In this document: piece by piece, positions 1 through 64,000 of the stretch
Position numbering within the stretch: the stretch's first letter is position 1
Layout of the letters: every line of letters begins with the position of its first letter
From: Hydrogenophaga sp.
GTDB taxonomy: Bacteria > Pseudomonadota > Gammaproteobacteria > Burkholderiales > Burkholderiaceae_C
NCBI RefSeq assembly: GCF_011772445.1
Contig: NZ_WVZN01000003.1
Span: 62,001 to 126,000, forward strand
Reading direction: 5' to 3'
Length of the DNA: 64,000 nucleotides
The notes under the pieces: generated by a model
Seen by the model: only the letters and a program-made list of their open reading frames with translations
What the model was told of the DNA's origin: nothing
The model's database searches: none
Program-made: the position numbers and the translations under genes

Positions 1-44
1 ATAAACACATATACTTGAACTTCATTCATTACATGACGTAAATC

Positions 45-977
45 ATGGCTCGCGAATTCGGCGTCACCTCCCTGGGCAGCATCGAACTCTTCTGCCTGGC
101 GGCCGACCTGGAGAGCTTCACCGCCGCCGCGCGGCAGGCCGCGCTGACGCCAGCCGCCGTCAGCCGCGCCATCGGCCGCCTGGAAGAACGCCTGCAGGTG
201 CGCCTGTTCGTGCGGACCACGCGGCGCATCCGCCTCACCGACGAAGGACGCGCCTACCACCAGCAGTGCAAGCAGGCCCTGGGGCAACTGGCGGAAGCCG
301 AACGCCAGCTCAGCGGCCACCAGGCGCAGCCGGCGGGCGTGGTGCGCATCAGCGCGCCCACCTCGTTCGGGCACCACCGCCTGCTGCCGCTGCTGCCGGC
401 GTTTCGCGCGCGCCACCCGCAGGTGGCGGTAGACGTGCAACTGAGCAACCGCAACATCGACTTCACCGCCGATGGCTTCGACCTGGCGGTGCGCGGGCGC
501 GTGCAGGCCGACTCGGGCCTCATCGCGCGCCCGCTGATGGACGCGGAGCTGGTGGTGGTGGCAACGAAGGCCTACCTGCGCCAGCGCGGCACGCCGAAGT
601 CGGTGGAGGATCTGCGCCAGCACGACTGCATCCAGTTCGTGCTGCCGCGCACCGGGCAGCACGTGCCCTGGCGCCTGCGCGTGGATGGCGATGAGAGCGA
701 CGTCCCCACGCAGGGCGGCATTTCCGTGTCCGAGGACATCGTGGGCGTCGCCACGCTGGCGCGTGCGGGCGCGGGCCTGGCGCAGATCTACCGCTTCATG
801 ATCGAGAAGGACCTGGACAGCGGCACCCTGGTGGAGGTGCTGAAGCCGCTGGGCGGCGCCTCGCGGCCGTTCTCGCTCATCTACCCCGCCAACCGGCACA
901 TGCCCTTGCGCGTGCGCGCCCTGGCGGATTTCCTGGTGGCGAGCATGAAGCCCCGGCGCAGCCCGGGACGCGCTTGA
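45..977 (+). CDS. LysR-family transcriptional regulator
   Basis: A 310-residue LysR-type regulator. The N-terminal winged HTH (about residues 10-70) shows the usual pattern of FTAAAR followed by AVSRAIGRLEERL and VRLFVRTTRRIRLT. The rest is a periplasmic-binding-protein-like effector domain that begins near GVVRISAPTSFG. The sequence resembles the DsdA/CrgA-type LysR subgroup, which often represses or activates an adjacent divergent operon, but the upstream neighbour lies outside the window. The ATG at 45 comes after an AT-rich stretch (1-44) that probably holds the promoter. The target is unknown. Confidence 0.9.
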   Translation: MAREFGVTSLGSIELFCLAADLESFTAAARQAALTPAAVSRAIGRLEERLQVRLFVRTTRRIRLTDEGRAYHQQCKQALGQLAEAERQLSGHQAQPAGVVRISAPTSFGHHRLLPLLPAFRARHPQVAVDVQLSNRNIDFTADGFDLAVRGRVQADSGLIARPLMDAELVVVATKAYLRQRGTPKSVEDLRQHDCIQFVLPRTGQHVPWRLRVDGDESDVPTQGGISVSEDIVGVATLARAGAGLAQIYRFMIEKDLDSGTLVEVLKPLGGASRPFSLIYPANRHMPLRVRALADFLVASMKPRRSPGRA

Positions 978-1170
978 ATACAGGCGCGATTCCGTCGGCA
1001 TCCAGCGGCACGCGCTGCACCGCGAACAACCAACCACTGTGCGCCACTTCCGGCGGTTCGCCAAGTGCGGAAATCCCAGTGGCCGAGCGCTTTCCCTGGT
1101 CTTCACAATGGTCCGCAGCTTGCCCCGCCCAAGGACCGAGGTCCAGAACAAGAAGACCCGAGAACAAGAC

Positions 1171-2805
1171 ATGACGATCGCGCGCAAGCCGACACGCGAG
1201 GCCGAACGCCTCGCCCGCCTGCAAGAGCTGGGCGTCCTGGACACGTTGCCGCACGCGGCGTTCGACGTCATCACCGAGCTCGCGGCCCACATCTGCGACT
1301 CACCCATCGCGCTGATCTCGGTGATCGACGACGAGCGCCAATGGTTCAAGTCGCGGGTAGGCCTGCAGTCCACGGAAACCGCGCGGGACTTCGCCTTCTG
1401 CGCGCACGCCATCCTGGAGCCGCACGCGGTGATGGAGGTGCACGACGCGCTGAGCGACGAGCGCTTTCGCGACAACCCGATGGTGATCGGTGAACCGCAC
1501 ATCCGCCACTACGCGGGCGCGCCCATCGTCACCAGCGACGGCCTGGCGCTGGGCACCGTGTGTGTCATCGACCAGGAGGTGCGCCGGCTCAGCGCGTACC
1601 AGCTCGACACCCTGCGGCTGCTGGCGGCGGTGGTCGCGCACATGTTCGAGCACTCGGCCAGCCTGCACGGCAACCTGTCGCACGAGACCCGCCGGCTGAA
1701 GCACCGGCAAGCCGTGATGCAGGCCATGGGCGACGCGGGCCTGGACCTCAAGGTCTTCATCGACCGCGACTACCGTTACCGCTACGCGAACGGCAGCTAC
1801 CTGGCGTACTGGAACCTGAGCGAAGGCGACCTGCTCGGCAAGACGGTGCCCGAGCTGCAGACGCCCGCGGCCTTCGCCGCCACGCTCAAACCCCACCTGG
1901 ACGCGGCGCTGCGCGGCGAGCAGCGGCGGTTCCAGACCATCATCGACTTCGCGGCGACCGGCCCCCGGCACGTGGAGGTGACCTACATCCCCGCCCTCTT
2001 CGACGAGCAAGGCCTGCCCACCGGCGTGGTGGGACGCGTGCAGGACATCCACGAGATCAAGGCCCGGCAGGTGCAGCTGGAGGCCACCGTGAAGCTGCTG
2101 GAGCAGCGCACGCTGCAGCAACAGCAGTACATCCACGTGCTGTCGCACGACCTGAAGGAGCCGCTGAACACCATCGGCAACTTCGTCTCGCTCATCGACG
2201 AGGACTACCGCGCGTCGATGGCTCCCGACGGCCAGACCTACCTGGACCACGTGCTGCAGGGCACGCGGCGCATGCGCAGCCTCATCGACGACCTGCGCCG
2301 CTTCTTCGAGGTGGAGAACCACGTGGTGTCCATGGAGGCGGTGGCGCTGGACAGCGTGGCGCGGCAGGCCGTGCAGGAACTGGCCGAGGCCATCGAACGC
2401 CAGCGGGCGATGGTTCGCATCGACCCGCTGCCCAGCGTGCACGGCAACGCCTCGCTGCTGCGCATCTGCCTGCAGAACCTGCTGTCCAACGCCCTGCGCT
2501 TCGCGCGGCCCGGCGAGCCGCCCCAGGTGCACATCCATGGCACCGAAGGCGAAGCCACATTGAGCGTTCACGTGGACGACCAGGGCATCGGCATCGACGC
2601 CGCCCACCACGAAACCATCTTCGAGCCCTATGCGCGCCTGCACGCGCGCCGCGTCAGCGAGGGCGCCGGCCTGGGCCTGGCGATCTGCCGCCGCATTGCG
2701 CGCATGCATGGCGGCGACATCGTGGTGCTGTCCACCCCCGGCGTGGGCAGCCGCTTCAGCCTGTTGCTGCCCCTCCCCGGACGCGGCGAGGGAGCACCCG
2801 AATGA
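1171..2805 (+). CDS. Sensor histidine kinase with GAF and PAS domains
   Basis: A 544-residue soluble-looking histidine kinase with no membrane segments. Order of domains: GAF (about 20-160, containing SPIALISVIDDERQWFKS and GAPIVTSDGLALGT), PAS (about 180-300, with DRDYRYRYANGSYLAYW), HisKA with phospho-acceptor His326 in LSHDLKEPLN, and HATPase_c with the N box (LQNLLSNALRFA) and G boxes (DDQGIGID, GAGLGLAI). The GAF opening is typical of kinases that sense small molecules or redox state. An upstream in-frame extension to 1039 exists, but ATG 1171 gives the normal GAF start. The stop overlaps the start of the next gene (ATGA), so kinase and response regulator are translationally coupled. Confidence 0.92.
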   Translation: MTIARKPTREAERLARLQELGVLDTLPHAAFDVITELAAHICDSPIALISVIDDERQWFKSRVGLQSTETARDFAFCAHAILEPHAVMEVHDALSDERFRDNPMVIGEPHIRHYAGAPIVTSDGLALGTVCVIDQEVRRLSAYQLDTLRLLAAVVAHMFEHSASLHGNLSHETRRLKHRQAVMQAMGDAGLDLKVFIDRDYRYRYANGSYLAYWNLSEGDLLGKTVPELQTPAAFAATLKPHLDAALRGEQRRFQTIIDFAATGPRHVEVTYIPALFDEQGLPTGVVGRVQDIHEIKARQVQLEATVKLLEQRTLQQQQYIHVLSHDLKEPLNTIGNFVSLIDEDYRASMAPDGQTYLDHVLQGTRRMRSLIDDLRRFFEVENHVVSMEAVALDSVARQAVQELAEAIERQRAMVRIDPLPSVHGNASLLRICLQNLLSNALRFARPGEPPQVHIHGTEGEATLSVHVDDQGIGIDAAHHETIFEPYARLHARRVSEGAGLGLAICRRIARMHGGDIVVLSTPGVGSRFSLLLPLPGRGEGAPE

Positions 2806-3182
2806 GCGCCTACGCCCGCGTCATCCTGGTCGACGACAACGAACTCGACAACGACTTCCACGAGATCGTGTTGCGCAAGGCGGGTTACACCGGCGACATC
2901 CTGCGCTTCGAGTCCGGTGTCGACCTGCTGGACTTCCTCGCGTCCGCGCCAGCGCAGCCGCGCACCTGCGTGCTGCTGGACATCAACATGCCCATCCTGA
3001 ACGGCTTCGACACCGCCGACCGGCTCGCCGGCATGGCCCTCCCGGATCCACCCGAGGTGCACATCCTGAGCTCGTCCGACTCGCTGGCGGACCAGCGGCG
3101 CGCCAGCGCTCAGCCCTTCGTCCGCGGCTACCTGGTCAAGCCACTGACGGTGACGGCCGCGCGCCGCCTGCTCGGCGCCTGA
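2802..3182 (+). CDS. Single-domain response regulator (CheY/Rcp1-like)
   Basis: A 126-residue receiver domain with no output domain. The acidic pocket is VILVDDNELD, the phospho-acceptor is Asp60 in LLDINMP, and the conserved Lys lies in LVKPLT. The sequence resembles Rcp1-type regulators paired with bacteriophytochrome-like kinases (DNELDNDFHEIVLRKAGY). Its ATG overlaps the kinase stop codon, which makes it the likely phosphorylation partner. With no DNA-binding domain it must signal by protein contact or act as a phosphate sink. The downstream gene is convergent. Confidence 0.93.
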   Translation: MSAYARVILVDDNELDNDFHEIVLRKAGYTGDILRFESGVDLLDFLASAPAQPRTCVLLDINMPILNGFDTADRLAGMALPDPPEVHILSSSDSLADQRRASAQPFVRGYLVKPLTVTAARRLLGA

Positions 3183-3219
3183 TCGCCCGAGCGGTGCGCT
3201 GGCGCGCCAGTGCGAAGCC

Positions 3220-4866
3220 TCAGAGGTTGCCCTTGCTCCACGGCCCCGTGATCGCCACCGTGATGCCCGGCGTCTGGATGTTGGCGAACAGCACGCGGCC
3301 CGTGGGGTCGAAGGTGGCGCCGCAGAACTCCGAGCCGCGGTGGTCGGCCGCGCCCACCGTCTTGCCGGCGCCCGCCACCTGCTGCGCGCTCAGGTTCACG
3401 TTGTTCTTGCAGAAGATGTAGGCCTCACCCACCGGGTTCAGGCCCAGCAGGCGCGCGCCGGTACCGAAGGCGTCGGTCGAGCCGCCGCCGTCCTCGCACA
3501 GCACCACGCCGCCGCGCGGGCTCACGGTCACGTTGTCGGGGTTGTTGCCCGCCGTCTGGTGGCCGCTCACGAAGATGGCGCGCAGGCGCATGGTGGCGAG
3601 CGTGAGTTCCCAGACCGCGCCTTCGCCGTTGCCCACGCTGCCGCTGCCGTTCACGCCGGCCGCGGTGTCCACGATGAACATCTTGCCGGCCGAGTACCAG
3701 ATGCCTTCGCCCCGGCTCATGCGCGCGCAGCCCTGCGTCAGCGCCTGGTGCGTGGGCCCGGCCGCGAAGCCCATGCTCACGCCGCCGGGCTGGCCCACCA
3801 CCACCACGGGGTCGGCGTCCGGGTCGGCGATGTCGACCCACTCCAGTTCGTACTCGTCGCCGATGTCGGGGTTGAGCAGGCCCTGGTCGTTGGCCTGCGC
3901 CAGCGTGGACGGGCGGGCCTGGCGCACCAGCGTCTTGATGCGCGCGGCCTGCAAGGCGCCGCCGCGGAGCAGGCTGCCCACCACGCCCGAGCTGTCGTTG
4001 GGCACGTAGCGGAAGAAGGCCGCGATGTTGCGGTTGTCCTCGGTCTCGTAGACCACGCCGGTGGCGGGATCGACGGCCACGGCCTCGTGGATGAAGCGGC
4101 CCATGCCGACGATGGGCTCGGCGATGGTGTGCGTCGGGTCGGCGGCGACCTCGAACACGTAGCCGTGCTTCCTGCCGCCGATGCTGGAGAAATCGTAGAT
4201 GGTCTCTTCGCAGGTGAGCCAGGAGCCCCAGGGCGTGGGGCCGCCCGCGCAATTGCCCAGCGTGCCGCCGATGGAGCCCATCGAGCCGGCCCACTGGTTG
4301 TCGCGCCACAGCAGGTTGCTGGTGCCGCCGGCCGGATAGCCCACGAAGGGCGCGGGCGCGGGGGCCGCGGGGTCGGTGACGATGCCGCCCGCGCCGATGC
4401 GGATGGGCAGGCTGCCGTAGAACACCGTGATCACGCCATTGACCAGGGTGGTGGCGTAGCGGTGCGGGGCCGGGATGGCCTCGGCGGGCGTGCCCACCAG
4501 GCCGCGCTCGTGGTTGCGCACCAGCACCAGTTCGCTGCCACGGCCCACGCGGCGCGACAGCACGGCGGCCATGCCGTCGTGGCTGCCGGGGGTGGGCGCG
4601 CCGTCGTCCATGGCGTCGCCCGTCCAGCCATGGCTGCGGTAGCTGAAGCCGGGCGGCAGTTGCAGCAGCGGCAGGCCGGTGGCCAGGTCGTTCACGGGCG
4701 CGATGGGGCCGTAGGGCGAAGTGGCGGAGACGGTCTGCTTGCCGGTGGCGGCCAGGGCGTTTTGCGCGTAGAGCGCGCCCATCACACCGGCAAAACGGGT
4801 GGCGGCCAGCGCGCCGGAGCCTTGCAGCAGGCGGCGGCGGACGGGCGAGAACGAATCGGACGGCAT
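3220..4866 (-). CDS. PhoX-family (DUF839) exported phosphatase
   Basis: A protein of about 548 residues. It begins with a twin-arginine signal (RRRLLQGSG, then a hydrophobic run ending near QNALA), so it should be exported folded. The body matches the PhoX/DUF839 family of Ca/Fe-dependent alkaline phosphatases, with SHDGMAAV, RNHERG, WLTCEETIYDF, HEAVAVDPATGVVYETEDN and CEDGGGS. PhoX enzymes release phosphate from phosphoesters in the periplasm. ATG 4866 was preferred over ATG 4872 because GAGGA lies directly against the upstream ATG and about 6 nt before this one. No Pho box was identified. Some DUF839 proteins have no proven phosphatase activity. Confidence 0.88.
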   Translation of the reverse strand: MPSDSFSPVRRRLLQGSGALAATRFAGVMGALYAQNALAATGKQTVSATSPYGPIAPVNDLATGLPLLQLPPGFSYRSHGWTGDAMDDGAPTPGSHDGMAAVLSRRVGRGSELVLVRNHERGLVGTPAEAIPAPHRYATTLVNGVITVFYGSLPIRIGAGGIVTDPAAPAPAPFVGYPAGGTSNLLWRDNQWAGSMGSIGGTLGNCAGGPTPWGSWLTCEETIYDFSSIGGRKHGYVFEVAADPTHTIAEPIVGMGRFIHEAVAVDPATGVVYETEDNRNIAAFFRYVPNDSSGVVGSLLRGGALQAARIKTLVRQARPSTLAQANDQGLLNPDIGDEYELEWVDIADPDADPVVVVGQPGGVSMGFAAGPTHQALTQGCARMSRGEGIWYSAGKMFIVDTAAGVNGSGSVGNGEGAVWELTLATMRLRAIFVSGHQTAGNNPDNVTVSPRGGVVLCEDGGGSTDAFGTGARLLGLNPVGEAYIFCKNNVNLSAQQVAGAGKTVGAADHRGSEFCGATFDPTGRVLFANIQTPGITVAITGPWSKGNL

Positions 4867-4904
4867 GGACATTCCTCGTGGGGATCGGTTCGTGGGGAGG
4901 CCGC

Positions 4905-4930
4905 GAAGCGGCCGAAGCGGCCGAAGCGGC
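4905..4930. repeat. Short tandem repeat of a 9-mer
   Basis: GAAGCGGCC occurs in almost three head-to-tail copies (4905-4913, 4914-4922 and a partial copy at 4923-4930), just upstream of the phosphatase gene. This is the only structured part of the 246-bp gap between the divergent genes. It could be slippage-prone. Confidence 0.7.
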
Positions 4931-5112
4931 TCATCTGACGCCCATCTTGCCTGCCCGCCTTTGCCAACTCCACGACGCCAAGCCCGCCGCGGCATGGTCC
5001 GTTTGGCGCAAGGGCTCGCGGCACCCGCCCCGCCGCTGGCGCCACGGCACTTGCATCCGGTGCGGGCGGCGCTAGCATGCGGGTGCGCAGCCGAACCGCC
5101 CCAGGAGGCCAC

Positions 5113-5553
5113 ATGAAGCGCGTCGCACCCTTGCTAGCTCTCGCCGGCCTCGCAGCCGGCGCCCCCAGCCTGGCACAAGACGCCACGCGCTTGCGCGACC
5201 TCGACGCCGCCGCCCGGGTGACCCTGAGCAAGGACGAACTGCAGCAGCTCATGCCGGGGGCCACCGTCAGCCGCGTGTCCGGCCGCGGCAACCGCAACAT
5301 CTGGAAGAACGAGCCAGGTGGCAGCTTCGTCGCCTCTTCCGACAACAAGGACCGCGGCAGCACCATGCCTTCCACCGCGCGCGGTCAGTGGAGCCTCTCG
5401 GACGATGGGCGCTACTGCGTGCGCATCGAATGGCGCTCGGTGGAGACCGAGGACTGGTGCCGCTTCATCGTTCGCGCGGGCAACGCCTACTACGGCACCC
5501 GGTCCGACCAGAACCCGGACGAGCGGATCTACCGGCTAGAGATCACGAAGTGA
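5113..5553 (+). CDS. Small exported protein, DUF995-like
   Basis: A 146-residue protein with a clear Sec signal peptide (MKRVAPLLALAGLAAGAPSLAQ, cleavage probably after SLAQ). The mature part contains LSKDELQQLMPG, GQWSLSDDGRYCVRIEW and DWCRFIV, the pattern of small periplasmic DUF995-type proteins whose function is unknown. The two Cys could form a disulfide. An AGGAGG lies just upstream of the ATG at 5113. No operon partner overlaps it. The DUF995 assignment comes from memory of the motif and is not certain; the exported location is better supported. Confidence 0.8.
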   Translation: MKRVAPLLALAGLAAGAPSLAQDATRLRDLDAAARVTLSKDELQQLMPGATVSRVSGRGNRNIWKNEPGGSFVASSDNKDRGSTMPSTARGQWSLSDDGRYCVRIEWRSVETEDWCRFIVRAGNAYYGTRSDQNPDERIYRLEITK

Positions 5554-5558
5554 GCCGC

Positions 5559-5578
5559 TCGGGGGCGACGTCCCCCGA
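5559..5578 (+). terminator. Possible terminator hairpin
   Basis: TCGGGGG and CCCCCGA form a perfect 7-bp stem around a 6-nt loop directly after the stop of the exported protein gene. The tail is TACAAAAACTC, so there is no clean U tract and termination strength is doubtful. Confidence 0.35.
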
Positions 5579-5709
5579 TACAAAAACTCACGCGGGGCAG
5601 GGCTCGGCGCGGCCTTGTCCTACAGCCCCTGGCCGGCGAGCCCCGCAACATGGCCCCAAGCCCGGCCACGCCTTGTGCCCCGAGGCCCGACACCCCAGAG
5701 GAGCAGCCA

Positions 5710-6168
5710 ATGAAAACCACCTGGGTCCTGGTGGCCGACGAAGCCATCGCCCGCATCCTGGAGCGGCCCCGCCGCGCCCATCGAAACCTCGTTCCCGTGG
5801 AAGAGCTGACCGACCCGGACGCGCACGCGCGCGAGTCCGACATGCACAACGGGCCGCACGGGCGCCGCGCCGGGGCCGGAGGCGGCGGCAGCCCGCAAGC
5901 CACCGTCTCGGCCAGCGATTCGGCGCGGCACCAGCACGCGCAGGCATTCGCCAAACGCATCGCCCAGCGCCTGCTCGACCACCGCCGCGCGCAGCGCTTC
6001 GACGCCCTGCATCTGCTGGTGGCCCCGCGCCTGCTGGGTTACCTGCGCAATGAGCTGCACGCCGAGGTCAGGTCCACGGTGGTGGACACCGTCGACAAGG
6101 ACCTCATCCACGAAAGCAATGCCGACCTGACGCGGCGGGTGTTCGGGCCGCCCCCGACCGCCGCCTGA
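5710..6168 (+). CDS. Host attachment protein family (baeRF-like)
   Basis: A 152-residue protein with the features of the 'host attachment protein' family, named after an Agrobacterium protein involved in plant binding and related to the bacterial archaeo-eukaryotic release-factor fold. Seen are the start TTWVLVADEAIARIL, the middle ARHQHAQAFAKRIAQRLLDH and the end LRNELHAEVRSTVVDTVDKDL. It is probably cytoplasmic, since no signal peptide is present. The true role in free-living bacteria is unclear. A PPC-domain gene follows 29 nt downstream on the same strand, so the two may be co-transcribed. Confidence 0.88.
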   Translation: MKTTWVLVADEAIARILERPRRAHRNLVPVEELTDPDAHARESDMHNGPHGRRAGAGGGGSPQATVSASDSARHQHAQAFAKRIAQRLLDHRRAQRFDALHLLVAPRLLGYLRNELHAEVRSTVVDTVDKDLIHESNADLTRRVFGPPPTAA

Positions 6169-6197
6169 GGCGCGTCACCGATCGCACCGGAGGTCCC

Positions 6198-6635
6198 ATG
6201 AAAGCCAAAGTCCTGAACGACGCGCCCGAACGCACCATCGCCCTGGTCCTGGACCGGGGCGACGAGGTGATGTCCAGCCTGCAGCGCTTCGCCACCGAAC
6301 ACAGCCTCACCGCCAGCCGCGTCACCGCCATCGGTGCCTTCGAATCCGCCGTGCTGGGCTACTTCAACTGGGACAGCAAGGAGTACGAGCGCATTCCCAT
6401 CGACGAACAGGTGGAGGTGCTCTCCCTGGTGGGCGACATCGCGCTCGATGGCGACCAACCCAAGGTGCACGCGCACGTGGTGCTGGGCCGGCGCAACGGC
6501 CAGGCCATGGGTGGCCATCTGCTGGAGGCGCGCGTGCGGCCCACGCTGGAGTTGATGCTGGTGGAGTCGCCCGCGCACCTGAAGCGCGTGTGCGATCCGG
6601 TGAGCGGAATTCCGCTCATCCGGATCGGGGCGTGA
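6198..6635 (+). CDS. PPC/DUF296-domain protein
   Basis: A 145-residue protein that is almost entirely a PPC (DUF296) domain, the fold found at the C-terminus of plant AT-hook proteins and alone in bacteria. Visible are RGDEVMSSLQRFATEH, ITAIGAFESAVLGYF-like core strands (TAIGAFESAVLGYFNWD) and the metal-site-like stretch HAHVVLGRRNGQAMGGHLLEA. Bacterial members are trimeric proteins of unresolved function. GGAGGT precedes the ATG. It is probably in an operon with the host-attachment-family gene. Confidence 0.88.
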   Translation: MKAKVLNDAPERTIALVLDRGDEVMSSLQRFATEHSLTASRVTAIGAFESAVLGYFNWDSKEYERIPIDEQVEVLSLVGDIALDGDQPKVHAHVVLGRRNGQAMGGHLLEARVRPTLELMLVESPAHLKRVCDPVSGIPLIRIGA

Positions 6636-6642
6636 GGCGCTT

Positions 6643-7530
6643 TCACCGCGTTCCCGCCCCCACCAGCATCTCGCACGGCCCCACGAAGCCGGCCGCCGGG
6701 CTCTCGAAGCGCAACAGCGCCTGCTCGATCTCCCGCCAGGTGTCGTCGCGTTCTGCTTCGCTCAGGCTCGCCATCATCTGGTGCAGCGCGCCGAAGGACT
6801 CCCGCTCGAAGCGCACGCATTCGGCGGCCGTGGGCAGGTGCACGGGCGAGTCGATGCGGCGCACCTCCACGTCGCGAAAGCCCGCCTGTTCCAGCGCCCG
6901 GGCCAGCACGCCCTCACCGCCCAGTGAGAACGGCCCGGGTTGACCCGGCAGCGGCGGCGGCAACTGCGCGCGGCGGCGAATGATGCCGACAGGTACCGAG
7001 AAGAAGGCATTGCGATCGGCCGTGGCGTACACCACCGCGGCGAAACGCCCACCGGGTTTCAGTGCGTGGCGAATGCCGGCCAGCGCGCGTTGCTGGTCGG
7101 GGAAGTAGATCAGGCCCACGCGCGACACCGCCGCGTCGAAGGACCCGGCGGGCAAGCGGTCGTGGCGCTCGCCATCCAGTTCCAGCGTCTCCACGTGGGA
7201 CAGCCCGGCCGCATCGGCCGCCGCCTTGGCGTAGCGCAGGATCGCGGGCGAGATGTCGGTGGCCAGCACGTGCCCGCGCGCACCCACGCGGCGGGCCGCC
7301 GTCAGGGTCTGCTCGCCCGCCCCGGCGGCGACGTCGAGCACGCGCGAGCCCTCGCCCACGGCGGCCATGTCCAGCATGGCCTCGGTGGCGGGGCCCAGCC
7401 AGCGCGCCAGCAAGGGGCCCCATCGGTCCCAGGCGGGGGCGGCGCTCTCCCATTGCGCGCGCGTGGTCTGGCGGAATTTCTCGGCGTCGAAAACGGCGGG
7501 TGCGGGAGAAGAAACAAGGGTCTCGGTCAT
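6643..7530 (-). CDS. Class I SAM-dependent methyltransferase
   Basis: A 295-residue methyltransferase. Motif I is VLDVAAGAGEQTL (about residues 65-78), followed by the acidic motif II region VLATDISPAIL. FDAAVSRVGLIYFPDQQRALAGIRHALKPGGRFAAVVYA corresponds to motifs III-IV of UbiE-like enzymes. The substrate is not evident. The gene is divergent from the HxlR regulator at 7659, with 128 bp between start codons, which makes that regulator a candidate controller. AGGAGA precedes the ATG. Confidence 0.87.
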   Translation of the reverse strand: MTETLVSSPAPAVFDAEKFRQTTRAQWESAAPAWDRWGPLLARWLGPATEAMLDMAAVGEGSRVLDVAAGAGEQTLTAARRVGARGHVLATDISPAILRYAKAAADAAGLSHVETLELDGERHDRLPAGSFDAAVSRVGLIYFPDQQRALAGIRHALKPGGRFAAVVYATADRNAFFSVPVGIIRRRAQLPPPLPGQPGPFSLGGEGVLARALEQAGFRDVEVRRIDSPVHLPTAAECVRFERESFGALHQMMASLSEAERDDTWREIEQALLRFESPAAGFVGPCEMLVGAGTR

Positions 7531-7658
7531 GGCGGTTCTCCTGGAGGAAGACCGGTGCGACGTGCACGGTCGGCCCGCAAGTTAGGCCTGCCGCCAGCAC
7601 CGCTCAAGTCCAGAATCTGGAGTAGGCAGGCCAGGGGGGCGCCGCTAGACTGGCCCGC

Positions 7659-8354
7659 ATGATCGACTACCTGCAGTTCTGCACCGTCGCCCGTGGCGCG
7701 GAAGTGCTGGGCGAGCTGTGGACGCCCCTGGTGGTGCGCGAACTGCTCTGCGGCAGCCACCGCTTCAACGACATCCACCGCGGGGTGCCTCGCATGTCCG
7801 CCACGCTGCTGACGCAACGCCTGCGCAAGCTGGAAGAGATCGGTGTGGTGGAGCGGCGCCGCGCGGAGAAGGGCTGGGAATACCACCTGACGCCCGCCGG
7901 CGAAGAACTGCGCCCCATCGTGGTGGGCATCGGTCACTGGGGCGCGCGCTGGATCGGCAGCCGCCTGCGGGCCGATCAACTGGACGCGGGCTTTCTGATG
8001 TGGGACATCCGCCGCTTCGCGCGCCTCGAGGAATTTCCCGCCGACGAACGCACGGTGGTGCACTTCCGGTTTCGCGACGCGCCCGCGGCCGAGCGGCAAT
8101 GGTGGCTCGTGGTGCAGCACCGCGAAGCCGACCTGTGCCGCGACGACCCGGGCCATGAGATCAGCGTGTTGGTCGAATCGACCGTGCGAGCGCTCACGGA
8201 GATATGGACCGGCGACAGCGACCCGGAGCAGGAAATCCGCGCGGGCGGCCTGAGTGTCCAGGGCGCGGGGCGCAACGGGCAGCGCCTGTGGCGCTGGCTC
8301 GGGCGCAGCGTGTTCGCGCCCACGCGGATGGCGCAGCGCGCAGGGCGCGCCTAG
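7659..8354 (+). CDS. HxlR-family transcriptional regulator
   Basis: A 231-residue regulator. The HxlR winged HTH covers about residues 10-100: CTVARGAEVLGELWTPLVVRELL, then FNDIHRGVPRMSATLLTQRLRKLEEIGVVERR. The C-terminal half (about 110-210) resembles the extra SCP2-like region seen in longer HxlR proteins and may bind a ligand. It is divergent from the methyltransferase, the classic arrangement for HxlR regulators. Its stop codon overlaps the stop of the LysR gene on the other strand (8351-8354). Confidence 0.9.
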   Translation: MIDYLQFCTVARGAEVLGELWTPLVVRELLCGSHRFNDIHRGVPRMSATLLTQRLRKLEEIGVVERRRAEKGWEYHLTPAGEELRPIVVGIGHWGARWIGSRLRADQLDAGFLMWDIRRFARLEEFPADERTVVHFRFRDAPAAERQWWLVVQHREADLCRDDPGHEISVLVESTVRALTEIWTGDSDPEQEIRAGGLSVQGAGRNGQRLWRWLGRSVFAPTRMAQRAGRA

Positions 8355-9262
8355 CCGCCCGCGGACAACTCCTTCGCCACCTCGACCACCAGGGCCCGCA
8401 GCCAGCGGTGCGCCGGGTCGTGCCGGTGGCGCGCGTGCCAGGCCATCTCCACCGGAAAAGTGCCCAGGTCCACGGGCGCGGGCAGCACCTTCAGGCGCGG
8501 GTCTTGCGCCAGGCGGCGGCAGATCAGCGACGGCAGCGTCGCGCAGTGATCGGACAGGGCGATCATTTCCGGGATGGCGAGGAAGTGCGTGACCGAGACC
8601 GCCACCTCGCGCTGCAAGCCCTGCTTCTCCAGTGCCTGGAACAAACCCACACGCAGGCGGCCGCCCGGCGGCACCATGTTCACGTGCTTGAGCCGTTCGA
8701 ACTGCTGGCGCGACAGGCGTTTGTGCACCGTGGGATGGTCGGCCCGCACCACGCAGGCCAGGCTTTCGTCCATCAGGTGCTGCACCACCAGGTTGTCCGG
8801 CGCATTGGCCACGCGGCCCAGCACCATGGCCGTGTCGCCCGACATCACGCCCGTGTCGGCCAGGTCGGCGCCATAGGGAATCAGCCGCAACTGCACGCCT
8901 GGCGCGCGTTCCTGCAAGCGCGCCACCACCCGCGGCATCAGCACGAACTCCACGTAGCTGTTGGGGGCGATGGTGATGCGCTGGCGGGCCTTGGCGGGGT
9001 CGAAGGCCTGCTGGCCCAGCACCACCTCGTCCACGCTGGCCAGCGCCGCCGCCAGCACCGGTGCCAGTTCCTGCGCTTTCTGCGTCGGCTCCATGCCGTA
9101 ACGCTGCCGCACGAAGAGCGGGTCTTGCAGCATGGCGCGCAGGCGCGTGAGCGCGTTGGACAGCGCGGGCTGCGTGATGCCCAGGCGCTGCGCGGCCCGC
9201 GTCACGCTGCGCTCCTCCATCAGCACCAGGAAGACGGGCAGCAAGTTCAGGTCGTAGCGCAT
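8351..9262 (-). CDS. LysR-family regulator (NodD/SyrM-like)
   Basis: A 303-residue LysR regulator of the NodD/NahR/SyrM type, recognised by the start LNLLPVFLVLMEERSVTRAAQRLGITQPALSNALTRLR and by PLFVRQRYGMEPT. The effector domain begins at about residue 90. Members of this branch usually activate catabolic or detoxification genes in response to aromatic compounds. It is divergent from the glutathione S-transferase gene, and a 14-bp inverted repeat lies between them, so it probably controls the GST/aldo-keto reductase pair. Confidence 0.92.
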   Translation of the reverse strand: MRYDLNLLPVFLVLMEERSVTRAAQRLGITQPALSNALTRLRAMLQDPLFVRQRYGMEPTQKAQELAPVLAAALASVDEVVLGQQAFDPAKARQRITIAPNSYVEFVLMPRVVARLQERAPGVQLRLIPYGADLADTGVMSGDTAMVLGRVANAPDNLVVQHLMDESLACVVRADHPTVHKRLSRQQFERLKHVNMVPPGGRLRVGLFQALEKQGLQREVAVSVTHFLAIPEMIALSDHCATLPSLICRRLAQDPRLKVLPAPVDLGTFPVEMAWHARHRHDPAHRWLRALVVEVAKELSAGG

Positions 9263-9275
9263 CCAGTCATCATGT

Positions 9276-9289
9276 CAGATGAATATCTG
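9276..9289. promoter_or_regulatory. Candidate LysR operator
   Basis: CAGAT-GAAT-ATCTG is a perfect 5-bp inverted repeat beginning 14 bp before the LysR start, within the 118-bp divergent region ahead of the GST gene. The A/T-containing dyad fits the usual LysR binding architecture; binding is inferred. Confidence 0.5.
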
Positions 9290-9380
9290 GAATCAAAGAA
9301 ATAAAGTGGTGGAAATGAATGCCGGTGGCCATGATTCGGGCCATTCCCCCTTCCCTTCCAACCTTCCACCGGAGCTTTTC

Positions 9381-10100
9381 ATGATCACCTTCTACGCCTA
9401 CGGCGCCCCCAATCCCCACAAGGTCTCCATCGCCCTGCTCGAGCTGGGCCTGGAGCACGAGATCAAAGTCGTCGAGATCTGGAAAGGCGAGGGCCAGTCG
9501 CCCGGCTTCCTCGCCATCAACCCGAACGGCAAGGTGCCGGTCATCGTGGACCACGACACCGGGCTCACGATCAGCGAGTCCAACGCGATCCTGCTGTACC
9601 TGGCCGAGAAGACGGGCCGCCTGCTGCCCACCGACCCCGCACGGCGCCAACGCGCGCTGGAACTGCTGTTCTTCCAGGCCTCGGGCGTGGGCCCCATGTT
9701 CGGACAGCGCGCCTGGTTCACCCTGTTCGCCCCCGAGCACGTGCCCTACGCCATCACCCGCTACCGCAACGAGGCGGAGCGCCTGACCGGCGTCATCGAA
9801 AGCCTGCTGCCCGATGACCAGCCCTGGTTCCTCGGCGACGAGTACTCCATCGTGGACATCGCCTTCATGGGCTGGATCTGGACCGCCGTGAAGATGCACT
9901 TCCCGATCGACGCCTACCCCAAGCTCAGCGCCTGGCTCGACCGCATGCTGGCGCGCGAAGCGGTGCGCCAGGGCATCGTCACGCCGAACCCGCTGCCGAC
10001 CTTCGGCTGCCCGGCCACGGCGCAGCCACTGGCCGCCCCCTCCACGTCCGCGTCGTCGGGCGCCGCTTCGTCCGAACGAGCAGAAGCCGTCGCCGCCTGA
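9381..10100 (+). CDS. Glutathione S-transferase (YfcG/Ure2p-like)
   Basis: A 239-residue GST. The thioredoxin-fold N-domain (about 1-80) contains YGAPNPHKVSIALLELGLEHE, the cis-Pro region NGKVPVIVD and the glutathione-binding ESNAILLYLAEK. The helical C-domain (about 90-205) has WFLGDEYSIVDIAFMGW. It resembles the YfcG/YghU-type enzymes, which act as disulfide reductases or in thiol-dependent detoxification. The tail after residue 210 is a low-complexity Ala/Ser/Pro run of unknown use. ATG 9381 was chosen because GGAGC lies 6 nt upstream; an in-frame extension to 9279 would run into the operator. The aldo-keto reductase follows after 30 bp. Confidence 0.92.
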   Translation: MITFYAYGAPNPHKVSIALLELGLEHEIKVVEIWKGEGQSPGFLAINPNGKVPVIVDHDTGLTISESNAILLYLAEKTGRLLPTDPARRQRALELLFFQASGVGPMFGQRAWFTLFAPEHVPYAITRYRNEAERLTGVIESLLPDDQPWFLGDEYSIVDIAFMGWIWTAVKMHFPIDAYPKLSAWLDRMLAREAVRQGIVTPNPLPTFGCPATAQPLAAPSTSASSGAASSERAEAVAA

Positions 10101-10130
10101 TCCACCCATTCCTGCCACAAGGAGCTCACC

Positions 10131-11144
10131 ATGGCACTGAAAGACATCCTTCCCGGCGCGCTCGGCTTCGGCACCGCGCCCCTGGGCAACATGTTCCGCG
10201 ACATCCCCGAGGCCGAGGCGCGCGCCACGGTGGACGCCGCCTGGAACGACGGCATCCGCTACTTCGACAACGCGCCCTTCTACGGCGCGGGCCTGGCGGA
10301 ACTGCGCATGGGCGAGGCATTGGCAGGGCGCCCGCGCGACGACTACGTCATCAGCACCAAGGTCGGCCGGCTCATCCTGGATGAAGTCGAAGACGTCGCC
10401 GCGCGCGACCTGGGCGAGAAAGGCGATGTGTTCAAGCACGGCCGCCCCAACCGCATCGTCAACGACTACTCGGAAGACGCGACGCTGCGCTCCATCGAGG
10501 ACAGCCTCAAGCGCCTGCGCACCGACCGCATCGAGATCGTCTGGGTGCACGACGTGGCGCAGGATTTCTATGGCGACGAATGGCTGGGCGTGTTCGAAAG
10601 CGCGCGCAAGGGCGCCTTCAAGGCGCTGGACCGGCTGCGCGACGAGGGCGTGATCAAGGCCTGGGGCCTGGGCGTCAACCGCGTCGAGCCCATTGAACTG
10701 CTGCTGGGTCTGGAAGGCCCGCGCCCCGACGGCTTCCTGCTCGCGGGCCGCTACACCCTGCTCGACCACGAGCGCGCGCTGCAGCGCGTGATGCCACTGG
10801 TGGCGCAGCGCGGGCTGGGCATCGTCGTCGGCGGGCCCTACAGCTCGGGCGCGCTGGTGGGCGGGCCGAACTTCGAGTACGCGCCGGCCACGCCCGAGAT
10901 CCTGGCCAGGGTGGCGCGCATCAAGGCCATCGCCGACCGCCACGGCGTGAGCATGAAAGCGGCGGGGCTGCAGTTCGCGCTGGCGCACCCGGCGGTGGCG
11001 GCGGTCATCCCCGGCGCCAGCCAGCCCAGGCGCATCGCGGAAGACCGCGCGGCGCTCGACGAAACCGTGCCGGCGGACTTCTGGCGCGAGCTGCGCGCGG
11101 CGGACCTGGTCAGCCGGGAGGCGCCACTGCCCCTCGCGGGCTGA
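10131..11144 (+). CDS. Aldo/keto reductase
   Basis: A 337-residue NAD(P)H-dependent aldo-keto reductase. The catalytic tetrad can be placed as Asp in YFDNAP, Tyr in FYGAG, Lys in VISTKVG and His in IVWVHDV. The C-terminal cofactor region has AVIPGASQPRRIAED. The sequence resembles the D-threo-aldose/L-fucose dehydrogenase and pyridoxal 4-dehydrogenase-like branch of the family. AAGGAGCTCACC gives a good ribosome-binding site. It sits 30 bp behind the GST gene and is presumably transcribed with it under the divergent LysR, which suggests a joint role in handling reactive carbonyls. Confidence 0.92.
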   Translation: MALKDILPGALGFGTAPLGNMFRDIPEAEARATVDAAWNDGIRYFDNAPFYGAGLAELRMGEALAGRPRDDYVISTKVGRLILDEVEDVAARDLGEKGDVFKHGRPNRIVNDYSEDATLRSIEDSLKRLRTDRIEIVWVHDVAQDFYGDEWLGVFESARKGAFKALDRLRDEGVIKAWGLGVNRVEPIELLLGLEGPRPDGFLLAGRYTLLDHERALQRVMPLVAQRGLGIVVGGPYSSGALVGGPNFEYAPATPEILARVARIKAIADRHGVSMKAAGLQFALAHPAVAAVIPGASQPRRIAEDRAALDETVPADFWRELRAADLVSREAPLPLAG

Positions 11145-11156
11145 AGCGCGTCGCCC

Positions 11157-11918
11157 TCAGTGCGCCGCCGGCACCGGCGCACGAGTGGCCAGCGCCACCG
11201 CATCCGCCCCCGCCGCGTAGCGCAGCCGGGGCGATTCGTCGTTCACCGCCTGCCACACCGCCTCGGCCACGTCGAGCTCGCTCGTCACCGCCGCCGGCTG
11301 CGCAAACGAGGCGAACACCTCGTGGGCGTAGGGTGCGTAGGCCTCGGGGATCAGGCCCTGCATGCGATCGGCGCCGTTGGCGGTGAAGCGCGTGCCGGGG
11401 CCATAGCCGGGTTCCACCAGCTTCACGCGCACGCCGAAGGCCTGCAACTCCAGCGCCAGTGATTCGGTGAAGCCCTCGATCGCCGTCTTGCTGGCCGTGT
11501 AGGCCGCCACCAGCGGGAAGGGCGCCAGCGTGGCGCTGGAGGTGACGTTGATGAGCAGGCCCGCGCGGCGCGCGCGCCAGGCCGGCAGCACCGCCTGCGC
11601 CATCGCCATGCTGCCGAAGGTGTTGGTCTCGAAGATCTCGCGCACCGTGGCCATGGGCGTGGCTTCGAAGGCGCCGAGCAGGCCCAGGCCCGCGTTGTTC
11701 ACGAGCACGTCGATGGGGCCGGCCGCGTCCAGCGCGCGGGCGATGCTGTCGGGCTGCGTCACGTCCAGCGGCAGCACACGCAGCCGGGGCGAGAGCGGCA
11801 GCAGGCCATCGCGCGGCGTGCGCATGGTGGCGATGACGTTCCAGCCCTTGGCGTGGAAGTGGCGCGCGGTTTCCAGGCCGTAGCCCGAGGAGCAGCCGGT
11901 GATGAGGATGGTTTTCAT
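11157..11918 (-). CDS. Short-chain dehydrogenase/reductase
   Basis: A 253-residue classical SDR. The cofactor motif is TGCSSGYG near the start, followed by DVTQPD, NNAGLGLLG, and the catalytic Ser in NVTSSA with YTASK supplying Tyr and Lys. The R-T pair after strand beta-2 (TMRTP) suggests NADP preference. The substrate is unknown. The gene is divergent from an AraC regulator with 123 bp between starts, a layout that suggests regulation by that protein. Confidence 0.9.
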   Translation of the reverse strand: MKTILITGCSSGYGLETARHFHAKGWNVIATMRTPRDGLLPLSPRLRVLPLDVTQPDSIARALDAAGPIDVLVNNAGLGLLGAFEATPMATVREIFETNTFGSMAMAQAVLPAWRARRAGLLINVTSSATLAPFPLVAAYTASKTAIEGFTESLALELQAFGVRVKLVEPGYGPGTRFTANGADRMQGLIPEAYAPYAHEVFASFAQPAAVTSELDVAEAVWQAVNDESPRLRYAAGADAVALATRAPVPAAH

Positions 11919-11978
11919 GAGAAGTCCTTTCGGTGGTGTTCAGGCTTGCGTTGAAGGTGCCGCAACGATAGGACGCCT

Positions 11979-12030
11979 CGTCCGGACTATCTACAATCCT
12001 GAATCCGAATCACTTTTGCAACCGTCCGGA
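11979..12030. promoter_or_regulatory. Direct repeats, candidate AraC sites
   Basis: CGTCCGGA occurs at 11979-11986 and again at 12023-12030, 44 bp apart (about four helical turns), in the region between the divergent SDR and AraC genes. Paired direct repeats on the same helical face are typical of AraC-family binding. Binding by the adjacent regulator is inferred. Confidence 0.5.
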
Positions 12031-12041
12031 ATCATCCGATC

Positions 12042-12965
12042 ATGGTGGACCCGCTGGCCGACGTCATCGCCCTGCTGCGCCCGCGCGCGGTGTACTCCAA
12101 GGTCATCAGCGGTGCGGGGGCCTGGGCCGTGCGCTACCCGGCCTTCGGGCAACCCAGCTTCTGCACCATGCTGGAAGGCCACTGCGTGCTGGCGGTGGAC
12201 GGGCAACAGCCGCTGGCCCTGCAGGCCGGCGACTTCGTGCTGATGCCCAGCACGCCCGGCTTCACGCTGCGCGGCCCGGAGCCCGCGCCACCCGTGCACA
12301 TGGACCCGGCGCGCACCGCCGGGCAACAGCAGCAGGGCGAACTGCGCCACGGCCGGCGCAAGGGCCCGCCCGAGATGCGCATGCTCGGCGGCTACTTCCA
12401 GTTCCAGTCGCTGGACGCGGCGCTGCTGGTGTCCCTGCTGCCCAGCCTGCTGCACGTGCGCGGCGTCGATCGCCTGCCGGTGCTGGTGCAACTGGTGCGC
12501 GACGAATCCCTGGCCGATCGGCCGGGCCGCCACCTGGTGCTGGCGCGGCTGGTGGAGCTGCTGCTCATCGAAGCCTTGCGCGGCGCGGCGAACGAGGCGG
12601 CGCCGCCCGGCCTGCTGCGCGGTCTGGCCGACGAGCGCGTGGCCGTGGGCCTGCGCCGCATGCACGGCGCGCCCGAACGCGCGTGGACGGTGCCGGCCCT
12701 GGCCAGAGAAGCCGCACTCTCGCGCTCCACCTTCTTCGAGCGCTTCACCCGCGCGGTGGGCGTGCCGCCCATGGAGTACCTGCTGGCCTGGCGCATGGCC
12801 CTGGCCAAGGACCTGCTCGACCAGGGCGGCCTGCCCATTGGCGCGGTGGCCGAGCGCGTGGGCTACGGCTCGGCCAGCACCTTCAGCACGGCCTTCAGCC
12901 GCCACGTGGGGCAGCCGCCCAGCCGGTACGCGCGCGAGCGGCAGGGCCAAGGCCAGCCGGCCTGA
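12042..12965 (+). CDS. AraC-family regulator with cupin sensor domain
   Basis: A 307-residue AraC regulator. The N-terminal half is an AraC cupin-6 type sensor (CTMLEGHCVLAVDGQQPLALQAGDFVLMPSTPGF). The C-terminal double HTH (about 205-300) has WTVPALAREAALSRSTFFERF, PMEYLLAWRMALAKDLL and GYGSASTFSTAFSRHVGQPPSRYAR. This architecture is common in regulators that sit next to oxidoreductases and respond to reactive aldehydes or similar small molecules. It is divergent from the SDR. Confidence 0.92.
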   Translation: MVDPLADVIALLRPRAVYSKVISGAGAWAVRYPAFGQPSFCTMLEGHCVLAVDGQQPLALQAGDFVLMPSTPGFTLRGPEPAPPVHMDPARTAGQQQQGELRHGRRKGPPEMRMLGGYFQFQSLDAALLVSLLPSLLHVRGVDRLPVLVQLVRDESLADRPGRHLVLARLVELLLIEALRGAANEAAPPGLLRGLADERVAVGLRRMHGAPERAWTVPALAREAALSRSTFFERFTRAVGVPPMEYLLAWRMALAKDLLDQGGLPIGAVAERVGYGSASTFSTAFSRHVGQPPSRYARERQGQGQPA

Positions 12966-12974
12966 AGACAGCTC

Positions 12975-13379
12975 TCAGGTCGGCAGCTTCGCGATCACCT
13001 TGATCTCGAACTGGAAGCCCGACAGCCAGGTGACGCCGATGGCGGTGGCCGTGGGGTAGGGCGCCTGGCCCCAGAACTCCGCCGCCACGGCCCAGGCGCG
13101 TTCGAAGTGGGTGTGCGGGTCCACCATGAACACGGTCACGTCGATGACGTCGTCGAAGCTGAGGCCGGCCTCGGCCAGGATGGCGTTGAGGTTGCGAAAC
13201 GCCAGGCGCACCTGCTCGTCCAGGTCGGGCTCGGGCGAGCCGTCGGGCCGGCTGCCCACCTGGCCCGAGACGAACAGCAGGCCGTTGGCCCGGATGGCGG
13301 GGGAATAGCGGTGCGCGTCGTACAGGGCGTGGCGGCTGGGCGGGGACACCACGTCGCGGGTGGGGGTCTTGGGGTGCAT
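12975..13379 (-). CDS. RidA (YjgF/YER057c/UK114) family protein
   Basis: A 134-residue protein of the RidA superfamily, whose archetype hydrolyses reactive enamines/imines made by PLP enzymes. Seen are YSPAIRANGLLFVSGQVG, DLDEQVRLAFRNLNAILAEAGLSFDDVIDVTVFMVD and the C-terminal IGVTWLSGFQFEIKVIAKL. The conserved Arg that binds the carboxylate in true RidA (in the RVEIE-like segment) is not evident here, so it may belong to a RidA subgroup with another substrate. ATG 13379 gives the family's normal length. It is divergent from a LysR gene across an inverted repeat. Confidence 0.88.
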   Translation of the reverse strand: MHPKTPTRDVVSPPSRHALYDAHRYSPAIRANGLLFVSGQVGSRPDGSPEPDLDEQVRLAFRNLNAILAEAGLSFDDVIDVTVFMVDPHTHFERAWAVAAEFWGQAPYPTATAIGVTWLSGFQFEIKVIAKLPT

Positions 13380-13463
13380 ATCGGGGGCTCCACGAATCGG
13401 TTGAAGGAGCAGGGAATCTAGGGACGCGCGCGCCACGGATAAACCGGCCAGGCCAACAATCAC

Positions 13464-13482
13464 TGTTTGGCAAACCCAAACA
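13464..13482. promoter_or_regulatory. Inverted repeat between ridA-like and lysR
   Basis: TGTTTGGCAAACCCAAACA has perfect 6-bp arms (TGTTTG/CAAACA) around 7 bp. It lies 26 bp before the lysR start and 85 bp before the divergent RidA-family start. Position and symmetry fit a LysR recognition site; binding is inferred. Confidence 0.6.
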
Positions 13483-13507
13483 ATCCCCAGCCGAACCGGA
13501 GGCACCC

Positions 13508-14425
13508 ATGGACCGATTCGACGCGATGCAGGCCTTTGCGCGCGTGGTGGAGGCCGGCAGCTTCACCCGCGCCGCCGAGACGCTGCGCCTGAACAAGACC
13601 AGCGTGACCCAACTGGTGCAGCAACTGGAGGCGCACCTGCGCGTGAAGCTGCTGCACCGCACCACCCGCAAGGTGCAGGCGACCGCCGACGGCGCGGCCT
13701 ACTACGAGCGCGTGCTGCGCCTGCTGGCCGAACTGGACGACGCCGAGACCAGCCTCTCCAGCGCCCAGGCCTCGCCGCGCGGGCGCATCCGCGTGGACGT
13801 GCCCAGCCCGCTGGCGCGGCTGGTGCTGATGCCCGCGCTGCCCGACTTCCACGCGAAGTACCCGGACATCCAGATCGACATGGGCGCGAGCGACCGCATG
13901 GTGGACCTGATCGAGGACCGGGTGGACTGCGTGATCCGCGGCGGCGAGATCACCAACCCTTCGCTGGTGGCGCGGCGCGTGGGCGACCTGTCGATCGGCG
14001 CGTACGCCGCGCCCGCGTACCTGCAACGCGCCGGCACACCGACGCACCCGCGCGAACTGGACAGCGCGCAGCACCGCACCGTGGGCTACCTGAGTGCGCG
14101 CACGGGCAAGGTGCTGCCCTTGACCCTGCGCCGCGACGGCGAGCAACTGAGCCTGCTGGGCCGGCACGCGCTGGCGGTGGACGACGGCAACGCCTACCTG
14201 GCGGCGGGTGTGGCGGGGCTGGGCGTGCTGTGGCTGCCCACCTACATGGCCGAGGCGCACGCCGCGCGCGGCGAACTGGTGCCGCTCTTTCAGGACTGGC
14301 GCTTCGACCCCATGCCCATGTACCTGGCCTACCCACCGAACCGGTACCAGAGCGCGAAGGTGCGCGTGTTCATCGATTGGGTGGTGGAGGTGGTGAAGGC
14401 CCTGCCCACACACGGGGCCCCGTAG
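13508..14425 (+). CDS. LysR-family transcriptional regulator
   Basis: A 305-residue LysR regulator: HTH MQAFARVVEAGSFTRAAETLRLNKTSVTQLVQQLEAHLRVKLLHRTTR, then an effector domain from about residue 90 (RGRIRVDVPSP). It is divergent from the RidA-family gene, separated by 128 bp with a strong dyad, so that gene is its most likely target. CCGGAGGCACCC precedes the ATG as ribosome-binding site. Confidence 0.93.
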   Translation: MDRFDAMQAFARVVEAGSFTRAAETLRLNKTSVTQLVQQLEAHLRVKLLHRTTRKVQATADGAAYYERVLRLLAELDDAETSLSSAQASPRGRIRVDVPSPLARLVLMPALPDFHAKYPDIQIDMGASDRMVDLIEDRVDCVIRGGEITNPSLVARRVGDLSIGAYAAPAYLQRAGTPTHPRELDSAQHRTVGYLSARTGKVLPLTLRRDGEQLSLLGRHALAVDDGNAYLAAGVAGLGVLWLPTYMAEAHAARGELVPLFQDWRFDPMPMYLAYPPNRYQSAKVRVFIDWVVEVVKALPTHGAP

Positions 14426-14511
14426 TGACGCCCTCGCCCCGATATGCTCTCGGGCCGCAAGCGACAAACCCTCCGACCACCCCGCCTGGCCCATGGCCAC
14501 AGGAGCCGACC

Positions 14512-15255
14512 TTGATCGAGCCGCCCCTTCAACTGCCGCACGCCCCCCTGCCCGCCTACTACCGCGACGAAGCGGACCATGCGCGCTACGTGCGCCGCAT
14601 CTTCGACGAGACCGCCGTCGACTACGACCGCATCGAACGCGCCATGGCGCTCGGGTCGGGCGGCTGGTACCGGCGGCAGGCCCTGGCCCGGGCCGGGCTG
14701 GCGGCGGGTGACACGGTGGTCGACGTGGGCATCGGCACCGGCCTGCTGGCGCGCCAGGCCCGCGAACTGATCGGCGAGGGCGGGCGCCTCATCGGCGTGG
14801 ACCCCAGCCCCGGCATGCTGGCGCAGGTGGACCTGCCCGGCGCCGAACTGCGCGCCGGCCGCGCGGAAGAGCTGCCCTGCGCCACGGGCGAGGCCGACTT
14901 TTTGAGCTTTGGCTACGCGTTCCGGCACGTGTCGGACGTGGACGCCGCGCTGGGGGAGTTTCTGCGCGTGCTGCGGCCCGGTGGGCGGCTGCTGATCCTG
15001 GAGATCAGCCAACCGACGGGCCGGTGGTCGCGTGCCTTCATGAAGTTCTACATGCGCCGCGTGGTGCCCACGCTGGCGCGCGTGGTGGCCCGCGAACGCG
15101 GCAGCGCCGAGCTGTGGCGCTACTACTGGGACACCATCGAGGCCTGCATCCCGCCCGAGCAGATCATGCAGGCGATGGAGCGCGCGGGCTTCCAGCAGGT
15201 GAAGCGCCACACCGACCTGGGCGTCTTCTCGGAGTACACGGCCGTGCGGCCGTGA
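14512..15255 (+). CDS. UbiE-like SAM-dependent methyltransferase
   Basis: A methyltransferase of about 247 residues. It has the UbiE/COQ5-type start (RRIFDETAVDYDRIERAMALGSGGWYRRQAL), motif I VVDVGIGTGLLA, GVDPSPGML, and FLSFGYAFRHVSDVDAALGEFLRVLRPGGRLLILEISQP. No ATG fits. TTG 14512 was chosen because AGGAG lies 6 nt upstream; a GTG at 14425 is a weaker alternative. The gene converges on the halogenase-like gene (39 bp between stops), which hints at a shared small-molecule pathway. It is unlikely to be the housekeeping UbiE, which usually has ubiquinone genes beside it. Confidence 0.85.
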   Translation: MIEPPLQLPHAPLPAYYRDEADHARYVRRIFDETAVDYDRIERAMALGSGGWYRRQALARAGLAAGDTVVDVGIGTGLLARQARELIGEGGRLIGVDPSPGMLAQVDLPGAELRAGRAEELPCATGEADFLSFGYAFRHVSDVDAALGEFLRVLRPGGRLLILEISQPTGRWSRAFMKFYMRRVVPTLARVVARERGSAELWRYYWDTIEACIPPEQIMQAMERAGFQQVKRHTDLGVFSEYTAVRP

Positions 15256-15293
15256 GGTGGCCGGAGCAGCCGTGAGGGCAGGCCCAGCCGGCC

Positions 15294-16619
15294 CTACTCC
15301 GCCTTCATCACCGTCTCGCCCTTCAGCGGCCCCATGTCGCGGATGTTGAAGCGGTGGCGCTTCCAGCCCGCGTAGGTGCGCCGCCAGTTCAGCACCGAGA
15401 CGACGTAGTACAGCAGCTTGAACATCCTCAGCGAGGCCCGGTACGCCGGCCCGTGGTGGATGTCGGCCGCCAGCAGCGACATCAGCCCCTGCTTCACCTT
15501 GAACACGTTCTGCGGGTGCATGAACATGTCGCGGATGGTGGGGTTGGTGACGCGGTAGATGAACCAGGAATAGTCGCGCGGGCCCACCCGCACGCGCTTC
15601 TCGAAAGCGGCGCGGGCGGCGGGCAGGCGCTTGGGCTCGTCCAGCGCGGTGGCCACGAGTTGCGCGCCGTCGAAGGCGCTCTGCATGGCCAGGAAGACGC
15701 CTGAGGAGAACATCGGGTCGATGAAGGTGAAGGCGTCGCCCACCATCAGGTAGCGCTCGCCCGTGGCGTGCGTGCTGGCGTACGAGAAGTTGCCGGTGGC
15801 GTGCACCTGGTCGTCCACCAGCGTGGCGTGCTTGAGCCGGTCGTGCAGCTCGGGGCACAGGGCGATGGTGTCGAAGAAATAGTCCTTCAGCGGCTTGTCG
15901 CGCGCCTTCAGGTAATAGGCCCAGCACACCGCGCCCACGCTGGTGGTGCCGTCGGCCAGGGGGATGAACCAGAACCAGCCGTGCTCGAACCAGCAGATGC
16001 TGATGTTGCCCTCGCGCTTGCCCTCCAGCCGGCGGGCGCCGCGGAAGTGGCCGAACAGGGCCGTGCTGTTGTGGGCCTTGTTCTTCTGTTTGCACTTGAA
16101 CTGGTTCGCCAGCAGCGTGTCGCGGCCCGTGGCGTCCACCACGAAGCGCGCGCGCCAGCGACGGGCCTCACCACTGTCCAGCCGCGCCTCCACGTTGGCG
16201 CCTTCCTGGTCGAACGCCACCTGCGTGACCTTGGCGCCCTCCAGCGCCTGCGCGCCCGACCGGGCGGCGTGGCGGAACAGCAGCTCGTCCAGCTCGGAGC
16301 GGCGCACCTGCCAGGCCGAGGACTTGGAAGGGTCCCAGCCCTCGGCGAAATCGACGTAGCTGCAATAGTCCAGGTCGGGCGGCACGAACTCGATGCCGTA
16401 CTTCGGCATGCCGATTTTGTCGACCTGATCGCGCACGCCGAGCCGGTCGAACAGGGCCACGTTGCCGGGCAAGAGCGACTCACCGATGTGAAAGCGCGGG
16501 TGGTGCTCTTTCTCGAGCAGCACCACCTGGCGGCCTTCGCGCGCGAGCAGGGCGGCGATGGTGGAACCGGCGGGGCCGCCGCCGACGACGAGCACGTCGC
16601 AATTCTCATCAGCTTGCAT
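15294..16619 (-). CDS. Flavin-dependent halogenase-like oxidoreductase
   Basis: A 441-residue FAD protein. The N-terminal Rossmann motif is DVLVVGGGPAGSTIAALLARE, followed by RFHIGESLLPGN. VVDATGRDT and YLMVGDAFTFIDPMFSSGV are the second FAD-binding region. Near residues 215-220 lies WFWFIP, which fits the WxWxIP signature of flavin-dependent halogenases. Lys73 in MPKYG lies where phenol/pyrrole-type halogenases carry their catalytic Lys. The protein could therefore halogenate a carrier-bound or phenolic substrate, but related geranylgeranyl-reductase-like oxidoreductases share much of the fold. No flavin reductase or carrier protein gene is adjacent. ATG 16619 has GGGAG about 8 nt upstream. 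Confidence 0.85.
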   Translation of the reverse strand: MQADENCDVLVVGGGPAGSTIAALLAREGRQVVLLEKEHHPRFHIGESLLPGNVALFDRLGVRDQVDKIGMPKYGIEFVPPDLDYCSYVDFAEGWDPSKSSAWQVRRSELDELLFRHAARSGAQALEGAKVTQVAFDQEGANVEARLDSGEARRWRARFVVDATGRDTLLANQFKCKQKNKAHNSTALFGHFRGARRLEGKREGNISICWFEHGWFWFIPLADGTTSVGAVCWAYYLKARDKPLKDYFFDTIALCPELHDRLKHATLVDDQVHATGNFSYASTHATGERYLMVGDAFTFIDPMFSSGVFLAMQSAFDGAQLVATALDEPKRLPAARAAFEKRVRVGPRDYSWFIYRVTNPTIRDMFMHPQNVFKVKQGLMSLLAADIHHGPAYRASLRMFKLLYYVVSVLNWRRTYAGWKRHRFNIRDMGPLKGETVMKAE

Positions 16620-16753
16620 CGAGTCATCTCCCGGGTTGTGGCCTACGTGGGCCGGGCGAAAAAATACCACGCCGGAGTGGCCGCGCTGTCCGACAGTATG
16701 GGAACTCGACCGTGGCGCGCGGAGCCCGCTTGCCCTGATACCCCCCACCCATT

Positions 16754-16834
16754 GGCCAACAGGGGGTGGTGTCGAATGACCAAGTCAGAAACATTGCCAA
16801 GGCCATTGCCCTGGCCAAAGGTTACGAGGAGTGA
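16754..16834 (+). pseudogene. Possible 3' remnant of a HigB-type toxin
   Basis: The open frame ending at TGA 16832-16834 reads ...QQGVVSNDQVRNIAKAIALAKGYEE. This resembles the C-terminal end of HigB/RelE-like 'killer' proteins (GGDK.SQ..DI..A..LAK). It immediately precedes and overlaps the start of a truncated antitoxin, as in intact higBA operons. No upstream toxin body is recognisable. The match is short and stays tentative. Confidence 0.35.
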
Positions 16835-17064
16835 GCGCCATGCGCAAAGCCAACACCGCCGGAACCGTCAGCAAGCGCAAAGCCGGTACGAAGACGAGGC
16901 CCTACGACGTGGCGGCCTACCTCAGCACCCCGGAAGACATGGCGGGCTACCTGGACGCCTGGCTGACCGAGGCGCCCGACGACGCGGCCGGGATCGCGCG
17001 TGCACTGGGGGACATCACACGCGCCAAAGGCATGACGCAGGTGGCCAAAGACGCGGGGGCGTAA
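16831..17064 (+). pseudogene. Truncated HigA-family antitoxin
   Basis: A 77-residue frame from GTG 16831 (or ATG 16840). It resembles the addiction-module antidote family: RPYDVAAYLSTPEDMAGYLDAWL, IARALGDITRAKGMTQVAKDAG. Intact members are about 95-105 residues and continue with an HTH second half (LSRESLYKALS...). Here a stop follows directly after the first HTH helix, so the DNA-binding domain is incomplete and the protein is probably non-functional as a repressor. The 3' part seems to have been lost next to the end of the vapC gene, which starts 42 bp further on. The upstream toxin survives only as a possible tail. Confidence 0.65.
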
Positions 17065-17106
17065 AGCTTCAAAGCGGGCGCGGCCACTTGGCCACCAGCC
17101 CGCCAC

Positions 17107-17514
17107 CTACCGCGCGGCCCAGAGCCTGAACTCGACGTGCTTCGCGGCACCTTGAAAGTCCAGGTCCGTCGACAACAGAACCAGATCATGTCGCCGGCAC
17201 AGCTGAATGAGCAGTGCATCGATTGTTCCGATCTGCACGCCGCGACGGCGACAGGCGTTTCGAACCTCCGCGGCCTCGATGTGGTCGTCCCGGTCCGGCT
17301 GCAGGAATGCGAGGGCAGACAGGCGCTCTACCAACTGCGCGCGGGCCTTCGGCCCGGCAAAGCCTTGCAGCAGCTCTTGCAGCACGAACCCCGTCGTGAA
17401 GACCTGATCCGCACCCATCAATGCCTCCCGCAGGGCCACAACCTGAGGCTCGGACTGCTCGGTGTCCCGGCGCAGGGCCAACGACCATACGCTCGTGTCG
17501 ACAAGCATGCTCAT
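17107..17514 (-). CDS. vapC: VapC-type PIN-domain toxin
   Basis: A 135-residue PIN ribonuclease. The acidic active site can be traced: Asp in MLVDTSVWS, Glu in VLQELLQGF, Asp in GTIDALLIQL and Asp in LLSTDLDF. VapC toxins cut tRNA or rRNA when freed from VapB. The start overlaps the end of vapB by 4 nt (ATGA), the usual coupling in vapBC operons. The conserved acidic residues are present, so it is presumed active. It sits in a lower-GC region amid other defence genes. Confidence 0.92.
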   Translation of the reverse strand: MSMLVDTSVWSLALRRDTEQSEPQVVALREALMGADQVFTTGFVLQELLQGFAGPKARAQLVERLSALAFLQPDRDDHIEAAEVRNACRRRGVQIGTIDALLIQLCRRHDLVLLSTDLDFQGAAKHVEFRLWAAR

Positions 17515-17714
17515 CGCTTGCGCGTCCGCTCCGCCTTGTGGTCGAACGATGTGTCCCAGTCCAGCTTTCCGAAGAGCTCCGCCACGCGGCGTTGCTCTCG
17601 GCGGGCAATGAACTCTTGCAAGGCCCGCGTGACTGCGGCCTTTTTGGTGGACTCCCCACTGACGCGGTAAGCGCGCTCCAGGAGATCTTGATCGAGGGCG
17701 AGATTGGTGGCCAT
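17511..17714 (-). CDS. vapB: VapB-type antitoxin
   Basis: A 67-residue antitoxin (MATNLALDQDLLERAYRVSG...). Its N-terminus fits the ribbon-helix-helix VapB type seen with PIN toxins (TKKAAVTRALQEFIARREQRR), and the basic/acidic C-terminus (LFGKLDWDTSFDHKAERTRKR) should wrap VapC. ATG 17714 has AAGGAG 7 nt upstream; a longer in-frame extension to 17771 lacks such a site and would cover the operator. It forms an operon with vapC. Confidence 0.9.
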   Translation of the reverse strand: MATNLALDQDLLERAYRVSGESTKKAAVTRALQEFIARREQRRVAELFGKLDWDTSFDHKAERTRKR

Positions 17715-17743
17715 GTGTAGCTCCTTGAGTTGCAGTCTACACA
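17714..17743. promoter_or_regulatory. Candidate VapBC autoregulatory operator
   Basis: Perfect 7-bp inverted repeat TGTGTAG (17714-17720) and CTACACA (17737-17743) around 16 bp. It spans the vapB ribosome-binding site and touches the start codon, so a VapBC complex bound here would block expression. Symmetry is seen directly; the role is inferred from known VapBC autorepression. Confidence 0.65.
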
Positions 17744-17825
17744 ACCACCCACCGTGTCGCAACGAACGCATGACGAATGACCGGCCCCAAGCCGGGAATG
17801 GGGAAGCTGTGCACGTCCGGCGGCA

Positions 17826-18392
17826 TCAGGCGCTACGCACCGGCTCATACCGCAGCACCACCGCCCCCGATCGAAACGCCTTCTGCCCCACCAGCCGCAA
17901 ATCCACGTGCTGGGGCAGCCCCGCGAACAGCGTGGGCCCACGCCCCACCAGGCGCGGGTGCACGATGAACTCGTATTCGTCGATGAGGCCCAGTTGCGCC
18001 AGGGCCATGGGCAACTGCACGCCCGCCACGTACAGGCCCTTGCCCGGTTCCTGCTTCAGGCGCCGCACCTCCGCCCCCAGGTCGCCGCGCAACAGCTCCG
18101 CGTTCCAATCCACCCGTTCGAGCGTGCTGGACACGACGTACTTCTTCGCCGCGTGGATGGTCTGCGCGAAGGGCAGCGTCCACTCGGGCATGCCTTCGGG
18201 CCGCACGCCCGTCTCGGCCACGGGCCGCCAGGCGCTCTCCATCAGGCCGTAGATGACCCGCCCGAACAGCAGGGCGTCGGCCTGCGCCAGGGTGTTGGCG
18301 GCGTGGCGGTGCAGCTCTTCATCGGGGCCCATCGCCTCGTGGTCGTAACAGCCGTCCAGGGAGATGTTGATGGAGTAACGAAGCGGGCGCAT
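17826..18392 (-). CDS. Dihydrofolate reductase-like (RibD C-terminal) protein
   Basis: A 188-residue protein of the RibD-C/YyaP-type reductase family: RYSINISLDGCYDH at the start, ADALLFGRVIYGLMESAW, KYVVSSTLE, LYVAGVQLPMALAQLGLIDEYEFIVHPRLVGRGPTLF. Members share the DHFR fold and bind NADP, but their physiological substrates are mostly unknown. It is not a housekeeping FolA: the length and motifs differ. It lies within the island between vapBC and the H-NS-like gene. Confidence 0.87.
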   Translation of the reverse strand: MRPLRYSINISLDGCYDHEAMGPDEELHRHAANTLAQADALLFGRVIYGLMESAWRPVAETGVRPEGMPEWTLPFAQTIHAAKKYVVSSTLERVDWNAELLRGDLGAEVRRLKQEPGKGLYVAGVQLPMALAQLGLIDEYEFIVHPRLVGRGPTLFAGLPQHVDLRLVGQKAFRSGAVVLRYEPVRSA

Positions 18393-18513
18393 GGGGCTCC
18401 TGAGCGGGTGGATGGCGGGGGTGGGCGGCTACCGGGCCAGCATGCCCGAAGGAATAGACTCTGCGGAATTCTGCTTTCCCGCACTCACCCCACACATCGT
18501 CGTAGGAGAACCC

Positions 18514-18945
18514 GTGGTGATCAACCCCGCCAAAGACACGACCAAAATGAGCTCCACCGAACTGCGCGAATACGCGGAGCGGTTGATGCGGCAAGCCGAG
18601 GAACAGTCGACGAAGGAATTCGAGTCCACGCTCAACTTCCTGTCGGACAAGCTCACGCACATGGGCAAGACGAAGAAGGACGCTGTCATCCACCTCATCA
18701 AGATGATGAAGAGCCATGAGGCGGAGGAGACGCTGGCCGAACTGGCGGAAGGCGCCGGCTTCACCAGCCCCCGACGGGCCAAGGAGCGCGGGGACCTGGA
18801 CAGCGAGGGCAATCCACCCGAGATCGGCGTGACCTACCAGTTGCCTACGGGCGAGACGTGGACGCGCAAGAGCAAGGTGGGGGCGACGAAACGGGAGTTT
18901 GCGGCGTTTGCGAAGACGACGACTTGGGGGGCTATGAGGGTGTGA
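18514..18945 (+). CDS. Putative H-NS-like small DNA-binding protein
   Basis: A protein of about 143 residues. The N-terminal half is charged and probably a coiled coil (LREYAERLMRQAEEQSTKEFESTLNFL). The C-terminus reads TYQLPTGETWTRKSKVGATKREF, recalling the xx-GxTWxGxG DNA-binding loop of H-NS-family proteins, though the GRGRxP core is not intact. It could be an island-borne nucleoid protein. GTG 18514 or GTG 18517 both fit the AGGAG at 18504; an ATG at 18547 is a third choice. Function is inferred only from this partial motif. Confidence 0.55.
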   Translation: MVINPAKDTTKMSSTELREYAERLMRQAEEQSTKEFESTLNFLSDKLTHMGKTKKDAVIHLIKMMKSHEAEETLAELAEGAGFTSPRRAKERGDLDSEGNPPEIGVTYQLPTGETWTRKSKVGATKREFAAFAKTTTWGAMRV

Positions 18946-18978
18946 AGTCAAGCCGGCACACGTTCATGAAGCTCGATC

Positions 18979-19110
18979 ATGGAACAGCGCAGTCTGTACG
19001 ACCTGGCCAACTACCTGAGCACACCCGAGAACAGGAACTTTCTAGGTCAACGAATGGGCGCTCCTGCGCGATCGCTCTACATGCGTTGGTCAGAGAGCGG
19101 GCTTGAATAG
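18979..19110 (+). CDS. 43-residue orphan frame, antitoxin-like N-terminus
   Basis: A small frame (MEQRSLYDLANYLSTPENRN...) that converges on and overlaps the end of the HNH nuclease gene by 21 bp. Its YDLANYLSTPE stretch is strikingly like YDVAAYLSTPED in the truncated antitoxin at 16831, so it may be another decayed fragment of that family. No convincing ribosome-binding site is seen. It may not be expressed. Confidence 0.3.
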   Translation: MEQRSLYDLANYLSTPENRNFLGQRMGAPARSLYMRWSESGLE

Positions 19111-20442
19111 AAATCGCCGCCGCTGGAGATAGCTCGGCTGCGGCGCACCTTTGCTTGGCACTGACATGCGCTGCCCATCGTATGGTTGCAATTGAGCACG
19201 CAGTGCGCTGTCTTCACCCACACGGCTCCAGTCGATCCGAATCGTCAAGTCATCCTCGATCAGCAGTTGGCCATTTTCGAAGGCGCGGTCGACCAACAAG
19301 GACAGGCAGATTCCATTTGCCGGGTCGAGCCTAATGGATTGATCTCGGCTCCAGGGGACAATGTGGGAGGCGACAAGAAATGCTCTGCTGGCAATGCCGG
19401 TGATCGCGCAGCGATAGCCATAGTTCGCTTTCACCGCGGCGGCGAAAGCTCTCTGTGCGCTGCCCCTGGTTTTGACCGTAGCCGTGGCATCGGGCACCTC
19501 AAACCTCCCCTGGTCAATCTTTTGTCGGAAAGCTTCTACCTCTTGTGGATCCGTTTCGGCGGCCTCGGCGGCTGCATCCGTCGGTGCGATTACCGGGAAT
19601 CGCTGCAACAGAGAATCCAGTAGTTGATCGAGAGAGGCGGCGACTCCGGGAGCCAGCGGAGCCGTCTGGACCCAGGCATCGTGGTTTTTCGCAGGGTCAA
19701 AGAACAGGCCATGGCCAGGCGCGCGAAGATACTCAATAAGCGCGCCACCCTCGTCAGGCGTGAGTTCAGTGATCGCCACCGTCTGATCGGCTGATTCAGT
19801 GATCCGAGCCAGTGCATTCTTCACAATCGCGCTTGGCGCCGTACCAGCACTGTGCAGCAGCGTCCATGCGAGCGCAGATCGCGTAGATGTCTTTGTGGCG
19901 AGGACTCGCACCTCCGGTGGCGCGAGGTTCAGGTCTGCCCACGCGAAGTGCTCGTGCGGATCCTTGAGGTAAGCGCGTAAGTGCAGTGTTCTTGATTCGT
20001 CTCGAAGCTTTACCGCCATAAGGTACGGCTGACCGGCGCCACGACTGGCAAGCAGCGCCAGTTCATGCTCGGCAGCAGCAACCGCGGAATGCGTCGGGTC
20101 ACCGGGGATGGTCTCAGCAGTCGCGTCGCTGGGGTTGAGCGTCATCTTCCAAGCGTCAGGAGCGTGGCTGGTCCCCCACTTGAGATGCGGTCGATCCGCG
20201 GAGTTAAATACGAGCGCGCCTTGAGCATTTCCAGCAGGCCACTGGTAAGTGAGCGGCACAGACTCAGCACCCGTTACATCGACAGGAAAAAGGCGCCTCA
20301 CTGCGTCGAGAAACTCGCTCGTTCGGGAAAGCTGAATGTAGTCCTTCGTGTATTTCGTACCGCTTAAGCGTCCATAGGTTGCTCGATGAGCCGACGTACC
20401 ATAGTGAACAACGAGAACCCACTCGACAGGGTGCGCAGGCAT
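19090..20442 (-). CDS. HNH-family restriction endonuclease
   Basis: A 450-residue protein. The C-terminal quarter is an HNH_2 nuclease domain: YRCAITGIASRAFLVASHIVPWS with His360, DPANGICLS with Asn376, and LLVDRAFENGQL. The first 350 residues match no family I recognise and probably carry the DNA-recognition region. The start codon directly abuts the stop of the Dam-class methyltransferase upstream, so the two are one operon, as expected for a type II restriction-modification pair. GC content and codon use are lower than in flanking core genes. A modification-dependent (type IV) nuclease is less likely, given the two methyltransferases next to it. Confidence 0.85.
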   Translation of the reverse strand: MPAHPVEWVLVVHYGTSAHRATYGRLSGTKYTKDYIQLSRTSEFLDAVRRLFPVDVTGAESVPLTYQWPAGNAQGALVFNSADRPHLKWGTSHAPDAWKMTLNPSDATAETIPGDPTHSAVAAAEHELALLASRGAGQPYLMAVKLRDESRTLHLRAYLKDPHEHFAWADLNLAPPEVRVLATKTSTRSALAWTLLHSAGTAPSAIVKNALARITESADQTVAITELTPDEGGALIEYLRAPGHGLFFDPAKNHDAWVQTAPLAPGVAASLDQLLDSLLQRFPVIAPTDAAAEAAETDPQEVEAFRQKIDQGRFEVPDATATVKTRGSAQRAFAAAVKANYGYRCAITGIASRAFLVASHIVPWSRDQSIRLDPANGICLSLLVDRAFENGQLLIEDDLTIRIDWSRVGEDSALRAQLQPYDGQRMSVPSKGAPQPSYLQRRRFLFKPAL

Positions 20443-21327
20443 CTAGAACCTCCCAATGATGATGGCTTCTGGCGACTGATGTGCCTCTACTTCTCGACGG
20501 CTTTGCGCGGCCAGTGCACGTCGCGTAGTAAAACGGATGATCTCCGCGCGTGGGAACAACGCATGTACGACCTCTGTGTCCCGATTAGACATGACCCAGT
20601 GCACGCCACGCTCCGACAGGTCTGCGCAGATCTTCGCAAGCTCGACTAAGTCTGCCAACTCAAATGTCTTGGCTGTGTACTTGTTGAATTTCGCAGTCGG
20701 CTCCTTCTCGACATCGGGGCGCGAGAAGACGGGCAGGTATGGCGGGTCGAGATAGACGAAATCGCCACGCGTTGCACCCACGAGCACTTGGCGGAAGTCG
20801 CCCGCAACAATGTCCGCACGTACCAATGCCCGCCGGACCGACGTCATCGTCGCCTCGCTGATGCCCTTGAAACTGCGATCACCCCAAGGCACATTCATGG
20901 CGCCGGTTCGCGAATTTTCACGCCAGAGGTGGTTCCATGAGACCGCGTTGAGGTAGAGGAACCGCGCAGCCTTTTCAAGGGGCGCTACCGGTACTGTCGC
21001 ACGTACCTCGTAGTAGAACTCCTTGGAGTCGCGCGCCGCATACCAGTCGAGAAGAGGACGTAGCGCCGATGGATGGTCCCTCATCGCGATCCAGGCCGCG
21101 ACCAGATGCTCGTTTAGATCGGCCAACCGCGCACGACCCGATACGCGCGCCGCGCAGGCAAGAAAAACAGCGCCTCCACCCAAGAATGGCTCGTAGTAGT
21201 TCTTGATGTCCGCCGGAACGTGCGGGAGGATACGAGGAAGGAGTCTTGATTTGCCACCGACCCACCGGATGAATGGTTTGATCGGGAGCTCTTCGGGCTG
21301 CGCGCTGTCTGATGGATGTGAAGGCAT
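20443..21327 (-). CDS. Dam-class (D12) DNA adenine methyltransferase
   Basis: A 294-residue N6-adenine methyltransferase of the D12/alpha group. Motif I region is [15 protein letters not shown] with [14 protein letters not shown], and the catalytic motif IV is DPPY at residues 194-197 ([10 protein letters not shown]). [19 protein letters not shown] is the usual mid-domain region of this family. It is almost certainly the protective methylase for the HNH nuclease encoded directly after it. The specificity cannot be read from the sequence. No strong ribosome-binding site precedes the ATG; a second methyltransferase is divergent from it. Confidence 0.92.
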
Positions 21328-21366
21328 GCTAGGAGCCGGGATGGATTCTTCTTGTGGCTCTGTCTT

Positions 21367-21381
21367 TCACCTCGGAGGTGA
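21367..21381. promoter_or_regulatory. 15-bp palindrome in the R-M divergent promoter region
   Basis: TCACCTC-G-GAGGTGA has perfect 7-bp arms around one base. It lies between the divergent methyltransferase genes, 40 bp from one start and about 60 bp from the other. It could be an operator for the tandem-HTH regulator at 23081 or for one of the methyltransferases. An alternative role as a methylated site is possible. Confidence 0.5.
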
Positions 21382-21441
21382 TGCCTCATGATATCCTGTA
21401 AATAACCCCAGTATCGCCGCTAGTCGTTGTTCGCACTGCTC

Positions 21442-22797
21442 ATGATGTTCCCTCCGTCCGATGTTCAACTGATGTGGCCGAACAAGGAGCTGCAACTGCG
21501 AGCCTCCGGGGATGACGGCTGCGAATGGGTGCAGCCGGCTGACGACCGGCTGCTCATGCCGCTCAAATTCGAGGCCCTCACGGATGGCCCCCTGGACGCC
21601 CGCACAAACGTGCTGGTCGCTGGAGACGGCCTTGACGCGCTGGAAGCGCTCGCTGCGCATACCAGGGCGTTGGATGGCGGCATTCGTCTGGTGTACATCG
21701 ATCCGCCTTTCAACACTCAAGGCAGCTTCCGCCAATACAACGATGCAATGAACCGGCCGATGTGGCTGAGCATGATGCGAGACAGACTGGCTGCGCTGCG
21801 CCCCTTGCTCTCCGAGGATGCGAGCGTATGGGTCCATCTGGATGATTCGGAGGTACACCGGGCTCGCTCTGTAATGGATGAGGTTTTTGGCGAAGGCGCA
21901 TTCGTTGCTTCGGTGGTATGGCAGAAGAAGACGACGCGCGACTCGCGCGCGGCCTTTTCATCCAATCACGACACAATTCTGGTGTATGCCCCGAGTGGTC
22001 CGAAAAAGTGGAAAACGTCGCGCAATCTGCTGATCAAAGATGAGGCGCACTTGCAAAACCGTGACGATGACCCTCGCGGCCCGTGGGCCGATGCGCCTTT
22101 TACGGCGCCTGGATTTCGCAGGGCTCAACAGTACGACATCGTTACACCTACCGGCCAGGTGTTGCGGCCACCGCGAGGGCGCTCGTGGTATGCAACGCAA
22201 CAGACCTATCGTGATCTGCTTGACGATGGAAGGATCTGGTTTCCTAAAGGGGGCGATGGCTCGCCTCGACTAAAGCTTTTTGCACATCAGCTAAGAGGGC
22301 TTGTTCCGTTCACCGTGTGGGGTGCACCAGATACCGGCACAAACGACGATGCAAAGCGCCACTTGTTGTCCATGTTCCCCGAGGCAGAGGTTTTTGATAC
22401 GCCAAAGCCCGAAGCGCTGTTGGAGCGCATCATCCATATTGCGACCAACCCGGGTGAACTGGTAGTCGACATCTTTGGTGGCAGCGGGACCACTGCAGCC
22501 GTGGCCCACAAGATGCGGCGGCGATGGGTGATCGCCGAGCGCAACACGCAAACAATCTTGGATTTCCTGTTGCCGAGAATGCAACGCGTGGTTGGCGGCA
22601 CAGATTCCGGAGGGGTAACCGACATCACTTCTTGGACCGGAGGTGGGAGTTTCGAGATTGTTCACGTTACCCCCAGATTCGGAAAGCTGTCCAGACGCCA
22701 CCAAGCAGAGACCATCAAGCGACAGCTAGCGCGCTCATCAAGTGAACAAGTGCCTCGCCTCAGACGGGGTCTTCAGGCCGAACTACTGAATTCCTGA
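21442..22797 (+). CDS. Beta-class (Mod-like) DNA methyltransferase
   Basis: A 451-residue amino-methyltransferase. The catalytic motif DPPF (from residue 87, VYIDPPFNTQGS) precedes the SAM-binding motif DIFGGSGTTAAVA (from about 343), which is the beta-class order of type III Mod and some type II enzymes. YNDAMNRPMWLSMMRDRL and WVHLDDSEVHRARSVMDEVFG are typical of Mod-like N6-adenine enzymes. The protein is shorter than most type III Mod subunits and no Res helicase is nearby. It probably modifies the second strand of an asymmetric site recognised by the HNH nuclease. ATG 21442 was used; TTG 21427 and ATG 21472 are alternatives, none with a clear ribosome-binding site. Confidence 0.9.
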   Translation: MMFPPSDVQLMWPNKELQLRASGDDGCEWVQPADDRLLMPLKFEALTDGPLDARTNVLVAGDGLDALEALAAHTRALDGGIRLVYIDPPFNTQGSFRQYNDAMNRPMWLSMMRDRLAALRPLLSEDASVWVHLDDSEVHRARSVMDEVFGEGAFVASVVWQKKTTRDSRAAFSSNHDTILVYAPSGPKKWKTSRNLLIKDEAHLQNRDDDPRGPWADAPFTAPGFRRAQQYDIVTPTGQVLRPPRGRSWYATQQTYRDLLDDGRIWFPKGGDGSPRLKLFAHQLRGLVPFTVWGAPDTGTNDDAKRHLLSMFPEAEVFDTPKPEALLERIIHIATNPGELVVDIFGGSGTTAAVAHKMRRRWVIAERNTQTILDFLLPRMQRVVGGTDSGGVTDITSWTGGGSFEIVHVTPRFGKLSRRHQAETIKRQLARSSSEQVPRLRRGLQAELLNS

Positions 22798-23080
22798 ATG
22801 CAAGTTTGAAGCGAGGCTCGCCCTGGCTGGCCTAACTCCCGATGATGAGTCGAGACCGCTGGCAGGGATAGCTCACCCTCGAATCAGTGGTCTTTCTAGC
22901 CTGGCGCTGGCTACCGGGGGCAGTTACAGACATTCACCGGCCTAACCAACTAGGAAGCCACGTCGATACCTTACCGGTGAAGAGTTGAAGGTTCAGCAGC
23001 AGCGCATGCGCGGAACGAGCCCGATCCCACCGCGTTCCCTCAACCCAGCGGGCACGCGGATCTTGAAAGCAGCAACGACA
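22798..23080. other. Non-coding gap in the defence island
   Basis: 283 bp between the stops of two convergent genes. I see no credible open frame, tRNA or strong hairpin here. The base composition is lower in GC than the core genome, as in the rest of the island. Confidence 0.5.
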
Positions 23081-23548
23081 TCAATTCGAACTCGTTAGAA
23101 GCGTCGCCATCGACAAGGCGAGCGACGCCGCGAGCCTTTCAAGTGTCTGCAGCGAAGGGTTCCTCGCTTGGCGCTCGATGCGCGCGATGACTGGCCTGCT
23201 GACGCCGGATCGCTGACTCAACATCTCCTGAGTCAGCATCAAGCGCCCCCTTGCTGCGACAAGGTTCTGCGCCAGCAGAGCCTCGATCAAGTTGTCAGCC
23301 TCCTGTCGAGCCACAGGCCGCGCTCCGAGCAGTGAACCTGTGGACACGCCCAGAGCACGAGCCAACTTATCCACCGTGCCCAAGGACACATTGAGCTCCC
23401 CTCTTTCCAGACGCTGAATCATTCGGCGGTCCACGTGGGCCTGCTCCGCGAGCGCGCGAGTACTCCAGTTGCCTTGCGCACGCAGAGCAACAAGGTTCCT
23501 GGCCAACTGGCCACGCGCGGGAGAGGTTTCGGACGCTTGATCAGGCAC
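23081..23548 (-). CDS. Tandem-HTH (XRE-family) regulator
   Basis: About 155 residues made of two XRE-type HTH units in a row: LARNLVALRAQGNWSTRALAEQAHVDRRMIQRLERGELNVSLGTVDKLARALGV, then LVAARGRLMLTQEMLSQRSGVSRPVIARIERQARNPSLQTLERLAASLALS. The first unit has the classic C/Cro pattern, and the second a more degenerate one. GTG 23548 gives a clean start; a TTG at 23599 would add a CPKC-containing leader without a ribosome-binding site. It is divergent from a small orphan gene and lies in the R-M island, so it could act as a controller protein. Confidence 0.75.
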   Translation of the reverse strand: MPDQASETSPARGQLARNLVALRAQGNWSTRALAEQAHVDRRMIQRLERGELNVSLGTVDKLARALGVSTGSLLGARPVARQEADNLIEALLAQNLVAARGRLMLTQEMLSQRSGVSRPVIARIERQARNPSLQTLERLAASLALSMATLLTSSN

Positions 23549-23592
23549 CGAAAAAGTGTGGAGACCAAACCCGCAGGGGTGGCGGCATTTAG

Positions 23593-23603
23593 GGCACAAT
23601 GCC
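23593..23603. promoter_or_regulatory. Small dyad between the XRE gene and orphan gene
   Basis: GGCA-CAA-TGCC is a perfect 4-bp inverted repeat in the short region between the divergent starts. It could be a site for the tandem-HTH regulator. The arms are short, so chance is possible. Confidence 0.3.
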
Positions 23604-23626
23604 GACGCGTTTTTGGGAGTCTGCGC

Positions 23627-23935
23627 ATGTTCGTTACCTCAGCCGCGTTCGTTCCGTTCCTGCATCCCTCTGCGGTTGCGCCTAGTCAGCAGTATTGGCG
23701 CGTGGTCACACTGACCCTGGAGAGACATTGGTATCTGGTCGTCCACAAGGTGCTCTTCCAGGGTCGCAAGGTGCCTCAGACCGCGCTGGTGGCGTGGGAT
23801 GCCACGCTGGCGGACTTGCTAGCTGAAATCCCGCCCGACGATCTGATCGGCCTCGCGCGCCTTGACTGGCAAGGCGACAACCACGCGAGTTGGTCCTTGC
23901 GATGGCTGGAGGTGGGTTGGAGGCCTTCGCGCTGA
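23627..23935 (+). CDS. Orphan small protein divergent from XRE regulator
   Basis: A 102-residue protein (MFVTSAAFVPFLHPSAVA...LEVGWRPSR) that I do not recognise. It has a GGGAG 7 nt before the ATG, is rich in Trp and hydrophobic residues (HWYLVVHKVLFQGRK, LARLDWQGDNHASWSLRWLEVGW) and has no signal peptide or membrane helix of convincing length. It is divergent from the tandem-HTH gene, a layout often seen for toxin- or effector-like genes with their own regulator. Confidence 0.55.
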   Translation: MFVTSAAFVPFLHPSAVAPSQQYWRVVTLTLERHWYLVVHKVLFQGRKVPQTALVAWDATLADLLAEIPPDDLIGLARLDWQGDNHASWSLRWLEVGWRPSR

Positions 23936-23950
23936 GTAGCGCCCAAACCA

Positions 23951-23980
23951 AAGGCCCCGGAGCTCCCGCCCCAGGGCCTT
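23951..23980 (-). terminator. Probable terminator of the aldehyde dehydrogenase operon
   Basis: AAGGCCC and GGGCCTT form a 7-bp stem around a 16-nt loop. On the minus strand the stem is followed by TTTGGTTTGGG, a T-rich tail. It lies 36 bp past the aldehyde dehydrogenase stop. Confidence 0.5.
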
Positions 23981-24015
23981 CGTCCTCCCCTCCCTCGCTC
24001 CCCCTTCAGTTCAAC

Positions 24016-25470
24016 TCAGAACGGGTAATGCCGCGGCGTCGTCTGCACCGTGATCCAGCGCAGCTCCGTGAACTCGTTGATGCCGGCCTTGCCGCCGAAG
24101 CGGCCGATGCCCGAGCCCTTGACGCCGCCGAAGGGCATTTGCGCTTCGTCGTGGACGGTGGGGCCGTTCACGTGGCAGATGCCGCTGTCGATCTTGCGGG
24201 CCACGTTGTAGGCGCGCGCAATGTCTTTGCCGAAGACGGAGGCGCTGAGCCCGTATTCGTTGTCGTTGGCGCAGGCGATGGCCTCTTCGGTGTTCTTCAC
24301 GCGCACGATGCACTTCACCGGGCCGAAGGTTTCTTCGCGGTAGATGCGCATCTGGGGCGTGACGTGGTCGAGCACGGTGGCGGGCATCAGGGTGTCGGTG
24401 CTTTTGCCGCCGCAGACGAGCTTGGCGCCTTTGGCCAGGGCGTCGTCGATGAGCTCGTTGCAGAAGTTGACCGTGTTCATGCCGATGACGGAGCCCAGCA
24501 CCACGGGCTCGGGCTTGCGCGGGTCGCCCACGGGCAGGTTGCGGGCCTTGTCGCCGAACTTCTTCACGAACTCGTCGGCAATCTTCTCGTCCACGACGAT
24601 GCGCTCGGTGCTCATGCAGATCTGGCCGCTGTTGGCGAAGCAGCCGAAGGCCGCACCGTTCACCGCATCGTCGATGTCGGCGTCGTCGAGGATGACCATG
24701 GGCGCCTTGCCGCCCAGTTCCAGCACCACGGGCTTCAAGTACTTGGCGCAGGTCATGGCGATGATCTTGCCGACCTTGGTGCTGCCGGTGAAGTTGACAC
24801 GCCGCACGGCCGGGTGGGCCACGATGGCTTCGACGACGGCGCCCGCGTCGGCGGGGGCGTTGGTGATGTAGTTCACCACGCCGGCGGGGAAGCCGGCGTC
24901 TTGAAAGGCTTCGACGATGAGCTGGTGGGTGCGGGGGCAGTTCTCGCTGCCTTTGAAGATGACGGTGTTGCCGCAGGCCAGGGGCACGCAGATGGCGCGC
25001 ACGCCGAGGATGATGGGCGCGTTCCAGGGTGCGATGCCGAGCACCACGCCCGCGGGCTGGCGCACGCCCATGGCCAGGCTGCCGGGGATGTCGGAGGGGA
25101 TGAGCTCGCCCGAGATCTGGGTGGTGAGGGCGGCGGCCTCGCGGATCATGCCGGCGGCCAGGAAGCAGTTGAAGCCGGCCCACATGCCGGTGCCACCGGT
25201 CTCAGCCGCCACGGCTTCGATGAACTTGGGCGTTTTGGCTTCGAGCGCGTCGGCGGCCTTGAGCAGCAGGGCGCGGCGTTCGCCGGGGCCGGTTTCGCTC
25301 CAGGTCTTGAAGGCTTCGGCGGCGGCTTCCACGGCCATGACGGCGTCGGCCGGGCTGGCGGCGGGGGCGCGGGTGGCCACGCTGCCGTCGAGCGGGTTGC
25401 GGCGTTCGAAGGTGGCGCCTTTTTCGGCGGTGACCTTGAGGCCGTTGATGAGCATGGACAGGTCGGACAT
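24016..25470 (-). CDS. Aldehyde dehydrogenase, vanillin/salicylaldehyde type
   Basis: A 484-residue NAD(P)-dependent aldehyde dehydrogenase. Seen are the cofactor region NFTGSTKVG, the general base Glu in LELGGKAP and the nucleophile Cys in NSGQICMST. The C-terminal part carries EETFGPV and FGGVKGSGIGRFGG. The sequence resembles vanillin, benzaldehyde and salicylaldehyde dehydrogenases, so an aromatic aldehyde is the likely substrate. It is the last gene of the operon that starts with the Liv-type transporter at 30258. AAGGAGAACCC precedes ATG 25470. A longer upstream frame reading into livF is an artefact. Confidence 0.93.
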   Translation of the reverse strand: MSDLSMLINGLKVTAEKGATFERRNPLDGSVATRAPAASPADAVMAVEAAAEAFKTWSETGPGERRALLLKAADALEAKTPKFIEAVAAETGGTGMWAGFNCFLAAGMIREAAALTTQISGELIPSDIPGSLAMGVRQPAGVVLGIAPWNAPIILGVRAICVPLACGNTVIFKGSENCPRTHQLIVEAFQDAGFPAGVVNYITNAPADAGAVVEAIVAHPAVRRVNFTGSTKVGKIIAMTCAKYLKPVVLELGGKAPMVILDDADIDDAVNGAAFGCFANSGQICMSTERIVVDEKIADEFVKKFGDKARNLPVGDPRKPEPVVLGSVIGMNTVNFCNELIDDALAKGAKLVCGGKSTDTLMPATVLDHVTPQMRIYREETFGPVKCIVRVKNTEEAIACANDNEYGLSASVFGKDIARAYNVARKIDSGICHVNGPTVHDEAQMPFGGVKGSGIGRFGGKAGINEFTELRWITVQTTPRHYPF

Positions 25471-25511
25471 GGGTTCTCCTTGAGCTTGTGCGGTGAGGTG
25501 TGTCTGTGCGG

Positions 25512-26320
25512 TCAGGCGGCCACGGCCTTGCGGCGCGCCACGGCGTCGGCGGCGTTGGTGGTGCCGGTGGCGGGGTCCTTGTCGGCGCCGAGGTAGGCCT
25601 CGCGGATGACGGTGGAGCGCGCGAGCAGCTTGGCGGGGCCGCTGGCGACGATGGCGCCGCGTTCGAGCACGTAGCCGCGGTCGGCCACGGCCAGGGCCTT
25701 CTTCACGTTCTGCTCCACCATCAGCACGGTGGTGCCGGCGTCGGCGATGCGGCGGGCGATGCCGAGCAGTTCGTCCACCATCTTGGGCGCCAGGCCGAGC
25801 GAGGGTTCGTCGAGCATGAGCAGGCGGGGCGCGCACATCATGGCGCGGGCCACGGCCACCATCTGCTGTTCGCCGCCGCTCATGGTGCCGGCCAGTTGGT
25901 TCGCGCGTTCGCGGAGTTTGGGGAAGTCGTTGAAGGCCTGTTCGATGCGGCGCGCGCGTTCGGCCTTGGGCACGAGCCAACCGCCCAGCTCCAGGTTCTC
26001 GGTCACGCTCATCTGCGGGAAGAGCTGGCGGCCTTCGGGCACCAGGGCCACGCCGCTTTCCACGATCTCATGCGTTTTCTCGGCGAGCTCTTCGCCGTTG
26101 AGCAGCACGGTGCCCTGTCGCGGGATGAGGCCGTTGATGGCCTTGAGCAGGGTGGTCTTGCCGGCGCCGTTGGGGCCCAGCACCACGGTGAGGCCGGGGC
26201 GGGCTTCGAGCTTCAGGTCGCGCAGCACCAGGAAGGCGCCGTAGCCGGCGCTGAGGCCGTCGATCTTGAGGTGCGCTTGCGAGGCGCCGCCGAGGCGGAA
26301 GGGGTCTTGGCGGTACCACA

Positions 26321-26324
<4 letters not shown>
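25512..26324 (-). CDS. livF: Liv-type ABC transporter ATP-binding protein (LivF)
   Basis: A 270-residue ATPase. Walker A is GPNGAGKTT, the signature is MSGGEQQ and Walker B is LLMLDEPSLGLAPK, with the LivF-typical SVTENLELGGW. It energises uptake together with LivG. Its ATG at 26324 overlaps the livG stop (ATGA). The first 15 residues (MMWYRQDPFRLGG) are an extra lead-in before the ATPase domain. The C-terminus ends in an Ala-rich tail. The substrate is inferred from the neighbouring aldehyde dehydrogenase to be an aromatic compound rather than an amino acid. Confidence 0.93.
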
Positions 26325-27134
<810 letters not shown>

Positions 27135-27145
<11 letters not shown>

Positions 27146-28163
27146 GGCGCGCCTCCCGCTGCTTCTTCTCGCGCTGCTTGCGGCGCTCGGTCTCGCCGCT
27201 CAGGTCGTCCCTGGTTTCCTTCCACCAGGCTTTCAGGTCGCGCCACCAGCCCTTGAAGGTGTCGGTGCGCACCGACGCGAGCCCGCCCGGCAGGTACAGC
27301 ACCGAGAGGATGAGCAAGAGGCCCAGCGACATCATGTACACCTGCGGCACCTGCAGGCGCAGGGTTTCGGCCAGCACGCTGAAGACGATGGCGGCGATGA
27401 GCGGGCCCCACAGCGTCATGGCACCGCCGATGAGCGCGATGAGCACCGTTTGAAAACCGATGAAGGGGTTGAAGACGGTGTGCGGGTCGATGTACGTCCA
27501 GCGCACGCTCATGGCCGCGCCCACGGCGCCGGCGATGGCCGCGGTGAGGGCGAAGCCGGCGGTCTTCACCAGGCGCGTGTTGACGCCCAGGGTCTGCGCG
27601 CGCTGCTCGTCGGCGCCGATGCCCATCATGGCCAGGCCGAAGCGGGTGCGGCGGATCCAGATCGACAGGAACACCGCCACCACCGCGAGCAGCAGCACGG
27701 TGAAGTAGATGGTGTCGCGCTCGGGCACGACCATGAGCACGCGGCCCACGGTGCCGGTGACGCTTTTCTCGAAGTAGCTGATGGCGTGGCGGATGAGCTC
27801 CGTCATGCCGAAGGTGAGCACGGCGAAGTAGGTGCCGCGCAGGTGCAGCACGGCCGCGCCCATCACCACCGCCACCACGGCCGCAATGCCCGCGCCGGCC
27901 GCGATGGCCACGGGCCAGCTCAGCGTTTCCAGGCCGATGGCGCTGGTGTAGGCGCCGATGCCGAAGAAGGCCGAGGTGGCGAGCGAGAGGTAGCGCGTGC
28001 TGCCGCAGAACAGCGCCCAGCTCGACGAGAGGGCGATGTACATCAGGCAGGTGAGCGCCATGGAGACGACGAACTCGCTGGCGAAGCCGGGCAGGGCCAC
28101 GGCCCAGCCGGTGAGGGCGAAGAGCACCAACAAATCGCGGATGAGGAACTGTCTCGAATTCAT
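27135..28163 (-). CDS. livM: Liv-type ABC transporter permease (LivM)
   Basis: A 342-residue membrane protein with about 9-10 hydrophobic segments and the LivM family stretches YLSLATSAFFGIGAYT, LRGTYFAVLTFGMTELI and GPLIAAIVF near the end. It forms the permease with LivH. The C-terminal 60 residues are cytoplasmic and strongly basic (TERRKQREKKQREARH), which is unusual but does not break the domain. Its ATG overlaps the livH stop by 4 nt. Confidence 0.92.
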
Positions 28164-29062
28164 GCTTTTCTGGTTTTGCGCGAGAACAGACCTTCGGGGC
28201 GCAGCAGCAGCACGCCGATGAACACGATGTAGCTGAGCAAGGCCTTGAGCGAGGGGTTGGTGAAGTGCATGCCGATGGCCTCGATGACGCCGAGCAGCAG
28301 GCCGCCCGCGAGCGCGCCGCCCATGCTGCCGAAGCCGCCCAGGGTGATGACGATGAGCGCCGTCACCGTGTAGGGCTCGCCCATGGAGGGGCTGATGGTG
28401 TAGGCCATGGAGAGCAGGCAACCCGCCACGCCCGAGAGGCCCAGGCCGATGCCGAACATAAGCGGGTGCAGGCGCTTGGTGTCGATGCCCACGAGCTGCG
28501 CGCCGGTGGGCGATTGCATGAGCGCGCGCACGCCCTTGCCCAGCAAGGTGGTGCGCAGCAGCACGATGAGCGCGCCCGCGAACAGCAGCGCCAGGCCGAA
28601 GACGAGCAGCTTGTTCACCGCGAACTGGGCCTGGCCGTCGGGCAAGGGGATGGCGAAGGGCTGGGTGAGGAAGTCGTAGCCGCGCAGGTCGCCGCCCCAG
28701 ATCCAGCTGATGGCGTTCTGCACGAAGAACATGAGGCCGAAGGCCACCATGAGGCCACGCGCCTCGAACACATCGAGGTTGGGCGAGGTGGCGGTGAGGC
28801 GGCGAAAGCACAGCCAGTGCACCGCCACGCCGATGCCCATGAGCAGCGCGAAGGAGACGGGGATCATCCACAGCGGCGAGAGGCCGAAGGTGGCGGCCGC
28901 CATCCAGGTGATGAAGGCGCCCACCATCAGGAACTCGCCGTGCGCGATGTTGAGGATGCGCATGAGCCCGTACTGCAGGTTCAGGCCCAGCGCGACGAGC
29001 GCGTAGATGCCCCCGGTGATGAGGCCGGAGGCGATGAGCTCGATCCAGGAGGAAAACGACAT
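28160..29062 (-). CDS. livH: Liv-type ABC transporter permease (LivH)
   Basis: A 300-residue permease with the LivH start GLITGGIYALVALGLNLQYGLMRILNIAHGEFLMVGAF and a late VITLGGFGSMGGALAGGLLLG, both family hallmarks. It has about eight transmembrane segments. Its start shares one base with the stop of the binding-protein gene (TGATG), so translation of the two is likely coupled. Confidence 0.93.
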   Translation of the reverse strand: MSFSSWIELIASGLITGGIYALVALGLNLQYGLMRILNIAHGEFLMVGAFITWMAAATFGLSPLWMIPVSFALLMGIGVAVHWLCFRRLTATSPNLDVFEARGLMVAFGLMFFVQNAISWIWGGDLRGYDFLTQPFAIPLPDGQAQFAVNKLLVFGLALLFAGALIVLLRTTLLGKGVRALMQSPTGAQLVGIDTKRLHPLMFGIGLGLSGVAGCLLSMAYTISPSMGEPYTVTALIVITLGGFGSMGGALAGGLLLGVIEAIGMHFTNPSLKALLSYIVFIGVLLLRPEGLFSRKTRKA

Positions 29063-30258
29063 CACTTCCAGGCGGGCTTGTTCGGGTTCAGCGCGGCGGT
29101 GGCCACCTGCTTGGGCCACACCACCTCGAACTCACCGTTCTGCCACTGGCCCACGGTGCCGGGCGTGCCCACGTTCTCGCTGCCCTGGAACCTGATGTCG
29201 CCGAGGATGGTTTTGTGCGTGGTGTTGGCCACGTAGTCGCGGATGGCCTTGCGGTCCAGGCCGTGCTGCTTCACCGCGTTGGTGAGGATCTCCAGCCCGG
29301 CCCAGCAGGCGCCGCTGGCCCAGCGGTCGGGTTCCTTCTTCTGGCTGGCCACGTGGGCGTCGAAGTAGGCCTTGGCGCCGGGGCTGGTCTTGCTGTTCCA
29401 GGAGCCCATGCCCAGCACGCCTTCGGCACCGGCGGCGGTGATGACGTTCTTGTAGAGCGGGAAGGCGGTGCCGACCGAGGCGTAGAAGAACTTGGGGTTG
29501 AAGCCGATCTCCTTGGCCTGGCGGCTGGCGAGGATGGTGTCGGGCGGGTAGGTGAAGCCGACGAAGGCGTCGGGGTTCTTGTCCTTGATGCTGCGCAGCG
29601 TGGGGCCGAGGTCCTTCACGCCGCCGGGGTAGCTGGTGTCTTGCACGAGCTGGATGCCGCTGCCCTGCAGCGCCACCTTCAGCGCGGCGTAGTTCTCCAG
29701 GCCGAAGAGGTCGTCGACGTAGATGCAGGCGACCGTCTTGGCGCCGTTGGCCTTGAGCATGTCGACGAGCGCGTCGCACATGGGCTTGGGCTGTTGCAGC
29801 AGCAGGAAGAAGTAGGGCAGCTTCAGGTCGATGAGGCGCTTGGACAGTGCGGTGGGCGCGAGGAAGGGGTACTGGAAGCGGTTGGCCAGCGGCGCGACGG
29901 CGAAGTTGGCGTTGGAGCCCCAGGGCGGCAGGATGAGGTCGACCTTGTCGCTGCCCATGAGTTTTTCGTAGGTGCGCACCACGGTTTCCACGTCGCTGCG
30001 GTCGTCGCTGCTGATGAGCTCGATCTTGCGGCGCACGCCTTTCACGTCCAGGCCGCCGGCGGCGTTCTGCTGCTCGGCCCAGAGCAGGAAGTTGGGCTCC
30101 TGGCTGGTCTGGGCGCCGCCCGTCCACGGGCCGGTGCGCGACATGCTGTAGCCCACGCGCACGGGCGCGCTCTGCGCCATCAGTTGCGGGGCGACCGCCA
30201 TGGCGCCCACGGCGGCGGCGGTCTGCTGGATCATCACTCGGCGGTTGCTCATGGCCAT
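29062..30258 (-). CDS. Periplasmic substrate-binding protein of Liv-type transporter
   Basis: A 398-residue type I periplasmic binding protein (ANF-receptor fold) with a Tat-like signal (NRRVMIQQTAAAVGAMAVAPQLMAQ). The mature protein starts near SAPVRVGYSMSRTGPWTGG. It is the first gene of the six-gene operon that also encodes livHMGF and the aldehyde dehydrogenase. The divergent AraC gene and the palindromic element lie just upstream. The ligand is inferred to be an aromatic acid or alcohol/aldehyde because of the operon content; it is not read from the sequence. AGGAG lies 7 nt before the ATG. Confidence 0.92.
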   Translation of the reverse strand: MAMSNRRVMIQQTAAAVGAMAVAPQLMAQSAPVRVGYSMSRTGPWTGGAQTSQEPNFLLWAEQQNAAGGLDVKGVRRKIELISSDDRSDVETVVRTYEKLMGSDKVDLILPPWGSNANFAVAPLANRFQYPFLAPTALSKRLIDLKLPYFFLLLQQPKPMCDALVDMLKANGAKTVACIYVDDLFGLENYAALKVALQGSGIQLVQDTSYPGGVKDLGPTLRSIKDKNPDAFVGFTYPPDTILASRQAKEIGFNPKFFYASVGTAFPLYKNVITAAGAEGVLGMGSWNSKTSPGAKAYFDAHVASQKKEPDRWASGACWAGLEILTNAVKQHGLDRKAIRDYVANTTHKTILGDIRFQGSENVGTPGTVGQWQNGEFEVVWPKQVATAALNPNKPAWK

Positions 30259-30282
30259 GGTTTGTCTCCTGGTGTTGGGGGT

Positions 30283-30552
30283 TAGGGCGTGTTCACACTA
30301 TTTTTCCAAGTGCGAACGGGGTGAAAACAGCGCCAATCTAGGCGCGCGACGACGGCCAGGCTGGACGCCTGGCCTAGGAGTGCAACGACGAGTGGCGCTG
30401 TTTTCACCCCGTTCCCTTCGGGTTGCGGTCCAAAAGGCCATGCGCCGCGTTGCGAAGCCTCGCCGGGCCACCGGCCCGTCTGCGTCTCGCGCCTTGCGCA
30501 TGGCCTTTTGGTTCCGCAACGCATCTTGGAAAAATAGTGTGAACACGCCCTA
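30283..30552. mobile_element. 270-bp palindromic MITE-like element
   Basis: The ends are perfect 28-bp inverted repeats (30283-30310 and 30525-30552), each starting with TAGGGCGTGTTCACAC. Inside are two further long hairpins. Hairpin A pairs 30314-30335 with 30393-30414 (22 bp) and nests GGCCAGG/CCTGGCC. Hairpin B pairs 30430-30445 with 30496-30511 (16 bp), has an added GTTGCGG/CCGCAAC stem, and nests CGGGCC/GGCCCG. No transposase is encoded. The TA at each end would fit a TA target duplication, as for mariner/IS630-type MITEs. The element fills most of the 437-bp gap between the binding-protein gene and the AraC gene. Confidence 0.8.
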
Positions 30553-30695
30553 GGACGCAGCGATCGTAGGAAGGACTCCCGCGCGCCGCTGTGCCGATGG
30601 CGCACTGTCCGCTTGACCAATCGCGCATGGCGATGCGGGTTTACCCGCAATGCTCGGGCGCCCCAGCGGGCGGGGCGGCACCAGACAATCGCCGC

Positions 30696-31679
30696 ATGAG
30701 CAATCTGGCCCCGATGAGCACCGACGCCGTGGCGCCCACGGAGCGCGCCGCGATCTGGCGCGAGTGGGTGTGGACGCACTTCGGCGGGCTGGACTCCGAC
30801 CTGTACGGCGACACCGAGTTCGAGGGCCACATGAGCGCCTCGCAGGCGGGCGAGGTGGTGCTGACGCGGCTGGAGGCGAACCGGCACCGCGTGATCAAGA
30901 GCGACCGCCTGGCGCGGGCCGGCGAGCGCGCGTACCTGAAGATCGTGGCGCCGTGGCGCGGCAGCGCGGGCGTGCAGCAGGCGGGCCGCGAGGCCTGGGT
31001 GCGCCCGGGCGGCTGGGCCATCTACGACACGACGAACGACTACGCGGTGTCCAACCCCGAGCGCGTGGAGCACCTGATCGTGATGCTGCCCAAGGCGCAA
31101 CTGGCCGAGCGCGGCCTCTCGCTGGAGCCGCTGATGGCGCGCCAGATCGGCGGGGTGAGCGGCATCGCGCGCGTGGCGCTGGAGACCATGCGCACCACCT
31201 ACCAGGAGCTGCCGGGCATGAGCGAGTCGGCCGCGCGCGGCGCGGGCGAGGCGATCGTGGAGCTGGTGCGGCTCTCGCTGCTGGAGCTGGCCGGGCGCGG
31301 CGACGGGCGCACGCAACTGGAGGCGTTTCGCGACCGCATCCGCGTGCACATCGGCCGCCACCTGCGCGACCCCGACCTATCGCTGGACCACATCGCCAGC
31401 GCGATGAACTGCAGCAAGCGCCACCTGCACAAGGCCTTCAGCGCCGAGGACGACACCCTGGCCCAGTACATCCTGCGCCAGCGGCTGCAGGGCTGCATGC
31501 GCGAGCTCGGCGACCCGGCCAGCGCCGCGCGCACCATCACCGAGATCGCGTTTTCCTGGGGCTTCAACAACACGGCGCACTTCAGCCGCGTGTTTCGCGA
31601 GCACACGGGGCGCACGCCGTCGGACTTTCGCGACCAGGCGCGTGAGCGGGTGACGAATCACACCCGCTCCAAGCCATAA
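30696..31679 (+). CDS. FeaR-like AraC-family activator
   Basis: A 327-residue AraC regulator. The N-terminal part (about 10-200) is of the AraC_binding_2 type seen in FeaR and related activators: ERAAIWREWVWTHFGGLDSD, then YDTTNDYAV. The C-terminal HTH pair (about 220-320) has LSLDHIASAMNCSKRHLHKAFSAE and ITEIAFSWGFNNTAHFSRVFREHTGRTPSDFR. In E. coli FeaR activates an aromatic aldehyde dehydrogenase, which fits the aldehyde dehydrogenase in the divergent operon. The MITE-like element now separates the two promoters. ATG 30696 was chosen since the upstream extension is not conserved in character. Confidence 0.9.
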   Translation: MSNLAPMSTDAVAPTERAAIWREWVWTHFGGLDSDLYGDTEFEGHMSASQAGEVVLTRLEANRHRVIKSDRLARAGERAYLKIVAPWRGSAGVQQAGREAWVRPGGWAIYDTTNDYAVSNPERVEHLIVMLPKAQLAERGLSLEPLMARQIGGVSGIARVALETMRTTYQELPGMSESAARGAGEAIVELVRLSLLELAGRGDGRTQLEAFRDRIRVHIGRHLRDPDLSLDHIASAMNCSKRHLHKAFSAEDDTLAQYILRQRLQGCMRELGDPASAARTITEIAFSWGFNNTAHFSRVFREHTGRTPSDFRDQARERVTNHTRSKP

Positions 31680-31731
31680 GAAAACCGAGACGACTTCGAG
31701 GCCTCTGCGCACATAAGCTCTCCCGGGACCG

Positions 31732-31752
31732 CGCCACTGGGCCCCAGTGGCG
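31732..31752. promoter_or_regulatory. 21-bp near-perfect palindrome before the dCTP deaminase
   Basis: CGCCACTGGG-C-CCCAGTGGCG has 10-bp arms around one base and ends 27 bp before the deaminase ATG. It could be a terminator-like RNA hairpin, an operator or part of a regulatory RNA. There is no U tract, which argues against simple termination. Confidence 0.6.
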
Positions 31753-31779
31753 TGCCTTACCGCAGCAAGGGAGCCAGGA

Positions 31780-33390
31780 ATGAATGCGCCGTTGAAAAGG
31801 GTGGATGGGCCTACGGCCCACGACCCTTCACCTCACCACGATCTTTTCGCTGGCGTCTCCACCGGCGACATGCTGTCCTCGACACACACGGACGAGCTCG
31901 TGATCGCACTGTGCGGTCCTATCGGATCCCCCCTGCACGAGGTCGCCGACAAACTTCAAGAGATGCTGCGCAACACCTTCGCGTACCACACCTGCCGCGT
32001 CGTCCGGCTGAGCCGGTTCATCGAAGACCATGCGGGCCGCGCGGGGCGGTCGATCGCCGGCAAAGCCGCGGACAGACGACACGCCCTGATCGACTTTGGC
32101 GACGAGATGCGCCGAACCTACGGTTTCAGCGTGCTGGCGGAGTTGGCCGTTCACGAAATTCGGGTCGACCGGGAACTCAATGCGCGCGATCCACAGACCA
32201 GCCAATACCTGCCACGCAGGGCCTGCCACATCATTGATTCCATCAAGAACCAGCATGAACTTGAACTGCTGAGGACGGTGTACCGGGAAGCGCTCTACGT
32301 GGTTGGGGTGTTTGCGCCAGTCGCAGCACGCGAGCATGCGCTTCGCGCGCAGGGACTCGACAACACGGCGATCGCCCGCTTGATGGATCGCGACTCCGGA
32401 GAGGAGCTCGACGAGGGGCAGACCGTTCAGGAAACGTTTCCCCAGTGCGACTTTTTCCTTCGCACGGACTCCAACACCGACACCCAGCTCCGAGGCCGCG
32501 TCGAACGGTTTCTGCACCTGATCCTTGGCACCCAGGTCATCACGCCCACGCGCGCGGAGACCGCCATGTACGCTGCCGCCTCGGCGGCGAGCAACTCCGC
32601 CTGTCTATCGCGCCAGGTCGGCGCGGCCGTGACGGACAGGGAGGGCGAAATTCTCGCCATCGGCTGGAACGACGTGCCCCGGGCGTTCGGCGATCTCTAC
32701 GTCACCGACCTGGGCACGAATGCCAACGGCAACGACGACCTGAGGTGCTGGAACTTTGGCGGCAAGTGCTACAACGATGAGGAAAAAGACCTGCTCGCCG
32801 GGCACGTCGTCGATGCGCTGGGGAGCCTCGTGAAGGAAGCCCATCGCGAGGCGGCCATTCAACTGGTCAAGAGCGACAAGAAGCTGCGCGGCTTGATCGA
32901 GTTCTCGCGGTCCATCCATGCGGAGATGCACGCGATCCTGAGCGCCCTGCGGCAAAAGGGTGATCGCGTGCGAGGTGGCCGCCTGTACGTCACGACCTAC
33001 CCCTGCCACTCCTGCGCGAGGCACATCATCGCCGCGGGCATCACTGAGGTGTACTACATCGAGCCGTACAAGAAGAGCCTGGCCACCCGCCTTCATGGCG
33101 ACGCCATGACCGAAAGCGAGGAGTCGGGGGACAAGGTGCGGCTGCTGCCGTACGACGGAGTCGCGCCCACACGATTCCTGAGCCTCTTCAAGATGAAGCG
33201 CGACTCGCGCAAGCAAGGCGGCAAAGTCATTCGCGTCGCACCCGATCGCGGAACGCCCAAGGTCGAGAAAAGCCTGGAAGCCTTGCCTGCTCTGGAGGCC
33301 CTCGTCGTAGAATCGCTCCGACGCAAAAGTCTTGTAGCCTCACCGACTGGAGCATCTGCCAGTGACACTGCCGGAACAACTCCAACTTGA
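31780..33390 (+). CDS. Predicted anti-phage dCTP deaminase (AvcD/DCD family)
   Basis: A 536-residue two-domain protein. The N-terminal part (about 35-240) resembles a P-loop nucleotide kinase with a degenerate Walker A (ALCGPIGSPLHEVADKL). The C-terminal part (about 265-470) is a zinc deaminase: His380 and Glu382 in SIHAEMHA, and PCHSC with Cys409 and Cys412, so the metal-binding and catalytic residues are intact. This fused layout is that of anti-phage dCTP deaminases, which deplete dCTP during infection. In Vibrio the related AvcD is held off by a small RNA, AvcI. A long insert with NFGGKCYNDEEKDLL lies between the strands of the deaminase. Composition is less GC-rich than in the core genes alongside. 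Confidence 0.87.
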   Translation: MNAPLKRVDGPTAHDPSPHHDLFAGVSTGDMLSSTHTDELVIALCGPIGSPLHEVADKLQEMLRNTFAYHTCRVVRLSRFIEDHAGRAGRSIAGKAADRRHALIDFGDEMRRTYGFSVLAELAVHEIRVDRELNARDPQTSQYLPRRACHIIDSIKNQHELELLRTVYREALYVVGVFAPVAAREHALRAQGLDNTAIARLMDRDSGEELDEGQTVQETFPQCDFFLRTDSNTDTQLRGRVERFLHLILGTQVITPTRAETAMYAAASAASNSACLSRQVGAAVTDREGEILAIGWNDVPRAFGDLYVTDLGTNANGNDDLRCWNFGGKCYNDEEKDLLAGHVVDALGSLVKEAHREAAIQLVKSDKKLRGLIEFSRSIHAEMHAILSALRQKGDRVRGGRLYVTTYPCHSCARHIIAAGITEVYYIEPYKKSLATRLHGDAMTESEESGDKVRLLPYDGVAPTRFLSLFKMKRDSRKQGGKVIRVAPDRGTPKVEKSLEALPALEALVVESLRRKSLVASPTGASASDTAGTTPT

Positions 33391-33586
33391 CTTCTCCACC
33401 ACCGAGAAGCAGGCCTCAGACACTCCACCTGCGGTTGCTCAGGTGCATCGGTTGGCCGAATACCGGACCGCCAGAGACGCCCGCCGCATGTCGGGCGTAT
33501 ACGCGGCCATTTTTGACTCCATCAAGCATATCGAGGTCCGGCGCAGGCAAACGCCCCCGGTTGCCGCGGATTCGACGTCCCGCTGA
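33362..33586 (+). CDS. Small orphan gene overlapping the dCTP deaminase
   Basis: A 74-residue frame from GTG 33362 that overlaps the deaminase 3' end by 29 nt. The protein (MTLPEQLQLDFSTTEKQ...) is polar, has basic stretches (AEYRTARDARRMSGVYAAIF, HIEVRRRQ) and no signal peptide. I do not recognise it. The overlap suggests co-translation with the deaminase and so a possible accessory role. A GGAG lies somewhat far upstream. It may be a chance frame. Confidence 0.45.
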   Translation: MTLPEQLQLDFSTTEKQASDTPPAVAQVHRLAEYRTARDARRMSGVYAAIFDSIKHIEVRRRQTPPVAADSTSR

Positions 33587-33600
33587 ACCGGGCCGGACGC

Positions 33601-34653
33601 TCAGCGTGGCGCGCAAGCGCGCGCCACCTTCATCGCCAACTGGTGCAAGGCCTGCCAGGGCTCGGCGGGCCAGTCGGGGAACTTCAGGCCCTTGACGATG
33701 CCGTCCACGGTGTGGGCGTCGTCGAGCCAGCGCGCCAGTTGCGCCGTGCCCAGGGTGGGCAGCACGCGCTCCACCAGCTTTTCCTTCACGCCCCAGACGC
33801 GGCTCTCGCGCAGGGCGATGGGCAGCGGGCGGCCATCGTCCACGGCACCGCGCACGCGGTTGAGGGTGCGGATGTCCTCGGCCAGGGCCCAGTGCACCAG
33901 CACGGGCGCCTCGCCCTCGGCCTGCAGGCCGTCGAGCATGCGCTGCACGCGCGCCACCTGGCCGGCGAGCACGGCCTCGGCGAGCTTGAAGGCGTCGAAG
34001 CGCGCCACGTTGAGCACGGCCGATTCGACCTGCTCGAAACCGAGTTCGCCCTGCGGGTGCAGCAGCGCGAGCTTCTGGATCTCCTGGTGCGCGGCGAGCA
34101 GGTTGCCCTCCACGCGGTCGGCGAAGAAGGCCAGGGTGCGCTGCCCCTCTTCGCCCGCGCGCACGCGCTGGCCCTGGGCCTGCAGGCGCATCGCGATCCA
34201 CTGCGGCAGGGCCTTGCGGTCCACCGGGTCCACGCGCACGGTCACGCCGTGCGCGTCGAGCGCGGCGAACCAGGCGCTCTTCTGCGTGGCCATGTCCAGG
34301 CGCGGCAGCACCACCAGGGTGAGCGTGCTGTGATTGCCATCGGCGGCCTCGGCCAGTTGCTGCAGGGCGGCCGAGCCGTCCTTGCCGGGCTTGCCCGAGG
34401 GCACGCGCACCTCGACGATCTGCTTGTCGGCGAACAGGCTGAGCGAAGCACCGCTGGCGATCACGGACGACCAGTCGGCGTGCGCGCCGGCCATGGTGTG
34501 CACGGTGCGTTCGGTGTGGCCCTGCTCGCGCGCGGCGGCGCGGATGGCGTCGCCCGCCTCCTGGATCAGCAGCGGCTCGTCGCCGTGCAGGGTGTAGAGG
34601 CTGCGCAGCCCCTTCTGGAGCTGGGCGGCGAGCTGGTTCGCGGGGACCTGCAT
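33601..34653 (-). CDS. holA: DNA polymerase III subunit delta
   Basis: A 350-residue HolA, the clamp-loader subunit that opens the beta sliding clamp. The N-terminal region has LYTLHGDEPLLIQEAGDAIR, and the middle part VEGNLLAAHQEIQKLALL. Length is normal. It follows lptE at a 7-nt gap on the same strand, in the standard leuS-lptE-holA order. In related Burkholderiales proA commonly comes next; here the dCTP deaminase region occupies that place. Confidence 0.95.
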   Translation of the reverse strand: MQVPANQLAAQLQKGLRSLYTLHGDEPLLIQEAGDAIRAAAREQGHTERTVHTMAGAHADWSSVIASGASLSLFADKQIVEVRVPSGKPGKDGSAALQQLAEAADGNHSTLTLVVLPRLDMATQKSAWFAALDAHGVTVRVDPVDRKALPQWIAMRLQAQGQRVRAGEEGQRTLAFFADRVEGNLLAAHQEIQKLALLHPQGELGFEQVESAVLNVARFDAFKLAEAVLAGQVARVQRMLDGLQAEGEAPVLVHWALAEDIRTLNRVRGAVDDGRPLPIALRESRVWGVKEKLVERVLPTLGTAQLARWLDDAHTVDGIVKGLKFPDWPAEPWQALHQLAMKVARACAPR

Positions 34654-34660
34654 GCGGCCG

Positions 34661-35149
34661 TCAGATCTGGCGCACGGCGGCGAGGCGGCGCACCACCTGC
34701 TGCGCGATGTCGTTGGTCATGTCGCGGTAGAGCATCTGTTCCTCGGCGTCCTTGGACAGCACCTGGGTCTCGTTGAAGCTCATGTCGCGCTCGATCAGCA
34801 GCTCGGTGTCCTCGATGAGGATGCGCTCGTCGCGGGTGCGCAGGTTGAAGCGGAAGCGTTGGCGCAACTGCAGTTCGCGCACCTGGCCGGCGGCTGTCTG
34901 GCCCACGACCACCCGCTCGCGCTGGTCCACCTGCACGGTGAGGATCACGGGCGGCGGCGGCGTGCCGTTCACGCGCAGGTCGTTGACCTGCAGCTCGCGG
35001 TAGAGCTGGGACGTGACGTAACCGCCCGGGATGCCATTCAGTTGCACGGCGTCGAAGGCGAAGGTCGGCGCCTCGCGCAGCTTGAAGCCGCAGGCCGACA
35101 GGGCCAGTGCCGCCGAACCACCGAGCAGAAGGCGCCGCTGCATCACCAT
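34661..35149 (-). CDS. lptE: LPS-assembly lipoprotein LptE
   Basis: A 162-residue outer-membrane lipoprotein that plugs the LptD barrel in LPS insertion. It begins with a signal peptide and the lipobox LSAC-GFKLR, so the mature N-terminal Cys is lipidated. The rest (YVTSQLYRELQVND, RFRFNLRTRDERIL, ETQVLSKDAEEQMLYRDMTNDIAQQVVRRL) is typical of the family. It starts 2 nt after the leuS stop; ATG 35143 is an alternative start two codons downstream. Confidence 0.95.
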   Translation of the reverse strand: MVMQRRLLLGGSAALALSACGFKLREAPTFAFDAVQLNGIPGGYVTSQLYRELQVNDLRVNGTPPPPVILTVQVDQRERVVVGQTAAGQVRELQLRQRFRFNLRTRDERILIEDTELLIERDMSFNETQVLSKDAEEQMLYRDMTNDIAQQVVRRLAAVRQI

Positions 35150-35151
35150 GA

Positions 35152-37821
35152 TCAGACCACCACGTTGACGAGGCGGCCCGGCACCACCACGACCTTCTTG
35201 GGCGCGGCGCCGGCCGCTTGCTTGATGAAGGCCTCGCTGGCGAGCGCGGCGGCTTCGATGGCGGCCTTGTCGGCGCTGGCGGGCACGGTGACGCTGCCGC
35301 GCAGCTTGCCGTTGATCTGCAGCACGAGCTCGATCTCGTCGCGCTGCAGCGCGGCCTCGTCGGCCTGCGGCCAGGGCGCGTCGAGCAGTTCGCCGGGGTA
35401 GCCGAGTTCGCTCCACAGCGTGTGCGCGATGTGCGGCGTGGCCGGGTACAGGCAGCGCAGCAGGATGCCGAAGCCCTCGGCGGCGGCGGCTTCGTCGGCC
35501 GCGCCCTCGGGCGTGAAGCCCTCCAGCGCGTTGAGCATCTTCATGGCACCCGACACCACGGTGTTGTATTGCATGCGCTGGTAGTCGTAGTCCACCTGCT
35601 TGAGCACGGTGTGCACCTCCAGGCGCAGCGCCTTGGCGGCTTTGGACAACGCGGCCTGGCCCACGCCGGCGGCCAGCGCGCCCTGCTGCGCCCCCTGCGC
35701 ATGGCGTTTGTGGCCATAGGCCCAGACGCGGCGCAGGAAGCGGTAGCTGCCTTCCACGGCTGCGTCGTTCCACTCCAGCGTGGCCTCAGGCGGCGCGGTG
35801 AACATGGTGTACAGGCGCGCGGTGTCGGCGCCGTACTTCTCGATCAGGTCCTGCGGGTCGACGCCGTTGTTTTTGGACTTGGACATGGTGCCCACGCCCT
35901 CGTAGTCGATGGGCGTGCCCGCGGGCAGTTCGCCGACGGCGTTCTTCAGTTTCGCGCCGATGACCTTGCCGCCCTCGTCGAGCACGTTGTCCACGTCGTG
36001 CGGCCAGAAGTATTCCTTGCCGCCCTTCTCGTTGCGGCGGCTGTAGATGTGGTTGAGCACCATGCCCTGGGTGAGCAGGTGGGTGAAGGGCTCGTCCACC
36101 TTGACGAGGCCGAGGTCGCGCATGACCTTGGTCCAGAAGCGCGCGTAGAGCAGGTGCAGGATGGCGTGCTCGATGCCGCCGATGTACTGGTCCACCGGCA
36201 TCCAGTAGTCGGTGCCGTCGGCCACCATGCGCTCGCGGTTCTGCGGGTCGCAGTAGCGCATGAAGTACCAGGACGAGTCCACGAAGGTGTCCATGGTGTC
36301 GGTCTCGCGCCGCGCGGCCTTGCCGCACACGGGGCAGACGACGCCCGCGTGAAAGCCCTCGTGGTGGTTGAGCGGGTTGCCGCTGCCATCGGGCACACAG
36401 TCCTCGGGCAGCACCACGGGCAGGTCCTTCTCGGGAACGGGCACGGCGCCGTGTTCGGGGCAGTGGATGATGGGGATGGGCGTGCCCCAGTAGCGCTGGC
36501 GGCTCACGCCCCAGTCGCGCAGGCGCCAGGTGGTCTTCTTCTCGCCCAGGCCCTTGGCGGCGAGGACTTCGGCGACCTTGTTCACCGCATCGGCATGGCC
36601 CAGGCCGTCGATGAAGCCGCTGTTGACGCAGACGCCGCGCTGCTTGTCGGCGTACCACTCCTGCCAGGCGTCGGTGCTGAAGACTTCGCCCTCGACCGCG
36701 ACGACCTGCTGAATCGCCAGGCCGTACTTCTTCGCGAAGGCGAAGTCGCGCTCGTCGTGCGCGGGCACGCCCATGACGGCGCCGTCGCCGTAGCTCATGA
36801 GCACGTAGTTGCCCACCCACACGGGCACGGCCTCGCCGGTGATGGGGTGCGTGACGCTCAGGCCCGTGGGCAGGCCTTCCTTCTCCTTCAGCGCGAGCTC
36901 GGCCTCGGTGGTGCCGCCCTTCTTGCACTCCTCGATGAAGGCGGCGAGCTTCGCATCGCTGGCGGCGGCGTGCGTGGCCAGCGGGTGCTCGGGGGCCACG
37001 GCGCAGAAGGTGACGCCCATGATGGTGTCGGCGCGCGTGGTGAAGACGTGGAGCTTGCCGTCACCGATGAGCGCGCCGCCCGCGTCCTTGATCTGGTGCG
37101 GGAAGGCGAAGCGCAGGCCTTCGCTCTTGCCGATCCAGTTCTCCTGCATCAGGCGCACCTTGTCGGGCCAGCCGCTGAGCGTGGCCTTGGGGTTGCCGAT
37201 CTGCACGTGGTCGAGCAGCTCGCCCGCGTAGGCGGTGATGTTGAGGTAGTAGCCCGGGATCTCGCGCTTTTCGACCAGCGCGCCGGTGCGCCAGCCGCGG
37301 CCGTCGATGACCTGTTCGTTGGCGAGCACGGTCTGGTCCACCGGGTCCCAGTTGACGACCTGGGTCTTGCGGTAGGCGATGCCCTTCTCCAGCATCTTGA
37401 GGAACAGCCACTGGTTCCAGTGGTAGTAGTCGGGCGAGCAGGTGGCGACCTCGCGGCTCCAGTCGATGGCCAGGCCCATGGCCTGCATCTGCCGCTTCAT
37501 GTAGGCGATGTTGTCGTACGTCCACTTGGCCGGCGGCACCTGGTTCTTGATGGCCGCGTTCTCCGCCGGCAGGCCGAAGGCGTCCCAGCCCATGGGCATG
37601 AGGACGTTGTAGCCCTTCATGCGCAGCTGGCGCGTGAGCATGTCGTTGATGGTGTAGTTGCGCACGTGGCCCATGTGCAGCTTGCCGCTGGGGTAGGGCA
37701 GCATGGAGCAGGCGTAGAACTTCTTCTTGCCGGCGTCTTCGGTGACGCGGTAGGCGTCGCGGGCGGTCCAGTGGGCTTGCGCGGCGCGCTCGACGTCTTG
37801 GTGGGCGTATTTGTCTTGCAT
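35152..37821 (-). CDS. leuS: Leucyl-tRNA synthetase
   Basis: An 889-residue class I synthetase that charges tRNA-Leu. The HIGH-like motif is HMGH (residues about 50, [15 protein letters not shown]), the editing domain spans roughly 225-420, and the KMSKS-like motif is TMSKSKNNG. The C-terminal anticodon-binding and tRNA-contact domains end in [12 protein letters not shown]. Length is normal. It heads the leuS-lptE-holA operon. Confidence 0.98.
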
Positions 37822-37906
37822 GGGGACGGGGAAGACCTGGGGGCCGGACGGGCGTGGCGTGCCCGTGGGAGCGGGGATTTTAGGCCGGGGGCCCGGCGGC
37901 GCGCCG

Positions 37907-38335
37907 TCAGCGCGGCGACGCGGGCTGGCGGGCCGTGAAACCCACGCGCCGCAGCCCCGCGGCCTGCGCGGCGCCGATGATCGCGAGCACCCGGCCGTAG
38001 GGCAGTGACGCGTCGGCGCGCAGCTGCAGTTCGGTCGCCGGGTCGCGCTGCGCGGCCTCGCGCAGGCGATCGGGCAGCGCCGCCTCGGGCACGACCTCGC
38101 CGTTCCAGCGCAGGCCCGATCGGGTGTCGAGTTCGAGCGTGACCACGGACGCGGCAGCGGGCGCCGGTGTGGCGGTCTTCTCCGCCGGCAGCTCCAGCGC
38201 CATCTGCCGCGCCATCAGCGGGGCGGACACGATGAAGATCACCAGCAGCACCAGCACCACGTCGACCAGGGGCGTCACGTTGATGTCGCCGATGGCGCGC
38301 GCCGGGCGCGTGCCGGGCAGGCGGCCGAAGCTCAC
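37907..38335 (-). CDS. exbD: ExbD/TolR-family biopolymer transport protein
   Basis: A 142-residue protein with one transmembrane helix near the N-terminus ([19 protein letters not shown]). It contains the catalytic-type Asp of the family in [14 protein letters not shown], and a periplasmic domain ([31 protein letters not shown]). Together with ExbB it couples proton flow to a TonB- or TolA-type energiser. No tonB is adjacent. It lies 58 bp behind exbB on the same strand. Confidence 0.9.
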
Positions 38336-38393
38336 AGGACAAGCTCCGTGCAGCGCGCGGCGGGGCGAGCCCCGTCGGGTGGCCGTGCGGTGC

Positions 38394-39044
38394 TCATGGC
38401 CGGGGCGTCGGCGCGAACCATTCGCGCAGGTCGTGCGCGAAACCTTCGAGCTCGGCCTCCAGGCGCGCGATGTGCCGCCCGAGGGCGTTGTGGCCCAGCA
38501 CGGCGGGAATCGCCACGGCCAGGCCGGCGGCCGTCATGACCAGGGCCTCGCCCACCGGGCCGGCCACGCGCTCGATCTGGAAGCCCTCGCCCATGCCCAC
38601 GGCCGCCAGCGCGTGGTGCACGCCCCAGACCGTGCCCAGCAGCCCCACGAAGGGCGCCGTGGCGGCCACGCTGGCGAGCAGGGTCTGACCGAACTGCAGG
38701 TGGGCACGGCGGGCGTCGAGCGCGCCGCGCAGCAGGCGCGTGACCTGCGCGGCCCGCTCGCCCTGGCGCGCCAGGCTGGCGGCGTCCACCGCCTCGAGCG
38801 AGCGCGCGGCCTGCAGCAGCGGCAGCGCGAGCGCGGCGGTGTCGGCCTGAGCCAGGCGGCGCTCGGCTTCGTCGATGTCGGGGGCGAGCCAGAAGGCCGC
38901 CGTGGCGCGCGGCAGCGCCTGCGCGCCGCGGCGCAGCAGGGAATATTTCCAAATCATCACCACCCAGGTGGCGACGGACATGGTAAGCAGCAGGGTTCCG
39001 ATGGCCTGGCCGAAGGGGTCGGCCTGGAGGAACACCTGCCACAT
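38394..39044 (-). CDS. exbB: ExbB/TolQ-family proton channel protein
   Basis: A 216-residue membrane protein with three transmembrane helices. The family signature is seen in SVAATAPFVGLLGTVWGVHHAL and in GPVGEALVMTAAGLAVAIPAVLGHNAL. It forms the pentameric channel in which ExbD sits. It starts 1 nt after the dapB stop, so it is translated with the dapB-bamE operon. Confidence 0.92.
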   Translation of the reverse strand: MWQVFLQADPFGQAIGTLLLTMSVATWVVMIWKYSLLRRGAQALPRATAAFWLAPDIDEAERRLAQADTAALALPLLQAARSLEAVDAASLARQGERAAQVTRLLRGALDARRAHLQFGQTLLASVAATAPFVGLLGTVWGVHHALAAVGMGEGFQIERVAGPVGEALVMTAAGLAVAIPAVLGHNALGRHIARLEAELEGFAHDLREWFAPTPRP

Positions 39045-39045
39045 G

Positions 39046-39867
39046 CTAGGTGCGCAGCCCCAGCACGTCGAACATGTCGAACAGGCCGTTCTGGCGGCCC
39101 GCGAGGAAGCGCACGGCGCGCAGGCTGCCCTGGGCGTAGGTGCTGCGGCTGGCGGACTTGTGCGTGATCTCGATGCGCTCGCCGGTGCCCGCGAACAGCA
39201 CGGTGTGGTCGCCCACGATGTCGCCGCCCCGGATGGTGGCGAAGCCGATGCTGGACGGGTCGCGCTCGCCGGTGACGCCTTCGCGCGCGTAGACCGCGCA
39301 GTCCTTCAGGTCACGGCCCAGCGCATTGGCGATGACCTCGCCCATCTTGAGCGCGGTGCCGCTGGGCGCGTCCACCTTGTGGCGGTGGTGGGCCTCGATG
39401 ATCTCGATGTCGTAGCCGGTGGACAGGGCCTTGGCCGCCATCTCCAGCAGCTTGAGCGTGACGTTGACGCCCACGCTCATGTTGGGCGCCATGACGATGG
39501 CGATGCGTTGGGAGGCCTCGGCGATCTCGGCCTTCTGCTCGTCGGAAAAGCCGGTGGTGCCGATGACGAGTTGCACACCGTGCTCGACGCAGGCGCGCAG
39601 GTGGGCCATGGTGCCTTCGGGGCGCGTGAAGTCGATCAGGCAGTCGCTGCCTTTGAGGCCTTGCGCGAGGTCGGCCGTGATGAAGACGCCAGTGGACTGG
39701 CCGGCGTAGGCGCCGGCGTCCTGCCCGATGGCGGGGCTGGCGGCCATGTCGAGCGCGCCGCCGAGCACGCAGTCGCCGCTGGCCTGCACGGCCTCGATAA
39801 GCATGCGGCCCATACGGCCGCTGGCGCCCGCGACGCAGACGCGGGGGCTGGTGCCGGGTTGACTCAT
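39046..39867 (-). CDS. dapB: 4-hydroxy-tetrahydrodipicolinate reductase
   Basis: A 273-residue DapB of lysine and diaminopimelate synthesis. The NAD(P) motif is [14 protein letters not shown], and the catalytic region has [14 protein letters not shown] and [20 protein letters not shown], where the His pair and Lys are the known active-site residues. [22 protein letters not shown] follows. Its start overlaps the bamE stop by 4 nt. Essential in peptidoglycan precursor supply. Confidence 0.97.
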
Positions 39868-40403
39868 CGCGCCGGCTCCAGCGGCGGGAACTGGGTGGTG
39901 GAGGGCGCGGGGGCGGCGCTGGCGGGCAACGGCGGGGCCTGCGGCTTGTTGCGCTCCGCGAATTCCTTGAGCTGCTGCTCGGTCGCCTCCAGCGGCGGTA
40001 CCTTGCCGGTCTTGCCGCGGCGCGCGTCGAGCGAGGCCACGAACTCGGCTTCGCTCGGCAGGTCGTCGGCCTCGTGGCGCGCCAGCACACCGTCCTTGAA
40101 GAACACCGACACGCGGCGGCTTTGCGGCTCCTGGCCTTGGCGCTTCAGGGTGAAGACGTAGTCCCAGCGGTCGGCGTGGAACACGCTGGCCAGCAGCGGC
40201 GAGCCCATGATGTCGCGCACCTGCTCGCGCGGCATGCCGGGCTGCAGCGCCTGGACCTGCTCGCGGGTGATCACGTTGCCCTGGAGGATGTCGATCTTGT
40301 AGGGGGTGACCCAGCCGGCCACGGTACCGCAGCCGCCCAGTGCCAGCACGGCGGCGAGCAGGGCCGCCGGTGCGAGCGGGATTCGGAGCTTGAAGAGAAA
40401 CAT
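39864..40403 (-). CDS. bamE: Outer-membrane protein assembly factor BamE
   Basis: A 179-residue lipoprotein of the SmpA/OmlA family. A signal peptide ends in the lipobox LGGC-GTVAG. The BamE core is [40 protein letters not shown]. It is longer than E. coli BamE owing to a Pro/Ala-rich C-terminal tail (after about residue 140). It assists beta-barrel insertion by BamA. It is divergent from fur across a 99-bp region. Confidence 0.95.
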
Positions 40404-40429
40404 GGCGAAAACCCGGGTGGGCCTGCTGG

Positions 40430-40456
40430 CCTTGCGCTGGCGCGGCCGGCGCAAGG
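40430..40456. promoter_or_regulatory. Inverted repeat between bamE and fur
   Basis: CCTTGCGC (40430-40437) and GCGCAAGG (40449-40456) pair perfectly around 11 bp, in the region between the divergent bamE and fur genes. It is too GC-rich to be a Fur box. Its role is unknown. Confidence 0.4.
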
Positions 40457-40502
40457 CGGACGATAATCGGTCGGCCATTGTAGTGAGCCCGACGCCAGCA
40501 CC

Positions 40503-40949
40503 ATGTCCAACATCGAAGACCTCAAGAGCACCGGCCTGAAGGCCACGCTGCCGCGCCTGAAGATCCTCGAGGTCTTCCAGAACGCCACGCAGCGGCACAT
40601 GACCGCCGAGGACGTGTTCCGCGTGCTGCTCGACGAGCGCAGCGACATCGGCCTGGCCACGGTCTACCGCGTGCTGATGCAGTTCGAACAGGCCGGCCTG
40701 CTCACGCGCAGCAATTTCGAGTCCGGCAAAGCCGTCTACGAACTCAACGAAGGCCAGCACCACGACCACCTGGTCTGCCTGGATTGCGGGCGGGTCGAGG
40801 AGTTCTTCGACCCCGAGATCGAGAAGCGCCAGCAGATGGTGGCCAAGTCGCGCGGCTTCGCGCTGCAGGAACACGCGCTCTCGCTCTACGCCAACTGCAC
40901 CAAGGGCGACTGCCCGCACCGCGTCCCCAAGGCCGGCGGCCACCGCTGA
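40503..40949 (+). CDS. fur: Ferric uptake regulator
   Basis: A 148-residue Fur. The N-terminal winged HTH has [47 protein letters not shown]. The metal-binding part includes [22 protein letters not shown] with the conserved His cluster and CxxC. Fur represses iron-uptake genes when ferrous iron is abundant. Divergence from bamE is the standard betaproteobacterial layout. No Fur box is obvious in its own promoter. Confidence 0.97.
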
Positions 40950-40960
40950 GGGCCACGGAC

Positions 40961-41037
40961 GATCCGGCGCCGGGCCGCCCCAAGCCGGATCGGTTCCGTC
41001 GGGGGCAGCGCCCCGCGCAGCGGCGAAGCGTGGGGCC
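40961..41037. repeat. Intergenic hairpin repeat, copy 1
   Basis: The stem GATCCGGC (40961-40968) pairs with GCCGGATC (40984-40991) around the 15-nt loop GCCGGGCCGCCCCAA. The repeat ends in a GCGAAGCGTGGGG-type tail. It lies between the convergent fur and hprK genes, where it might act as a bidirectional transcription or mRNA-stability element. See copy 2 at 42001. Confidence 0.75.
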
Positions 41038-41042
41038 CCGTG

Positions 41043-41993
41043 TCACTCGTCTCGCGACATGGCTGCGCGGTGGCGCTGCACGAATTCCTGGTAAGTGTCG
41101 ATGCCGCGCAACTGCAGGATGGTGTTGCGCACCGCGGCCTCGACCAGCACGGCGATGTTGCGACCCGCCACCACCTGGATCACGGCCTTGCGAACGGGCA
41201 CGCCCAATACATCCTGGTACAGCGGCTCGTAAGGCATGCGCTCGTAGTCGCGCTCCATGGTTTCGCGGCGCACCAGGTGCACGATGAGCTGCAAGCGCAT
41301 CTTGCGGCGCACCGCCGTCTCGCCAAAGATCGCCTTGATGTCGAGCAGGCCGATGCCGCGCACTTCCAGCAGGTTCTGCAGCAGTTCGGGGCAGCGGCCT
41401 TCCACGCTGGTCTGGTTGATGCGGTACAGGTCCACCGCGTCGTCGGCCACCAGGCCGTGGCCGCGCGAGATGAGTTCCAGCCCGAGTTCGCTCTTGCCCA
41501 GACCCGATTCGCCGGTGATCAGCACCCCCATGCCCAGGATGTCCATGAACACGCCGTGCATCGTGGCGCGGTCGGCGAAGTGGCGCGAGAGGTAGGCGCG
41601 CAGCACGTCGATCACGAAGGCCGCGGACTCGTGGGTCGCGAACATCGGGATCTGGGCGCGCTCGCACATGGCGAGCAGCTCGTCGGGCGCGGGCTTGTCG
41701 TCGGCCACCACCAGCACCGGCGGCTCCAGCGTCACGATGCGCGCCACCCGGCGCCGGTTGTCGTCGACGCTGGGGCTGGTGAGGTAGGCGACCTCACGCT
41801 CGCCGATGACTTGCAGGCGGTAGGGGTGGATGTAGTTGAGGTAGCCGACCAGGTCGGCGCCGGAGCGCGCGGCGCGGATCGCCACCTCGTCGAAACGGCG
41901 CTCGGAGGCCCCCAGCCCCGCGATCCACTGCCATTTCAGCGTGTCCCGGTGGTCCTCGAAGAGGACGTCGGCGCTGACGACGGTCGGCTTCAT
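41043..41993 (-). CDS. hprK: HPr kinase/phosphorylase
   Basis: A 316-residue HprK. The C-terminal catalytic domain has the Walker [10 protein letters not shown], followed by [14 protein letters not shown] and the HprK signature region [16 protein letters not shown]. It phosphorylates HPr on serine and removes the phosphate, linking carbon status to the nitrogen-type PTS. ATG 41993 gives the family's usual start ([14 protein letters not shown]); an in-frame extension to 42023 enters the repeat. It follows ptsN in the same orientation, although a repeat copy separates them. Confidence 0.96.
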
Positions 41994-42000
41994 GCGGGAA

Positions 42001-42160
42001 GATCGGCCGCCGGGCCGCCCCAAGGCCGATCAGCCCACTCGGGGGGCTGAGGACCGCGGCTCCAGGCCTGCCTGCGCAGGCCTGGACGGTCCGAAGAGGC
42101 AGCGACTCTGGCGCTGCCGCGCCCTGCAAGGGGCGTCTCACGCAACGGCGGAGCGTGGGG
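42001..42160. repeat. Intergenic hairpin repeat, copy 2
   Basis: The stem GATCGGCC (42001-42008) pairs with GGCCGATC (42024-42031) around a 15-nt loop identical to that of copy 1. The stem bases differ from copy 1 yet still pair fully. The remainder carries more hairpins and the tail CGGAGCGTGGGG, similar to copy 1. It lies between ptsN and hprK. Confidence 0.75.
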
Positions 42161-42169
42161 GCTCAAGGT

Positions 42170-42640
42170 TCAGGCGGCGGCGTGCGCCGACTGCCAGTTG
42201 GCGATCAGGCCGTGCAGCGCGGCGGCGTCGGTCGAGGCCTTCATGCGCTCGCGCAGGGCACTGTCGCTCAGGAGCTCAGCGATTTCCGACAGGATTTCCA
42301 GGTGCTTCTGCGTGGCCGCCTCAGGCACCAGCAGGAAGATCATGAGCTGCACCGGCTGTTCGTCGGGGGCATCGAAACCAATGGCGCCGGCCAACTGGAA
42401 CACGGCGGCCAGTGGCTGCTTGAGCCCCTTGATGCGACCGTGAGGAATGGCCACGCCATGACCGAGTCCGGTGGACCCCAGGCGCTCGCGCGCGAAGAGG
42501 CTGTCGGTGATGAGCGCGCGGTTGAGGCCGTGCAGGGTTTCGAACAACAGGCCCGCTTCCTCGAAGGCGCGCTTCTTGCTGGTGGCGTCAACGCTGACGA
42601 GCACCTGCGCGGCGGGCAATATGGCAGACAGTCGGTTCAT
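42170..42640 (-). CDS. ptsN: Nitrogen PTS EIIA component
   Basis: A 156-residue EIIA-Ntr. The phospho-acceptor His lies in HGVAIPHGRIKGL. RAFEEAGLLFETLHGLNRALITDSLFARERLGSTGLGHG is typical. It takes phosphate from NPr/HPr and regulates rather than transports. It lies between hpf and hprK, the standard order of the rpoN-hpf-ptsN-hprK group, though rpoN itself is absent from this spot. Confidence 0.96.
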   Translation of the reverse strand: MNRLSAILPAAQVLVSVDATSKKRAFEEAGLLFETLHGLNRALITDSLFARERLGSTGLGHGVAIPHGRIKGLKQPLAAVFQLAGAIGFDAPDEQPVQLMIFLLVPEAATQKHLEILSEIAELLSDSALRERMKASTDAAALHGLIANWQSAHAAA

Positions 42641-42704
42641 GGGGGCCCTTTCGGGCGCGAATTATGCGCTTCTGATCTCCCACGCCTAGATGAAAAAGAC
42701 AAAA

Positions 42705-42730
42705 AAGCCGCTTGACAACTCAAGCGGCTT
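42705..42730 (-). terminator. Rho-independent terminator after hpf
   Basis: AAGCCGCTTGA and TCAAGCGGCTT form a perfect 11-bp stem with a 4-nt loop. On the minus strand the stem is followed by TTTTGTCTTTTTC. It lies between the hpf stop and ptsN, so it ends or attenuates the hpf transcript before ptsN. Confidence 0.85.
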
Positions 42731-42783
42731 GCTGCAGTGCAGCACGATCACAAACCCACGAACGGCGCGGGTTGTGACCGTTT

Positions 42784-43113
42784 TCACATCAGGCGTTTCA
42801 CGGCTTCGTGGTTGTGGTCCTGCGTCTTGGTCTTGTAACGCAACACCTGGCGGTCGAGCTTGTCGGCGAGTTCATCAACGGCGGCATAAAGATCGGCATG
42901 GGCACTCTCGGCGAACAGGTCGCGCCCTTTGACGTGGATGTTGCATTCCGCGCGTTGTCGCAGGTCTTTTTCCTTGAGGTTGTCCACTTTCAGCAGCACC
43001 CGGATATCGACGACCTGGTCGAAGTGCCGGGAAATGCGTTCGAGCTTGCTGGTGACGTAGCCGCGCAGCGCGGGAGTGACCTCGAGGTCGTGACCGTTGA
43101 TCGTCAGGTTCAT
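42784..43113 (-). CDS. hpf: Ribosome hibernation promoting factor
   Basis: A 109-residue short-form HPF/RaiA-like protein: [77 protein letters not shown]. It binds idle ribosomes and favours 100S dimers in stationary phase. In many betaproteobacteria it follows rpoN; here the upstream gene is a divergent histidine kinase. A strong terminator separates it from ptsN. GGAGGC precedes the ATG. Confidence 0.95.
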
Positions 43114-43379
43114 GAGTGAGCCTCCAATTGCTCCGGGTTGACACAGGCCGCCGGGGGCAGGGCCATCCGGCGACCACGGGATGGCTTGCGACCCACTATG
43201 CCGACGATGCCCCGCCCACGCAAGCCGAAAGCGTCAGAAATCGTGACTTCCTGATCGGCGTCAAGACCGGCGGTCCGAGACGCGCGTCGGGAACCGAGGT
43301 GGGGAGTCGGTCACGGACGGCGATCGAAGCGAGGTGGCCGAGCGTCGCCAATCGGTCGTGGCTTCGTTCGCGCACGCCT

Positions 43380-45158
43380 ATGCTCATACCAATGGAAGAC
43401 TCGCTGGCCCTGCGGCTGCAATTGCGCCGCGAGCAGATTCGCCTGCTCGCGGACAACGTACCCGCGCTGATCGTCGGCACCCTGGTCCTGGCATTCGGCA
43501 CAGCCGCGCTGCTGTGGGTGAACGAGCAGCCCGTGCGGGCCGTGGCCGGCTGGCTGGCAGCCGTGGTGCTGCTGTCCGTGGCGCGCCTGGTCTTGCTGCA
43601 CCGGTTCCGCCGCGACACCGGCCACCCCCCCGAGCGCTGGGCGCCGGCTTTCGTGTCCGCCTCCGGAGCCGCCGGCCTGTGCTGGGGGGCGCTGGCCTGG
43701 CTGTTCTTCACCCCCGAGCAGCCGTTCACGCTGGCCATCGTGGCCATCGTGCTCATGTCGATCCTGTCGAGCGCGAGCCAATCGCTGGGGGCGTTCTTTC
43801 CCGCCCACCTGGCGTTTGCGCTGCCCTGCGTCCTGCCCTTCGCCGCCCGATGCCTGGCGTCCGGACAAGGCTCGCTGGTCACGATGGGGGGGCTGACGCT
43901 GTTCTACCTCCTCATGGCCGAGTTGTTCGCGCGGCGCATTGCGCGCGCCTTCGAAGACGCCTTGCGACTGCGACTCGAGAACGAATCGCTGGCGGGGCAG
44001 CTTCGGGTGCAGATGGACCGCGCGGAATCGGCCAACCGGGCCAAGACGCGCTTCCTCGCCTCGGCAAGCCACGACCTTCGCCAGCCCATCCACGCGATGA
44101 GCCTCTTCGTTCCCGCGCTCAAGGCGCTGGCCGAGCGACCCAGCCTGAACCCCCTGGTGGTGGGCACCATTGCCGAGCGCCTGCAGGCGGCGCTGGACAC
44201 CATGGCGCAACTGCTCAATCGCCTGCTTGACATCTCCCGGCTGGACGCGGGCGCATTGCAACCCCATCCTCAGCCCGTGGAGCTGCACGCGCTGCTGCGC
44301 AAGGTGGCCGACGAAGTGACCCAACTGGCGAAGGCCAAGGGACTGGCATTGCGCGTGCGCGACGGGGACCTGGTGGTGCACGCGGACCCCGCCATCCTGT
44401 ACACCATCCTGAGCAATCTCGCGGGCAACGCGGTGCGTTACACCGAACGCGGCGGCGTGTTGCTGGCCGCGCGCCGACGCGGCGAGATGGTGCGGCTGGA
44501 GGTCCGCGACAGCGGCATCGGGATTTCGGCGGACGACCTGCCACGCGTCACCGAAGAGTTCTTCCAGGCGGACGAAGCACGAAGCGACGCGAGCCAGACG
44601 CGCGGGTTCGGCCTGGGCCTGGCCATCGTCAAGCGCTCGGCCGAACTGCTGGGCAGTCCGCTGCACGCGCGTTCCAGTCCGGGCCGGGGATCTGTCTTCG
44701 CCATCGAACTGCCCCTGGCTCGCGAGGCGGCGCCCGTCGCCGCCCCCGCCGCGCCCGAGCTGGCGCCCAGCCACAAGCACCGGGTGCTGGTCGTGGACAA
44801 CGATGAGCAGATACGGGCCGCCATGTCCTACCTGCTGCGGGGCTGGGGCCACGAGCCGCTGCTGGCGAGCTCGGTGGCCGAGGTGCAGGCCCACCTCGAC
44901 GCCGGCGCGGCGCCCGAACTCGCCCTGGTCGACCTGCACCTCGACGGCGACACGCATGGCCTGCAGGTGATCGAGCGGCTTCGAGAGCGGCTCGACCACC
45001 GCATCCGCATGGCCATCGTCACGGGCGACACCAGCCCGGAGGCACTCGCCGCGATCTGCGCCGCAGGCGTCACGGGCCTGCACAAGCCCGTGACCCCACA
45101 GCGCCTGCAGCGCTTCATCGACGACGCCCACACACCAGCCGAAGACGTCTCGACGTGA
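43380..45158 (+). CDS. Hybrid histidine kinase with C-terminal receiver
   Basis: A membrane-bound hybrid kinase of about 592 residues. The N-terminal 190 residues hold some six transmembrane helices (LIVGTLVLAFGTAALLW, LTLFYLLMAELFARR). These are followed by HisKA with His in ASASHDLRQPIHAM, HATPase_c (LSNLAGNAVRYTERGG, DSGIGISADD, GFGLGLAIVKRS), and a receiver domain (RVLVVDNDEQIRAAM, phospho-Asp in LALVDLHLDG, late Lys in GLHKPVT). The stimulus is unknown. ATG 43380 or ATG 43392 are both possible starts; neither has a clear ribosome-binding site. A patatin gene follows 40 bp downstream. Confidence 0.9.
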   Translation: MLIPMEDSLALRLQLRREQIRLLADNVPALIVGTLVLAFGTAALLWVNEQPVRAVAGWLAAVVLLSVARLVLLHRFRRDTGHPPERWAPAFVSASGAAGLCWGALAWLFFTPEQPFTLAIVAIVLMSILSSASQSLGAFFPAHLAFALPCVLPFAARCLASGQGSLVTMGGLTLFYLLMAELFARRIARAFEDALRLRLENESLAGQLRVQMDRAESANRAKTRFLASASHDLRQPIHAMSLFVPALKALAERPSLNPLVVGTIAERLQAALDTMAQLLNRLLDISRLDAGALQPHPQPVELHALLRKVADEVTQLAKAKGLALRVRDGDLVVHADPAILYTILSNLAGNAVRYTERGGVLLAARRRGEMVRLEVRDSGIGISADDLPRVTEEFFQADEARSDASQTRGFGLGLAIVKRSAELLGSPLHARSSPGRGSVFAIELPLAREAAPVAAPAAPELAPSHKHRVLVVDNDEQIRAAMSYLLRGWGHEPLLASSVAEVQAHLDAGAAPELALVDLHLDGDTHGLQVIERLRERLDHRIRMAIVTGDTSPEALAAICAAGVTGLHKPVTPQRLQRFIDDAHTPAEDVST

Positions 45159-45198
45159 TAGCGTCGCGGTGCCCTTCAACCACCACCGGGAGCACCGC

Positions 45199-46449
45199 GT
45201 GTCGCTCGACACTGTCCTGAGCCACAGCATCCAGTTGCGCGCCCCCGGCGCGACCCCGGCCGAGGGTTGCGCCCTCGTGCTCATGGGGGGCGGCGCACGC
45301 ACCGCCTACCAGGCCGGGGTGCTCAAGGCCGTGGCTGCCATGCTGCCCGACAGCGCTACGGCCTTTCCCTTCCGCTGGCTGTTCGGCACCTCGGCCGGCG
45401 CCCTCAACGCCAGCTTCCTGGCCAGCCGCGCGGACGACGGCGCGGCCGCGCTGCCCGCGCTCGGCGAGTTCTGGCTGAAGCTGCGCTCCGAGCACGTGTA
45501 CCGGCTGGAAGCGCCCACCTGGGTGCGCGCCAGCCGCGTGCTGGCGGGCTGGACGCTGGCGCGCCAGGTCAAGCGCCACCGAGCGCTGCTCGACACCCTG
45601 CCCCTGGTGAACACCCTGCACCAGCACATCCGCCTGCAAGGTCTGGAGACGGCGCTGGAGCGCGGCTCGATCGACGCGCTGGGGGTCACCGCCTCGAGCT
45701 ATTCCACTGGCGAGCACTGGACCTTCTGCCAGACCCGCGCCGACAGCACCGTGCCGGCCTGGCACCGGCCCGGGCGGCGCGCCGAGTTCCAGCCCATCAC
45801 CATCGAACACCTGATGGCCTCCAGCGCCATCCCCTTCCTGTTCCCCGCCGTGCCGCTGTGGGTGAGCGGGCACCGCGAGCACTTCGGCGACGGCTCCATG
45901 CGCCAGCTCTCGCCGCTGTCGCCGGCCATCCAGTTCGGCGCGCGCCGCATCCTGGTCGTCGGCGTGGGCCAGCCGCAGCGCGCCGGCCTCACCGGCCGGC
46001 ACGACACCGCCGAGCTCACGGCGGGCACCATCGCCGGCCACGCCATGGCCAGCGTGTTCCACGACACCCTGCAGGCCGATGTGGAGCAGACCATGCGCGT
46101 GAGCCAGACTCTCGCGCGCCTGCCGCCCGAGGTGTCGTCCCTGCTGCCCTACCACCCGGTGGAGGTGATGGCCATCCAGCCCAGCGTGTCGCTGGACGAA
46201 CTCGCGCTCAAGCACGTGAACGAGCTGCCCGTGACCACGCGCCACACGCTCATCGGCCTGGGCGCGCTGGACACCCGGCGCGGCGCCAACGCCAGCGCCG
46301 CGGCGCTGGCGAGCTACCTGCTGTTCGAACCCGGCTTCGTTCACGCGCTCATGGCCCTGGGTGAGCACGACGCCTGGCGGCGCCAGGACGAATTGAAAGC
46401 CTTTCTGGCCTCTGCCGGCGCGAACGCCACCGCGGACCCGGTGCGATAA
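45199..46449 (+). CDS. Patatin-like phospholipase
   Basis: A 416-residue patatin-family lipid acyl hydrolase. The oxyanion motif is MGGGARTAYQAGVLKAV, the nucleophile Ser lies in LFGTSAGALNAS (GxSxG), and the catalytic Asp lies in FGDGSMRQLSP (DG motif). It has no signal peptide and probably acts at the inner membrane. GTG 45199 was chosen because GGGAG lies 6 nt upstream; an in-frame GTG at 45169 lacks one. It is just downstream of the hybrid kinase and may be co-transcribed. Confidence 0.9.
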   Translation: MSLDTVLSHSIQLRAPGATPAEGCALVLMGGGARTAYQAGVLKAVAAMLPDSATAFPFRWLFGTSAGALNASFLASRADDGAAALPALGEFWLKLRSEHVYRLEAPTWVRASRVLAGWTLARQVKRHRALLDTLPLVNTLHQHIRLQGLETALERGSIDALGVTASSYSTGEHWTFCQTRADSTVPAWHRPGRRAEFQPITIEHLMASSAIPFLFPAVPLWVSGHREHFGDGSMRQLSPLSPAIQFGARRILVVGVGQPQRAGLTGRHDTAELTAGTIAGHAMASVFHDTLQADVEQTMRVSQTLARLPPEVSSLLPYHPVEVMAIQPSVSLDELALKHVNELPVTTRHTLIGLGALDTRRGANASAAALASYLLFEPGFVHALMALGEHDAWRRQDELKAFLASAGANATADPVR

Positions 46450-46477
46450 TCGCCCCCGTTTTCACACGGAGCCCTTG

Positions 46478-46531
46478 ATGGACAGCACACCCCCCAGTCG
46501 TGTGCTTTCAGCCCTCTCCGCGACCGTCTGA
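46478..46531 (+). CDS. Possible leader peptide before corA
   Basis: A 17-codon frame (MDSTPPSRVLSALSATV) with GGAG 6 nt before its ATG. It lies 114 bp upstream of the corA ATG, and a strong hairpin (GGCCGGGG/CCCCGGCC at 46592-46610) lies between. Enterobacterial mgtA and corA have short regulatory leader frames, some proline-containing. The likeness here is only in position and the Pro-Pro pair, so the role is speculative. Confidence 0.35.
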   Translation: MDSTPPSRVLSALSATV

Positions 46532-46645
46532 GCAGCGCCCTGTCGCTGCGGCCTGGACGGGCGGCTGGCTGAAAGCGCCACCGACCCCGCCGGCCGGGGC
46601 AACCCCGGCCACCGCCAGACCGTTCTCGACACGCAGGAGCGCGCC

Positions 46646-47632
46646 ATGCTCAACGTCTTCACCCTGGCCAACGGCCGCCTCTTCCAGGAAGAAATCGAGT
46701 CCCTGGAAGAACTCGCCCAGTTCAAGCCCATCTGGGTCGACCTGGAAGACCCCACGCCCGAGGAGCGGCGCTGGGTCAAGCAGCACTTCGGCCTGTCCAT
46801 CCCCGAAGACGCGATGGACGAGGACATCGAGGAATCCGCGCGCTTCTTCGAAGAAGACAACGGCGAACTGCATGTGCGCAGCGACTTCCTCATCGACGAC
46901 GACGAGGACCCGCGCGCGGTGCGCGTGGCCTTCATCCTCAACGAGCACAACGACACGCTCAAAAGCCGGGGCGTGCTGTTCTCCATCCACGACGAGGACG
47001 TGCCCGTGTTCCGGCTGCTGCGCATGCGCGCGCGGCGCATGCCAGGCCTGATCGACGACGCCAAGGACGTGCTGCTGATGCTGTTCGACGCCGACGCCGA
47101 GTACTGCGCCGACACGCTGGAGAACATCTACGACGACCTCGAGACGGTGAGCGCCAAGGTGCTCTCCAGCGAGGCCAGCGACTCGGCCCTGGGCGAGGCG
47201 CTGTCGGCCATCGCGCAGCACGAGGACATGTCGGGCCGCATCCGCCGCAACGTGATGGACACGCGCCGCGCGGTGAGCTTCATGATGCGCAGCCGGCTGC
47301 TGAGCGCCGAGCAGTTCGAGGACGCGCGCCAGATCCTGCGCGACCTCGATTCGCTGGACGGTCACACCGCCTTCCTGTTCGACAAGATCAACTTCCTGAT
47401 GGACGCCACGGTCGGCTTCATCAACATCAACCAGAACAAGATCATCAAGATCTTCTCGGTGGCGAGCGTCTCGCTGCTGCCACCGACGCTGGTGGCCAGC
47501 AGCTACGGCATGAACTTCCAGTTCATGCCCGAGCTCACCTGGCGCTTCGGCTACCCGCTGGCGATCGGGCTGATGGTGCTGTCGGCGGTGGTGCCGATGC
47601 TCTACTTCAGGAAGCGCGGCTGGCTACGCTGA
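46646..47632 (+). CDS. corA: CorA-family magnesium/cobalt transporter
   Basis: A 328-residue CorA. The large cytoplasmic N-domain is acidic (LEDPTPEERRWVKQHFG), and the two C-terminal transmembrane helices carry the pore signature SSYGMNFQFMPEL between them. It mediates Mg2+ (and Co2+/Ni2+) influx as a pentamer. AGGAG lies 6 nt before the ATG. The 3' end overlaps the mtnN stop on the other strand by 9 bp. Confidence 0.95.
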   Translation: MLNVFTLANGRLFQEEIESLEELAQFKPIWVDLEDPTPEERRWVKQHFGLSIPEDAMDEDIEESARFFEEDNGELHVRSDFLIDDDEDPRAVRVAFILNEHNDTLKSRGVLFSIHDEDVPVFRLLRMRARRMPGLIDDAKDVLLMLFDADAEYCADTLENIYDDLETVSAKVLSSEASDSALGEALSAIAQHEDMSGRIRRNVMDTRRAVSFMMRSRLLSAEQFEDARQILRDLDSLDGHTAFLFDKINFLMDATVGFININQNKIIKIFSVASVSLLPPTLVASSYGMNFQFMPELTWRFGYPLAIGLMVLSAVVPMLYFRKRGWLR

Positions 47633-48376
47633 GGCGCCGAGCAGGCGCTCGACGATGGCCGCGCTGTAGCGGCTGGCCACCTGCGTGAGGAAGCGCGGAA
47701 AGTCCACATGGGCCGCGTCGTCGGCGCGGTCGGAGATGGTGCGCACCACCGCCAGCGGCACGCCGAAATCGGCACAGACCTGGGCCACGGCCGCGCTCTC
47801 CATGTCCACCGCCAGGGCATCGGGCAAGTCGCGCTGCAGGGCCTCGCTCTCGGCGGTGCGCGAGACGAAACGGTCACCCGTGACCAGCAGGCCGCGGTGC
47901 ACACGCGAGCCCTGCAGGCCGAAGGCCTGGACCACCTCGGCGCCCAGCGCGGCCGGCGCCTCGCGCAGCGTGGACTCGCAGGCGAGCGCCACCCGCCCGC
48001 TCAGCTCGGCGTCGGCCCCGAAGCGCAGGAGACCGTAGCCCGGCACCTCGTAACGCGGAAAGATCGGCGAGGCGTCCAGGTCGTGCTGCAGCAGTTCATT
48101 CGCCACCACCACGTCGCCCACCTTGACGCCCGGGCCGATGCCGCCCGCCACGCCCGTCACCACGACACGGCTTACGCGAAAGCGCTGGAGCAGCAGCGCG
48201 GTGGTGGTGGCCGCGGCCACCTTGCCGATGCCCGAGAGCACGGCCACCACGGTCTGCCCGTGCAAGTGGCCCTGCCAGTAGCTGCGCCCGCCCAGGCTGA
48301 TGCGCTGCTCATCGGGCAGCAGGTCCAGCACGGCCTGCAACTCCTCCGGCATGGCACTGATCAGCGCGAGCGTCAC
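47624..48376 (-). CDS. mtnN: 5'-methylthioadenosine/S-adenosylhomocysteine nucleosidase
   Basis: A 250-residue nucleosidase that removes adenine from MTA and SAH. Family features are ALISAMPEEL at the start, GIGKVAAATTTALLLQRF, TGVAGGIGPGVKVGDVVVA, and AVDMESAAVAQVC with the catalytic Asp/Glu region. The C-terminal half fits the usual 230-250 length. It follows fadD on the same strand after 14 bp and is presumably co-transcribed, a pairing with no obvious metabolic logic. Confidence 0.94.
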   Translation of the reverse strand: MTLALISAMPEELQAVLDLLPDEQRISLGGRSYWQGHLHGQTVVAVLSGIGKVAAATTTALLLQRFRVSRVVVTGVAGGIGPGVKVGDVVVANELLQHDLDASPIFPRYEVPGYGLLRFGADAELSGRVALACESTLREAPAALGAEVVQAFGLQGSRVHRGLLVTGDRFVSRTAESEALQRDLPDALAVDMESAAVAQVCADFGVPLAVVRTISDRADDAAHVDFPRFLTQVASRYSAAIVERLLGASA

Positions 48377-48390
48377 GGCGGCTCAGCCCT

Positions 48391-50076
48391 TCACTTGTCG
48401 CGCAGCTCGCGGCGCAGGATCTTGCCCACGGGCGTCTTGGGCAATTCGGTGCGGAACTCGATCACGCGCGGCTGCTTGTAGCCCGTGAGGTTGGCGCGGC
48501 AGAACTCGCGCACCTGCTCCTCGGTGAGCGACGGGTCCTTCTTCACGATGACGAGCTTGACGGCCTCGCCGGTCTTCTCGTCGGGTACGCCCACCACCGC
48601 GCACTCCAGCACGCCGGCCAGTTGCGCCACCACGTCTTCCACCTCGTTCGGGTAGACGTTGAAGCCGCTGACGAGAACCATGTCCTTCTTGCGGTCCACG
48701 ATCTTGAAGTAGCCACGCGAATCCATGATGCCGATGTCGCCGCTCTTGAAGTAGCCGTCGGGCGTCATGACCTTGGCGGTTTCGTCGGGGCGCTGCCAGT
48801 AGCCCGCCATCACCTGCGGGCCGTGGATGGCGATCTCGCCGGGCTGCCCCACGGGCACCTCGTTGCCGTCGTCGTCCAGGCACTTCAGGCGCGTGTTGGG
48901 CAGGGGCACGCCGATGGTGCCGGTGTACTCGGTGCTGGTGGTGGGGTTGCAGGTGGCCGAGGGGCTGGTCTCGGACAGGCCGTAGCCTTCACAGATCGGG
49001 CAGCCGGTCTGCTCGAGCCAGCGCTTGGCGACCGCGCCCTGCACGGCCATGCCACCGCCCACCGAGACCTTCAGGTGACTCCAGTCCACCGACTTGAAAT
49101 CGGGGTGGTTGGCCAGGCCGTTGAACAGGGTGTTCACGGCGGGGAAGCTGTGGAAGCGGTGCTTGCTCAGTTCCTTCAACACCGCGGGCAGGTCCCGCGG
49201 GTTGGGAATGAGGATGGTCTTTCCGCCCACGCGCAGGCTCAGCATCATGTTCACGGTGAACGCGAAGATGTGGTACAGCGGCAGCGCGCACACGGCCGTG
49301 GGCTGTTCATTGGCCGGCACCTTGCTCATCACCGGCGCGTTCCAGGCCTCGGACTGCAGCACGTTGGCGATGATGTTGCGGTGCAGGAGCACCGCGCCCT
49401 TGCTCACGCCGGTGGTGCCGCCGGTGTACTGCAGCACGGCCATGTCGTCGGCCTTGATCTCGGGCTTCTTGAGCGCGCCGCGTGAGCCGCGCGCGATGGC
49501 GTCGTTGAAGCGCACCGCCTGCGGCAGGTTGAAGGGCGGCACCATCTTCTTGACATTGCGCACCACGTAGTTGACGAGGCCACCCTTGAGAAAACCGAGC
49601 AGGTCGCCCATGGCGGCGAGCACCACGTGCTTGACCGGCGTGGCCGCGATGCACTGCTCCAGCGTGCGCGCGAAGTTCTCGATGATGACAATGGCCTTGG
49701 CGCCCGAGTCCTTGAGCTGGTGCTCCAGCTCGCGCGCGGTGTACAGCGGGTTCACGTTCACCACCACCAGCCCCGCGCGCAGGATGCCGGCGACCACCGC
49801 CGGGTACTGCGGCACGTTGGGCATCATGATCGCCACGCGGTCACCCTTGACCAGACCCAGCCCCTGCAGGTAGGCGGCAAATGCCTGCGACAGCGTGTCC
49901 GTCTGGGCGAAGCTCACCTCCTTGCCCATGAAGCTGTAGGCGGTGCGGTCGCCGAAGCGGCGAAAGCTCTCCTCCATCAGGTGCACCAGCGAGGGGTACT
50001 GGTTCACGTCGATGTCGGCGGGCACGCCCTCGGGGTAGGCGGCAAGCCAGGGGCGGTCGGCGGTGGCGGTCGGCAT
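48391..50076 (-). CDS. fadD: Long-chain fatty acid-CoA ligase
   Basis: A 561-residue AMP-forming acyl-CoA synthetase. The P-loop-like motif is YTGGTTGVSKGA, followed by EGYGLSETSPSA. The C-terminal hinge is YFKSGDIGIMDSRGYFKIVDRKKDMVLVSGFNVYPNEVED, and the catalytic Lys lies in LPKTPVGKILRRELR. It activates long-chain fatty acids for beta-oxidation. Length is normal. No FadR-type site was identified. Confidence 0.94.
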   Translation of the reverse strand: MPTATADRPWLAAYPEGVPADIDVNQYPSLVHLMEESFRRFGDRTAYSFMGKEVSFAQTDTLSQAFAAYLQGLGLVKGDRVAIMMPNVPQYPAVVAGILRAGLVVVNVNPLYTARELEHQLKDSGAKAIVIIENFARTLEQCIAATPVKHVVLAAMGDLLGFLKGGLVNYVVRNVKKMVPPFNLPQAVRFNDAIARGSRGALKKPEIKADDMAVLQYTGGTTGVSKGAVLLHRNIIANVLQSEAWNAPVMSKVPANEQPTAVCALPLYHIFAFTVNMMLSLRVGGKTILIPNPRDLPAVLKELSKHRFHSFPAVNTLFNGLANHPDFKSVDWSHLKVSVGGGMAVQGAVAKRWLEQTGCPICEGYGLSETSPSATCNPTTSTEYTGTIGVPLPNTRLKCLDDDGNEVPVGQPGEIAIHGPQVMAGYWQRPDETAKVMTPDGYFKSGDIGIMDSRGYFKIVDRKKDMVLVSGFNVYPNEVEDVVAQLAGVLECAVVGVPDEKTGEAVKLVIVKKDPSLTEEQVREFCRANLTGYKQPRVIEFRTELPKTPVGKILRRELRDK

Positions 50077-50175
50077 GCAAAGTCTCCTGTCGTTTTGAGA
50101 ACGGCGGCACTATACGGTGAGCGACCGCTGCGCCGACACCCGGACCGTCCCGGTGTTGTCAGGCGCGCGACGCGC

Positions 50176-51597
50176 TCACTCCACGGCCTTGGTGATGTCC
50201 TCCACGACCTTCTTGGCGTCGCCGAAGACCATCATGGTCTTGTCCATGTAGAACAGCTCGTTGTCCAGGCCGGCGTAGCCCGCCGCCATGGATCGTTTGT
50301 TCACGATCACGGTCTTGGCCTTGTAGGCCTCCAGGATCGGCATGCCGTAGATGGGCGAGCCCTTCTGCAGCGCCAGCGGGTTCACCACGTCGTTGGCGCC
50401 CAGCACGATGGCCACGTCCGCCTGGCCGAACTCGCCGTTGATGTCTTCCATTTCGAAGACCTGGTCGTAGGGCACTTCCGCCTCGGCCAGCAACACGTTC
50501 ATGTGCCCCGGCATGCGGCCTGCCACCGGGTGGATGGCGTACTTCACGGTGATGCCCTTCTCGCCCAGCTTGTGCGCGAGCTCCTTGACCGCGTGCTGCG
50601 CGCGCGCCACCGCCAGGCCGTAGCCCGGCACGATCACCACCGTCTCGGCGTTGCCCAGGATGAAGGCCACGTCGTCGGCGCTGCCGCTCTTGGCCGTGCG
50701 CTGCACACCGCCGGTGGCCGCCGCGCCCGCCTCGCCGCCGAAGCCGCCCAGGATGACGCTGATGAAGGAGCGGTTCATGGCCTTGCACATGATGTAGCTC
50801 AGGATCGCGCCCGAGCTGCCCACCAGCGAGCCCGCGATGATCAGCATGGGGTTGTTCAGGCTGAAGCCGATGCCCGCGGCGGCCCAGCCCGAGTAGCTGT
50901 TGAGCATGGACACCACCACCGGCATGTCGGCGCCGCCGATGGGGATGATGATGAGCACGCCCAGGACGAAGCCGAGGGCGATGACCAGCACGATGTCGAT
51001 CCAGCTCTGCGAGTGCCAGAAGCCGAAGATGAAAAAGGCCGTGGCCAGGCCCAGCGCCAGGTTGAGCTTGTGCTGGCCGGCGAAGGTGACGGGTGCGCCC
51101 TGGAACAGGCGGAACTTGTACTTGCCGCTGAGCTTGCCGAAGGCAATGACCGAGCCGCTGAAGGTGACCGCGCCGATGAACGCGCCCAAGGCGAGTTCGA
51201 TGCGGTTGCCGCCAGGAATGCCTTCGCCTCGGGTGACGATGCCGAAGGCCCAGGGCTCGGCGACCACGGCCACGGCGATGCACACCGCAGCCAGGCCGAT
51301 CATGCTGTGCATGAAGGCCACGAGCTCGGGCATCTTGGTCATTTCGACCTTGTTGGCCATGTAGGCGCCCACGCCCCCGCCCACCACCAGGCCGGCGAGC
51401 ACGTAGACCATGCCCTGGGCCTTGCCGCCCGAGAGTTCGACGATCAGCGCGGCGGTGGTGAGCACGGCGATGGCCATGCCGGTGATGCCGAAGACGTTGC
51501 CGCGGATGGAGGTGGTGGGGTGGCTCAGGCCCTTCAAGGCCTGGATGAAGCAGACCGAGGCGACGAGATACAGCAGGACGACGAGGTTCATGCTCAT
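50176..51597 (-). CDS. pntB: NAD(P) transhydrogenase subunit beta
   Basis: A 473-residue PntB with about nine transmembrane helices in the first 280 residues (the proton channel part) and the NADP-binding domain III (VVIVPGYGLAVARAQHAVKELA, AIHPVAGRMPGHMNVLLAEA, VLGANDVVNP). It transfers hydride between NADH and NADP+ driven by proton influx. ATG 51597 overlaps the stop of pntAB (ATGA). Confidence 0.96.
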   Translation of the reverse strand: MSMNLVVLLYLVASVCFIQALKGLSHPTTSIRGNVFGITGMAIAVLTTAALIVELSGGKAQGMVYVLAGLVVGGGVGAYMANKVEMTKMPELVAFMHSMIGLAAVCIAVAVVAEPWAFGIVTRGEGIPGGNRIELALGAFIGAVTFSGSVIAFGKLSGKYKFRLFQGAPVTFAGQHKLNLALGLATAFFIFGFWHSQSWIDIVLVIALGFVLGVLIIIPIGGADMPVVVSMLNSYSGWAAAGIGFSLNNPMLIIAGSLVGSSGAILSYIMCKAMNRSFISVILGGFGGEAGAAATGGVQRTAKSGSADDVAFILGNAETVVIVPGYGLAVARAQHAVKELAHKLGEKGITVKYAIHPVAGRMPGHMNVLLAEAEVPYDQVFEMEDINGEFGQADVAIVLGANDVVNPLALQKGSPIYGMPILEAYKAKTVIVNKRSMAAGYAGLDNELFYMDKTMMVFGDAKKVVEDITKAVE

Positions 51598-51917
51598 TTG
51601 GCGCTCCCCTCGGCGACCGGTGCCTTCTTCTCTTTCTTCTTGAACATCTCCAGCATGCGCCGCGTGACCAGGAAACCGCCGAAGACATTGACCGCCGCCA
51701 GCGCCACGGCCAGCACGCCCATGGTCTTGCCCAGCGGTGTCTCGGTGAGCGCGGCGGCCAGCATGGCGCCCACGATGACGATGGCCGAGATGGCGTTGGT
51801 CACGGCCATGAGCGGCGTGTGCAGCGCAGGTGTGACCGTCCACACCACGTGGTAGCCCACGTAGATGGCCAGCACGAAGATGATGAGGTTGATCAGGGTG
51901 GGTGAGACGGCGTCCAT
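51594..51917 (-). CDS. pntAB: NAD(P) transhydrogenase subunit alpha part 2
   Basis: A 107-residue membrane subunit with three helices (INLIIFVLAIYVGYHVVWTVTPALHTPLMAVTNAISAIVIVGA). It is the second half of the split alpha subunit found in many bacteria. It overlaps pntB by 4 nt and sits 15 bp after panD. Confidence 0.94.
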   Translation of the reverse strand: MDAVSPTLINLIIFVLAIYVGYHVVWTVTPALHTPLMAVTNAISAIVIVGAMLAAALTETPLGKTMGVLAVALAAVNVFGGFLVTRRMLEMFKKKEKKAPVAEGSAK

Positions 51918-51932
51918 GGTCGGCTCCTCGGT

Positions 51933-52295
51933 TCAGACCTTCTTGATTTCGGCGATGCGGTTGCCCTCGCCCAGCAGCACCACGCGTGGCTTCCAGTGCG
52001 GCACCACGTCGTCGGCCACGGGGGCGTAGGTGCAGATGATGAGCAGGTCACCCACATGCGCCTTGCGCGCGGCGGCGCCGTTGAGCGAGATGGCGCCCGA
52101 GCCGCGTGCCGCCTTGATGATGTAGGTGGAGAAGCGCTCGCCGTTGTTGACGTTGTAGAGCTCGATCTTCTCGAACTCGCGCATGTCGGCGGCGTCGAGC
52201 AGGTCTTCGTCGATGCCGCAGGAACCTTCGTAGTGCAGGTCGGCTTCGGTCACGGTGGCGCGGTGCAGCTTCGCGCGCAGCATCACTCGGTTCAT
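51933..52295 (-). CDS. panD: Aspartate 1-decarboxylase precursor
   Basis: A 120-residue PanD, which makes beta-alanine for pantothenate. The self-cleavage site that yields the pyruvoyl group is Gly24-Ser25 in HYEGSCGID. ELYNVNNGERFSTYIIKA and GDLLIICTYAPV are typical. It lies inside the pnt operon: its ATG overlaps the pntAA stop by 4 nt and pntAB follows after 15 bp. That placement is unusual. Confidence 0.96.
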   Translation of the reverse strand: MNRVMLRAKLHRATVTEADLHYEGSCGIDEDLLDAADMREFEKIELYNVNNGERFSTYIIKAARGSGAISLNGAAARKAHVGDLLIICTYAPVADDVVPHWKPRVVLLGEGNRIAEIKKV

Positions 52296-53425
52296 TTGCG
52301 TTTCACTTCGCCCGATTGGGTCATGAGGCAGGCCACGACGATGTCGTCGTCCAGCGGCACCTGCACCGCCGTGGCGTCTTTGGGCAGCACGAGCTTGAGG
52401 AAGTCCAGCACGTTGCGCGCGTACAGCGCGGAGGCGTCGGCCGCCACCAGCGCGGGCAGGTTGGTCTCGCCAATCAGCGTCACGCCGTGCTTCACGACGG
52501 TCCTGTCGGTTTCGGTGAGCGGGCAGTTGCCGCCGACACCGTTCGGGCCCTTGCCCGCCGCGATATCGACGATCACCGAGCCCGGCTTCATGCTCCTGAC
52601 CATCTCCTCGGTGATCAGCGTGGGCGCGGCGCGACCCGGGATCAGCGCGGTGGAGATGACCACGTCGGCCAGGGCCACGCGCTTGGCCACCTCGGCGGCC
52701 TGGCGCTGCAGCCAGCTCGCCGGCATGGGCTTGGCGTAGCCGCCCACGCCCTCGGCCGCTTCCTTCTCCTCGGCGGTCTCGTAGGGCACGTCGATGAACT
52801 TGCCGCCCAGGGACTCGATCTGTTCCTTCACGCTGGGGCGCACGTCGGAAGCTTCGATGACCGCACCGAGGCGCTTGGCGGTGGCGATGGCCTGCAGCCC
52901 GGCCACGCCCACGCCGAGGACGACCACGCGCGCGGCTTTCACGGTGCCGGCGGCCGTCATGAGCATGGGGAAGAACCTGGCGTAGGCGTTGGCCGCGAGC
53001 AGCACGGCCTTGTAGCCGGCGATGTTGGCCTGCGAGGACAGCACGTCCATGCTCTGCGCGCGCGTGGTGCGCGGCGCGGCCTCCAGCGCGAAGCTGGTGA
53101 GCCCGGCCGAGGCCAGGGCCTGCAGGCCGGCGGCATCGAAGGGATTGAGCATGGCGACGAGGGTGGCGCCGGCTTTCATCAGGGGCAGTTCGCCGGCCTG
53201 CGGGCTGCGCACCTTGAGCACGAGGTCGGCGCCCAGGGCGCCGGCGGCGTCGGTGATCTGCGCGCCGGCCGCTTCGTAGGCGGCGTCGGTGGCGCTGGCC
53301 GCCAGGCCGGCACCGGCCTGAACGCGCACCACGTGGCCCTGGGCCACCAGCTTCTTCGCCGTCTCGGGCGTGACGGCTACACGGGTCTCGCCCGCCAGTG
53401 TTTCGGCGGGTACGCCTATGAGCAT
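52292..53425 (-). CDS. pntAA: NAD(P) transhydrogenase subunit alpha part 1
   Basis: A 377-residue NAD-binding subunit (domain I). It starts MLIGVPAETLAGETRVAVTPE, with the AlaDH/PNT NAD motif VVLGVGVAGLQAIATAKRLGA and EASDVRPSVKEQIESLGG. KPGSVIVDIAAGKGPN is the family's late motif. GAGGAG lies 6 nt before ATG 53425. An in-frame extension to 53566 is not needed. It heads the operon pntAA-panD-pntAB-pntB. Confidence 0.95.
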   Translation of the reverse strand: MLIGVPAETLAGETRVAVTPETAKKLVAQGHVVRVQAGAGLAASATDAAYEAAGAQITDAAGALGADLVLKVRSPQAGELPLMKAGATLVAMLNPFDAAGLQALASAGLTSFALEAAPRTTRAQSMDVLSSQANIAGYKAVLLAANAYARFFPMLMTAAGTVKAARVVVLGVGVAGLQAIATAKRLGAVIEASDVRPSVKEQIESLGGKFIDVPYETAEEKEAAEGVGGYAKPMPASWLQRQAAEVAKRVALADVVISTALIPGRAAPTLITEEMVRSMKPGSVIVDIAAGKGPNGVGGNCPLTETDRTVVKHGVTLIGETNLPALVAADASALYARNVLDFLKLVLPKDATAVQVPLDDDIVVACLMTQSGEVKRK

Positions 53426-53528
53426 GGGTGTCTCCTCGCGCTCGGGTCTGAAATCAGCGGGCGAGCTTAACTGAAAGCCCGCGCGAGAGCCCGCGCACGC
53501 GGGACGCCGCCGCCCATAATGGCCGCCC

Positions 53529-54002
53529 ATGACTTCCCGCTGGGCACCAAGCGTCACCGTGGCCACCCTCGCCGAACGCGAAGGCCGCTACCTGCTGATC
53601 GAAGAGCACACGCCCGAGGGCCTGCGCCTGAACAACCCCGCCGGCCACCTGGAACCGGGTGAAAGCCTGGTGCAGGCCGCTGCGCGCGAGACGCTGGAGG
53701 AAACCGCGCACCCCTTCACGCCGGAGGCGCTCGTGGGCGTGTACCTGGCCCGCTTCGAGCGCGCGGGCGAGCCCATCACCTACCTGCGCGTGGCCATTGC
53801 CGGCCAGGTGGGCGAGGCCATCGCCGGCCGGGCGCTCGACAGCGGGATCGTGCGCGTCTGCTGGCTCACGCCGGACGAGGTGCGCGCCTCAAGGGGGCGG
53901 CACCGCAGCCCCCTGGTGCTGCAGTGCATCGAGGACCACCTGGCCGGGCGCCGCCTGCCGCTGGACGTCCTGCACACCCACGCCAGCGTCTTCGGCGGTT
54001 GA
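53529..54002 (+). CDS. NUDIX hydrolase (NudJ-like)
   Basis: A 157-residue NUDIX hydrolase. The box is GHLEPGESLVQAAARETLEETAH, fitting GX5EX7REUXEEXGU apart from the last Gly. The start (SVTVATLAEREGRYLLIEEHTPEGLRLNNPAGHLE) and end resemble NudJ, which hydrolyses thiamine pyrophosphate/HMP-PP and nucleotides. In many betaproteobacteria this gene stands directly before mnmA; here a histidine kinase on the opposite strand separates them and overlaps its last 114 bp. Confidence 0.9.
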   Translation: MTSRWAPSVTVATLAEREGRYLLIEEHTPEGLRLNNPAGHLEPGESLVQAAARETLEETAHPFTPEALVGVYLARFERAGEPITYLRVAIAGQVGEAIAGRALDSGIVRVCWLTPDEVRASRGRHRSPLVLQCIEDHLAGRRLPLDVLHTHASVFGG

Positions 54003-55949
54003 AGGCGCCAAAGGCAGCCACAAGGAAAAGCAGGTGCCGTGCCCCGTGCGCGAACGCACCGACAGCCCCAGCCCCAGCAGCTGCGCCGTCTGCTTGACGA
54101 TGACCAGGCCCAGTCCGACCCCGCTGTCGGTTTCGGTGCCGGCTTCACCGCGGAAGTGCCGCTCGAACACCTGCGATTCCGGCTCCGAGGGCAACCCGCC
54201 GCCGGTGTCCCACACCTGCAGCAGGACACCCTCGCGACGCGGGCGGCAAGAGACCAGCACGCCACCCGCTTCGGTGTAGGTCACGGCGTTGCTCACGAGG
54301 TTGAAGACGATGCGCTGCAGCAGGGTGGCGTCCGTGGCGACCTGCGCCAGGCAGGGCGTGATCGACCAGCGCAGCCCCTTGGCTCCCGCCTGTGGCCCGA
54401 AGCGCTCGTCCACCTGGTCCAGCAGGGTCTCGAGCGAGAAGATGTCGCGGCGCGGCTGCAGCGAGCCGGTTTCCAGCCGCGCCACCGTCATCACCGCATC
54501 GAGCAGGCGGTCGGCCGTCTCCAGCCCGGCCCGCATTTGCGCCAGCAGAGGACCGGGGTTGCGCAGCGGACGCTGGCGCTCGAGCGACTCGGCCGCCAGC
54601 GTGATGGCATAGAGCGGCTGGCGCATGTCGTGGCTGACGGCGGCAAGGAAGCGCGACTTCTCGTCGGTCGCGCGGCGCGCCAGGTCGCGCTCGAGCTCGG
54701 AGCGCAGGCGGCCGGCATGCGCGCGCTCGGCCGACTCGCGCTCGACGCGGAAGCGGTCGGCCAGCGCGAAGGACAGCAGCACCATCTCCAGGGCCGCACC
54801 GATCATGGGTGCGTGCACCACCAGCGCCTGCTCGGGCAGCCAGCCCAGGCGGTAGAAGACATTGAGCAGGGCACTCGTCCATAGGCAGGCCCAGGCGATA
54901 GTGAAAGGCAAGGCGGCCGGCCGGCGGTCGCGCAGGCCATCCACCGCCATGGCCACCAGCAGCAAGGTCGTCACGGCCACCAGCCAGGGCGCGATCACCT
55001 GGCCGGGCGACAGGGGCGGGGGCAGGGTCAGCAGGAATGCCGCGGCCCAGGCCCAGGTGAGCCAGCGCGCGGCACGGTCCAGCGCCGGCGCGTGCGCGGC
55101 GGTCTGCAGGAAGCTGCGCGCGAAGGGCAAGAGCAGGCCGCAGCCCAGCGCCAACGGCAGGTTGACCAGGTAGTGCTGCAGCAGCGCGCTGCCGGGCCAC
55201 AGGTACTGGGCCCCGAAGCCGGAGTTGCCGAACTGCCACAAGCCCAGGGCGGTGGTGGATCCCACGTAGTACAGGTAGGCGCGGTCGCGGATGCTGAAAT
55301 ACAGCAAGGTGTTGTAGAGGATCAGCCCCGCGAGCAGGCCGAAGTACGCGCCATGGAGGCCGTAGACCCACTGGTCCCGGTGGGCGAGCGCCTCGCGCTG
55401 CCAGAGGGTGACCGGCAGTTGGGCCACGCCCGCCGTGCGCACACGCAGGTAGACCAGTGTGTCGGTGTTGGGCGCCAGGGCGAGCGGAATCACCGGCAGG
55501 TGGTGCGAATGGGCGCGCTGCCCGGGCGGCAAGCTGTCGCCACTGCGGCGCCGGGTGAAGGGCTGGCCCGGCGCAGCGGTCCACAGTTCGACCAGATCGA
55601 GGTTGGCGTTGCCCACCACCCACATCCAGTCGCCGGGTGCATCGGGACCGGCGCGCAACAGCACGCGAAACCAGAGGTCGATGGACGCCATGCCGAAATT
55701 GCCCTGCCGCCAGCCCGGCGGCAGGGGGCGGAACGTGGCGGAGGCCGCGTCGGCCTGGTCTGGCCGCCAGGGATGTACGCCGTTGTCGAGGTACTGCAGC
55801 CAGGGAGTGACTTCGAGACGATCCGACCGGGCGCCCACCTCGATCACCGCGGGGCCGCCGTGCGCGGCGCAGGGCTGCGCCACGAGCCACAGCCAGGCAA
55901 AGGCCATGACCCACCGCCACCCCTGACCGACCGGCGCTTCACCGTGCAT
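53889..55949 (-). CDS. 7TM-type (7TMR-DISM) sensor histidine kinase
   Basis: A sensor kinase of about 686 residues. It has an N-terminal signal-like helix, a periplasmic 7TMR-DISMED2 domain (about 40-190), seven transmembrane helices (about 190-400), then HisKA with His in AAVSHDMRQPLYAIT and HATPase_c (FNLVSNAVTYTEAGGV, GLPSEPES, GVGLGLVIVKQT). The natural kinase end is at GTCFSLWLPLAPS. The last 36 residues are encoded opposite the NUDIX gene, giving a polar, Pro- and Gln-rich tail with no domain. GTG 55955 is an alternative start. The signal is unknown. Confidence 0.88.
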   Translation of the reverse strand: MHGEAPVGQGWRWVMAFAWLWLVAQPCAAHGGPAVIEVGARSDRLEVTPWLQYLDNGVHPWRPDQADAASATFRPLPPGWRQGNFGMASIDLWFRVLLRAGPDAPGDWMWVVGNANLDLVELWTAAPGQPFTRRRSGDSLPPGQRAHSHHLPVIPLALAPNTDTLVYLRVRTAGVAQLPVTLWQREALAHRDQWVYGLHGAYFGLLAGLILYNTLLYFSIRDRAYLYYVGSTTALGLWQFGNSGFGAQYLWPGSALLQHYLVNLPLALGCGLLLPFARSFLQTAAHAPALDRAARWLTWAWAAAFLLTLPPPLSPGQVIAPWLVAVTTLLLVAMAVDGLRDRRPAALPFTIAWACLWTSALLNVFYRLGWLPEQALVVHAPMIGAALEMVLLSFALADRFRVERESAERAHAGRLRSELERDLARRATDEKSRFLAAVSHDMRQPLYAITLAAESLERQRPLRNPGPLLAQMRAGLETADRLLDAVMTVARLETGSLQPRRDIFSLETLLDQVDERFGPQAGAKGLRWSITPCLAQVATDATLLQRIVFNLVSNAVTYTEAGGVLVSCRPRREGVLLQVWDTGGGLPSEPESQVFERHFRGEAGTETDSGVGLGLVIVKQTAQLLGLGLSVRSRTGHGTCFSLWLPLAPSTAEDAGVGVQDVQRQAAPGQVVLDALQHQGAAVPPP

Positions 55950-56003
55950 GCACACCCCGCGATACGCGCGGCCCGCGAGGGCCGCGGGCCAACCGAGTGA
56001 GGG

Positions 56004-56040
56004 GCAGTATTTGTGCAGCGGGCGGCGGCCTCAATACTGC
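56004..56040. promoter_or_regulatory. Inverted repeat upstream of the 7TM kinase
   Basis: GCAGTATT (56004-56011) and AATACTGC (56033-56040) pair perfectly around 21 bp, between mnmA and the kinase start. A further GCAGTA occurs a few bases after. It could be an operator for the kinase gene. Confidence 0.4.
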
Positions 56041-56086
56041 GATGGCAGTAGATCCCCTGGGGGTAGGGGTGTCTTCAGCGACCGAT

Positions 56087-57238
56087 TCAGGCCGTCAGCG
56101 CGGCGGCCGGCGCATAGGCCTCGTCGCCCGAGGCCGCCTCCGTGACGATGACGCCGCCGCCCAGGCAGACCTCGCCGTCATACAACACCGCGCTTTGGCC
56201 GGGAGTGACCGCCCACTGAGCCTGTTCGAAGCGCAGCACGAAGCCGTCCTCGCCCAAGGGCTCGACGGTGCAGGCCGCGTCGGCCTGGCGGTAGCGCGTC
56301 TTGGCAGCCAGCGCGCCGGCGCGCGGCGGCTCGCCGGCCACCCAGCTCGCGTCCTGCGCGCGCAGGCGCGGCGACAGCAGCCAGGGGTGGTCGTGCCCCT
56401 GCACGGCCCACAGCGTGTTGTGGGCGATGTCCTTGCGAGCGACGAACCAGGGTTCGTGCTCGCTGCCGCCCTTCTGCGCGCCCTTGGCCCGCACGCCGCC
56501 GATGCCCAGGCCCTGGCGCTGGCCCAGGGTGTAGAAGCTCAGGCCCACGTGTTCACCGATGGTGCGGCCGCGCTGATCCTTGATGGGGCCGGGCGCGCTG
56601 GCGATGTAGCGGTTGAGGAACTCGCGGAAGGGGCGCTCGCCGATGAAGCAGATACCGGTGCTGTCCTTCTTCTTGGCGTTGGGCAGGCCGATCTCGGCGG
56701 CGATGCGGCGCACCTCGGTCTTGGGCAGTTCGCCTACGGGAAACATCGTCTTGGCCAGCTGCGACTGGCTGAGGCGGTGCAGGAAGTAGCTCTGGTCTTT
56801 CAGCGGGTCCAGGCCCTTGAGCAACTCGTGGCGGCCGGCGCGTTCGCGCACGCGAGCGTAGTGGCCCGTTGCAATCTTCTCGGCGCCCAGGCGCATGGCG
56901 TGGTCGAGGAAGGCCTTGAACTTGATCTCGGCGTTGCAGAGGATGTCGGGGTTGGGCGTGCGCCCGGCCTGGTACTCGCGCAGAAACTCGGCGAACACGC
57001 GGTCCTTGTACTCGGCGGCGAAGTTCACGTGCTCGATGTCGATGCCGATCACGTCGGCCACGCTGGCGGCGTCCAGCCAGTCCTGGCGGCTGCTGCAGTA
57101 CTCGCTGTCGTCGTCGTCCTCCCAGTTCTTCATGAAGATGCCGACGACCTCGTGCCCCTGCTGCTTGAGCAGGTGCGCACTCACCGCGGAGTCCACGCCC
57201 CCGCTCAAACCCACCACCACGCGCTGCTTTGCTGCCAT
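56087..57238 (-). CDS. mnmA: tRNA 2-thiouridylase MnmA
   Basis: A 383-residue enzyme that thiolates U34 of Glu, Gln and Lys tRNAs. The PP-loop is [17 protein letters not shown]. The two catalytic Cys lie in [14 protein letters not shown] and [13 protein letters not shown]. The C-terminal beta-barrel ends the protein. Length is normal. Confidence 0.97.
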
Positions 57239-57367
57239 GGGGCGGGATTATCCCAGCGGGCCTTCAACCCCGGCGCGCGCGGGGCCGTGCGCATTTAAGG
57301 TGCGTTTCAGACACCAGCCTTTCAATGGCGCGGCCCGCATCTGCGGGCTTTACCGGAGTGTTCCCAG

Positions 57368-57631
57368 ATGAAATCCCACGCCATCGCTGTCACCCTCCTG
57401 GGCCTGACCCTGGCAGGCACCGCCCTTGCAGGCCCCACCTGCGCACCCGACAGGAACGGCTGGAAGCCGGAGGCCGAGTTCAAGAAGGACTTGCAGGCGC
57501 AGGGCTACCGGATCCAGGTCTTCAAGGTCACCAAGGGCAATTGCTACGAGATCTACGGCCACGACAAGGCCGGCAAGAAGGTGGAGATCTATTTCGACCC
57601 GGTCTCGGGCAAACCGGTGAAGTCCGAATGA
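57368..57631 (+). CDS. PepSY-domain periplasmic protein
   Basis: An 87-residue exported protein: signal peptide (SHAIAVTLLGLTLAGTALA), then a single PepSY-like domain (PEAEFKKDLQAQGYRIQVFKVTKGNCYEIYGHDKAGKKVEIYFDPVSGKPVKSE). The two Cys may form a disulfide. It is coupled by an ATGA overlap to the cytochrome b561 gene downstream, and such pairs are common in Betaproteobacteria. The role is probably in periplasmic redox or metal handling; the exact function is unknown. Confidence 0.9.
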   Translation: MKSHAIAVTLLGLTLAGTALAGPTCAPDRNGWKPEAEFKKDLQAQGYRIQVFKVTKGNCYEIYGHDKAGKKVEIYFDPVSGKPVKSE

Positions 57632-58161
57632 AGCACGCGCCCGCCAGCGAACGGGTGTGGGACCCGTTTGTCCGCTGCTTTCACTGGTCGCTGGTGGGCC
57701 TGGTCGTACTCAACCTGTGGGTGCTGGAAGAAGGCGAAGCGCCCCACGAATGGGCGGGGTACGCCGCGGTCACGCTGGTGCTGCTTCGGGTGGTCTGGGG
57801 CTTCATTGGCACGCGCCACGCGCGCTTTGCCGACTTCTGGCCCACGCCAGCGCGCGTGAGTGCGCACCTGCGCGCCTGGCGGCACGGCGCGAGGCCGCCC
57901 GCCACGCCGGGTCACAACCCCCTGGGCGCGCTGATGATGCTCACGCTCATGGCACTGGTGCTGCTGCTCGGCTTCACCGGCTGGCTGCAGGGCACCGAGC
58001 GCTTCTGGGGCAACGAGGCCGTGCAGGACCTGCACGAGGCGCTGGCCAACGGGCTGCTCTTGCTGGCGGGCCTGCACGCGGCGGCGGCCCTGCTGATGGG
58101 GCGCCTGGAACGCACCCGGCTGGTCAAGGCCATGCTCACGGGCGTGAAAGAGCGCTACTGA
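57628..58161 (+). CDS. Cytochrome b561-family protein
   Basis: A 177-residue membrane protein with four helices. Candidate heme-ligand His are in VRCFHWSLVGL, VQDLHEALANGLLLLAGLHAAAAL, and the family start VWDPFVRCFHW is typical. It carries electrons across the inner membrane, probably to the periplasmic PepSY protein or another partner. Its ATG overlaps the PepSY stop. Confidence 0.92.
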   Translation: MKHAPASERVWDPFVRCFHWSLVGLVVLNLWVLEEGEAPHEWAGYAAVTLVLLRVVWGFIGTRHARFADFWPTPARVSAHLRAWRHGARPPATPGHNPLGALMMLTLMALVLLLGFTGWLQGTERFWGNEAVQDLHEALANGLLLLAGLHAAAALLMGRLERTRLVKAMLTGVKERY

Positions 58162-58202
58162 GCACAGGGCATGTGCGCACGCGCAGGCCCTAGACTGCGC
58201 CC

Positions 58203-58613
58203 ATGCCCGAGCGCCCGACCATCGACCCCGCCGAGGTGGACTTCACCGCCATCCGCGCGCAGGGCGCGGGCGGACAGAACGTGAACAAGGTGAGCAACGC
58301 GGTGCACCTGCGCTTCGCGGTGCGGGCGTCATCGCTGCCCGAGGCGGTGAAGGCGCGGCTGCTGGCGTTGAGCGACACGCGCCTGACGCAAGAGGGCGTG
58401 ATCGTCATCAAGGCCCAGGGCAGCCGCAGCCTGGAGCAGAACAAGGCCGAGGCCCTGGCCCGGCTGCAGGCCCTGGTGGACGCGGTGGCCGTGCCGCCCA
58501 AGCAACGCCGCGCCACGCGGCCCACGCGCGCCTCGCGCGAGCGGCGTCTGCAAGGCAAGGCCCAACGCTCGGAAGTGAAGCAGGCCCGCGGGCGCATCCG
58601 CGGGCCGGATTGA
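58203..58613 (+). CDS. arfB: Alternative ribosome-rescue factor ArfB
   Basis: A 136-residue peptidyl-tRNA hydrolase (YaeJ). The catalytic GGQ is seen in RAQGAGGQNVNKVSNAVHLRF, and the basic C-terminal tail (KQRRATRPTRASRERRLQGKAQRSEVKQARGRIRG) inserts into the mRNA channel of stalled ribosomes. Length fits ArfB and not RF2. It starts 41 bp after the cytochrome gene. Confidence 0.95.
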   Translation: MPERPTIDPAEVDFTAIRAQGAGGQNVNKVSNAVHLRFAVRASSLPEAVKARLLALSDTRLTQEGVIVIKAQGSRSLEQNKAEALARLQALVDAVAVPPKQRRATRPTRASRERRLQGKAQRSEVKQARGRIRGPD

Positions 58614-58786
58614 GGACTTTCTCCTCCGCCTGGGGGAGGCTTAAGGTCCTTTTAGGAAGCACTTAAGCGTCATTTAGCGGCGCGAAGACGGTGCCTTCGC
58701 GAGACTTGCCGGCATGGACGAGCGGCGCATGGGGCGCCGCCCCACCGCCCCGTCGCCGGGCGTCACCGGCGCCCAAGGACCCCAGC

Positions 58787-59530
58787 ATGCAATCGCACCC
58801 GATCGAGTTCACCGCCATCGCCGCCGCCGCCCGCACCGGCGACGGCCGCTTCAACATGTACGCCGGCATCCACAAGGCGCTGCGCGCCGTGATGACCGAC
58901 ACCCTGGCCGCCGTCGGACGCGCCGACCCGGCCGACGAGGCCGAGGTGCACGACGCCTGCGACCGCGTGGTCGAGCTGATGGAAATGTTCGAGCGCCACG
59001 TCGAGCACGAGAACCGCTTCATCCACCCCGCGCTGCGCGCCCGCTGCCCCGGCGTATGCGACGCGGTGGCCGACGACCACGAGGACCACCTGCGCCACAC
59101 CGCCCACCTGGCCGACGCGGCGCGCGGCCTGGCCGGCGTGCCGGCCGCCGAGCGCGCCGGCGCCCTGCACGCGCTGTACCTGGCGCTGGCCCTGTTCGTG
59201 GCCGACAACCTGCAGCACATGCACGCCGAGGAGACGCGCCACAACGCCGCGCTCTGGACCGCTTACAACGACTTCGAGCTGCTGGCGATCCACGACGAGC
59301 TGGTGGCGAGCATCCCGCCCGAGGAAATGATGGGCGTGGTGCGCTGGATGCTGCCCGCGATGAACGCCGAGGAACGCTGCCTGCTGGTGAACGACCTGCA
59401 GGCCAAGGCACCCGCCCCGGCGGTGGCGGCGATCCTGGACCTGGCGCGCGCCCACCTGGCGGCGCGCGACTGGGCCAAGCTGGCGCGCGGCATCAACCTG
59501 CCGCCGGTGCCCGGCCTGATGAGCGCCTGA
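58787..59530 (+). CDS. Hemerythrin-like (HHE) domain protein
   Basis: A 247-residue protein. The first 160 residues form an HHE helical bundle with candidate di-iron ligands His in IHKALR, His and Glu in RHVEHENRFIHPAL, DDHEDH, and HMHAEE. The C-terminal 85 residues form a further helical region (YNDFELLAIHDELVASIPPEEMMGVVRWMLPAMNAEERCLLVNDL). It may sense or store oxygen or NO. It converges on the fused regulator at 59549. Confidence 0.85.
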   Translation: MQSHPIEFTAIAAAARTGDGRFNMYAGIHKALRAVMTDTLAAVGRADPADEAEVHDACDRVVELMEMFERHVEHENRFIHPALRARCPGVCDAVADDHEDHLRHTAHLADAARGLAGVPAAERAGALHALYLALALFVADNLQHMHAEETRHNAALWTAYNDFELLAIHDELVASIPPEEMMGVVRWMLPAMNAEERCLLVNDLQAKAPAPAVAAILDLARAHLAARDWAKLARGINLPPVPGLMSA

Positions 59531-59548
59531 ACCTGGCGTGGGCGCCGC

Positions 59549-60919
59549 TCAGGCGCTCTCGCTCAGTTCCACCGGCGCCAGCGCGTCGAAGCGGAAGCAG
59601 CCGCGGCCGGTCTTCTGCAGCCGCAGTGCGGGGCACTGTTCGCCCAGGCGGCGGTGCAGCAGCAGCAGGCGCGCCTCGAGGTTGTCGCTCACATCCGGCA
59701 GGCCCAGCGAGCTGTCCAGCCGCAGCTCGCGGTTGGTGAAGTCGCTGCGGCCGGCTCGGTGGTCGTTGAGCAGCTTCCAGAGAATGGCCCCGGCCACGCC
59801 TTTGATGAGGTAGGCGTTGTTGACGAAGATGCTGTCGTCGCGACGGTAGCGGCGCACGCGCAGCAACGGCACCGCGTCCGCGCCCGTCGGGTCGGCCTCG
59901 CCCGCGTCGGCGTCCTGGCTGCAAGGCTCTTCGGATTCGTGCATCAGGTCGATGGCTGCCGCGAGCTGACCGGCGAGCGTGACCAGCAGGTCCTCGTCCT
60001 CGTGGTTCAGGCGCATCTCCTGCTCGCTCTCCACGAACAGCACGCCGACCACCCGCCCCGTGGAGATGAGCGGCACAGCCACCTGGCTGCCGGGTTGCGC
60101 CAGGCCAGGGTAGGGAATCTCGGCACCGGCGTCGCGCCCGCCCAGGCTGTCCACCAGGGCCTGGTTGTAGCGCGTGGCGCTGGTGACGTGGTTGATGCGC
60201 ACCGGCGTGCCTTCGCGCGCGGCCACGCCGATGACGCCATGGCCCAACGCGATCTCGGAGCCCACGCCGGAGGTGGCGTAGCCGCGGCTGGCCACGGTGT
60301 AGAGCCGCTGCGTGGCGGCGTCGGCGATCAGCACCATGGCCTGCGGCATGTCCAGCTCGTGCTGCAGGCAGTCCAGCGCGGCCTCCAGCAGGCTGTCGAG
60401 CGTGCGCGCGCTGGCCAGGCGCGTGCTGGCCCGGCGCAGCACGGCCAGGGGCTCGGGCCGCACCGGCGGCGGCGGCAGGGCCGGCGCGCTGGACACCGGC
60501 ACGCGCTCGATCGCCAGCACCTGGTGGATGTCGGCACCGCGCAGGCGAAACACCTGCTCCAGGCCCTCGTGCGAGGCGATGCCCGCCAGCTGCGCCCGCA
60601 TGCGCTCGAACACCGGGCCCTCGTCGTCCGTGCGCAGGTAGCGCAGGTGCAGGCGATAGAAAAGGATGTTGAGCGGGTTGATCAGCAGCACCGTGGAACG
60701 CGGGTGCGCCAACAGGTTCTGCCGGGTGCGGTTGAAGAACTGGAAGGACAGCGCGACGTGCTGCTCGTCCACGTGGTGCACCTGCGAGAGGTAGGCCACG
60801 TTGGGCGTGCCGTCGGCCGCCACCGTCGCCATCACGGCCGGGATGGCGCCGTCCAGGCAGGGCCTCAGCTCGGCCATGGTGGCGCGCTGCTCGACGGCGA
60901 AGGCCTCGGGTGCGTTCAT
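59549..60919 (-). CDS. PNPOx-GAF-wHTH fusion regulator
   Basis: A 456-residue protein joining three parts. The N-terminal 145 residues are a flavin-type split barrel (pyridoxamine phosphate oxidase-like: AVMATVAADGTPNVAYLSQV, VALSFQFFNRTRQNLLAHPRSTVLLINPL). A GAF domain follows (about 170-335: MVLIADAATQRLYTVASRGY, PGSQVAVPLISTGRVVGVLFVES). The C-terminal 100 residues are a winged-helix-like region (IKGVAGAILWKLLNDHRAGRSDFTNRELRL). It looks like a redox or nitrosative sensor that binds DNA. Start ATG 60919. A second split-barrel gene lies just upstream at 60927. Confidence 0.8.
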   Translation of the reverse strand: MNAPEAFAVEQRATMAELRPCLDGAIPAVMATVAADGTPNVAYLSQVHHVDEQHVALSFQFFNRTRQNLLAHPRSTVLLINPLNILFYRLHLRYLRTDDEGPVFERMRAQLAGIASHEGLEQVFRLRGADIHQVLAIERVPVSSAPALPPPPVRPEPLAVLRRASTRLASARTLDSLLEAALDCLQHELDMPQAMVLIADAATQRLYTVASRGYATSGVGSEIALGHGVIGVAAREGTPVRINHVTSATRYNQALVDSLGGRDAGAEIPYPGLAQPGSQVAVPLISTGRVVGVLFVESEQEMRLNHEDEDLLVTLAGQLAAAIDLMHESEEPCSQDADAGEADPTGADAVPLLRVRRYRRDDSIFVNNAYLIKGVAGAILWKLLNDHRAGRSDFTNRELRLDSSLGLPDVSDNLEARLLLLHRRLGEQCPALRLQKTGRGCFRFDALAPVELSESA

Positions 60920-60926
60920 GTGCCGA

Positions 60927-61418
60927 TCATTGCGCCAGCAGCGGACTGCCCGCCTGGGCGCCGGGCGTCTGGTCGTAGGCCTCGTCGGGCTCGAACTCGA
61001 CGGCGACCAGGTCGTCCGGCGCGTGCGCCAGCAGGGCCTGGACATAAACGGGCGCGAAGCCGAGCACCGCGAGCTCCTCCTCCATGGAGCGGCGATAGCG
61101 CTCGATGTGGGGCCAGTCGTCGGGCCGGGGCTCGCGGAGGTGGATGCGGCGGCTCTTGAGCTGCAGCGTGAGGTGGGTGCTGGGCTGGCTGAAGACGGCG
61201 GCGAGGCGGCCGCTGGTCGCGATATCGGCCAGCAACTGTCGCGACTGCGTGCGCCCGACATAGGCGGTGACGCGGCGCCCGCCGTCCTCGATGCGGCTGC
61301 CCACGGCGCGCATCACGCTGGGGTTGAGCCGGTGGTCCACGCTGGCCAGCATGAGCGACACCCCCTTGGCCAGCATGGCCAGGAACTCGGGCTTGAGTGG
61401 GGGAAGGGGGGTGTCCAT
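60927..61418 (-). CDS. Pyridoxamine 5'-phosphate oxidase-like flavin protein
   Basis: A 163-residue split-barrel protein (PLKPEFLAMLAKGVSLMLASVDHRLNPSVMRAVGSRI, VTAYVGRTQSRQLLADIATSGRLAAVFSQPSTHLTLQLK). It belongs to the PNPOx-like group that binds FMN, F420 or heme. ATG 61418 gives a normal length. It is 7 bp upstream of the PNPOx-GAF-wHTH gene on the same strand, and divergent from the TetR gene, so the two split-barrel genes form an operon. Confidence 0.85.
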   Translation of the reverse strand: MDTPLPPLKPEFLAMLAKGVSLMLASVDHRLNPSVMRAVGSRIEDGGRRVTAYVGRTQSRQLLADIATSGRLAAVFSQPSTHLTLQLKSRRIHLREPRPDDWPHIERYRRSMEEELAVLGFAPVYVQALLAHAPDDLVAVEFEPDEAYDQTPGAQAGSPLLAQ

Positions 61419-61495
61419 GGGGCCTGCGGCGCGGATCGCGGGGATCATAGCCAGCGGCCTTTCATCGACCAAGTGCCTGGGGGCATTTGCCTTTC

Positions 61496-61509
61496 CGCAC
61501 AGTCGTGCT
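61496..61509. promoter_or_regulatory. TetR operator candidate, site 1
   Basis: GCACAGTCGTGC (61497-61508, GCAC-AGTC-GTGC dyad) lies 14 bp before the tetR ATG. The same 12-mer recurs before the alpha/beta hydrolase gene at 62168. Confidence 0.75.
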
Positions 61510-61522
61510 AAATTGCGCCGCC

Positions 61523-62125
61523 ATGGACGCCCGGACCCAGAAAAGCGAAATGACGCGCGCCGCCATCGTCGGCGCCGCGCTGGATCTCGCCTCGGCCGAA
61601 GGCCTGGAGGCCATCAGCCTGCAGGCGGTGGCCGACCGCATCGGCCTGTCCAAGAGCGGCGTGTTCTCGCGCGTGGGTTCGCGCGAGGCTCTGCAGAAGG
61701 CGGTCATCGAAGAGTTCGGCCGGCGTTTCCTGGCCGACGTGTTCGTGCCGGCCATGCAGGCGCCCAAGGGCCTGCCGCGCCTGAGCGAGATCGTGCGGCG
61801 CTGGTTGATCCGCCTGCGCGACGTGGAAGCGCACACCGGCTGCCTCTACACCTCGGGCGCCTTCGAGCTCGACGACCGCGAAGGCGAGCTGCGGGACCTG
61901 CTGCTGAGCGAGGTGACGCGCTGGCGCGCCGCCCTGCGCCGCACGGTCATGCAGGCCATGGAAGCCGGCCACCTCAAGGCCGACACCGACCCGGAGCAGT
62001 TGGTCGGCGAAATCTGCAGCCTGGCCATCGGGCTGGTCCACGACGTGCGCTTCCTGCGCGACCCGCGAGCCACCGAACGCGCCCAGGCCACCTGGGCCCG
62101 CCTGCTCAAGACTTACGAAAGCTGA
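61523..62125 (+). CDS. TetR-family transcriptional regulator
   Basis: A 200-residue TetR repressor. The HTH (about 10-57) reads AAIVGAALDLASAEGLEAISLQAVADRIGLSKSGVFSRVGSREALQKAV. The C-terminal ligand domain is of the YcdC/TetR_C type with GCLYTSGAFELDD. Its own promoter and that of the alpha/beta hydrolase downstream share the same 12-bp dyad, so it most likely represses itself and the hydrolase. Confidence 0.93.
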   Translation: MDARTQKSEMTRAAIVGAALDLASAEGLEAISLQAVADRIGLSKSGVFSRVGSREALQKAVIEEFGRRFLADVFVPAMQAPKGLPRLSEIVRRWLIRLRDVEAHTGCLYTSGAFELDDREGELRDLLLSEVTRWRAALRRTVMQAMEAGHLKADTDPEQLVGEICSLAIGLVHDVRFLRDPRATERAQATWARLLKTYES

Positions 62126-62166
62126 GGAACGGCCACGTTGCCGTTCCTTTTTGTTTGGCCATATTT

Positions 62167-62180
62167 CGCACAGTCGTGCG
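62167..62180. promoter_or_regulatory. TetR operator candidate, site 2
   Basis: CGCAC-AGTC-GTGCG, a perfect 5-bp dyad with the same centre as site 1, lies 18 bp before the alpha/beta hydrolase ATG, just ahead of its CAGGAG ribosome-binding site. Confidence 0.75.
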
Positions 62181-62197
62181 ATTTCAGGAGATCCGCG

Positions 62198-63085
62198 ATG
62201 AACAGCACCTCACTGCAAACCGCCTCGGCGTACTACCAGGCCAACCCCGGTACGCGCTGGCTGCGCTGGGCGCTCGGCCTGTCGGAGCGCGTGTGGCCGG
62301 CCCTGGCCGTGCGCGGCGCCTACCGCGTGTTCGGCACGCCGCTGCCGTCCAAGTGGCTGCACCGGCGCCAGCCGGACCTGGCCCGCTGGAACCTCACCCG
62401 TCTGCCCTTCGAGGACGCCAGCCTCACGCTCTACCAGCCGCCGCCCGGGCCGCACGGGCCGGTGGTGCTGCTGCTGCACGGCTGGGGCGGCTACGCCCAG
62501 CAGATGCTGCCGCTGGCGAAGGCCCTGATCGCGCAGGGGCTGCGTCCCGCGCTGGTGGACCTGCCGGCGCACGGCCGCAGCGAGGGCAGCACCAGCAACC
62601 TGCCGCAGTTCGCGCGCGCCATCGAGTACCTCACCGCGCGCCTGCAGCAGCAGGGCCACGAGGTGCGGGCGGTGGTGGCGCATTCGCTGGCGGCCAATGC
62701 GCTGGCCTACGCGGCGGCGCGCGGCCTGGCCGTGCCGCGCCTGGCGCTGCTGGCGCCGCCGGCCTCCCCCTACGCCTACACGCGGCTGTTCGCCATGGTC
62801 TTTGGCCTGAGCGAAGAGACGCGTGCGCGGCTGCAGCAGCGGGTGGAGGCGCGCGAGGGCATCCTGATGCGCCAGTTCGAGCCCGCCGCGGTGGGACCGC
62901 GCGTGGCGCAACCCACGCTCATCGTCCACGACCGCGAGGACCGCATCAACCGCTTCGCCGACGCCGAAGCCTTCCGGGACGCGATCGCCGGCGCGCGCCT
63001 GCTGGAGACCAGCGGCCTGGGCCACACGCGCCTGCTGCGCGACGACGAGGTGCTGCAGGCGGTGGTGGCGCACGTGCGCGGCTGA
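62198..63085 (+). CDS. Alpha/beta hydrolase
   Basis: A 295-residue alpha/beta hydrolase. The oxyanion region is LLLHGWGGYAQQML, the nucleophile Ser lies in VAHSLAANAL (AxSxA rather than the usual GxSxG), the acid probably in VHDREDRI, and the His in SGLGHTRLLRD. It is not a known esterase type, and the nucleophile elbow is unusual. CAGGAG lies 7 nt before the ATG. It is under the shared TetR operator. Confidence 0.88.
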   Translation: MNSTSLQTASAYYQANPGTRWLRWALGLSERVWPALAVRGAYRVFGTPLPSKWLHRRQPDLARWNLTRLPFEDASLTLYQPPPGPHGPVVLLLHGWGGYAQQMLPLAKALIAQGLRPALVDLPAHGRSEGSTSNLPQFARAIEYLTARLQQQGHEVRAVVAHSLAANALAYAAARGLAVPRLALLAPPASPYAYTRLFAMVFGLSEETRARLQQRVEAREGILMRQFEPAAVGPRVAQPTLIVHDREDRINRFADAEAFRDAIAGARLLETSGLGHTRLLRDDEVLQAVVAHVRG

Positions 63086-63113
63086 GCCCGCGGCCCCGCT
63101 TCCGAGGCCCGCT

Positions 63114-63584
63114 TCAGGCGTCGCTCGGCGCGCGGCTGAGCGCGTTGTTGCGGTCCACCACCCGGCGCAGCAGGCGCATGAACTCGGCGCGCTGGCGCTC
63201 CGTCAGCGGCGCCAGGATCTGCTGCTGCGCCTGCAGCATGGCCGGCACCGACTCGGCCAGCAGGCGGCGGCCCTCGGCCGTGAGCCAGAGCTGGCGGGCA
63301 CGCCGGTCGGTGGGCGCCGTGCGGCGCTCCAGGACGCCGCGCTGTTCCAGCCGGTCCACCACGCCGCCCGTCGTCGATGCGTCCAGCGCAATGGTGCGCG
63401 CCAGCGTGCGCTGGTCGATGCCGGGCTGGTTCGACACCGTCTGCAGCGCCGCGTACTGCACCGGCGTCACGCCCAGCCCGGACAACTCCTGCATGAAGAT
63501 GCCCACCGAGATCTGGTGCAGGCGCCGGATGTAGTAGCCCGGTTGATCGTCGATGCTGACGCCGGACGGCTCGGTTCGTTTCAT
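63114..63584 (-). CDS. MarR-family transcriptional regulator
   Basis: A 156-residue MarR: YYIRRLHQISVGIFMQELSGLGVTPVQYAALQTVSN, then IDQRTLARTIALDASTTGGVVDRLEQRGVLERRTAPTDRRARQLWLT as the winged HTH. It is divergent from the gentisate dioxygenase gene, a common pairing in which MarR represses gentisate catabolism until the ligand is bound. ATG 63584 was chosen for length; longer in-frame starts lie upstream at 63614 and 63686 but cross the operator. Confidence 0.9.
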   Translation of the reverse strand: MKRTEPSGVSIDDQPGYYIRRLHQISVGIFMQELSGLGVTPVQYAALQTVSNQPGIDQRTLARTIALDASTTGGVVDRLEQRGVLERRTAPTDRRARQLWLTAEGRRLLAESVPAMLQAQQQILAPLTERQRAEFMRLLRRVVDRNNALSRAPSDA

Positions 63585-63641
63585 GGAGGGGCGACGGGAG
63601 GAAGTGGACAGCATGCTAGCAGGGCACTTAAGATGAGAATG

Positions 63642-63652
63642 CTGATGATCAG
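63642..63652. promoter_or_regulatory. Candidate MarR operator
   Basis: CTGAT-G-ATCAG, a perfect 5-bp inverted repeat, lies 58 bp from the MarR start and 37 bp before the dioxygenase ATG. CACTTA occurs on both sides of it (63625-63630 and 63655-63660). Confidence 0.55.
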
Positions 63653-63688
63653 TACACTTATCAAATTGACCACGCCCCGGAGACATGC

Positions 63689-64000
63689 ATGAACGACCTC
63701 GGCCGCCTGGAAGACCTGCCCGCCGACTACGTGGCCGCGCTGCGCGAGCGCAACCTGGTGCCGCTGTGGCCCAGCCTGCGCGGCGTGCTGCCGCCGCAGA
63801 TCCCCACGCGCCAGACGAAACCCACGCACTGGGCCTACGCCGACATCAAGCCGCTGCTGCTGAAGGCCGGTGAGCTCACGCCGATCGAGAAGGCCGAGCG
63901 CCGCGTGCTGGTGCTGGCCAACCCCGGCCACACGCTGGAGAAGATGCAGGCCAGCGCCGCGCTCTACCTGGGCATGCAACTGTTGCTGCCGGGCGAGTGG
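63689..64000 (+). CDS. Gentisate 1,2-dioxygenase (5' part, cut by window edge)
   Basis: The first 104 residues match gentisate dioxygenase: [72 protein letters not shown], leading into the first cupin ([13 protein letters not shown]). The enzyme opens the gentisate ring to maleylpyruvate. The metal-binding cupin His lie beyond the window. The MarR gene is divergent. Confidence 0.9.

Follow-up and report, generated by a model that had tools for sequence, protein, structure and literature searches.

Restriction-modification (R-M) systems in which an asymmetric site is read by a B3-type domain are among the closest described precedents for the locus analysed here. In LlaJI, a B3 domain reads the unmodified asymmetric site, two methyltransferases are needed for full modification, and restriction is carried out by an McrB-related NTPase with an McrC-related nuclease (PMC12707154). 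BfiI (ACTGGG, type IIS) has its B3-like domain at the C-terminus of a phospholipase-D nuclease (PMC4081073) and is accompanied by two methylases that act on opposite strands (PMC4267653). Furthermore, HpyAII (GAAGA, type IIS) combines an HNH nuclease with a pair of exocyclic methylases, one for each strand of its asymmetric site (PMC7494987), and nucleases of the TagI and VcaM4I type are described as SRA or EVE domains joined to an HNH domain (PMC12707154).

The locus under study lies within a 64,000-nucleotide stretch of Hydrogenophaga sp. DNA, hereafter the window, and encodes an HNH nuclease, a Dam-class methylase and a Mod-like methylase. Like LlaJI, it would combine a B3 reader of an asymmetric site with two methylases, LlaJI.R1 being the best structural match of the modelled nuclease N-terminus; unlike LlaJI, whose methylases are m5C enzymes, it carries the presumed reader in one HNH protein and has methylases of adenine families. 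With BfiI it would share a single-chain nuclease with a B3-like reader, an asymmetric site and a methylase per strand, but its nuclease is of the HNH kind with the B3-like part at the N-terminus, whereas BfiI is a phospholipase-D enzyme with that part at the C-terminus. With HpyAII it would have in common an HNH nuclease and a methylase for each strand of an asymmetric site; the second HpyAII methylase differs in making N4-methylcytosine (PMC7494987). Type III Mod/Res systems are related through the Mod-like enzyme, which shares 35-41% identity with the Mods of six plasmid loci; the cassette differs from them in lacking Res and the Mod C-terminus and in having a Dam-class methylase and an HNH nuclease. 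TagI and VcaM4I share a related C-terminal HNH domain, but they read modified bases by SRA or EVE, neither of which was found in the cassette nuclease by Pfam or among the listed fold matches. Finally, DpnII/MboI systems likewise pair a Dam-family with a second, beta-class methylase; the second methylase of the cassette is type III Mod-like, not DpnA-like.

Altogether, the locus is best read as a horizontally moving type II R-M system in which a B3-HNH nuclease reads an asymmetric site and two methylases protect one strand each, a reading to which we give a probability of about two in three. It is somewhat better than an even bet that, beyond this, the system joins a B3 reader and an HNH cutter in a single chain and protects its strands with an alpha-class Dam relative and a type III Mod that has lost Res and its C-terminal part. 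It would then exemplify the natural recruitment of a type III specificity module into a type II system, in a compact cassette spread by plasmids and prophages. No described example of a B3-HNH nuclease was found in the literature searched. If correct, the reading would add this architecture to those known and tie the evolution of type III Mod enzymes to type II systems. In addition, two unrelated methylases agreeing on the strands of one asymmetric site would provide a clean test of R-M specificity matching, and a compact B3-HNH enzyme could serve as a reagent.

Organization and conservation of the cassette

The features of the locus, with the evidence for each in brackets, are as follows.

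19090..20442, minus strand: HNH restriction endonuclease gene, 450 aa (ORF, HNH_2 match, purifying selection in relatives)
19258..19410, minus strand: HNH_2 catalytic domain, residues 345-395 (Pfam match; H360, N376 and D385 invariant in 7 loci)
19963..20442, minus strand: nuclease N-terminal part, residues 1-160, probable B3-like DNA-recognition pseudobarrel (low-confidence models)
20170..20202, minus strand: second conserved block of the nuclease, residues 81-91, 9/11 invariant in 7 loci (counts)
20329..20403, minus strand: most conserved block of the nuclease, residues 14-38, 20/25 invariant in 7 loci (counts)
20443..21327, minus strand: Dam-family (alpha-class) N6-adenine methyltransferase gene, 294 aa (ORF, domain matches)
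20875..20937, minus strand: probable target-recognition loop of the Dam-class enzyme, residues 131-151, 19/21 invariant in 5 loci (alignment with DpnM and E. coli Dam)
21328..21441, no strand: region between the divergent methylase genes, presumed promoters (gene arrangement only)
21442..22797, plus strand: beta-class Mod-like methyltransferase gene, type III Mod relative without the C-terminal region (domain match, alignment)

In the ORF list of the window the nuclease frame is intact, 0 nt separate the Dam stop from the HNH start, and the Mod-like ORF runs from 21427 to 22797 (456 aa), with ATG at 21442 as its likely start. The ORFs and domain matches confirm the arrangement reported in the first-pass annotation, a Dam-class gene directly abutting an HNH gene with a beta-class methylase divergent from both. 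The compositional contrast that it had noted is equally real, GC being 0.57-0.59 in the 1-kb bins of 19001-23000 and mostly 0.65-0.73 elsewhere in the window. An alignment of the promoter regions of seven cassettes showed no operator or site in common.

The same three genes occur in the constant order Mod(-)/Dam(+)/HNH(+) in all seven loci that have a full-length relative of the nuclease (the window, L014, L015, L016, L018, L025 and L036, the Mod of L014 being cut by the contig end), which is beyond what chance would give. This sample comprises the window, an Alcaligenes chromosome, a Paracoccus plasmid, a viral contig and three further genomes; an eighth locus, with a broken nuclease fragment, falls outside the full-length set. 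Across loci the Dam-HNH gap varies from -4 to +3 nt, and the identities of the three proteins correlate pairwise (r 0.92-0.95 over 21 locus pairs, which are not independent of one another). For three pairs among L014, L015 and L025 the nuclease dN/dS was 0.06, 0.08 and 0.20, two of these pairs having a high nuclease dS (2.0 and 2.5). Saturation prevented a ratio from being computed for three pairs that included the window. Constant gene order, divergence in step and selection against amino-acid change make it well supported that the three genes form a single R-M system, as had been proposed at first pass, and most likely one mobile DNA-cutting defence system.

The make-up is that of type II: a nuclease and methylases, presumably cognate to it, are encoded together in 7/7 of the full-length-nuclease loci, and no ATP-driven motor subunit accompanies them, neither helicase nor Res being seen by eye among the ORFs beside the window cassette. 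By eye, the loci of the relatives have only the three genes in common. L036, alone among the relatives, has a helicase-like ORF as a neighbour.

The two methyltransferases

The Dam-class protein matches MethyltransfD12 at 1.1e-36 and the TIGR00571 'dam' model with 176.8 bits (cut-off 114.85), its DPPY and GGGA motifs are invariant in five loci, and its genome has no other match to the Dam family at E <=0.001. Its nearest solved structure is DpnM (2dpm). Residues 131-151 probably serve in target recognition, by analogy with E. coli Dam; the L, R and P of this loop, by which that enzyme recognises T and C in GATC, are conserved. At the position of the lysine with which Dam contacts the first base, arginine stands in 5/5 loci.

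The Mod-like protein matches N6_N4_Mtase at 7e-39 and has a type III methyltransferase model as its closest match (1.3e-95); it matches the type III Mod 6k0w at 4.7e-34 but DpnA only at 5e-5 over 49 residues, so that it does not qualify as a DpnA-like second methylase. Nor does the locus qualify as type III, since the Mod-like gene is present but Res and the Mod C-terminus are absent, whereas a Res gene lies beside Mod in all six type III loci examined. The original assignment to the Mod-like beta class can be made more precise: the enzyme is related to type III Mods but has neither their C-terminal part nor a Res partner.

These results bear on the best-surviving alternative, itself unlikely, in which the locus works as DpnII and MboI do: a single symmetric GATC-type site would be modified by both methylases, duplex DNA being the substrate of the Dam-class enzyme and single-stranded or incoming DNA that of the beta-class enzyme, with the HNH protein cutting that palindrome. 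DpnM as nearest structure, the conserved L, R and P of the GATC-reading loop and the alpha-beta methylase pairing of DpnII-type systems all speak for it. Against it, the beta enzyme is close to type III Mod, with its DpnA match weak and short, and the first-base lysine of Dam is replaced in 5/5 loci. EcoRII (CCWGG) is a near-symmetric exception among B3-type restriction enzymes; LlaJI, BfiI and CglI read asymmetric sites. Type III Mod targets are asymmetric too. That of EcoP1I is AGACC (PMC2962900).

The HNH nuclease

The catalytic assignment comes from an HNH_2 (PF13391) match at residues 345-395 (2.1e-9, 37.5 bits against a curated cut-off of 21), and the nucleases of L036 and L025 also score above that cut-off. 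The classical HNH motif is incomplete, with the third histidine replaced by V, M or A in 7/7 loci; by eye, three of seven HNH relatives compared (L007, L009 and L012) likewise have no histidine there. The nearest solved relative of the domain is 6yex (VcaM4I, an EVE-HNH modification-dependent enzyme), and a phosphorothioate-dependent NCBIfam model is matched at 29.8 bits against a cut-off of 180.

The N-terminal region, which the first-pass annotation could place in no family, gave no Pfam match over residues 1-200 in any of six members scanned, the window's included, at E <=10 with HMMER filters that drop most weak matches, and a profile of these residues found no PDB sequence up to E 10. Residues 210-316 have two Pfam matches, both sub-threshold (BAT, 0.02; FlgM, 0.077). 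Structure prediction, which had been proposed as a check, gave poor AlphaFold models (mean pLDDT 45.6 for the full-length nuclease and 43.4 for the N-terminus), and the two are not independent, as the same 5 sequences underlie both. In the PDB, Foldseek matches either of these poor models best to the N-terminal domain of LlaJI.R1 (E 7e-3 and 9e-3; probability 0.93 and 0.95, for the full-length and N-terminal models, respectively), which, at this model quality, suggests a B3-like fold. For the N-terminal model, 14 of the 15 best rows are LlaJI.R1 or plant B3 proteins, and for the full-length model only 4 of the best 10 are B3-like; no match reaches E 0.001 and the rmsds are large. Profile comparison with two EcoRII-N sequences gave nothing (probability 0.1%, with very shallow profiles), a control comparison against the Dam alignment was equally negative, and the best 50 matches listed from a viral structure library contained no named B3 protein.

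Conservation within residues 1-200 is concentrated in two blocks, picked after the counts had been seen: 20/25 residues are invariant at 14-38 and 9/11 at 81-91, against 46/164 elsewhere. The blocks presumably correspond to the first and second DNA-contacting arms, respectively, of the B3 fold. To judge from the models, the N-terminus is probably a target-recognition domain, as had been suggested, though one that belongs with the B3-like pseudobarrels already described and is not a new fold.

It is highly improbable that the HNH protein is instead a modification-dependent (type IV) nuclease, a chance companion of two protective methylases. The kinship of its HNH domain with 6yex (VcaM4I) and with the phosphorothioate-dependent model fits such an enzyme; against it, Pfam finds no SRA, EVE or sulfur-binding domain, and none is among the best 50 fold matches of each (poor) model, the N-terminal models have the B3 domain of LlaJI.R1 as their best match, and both methylases are linked to the nuclease in 7/7 loci, although a cutter of modified DNA would need neither. 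The protein resembles known modification-dependent nucleases, a possibility raised at first pass, in its HNH part but is probably not one of them.

Proposed mechanism

In the type II reading, the nuclease would recognise the unmodified asymmetric target as a single molecule, through its B3-like domain (residues ~1-160). Cleavage at or beside the target would fall to the C-terminal HNH domain, probably once two nuclease molecules meet. Because such a target would be asymmetric, each strand would need its own methylase: the Dam-class enzyme may methylate adenine of one strand, and the Mod-like enzyme, freed from Res and its C-terminal part, adenine of the other. Foreign DNA would be attacked by the nuclease, with the host's own copy protected by the two methylases. 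The notion of a separate methylase per strand, already advanced from the sequence alone, fits the B3-like N-terminus and the LlaJI and BfiI precedents; a type IIS-like arrangement, with an asymmetric target and cleavage outside it, is a candidate reading based on the B3-like reader and the two methylases. It is very improbable that the locus is two overlapping units, a simple Dam-HNH type II system and an independent orphan Mod (e.g., regulatory or anti-restriction), as the direct coupling of Dam and HNH, the divergent Mod and the commonness of orphan beta-class methylases might suggest, since the divergent Mod recurs in 7/7 loci of differing surroundings and its divergence tracks that of Dam and HNH.

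Distribution and genomic context

Eleven of 60 relatives matched the nuclease, but the N-terminus was covered only by the window's own copy, the others being HNH-domain matches. The N-terminal profile found two true loci, the window's included, in 369 genomes of the class, the same two in 398 genomes of the phylum, and the window's own locus only in 399 genomes of the order, these genome sets overlapping. Two more distant matches of this profile lie at E 0.001-0.01: one, inside an LptD-like outer-membrane protein (named by eye), was rejected as chance, and the other falls in a 71-aa frame of another genome. Among viral contigs the nuclease found one locus and the Dam alignment five, one on the nuclease-locus contig; of the other four, all more distant, the two inspected by eye held no cassette; among phages one record matched, in the HNH domain only. 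Because the genome-contig scan relied on exact short peptide patterns, the locus count is a lower bound. One relative, G003, carries both flanking genes at >=87% identity, but on different contigs, so that no empty site was found.

The possibility that a C-type HTH gene at 23081-23599 acts as a controller was dropped. None of its kind lies beside L015, L016, L018, L025 or L036 in annotation and ORF lists with a lower limit of 140-150 aa, and inspection by eye of the ATG-started ORFs of 55-149 aa up to 1.5 kb away showed none either. As separate observations, L018 has an annotated HTH gene ~2 kb away, and the small ORFs within 1.5 kb of L025 include one that is AlpA-like.

Organization of the cassette

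The cassette consists of three genes, whose families were assigned directly at the window locus:

19090-20442, minus strand: HNH protein, 450 aa, intact ORF, family HNH_2
20443-21327, minus strand: Dam-family methylase, 294 aa, intact ORF, families MethyltransfD12/TIGR00571
21427-22797, plus strand: beta-class methylase, intact ORF with probable start ATG at 21442, family N6_N4_Mtase

The first-pass annotation had described a Dam-class methylase abutting an HNH nuclease gene, with a divergent Mod-like beta-class methylase and a deviating base composition, and all of this was borne out: the two minus-strand genes touch (gap of 0 nt), and the locus forms a low-GC island (0.57-0.59 in the 1-kb bins of 19001-23000 vs mostly 0.65-0.73 elsewhere in the window). 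At E up to 0.001, its genome contains no match to the Dam family besides this Dam-class gene.

Beside the cassette, a 172-aa protein with two tandem HTH_3 domains (23081-23599, minus strand) matches R-M control-protein models (PADLOC 6.3e-22); five other cassettes showed no gene of this type as an immediate neighbour. Just outside lies a VapC-type PIN toxin gene (17107-17771, minus strand), overlapping an 86-aa ORF that is VapB antitoxin-like by eye. A nearby 184-aa protein (18391-18945, plus strand), with a C-terminus that is H-NS-like by eye, had no Pfam match over the cut-off and no NCBIfam match.

Distribution, co-inheritance and selection

The HNH nuclease, the Dam-family methylase and the Mod form one module. 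Searches with the nuclease yielded four loci in contigs of bacterial genomes (pattern-based scan), one more from sampled genomes of the class, one full-length match among 10 records of a plasmid collection, and one from viral contigs. The whole nuclease is held by six of the seven loci outside the window, and in each of these six it is accompanied by a divergent Mod and Dam in the same arrangement; all three genes therefore occur at 7/8 loci, window included, the Mod of locus L014 being cut off by the contig end. At L017, from a Gemmatimonadetes MAG, only nuclease residues 143-447, the C-terminal two thirds, are present (7536-8927), fused in frame to an ORF that is transporter-like by eye. Inspection by eye of its ORFs of at least 150 aa revealed no methylase of the cassette; the fusion represents either a remnant or a chimera of the assembly.

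The surroundings differ among loci. The Paracoccus cassette lies on a mobilizable plasmid and is adjoined by a gene annotated as a recombinase, the Mod of the IMG/VR viral contig is adjoined by an integrase-like ORF (by eye), the Sphingomonadales contig carries a resolvase-like ORF about 3.7 kb off (by eye), and another cassette is located on an Alcaligenes chromosome. Adjoining the cassette of L036 is one long ORF (2-3907) in which a RecQ-like helicase appears by eye to be joined to a UvrD-like helicase.

Co-inheritance was observed directly, the identities of the three proteins being correlated (r 0.92-0.95 over 21 locus pairs, which are not independent), with the nuclease the least conserved in all 21. 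Selection was likewise observed in relatives: among the three pairs of L014, L015 (the Alcaligenes locus) and L025 (the viral contig), dN/dS was 0.06-0.20 (nuclease), 0.03-0.20 (Dam) and 0.06-0.10 (Mod), with high dS in two of the three. The nuclease is therefore maintained, not decaying, in these loci. For three window pairs the values were saturated and gave no ratio.

The nuclease

Nuclease residues 1-200 match nothing by sequence, in line with the earlier remark that the first 350 residues resembled no family familiar to the annotator. Structure prediction, which had been proposed for this region, placed the B3 domain of LlaJI.R1 first, although the AlphaFold models, built from five sequences, were poor (mean pLDDT 45.6 and 43.4 for the full-length protein and residues 1-200, respectively), the best E-values were about 0.01 and the rmsds were large; any fold assignment is accordingly provisional. 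In the full model, strands and helices follow the order E6-13, E35-37, H42-51, E61-68, E71-78, E86-89, E108-113, H121-133, E140-146 and E153-156, which we take to resemble a B3 pseudobarrel. The two best PDB matches of this model were both chains of the LlaJI.R1 N-terminal domain, the BfiI recognition domain, TEM1, RAV1, ARF2 and LEC2 also being found; B3-like proteins made up 4 of the top 10 and 7 among the 50 matches listed. With the N-terminal model, LlaJI.R1 again ranked first, 14 of the top 15 were LlaJI.R1, ARF, TEM1 or RAV1, and 16 among the 50 matches listed were B3 proteins. No similarity to two EcoRII-N sequences emerged from a profile comparison, and a search of a viral structure library was uninformative. 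Altogether, the N-terminus is provisionally read as a probable B3-like domain.

Conservation is concentrated in two blocks, chosen after the counts were seen: 20/25 residues in 14-38 and 9/11 in 81-91 are invariant over the seven full-length loci, vs 46/164 in the rest of 1-200. These blocks presumably correspond to the loops serving as DNA-contacting arms in B3 domains, and their invariance suggests that all seven cassettes read the same target.

Two PADLOC HNH models match the C-terminal third, where H360, N376 and D385 are invariant in 7/7 loci. The classical third HNH histidine is replaced by V, M or A; because it is also missing by eye in three (L007, L009 and L012) of the seven HNH relatives listed out of 12 loci, this substitution alone is no sign of an inactive enzyme. 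L009 and L012 look EVE-type by eye. The closest solved HNH domain is 6yex, which we take to be VcaM4I. Excerpts of PMC12707154 describe TagI and a Vca enzyme as modification-dependent SRA- and EVE-HNH nucleases.

The two methylases

The closest PDB match of the Dam-class enzyme is DpnM (7e-37), followed by E. coli Dam (2e-23). Its recognition loop is invariant at 19/21 residues in five loci. The positions with which E. coli Dam reads the T and C of GATC are conserved, but the lysine through which that enzyme contacts the first base is replaced by arginine, so that a GATC-like core target is possible.

The beta enzyme best matches type III Mod (PADLOC 1.3e-95; PDB 6k0w 4.7e-34). Six non-cassette Mods were chosen among 25 matches listed (752 plasmid records matched in total), and all six are adjoined by a Res gene (five annotated as DEAD/DEAH helicase, one as hypothetical but with ResIII). 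The complete cassette Mods stop before the C-terminal region of these six. The DPPF motif presumably indicates an N6-adenine rather than an N4-cytosine target, a distinction that matters because the second methylase of HpyAII is an N4-cytosine enzyme.

Relation to known restriction systems

Asymmetric-site systems are described as needing separate recognition to modify each strand, and in LlaJI a B3 domain reads the unmodified asymmetric site alongside two MTases (excerpts of PMC12707154). BfiI combines a B3-like reader (PMC4081073, in part) with two methylases acting on opposite strands (PMC4267653, in part), and the type IIS enzyme HpyAII, an HNH nuclease, is accompanied by two exocyclic methylases (PMC7494987, in part). 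The cassette unites features of all three, and its combination of a probable B3-like reader with an HNH cutter and with two methylases of separate ancestry points to a type II R-M system, probably type IIS-like. In such a system, the B3-like domain would read an asymmetric site, each methylase would modify one strand of it, and the HNH nuclease would cleave nearby.

No B3-HNH restriction enzyme was found in the titles and opening abstract lines of the papers listed by the literature searches; unpublished or REBASE-only relatives may exist. Of the papers searched, one (PMC7145662) combines 'HNH', 'B3 domain' and 'restriction endonuclease', and in its matching passages B3 is confined to the reference list. 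At L040 (2-1764), an EcoRII-N-like domain forms a protein of its own (135 aa), encoded upstream of a nuclease that is EcoRII-like by eye and carries a different N-terminal part.
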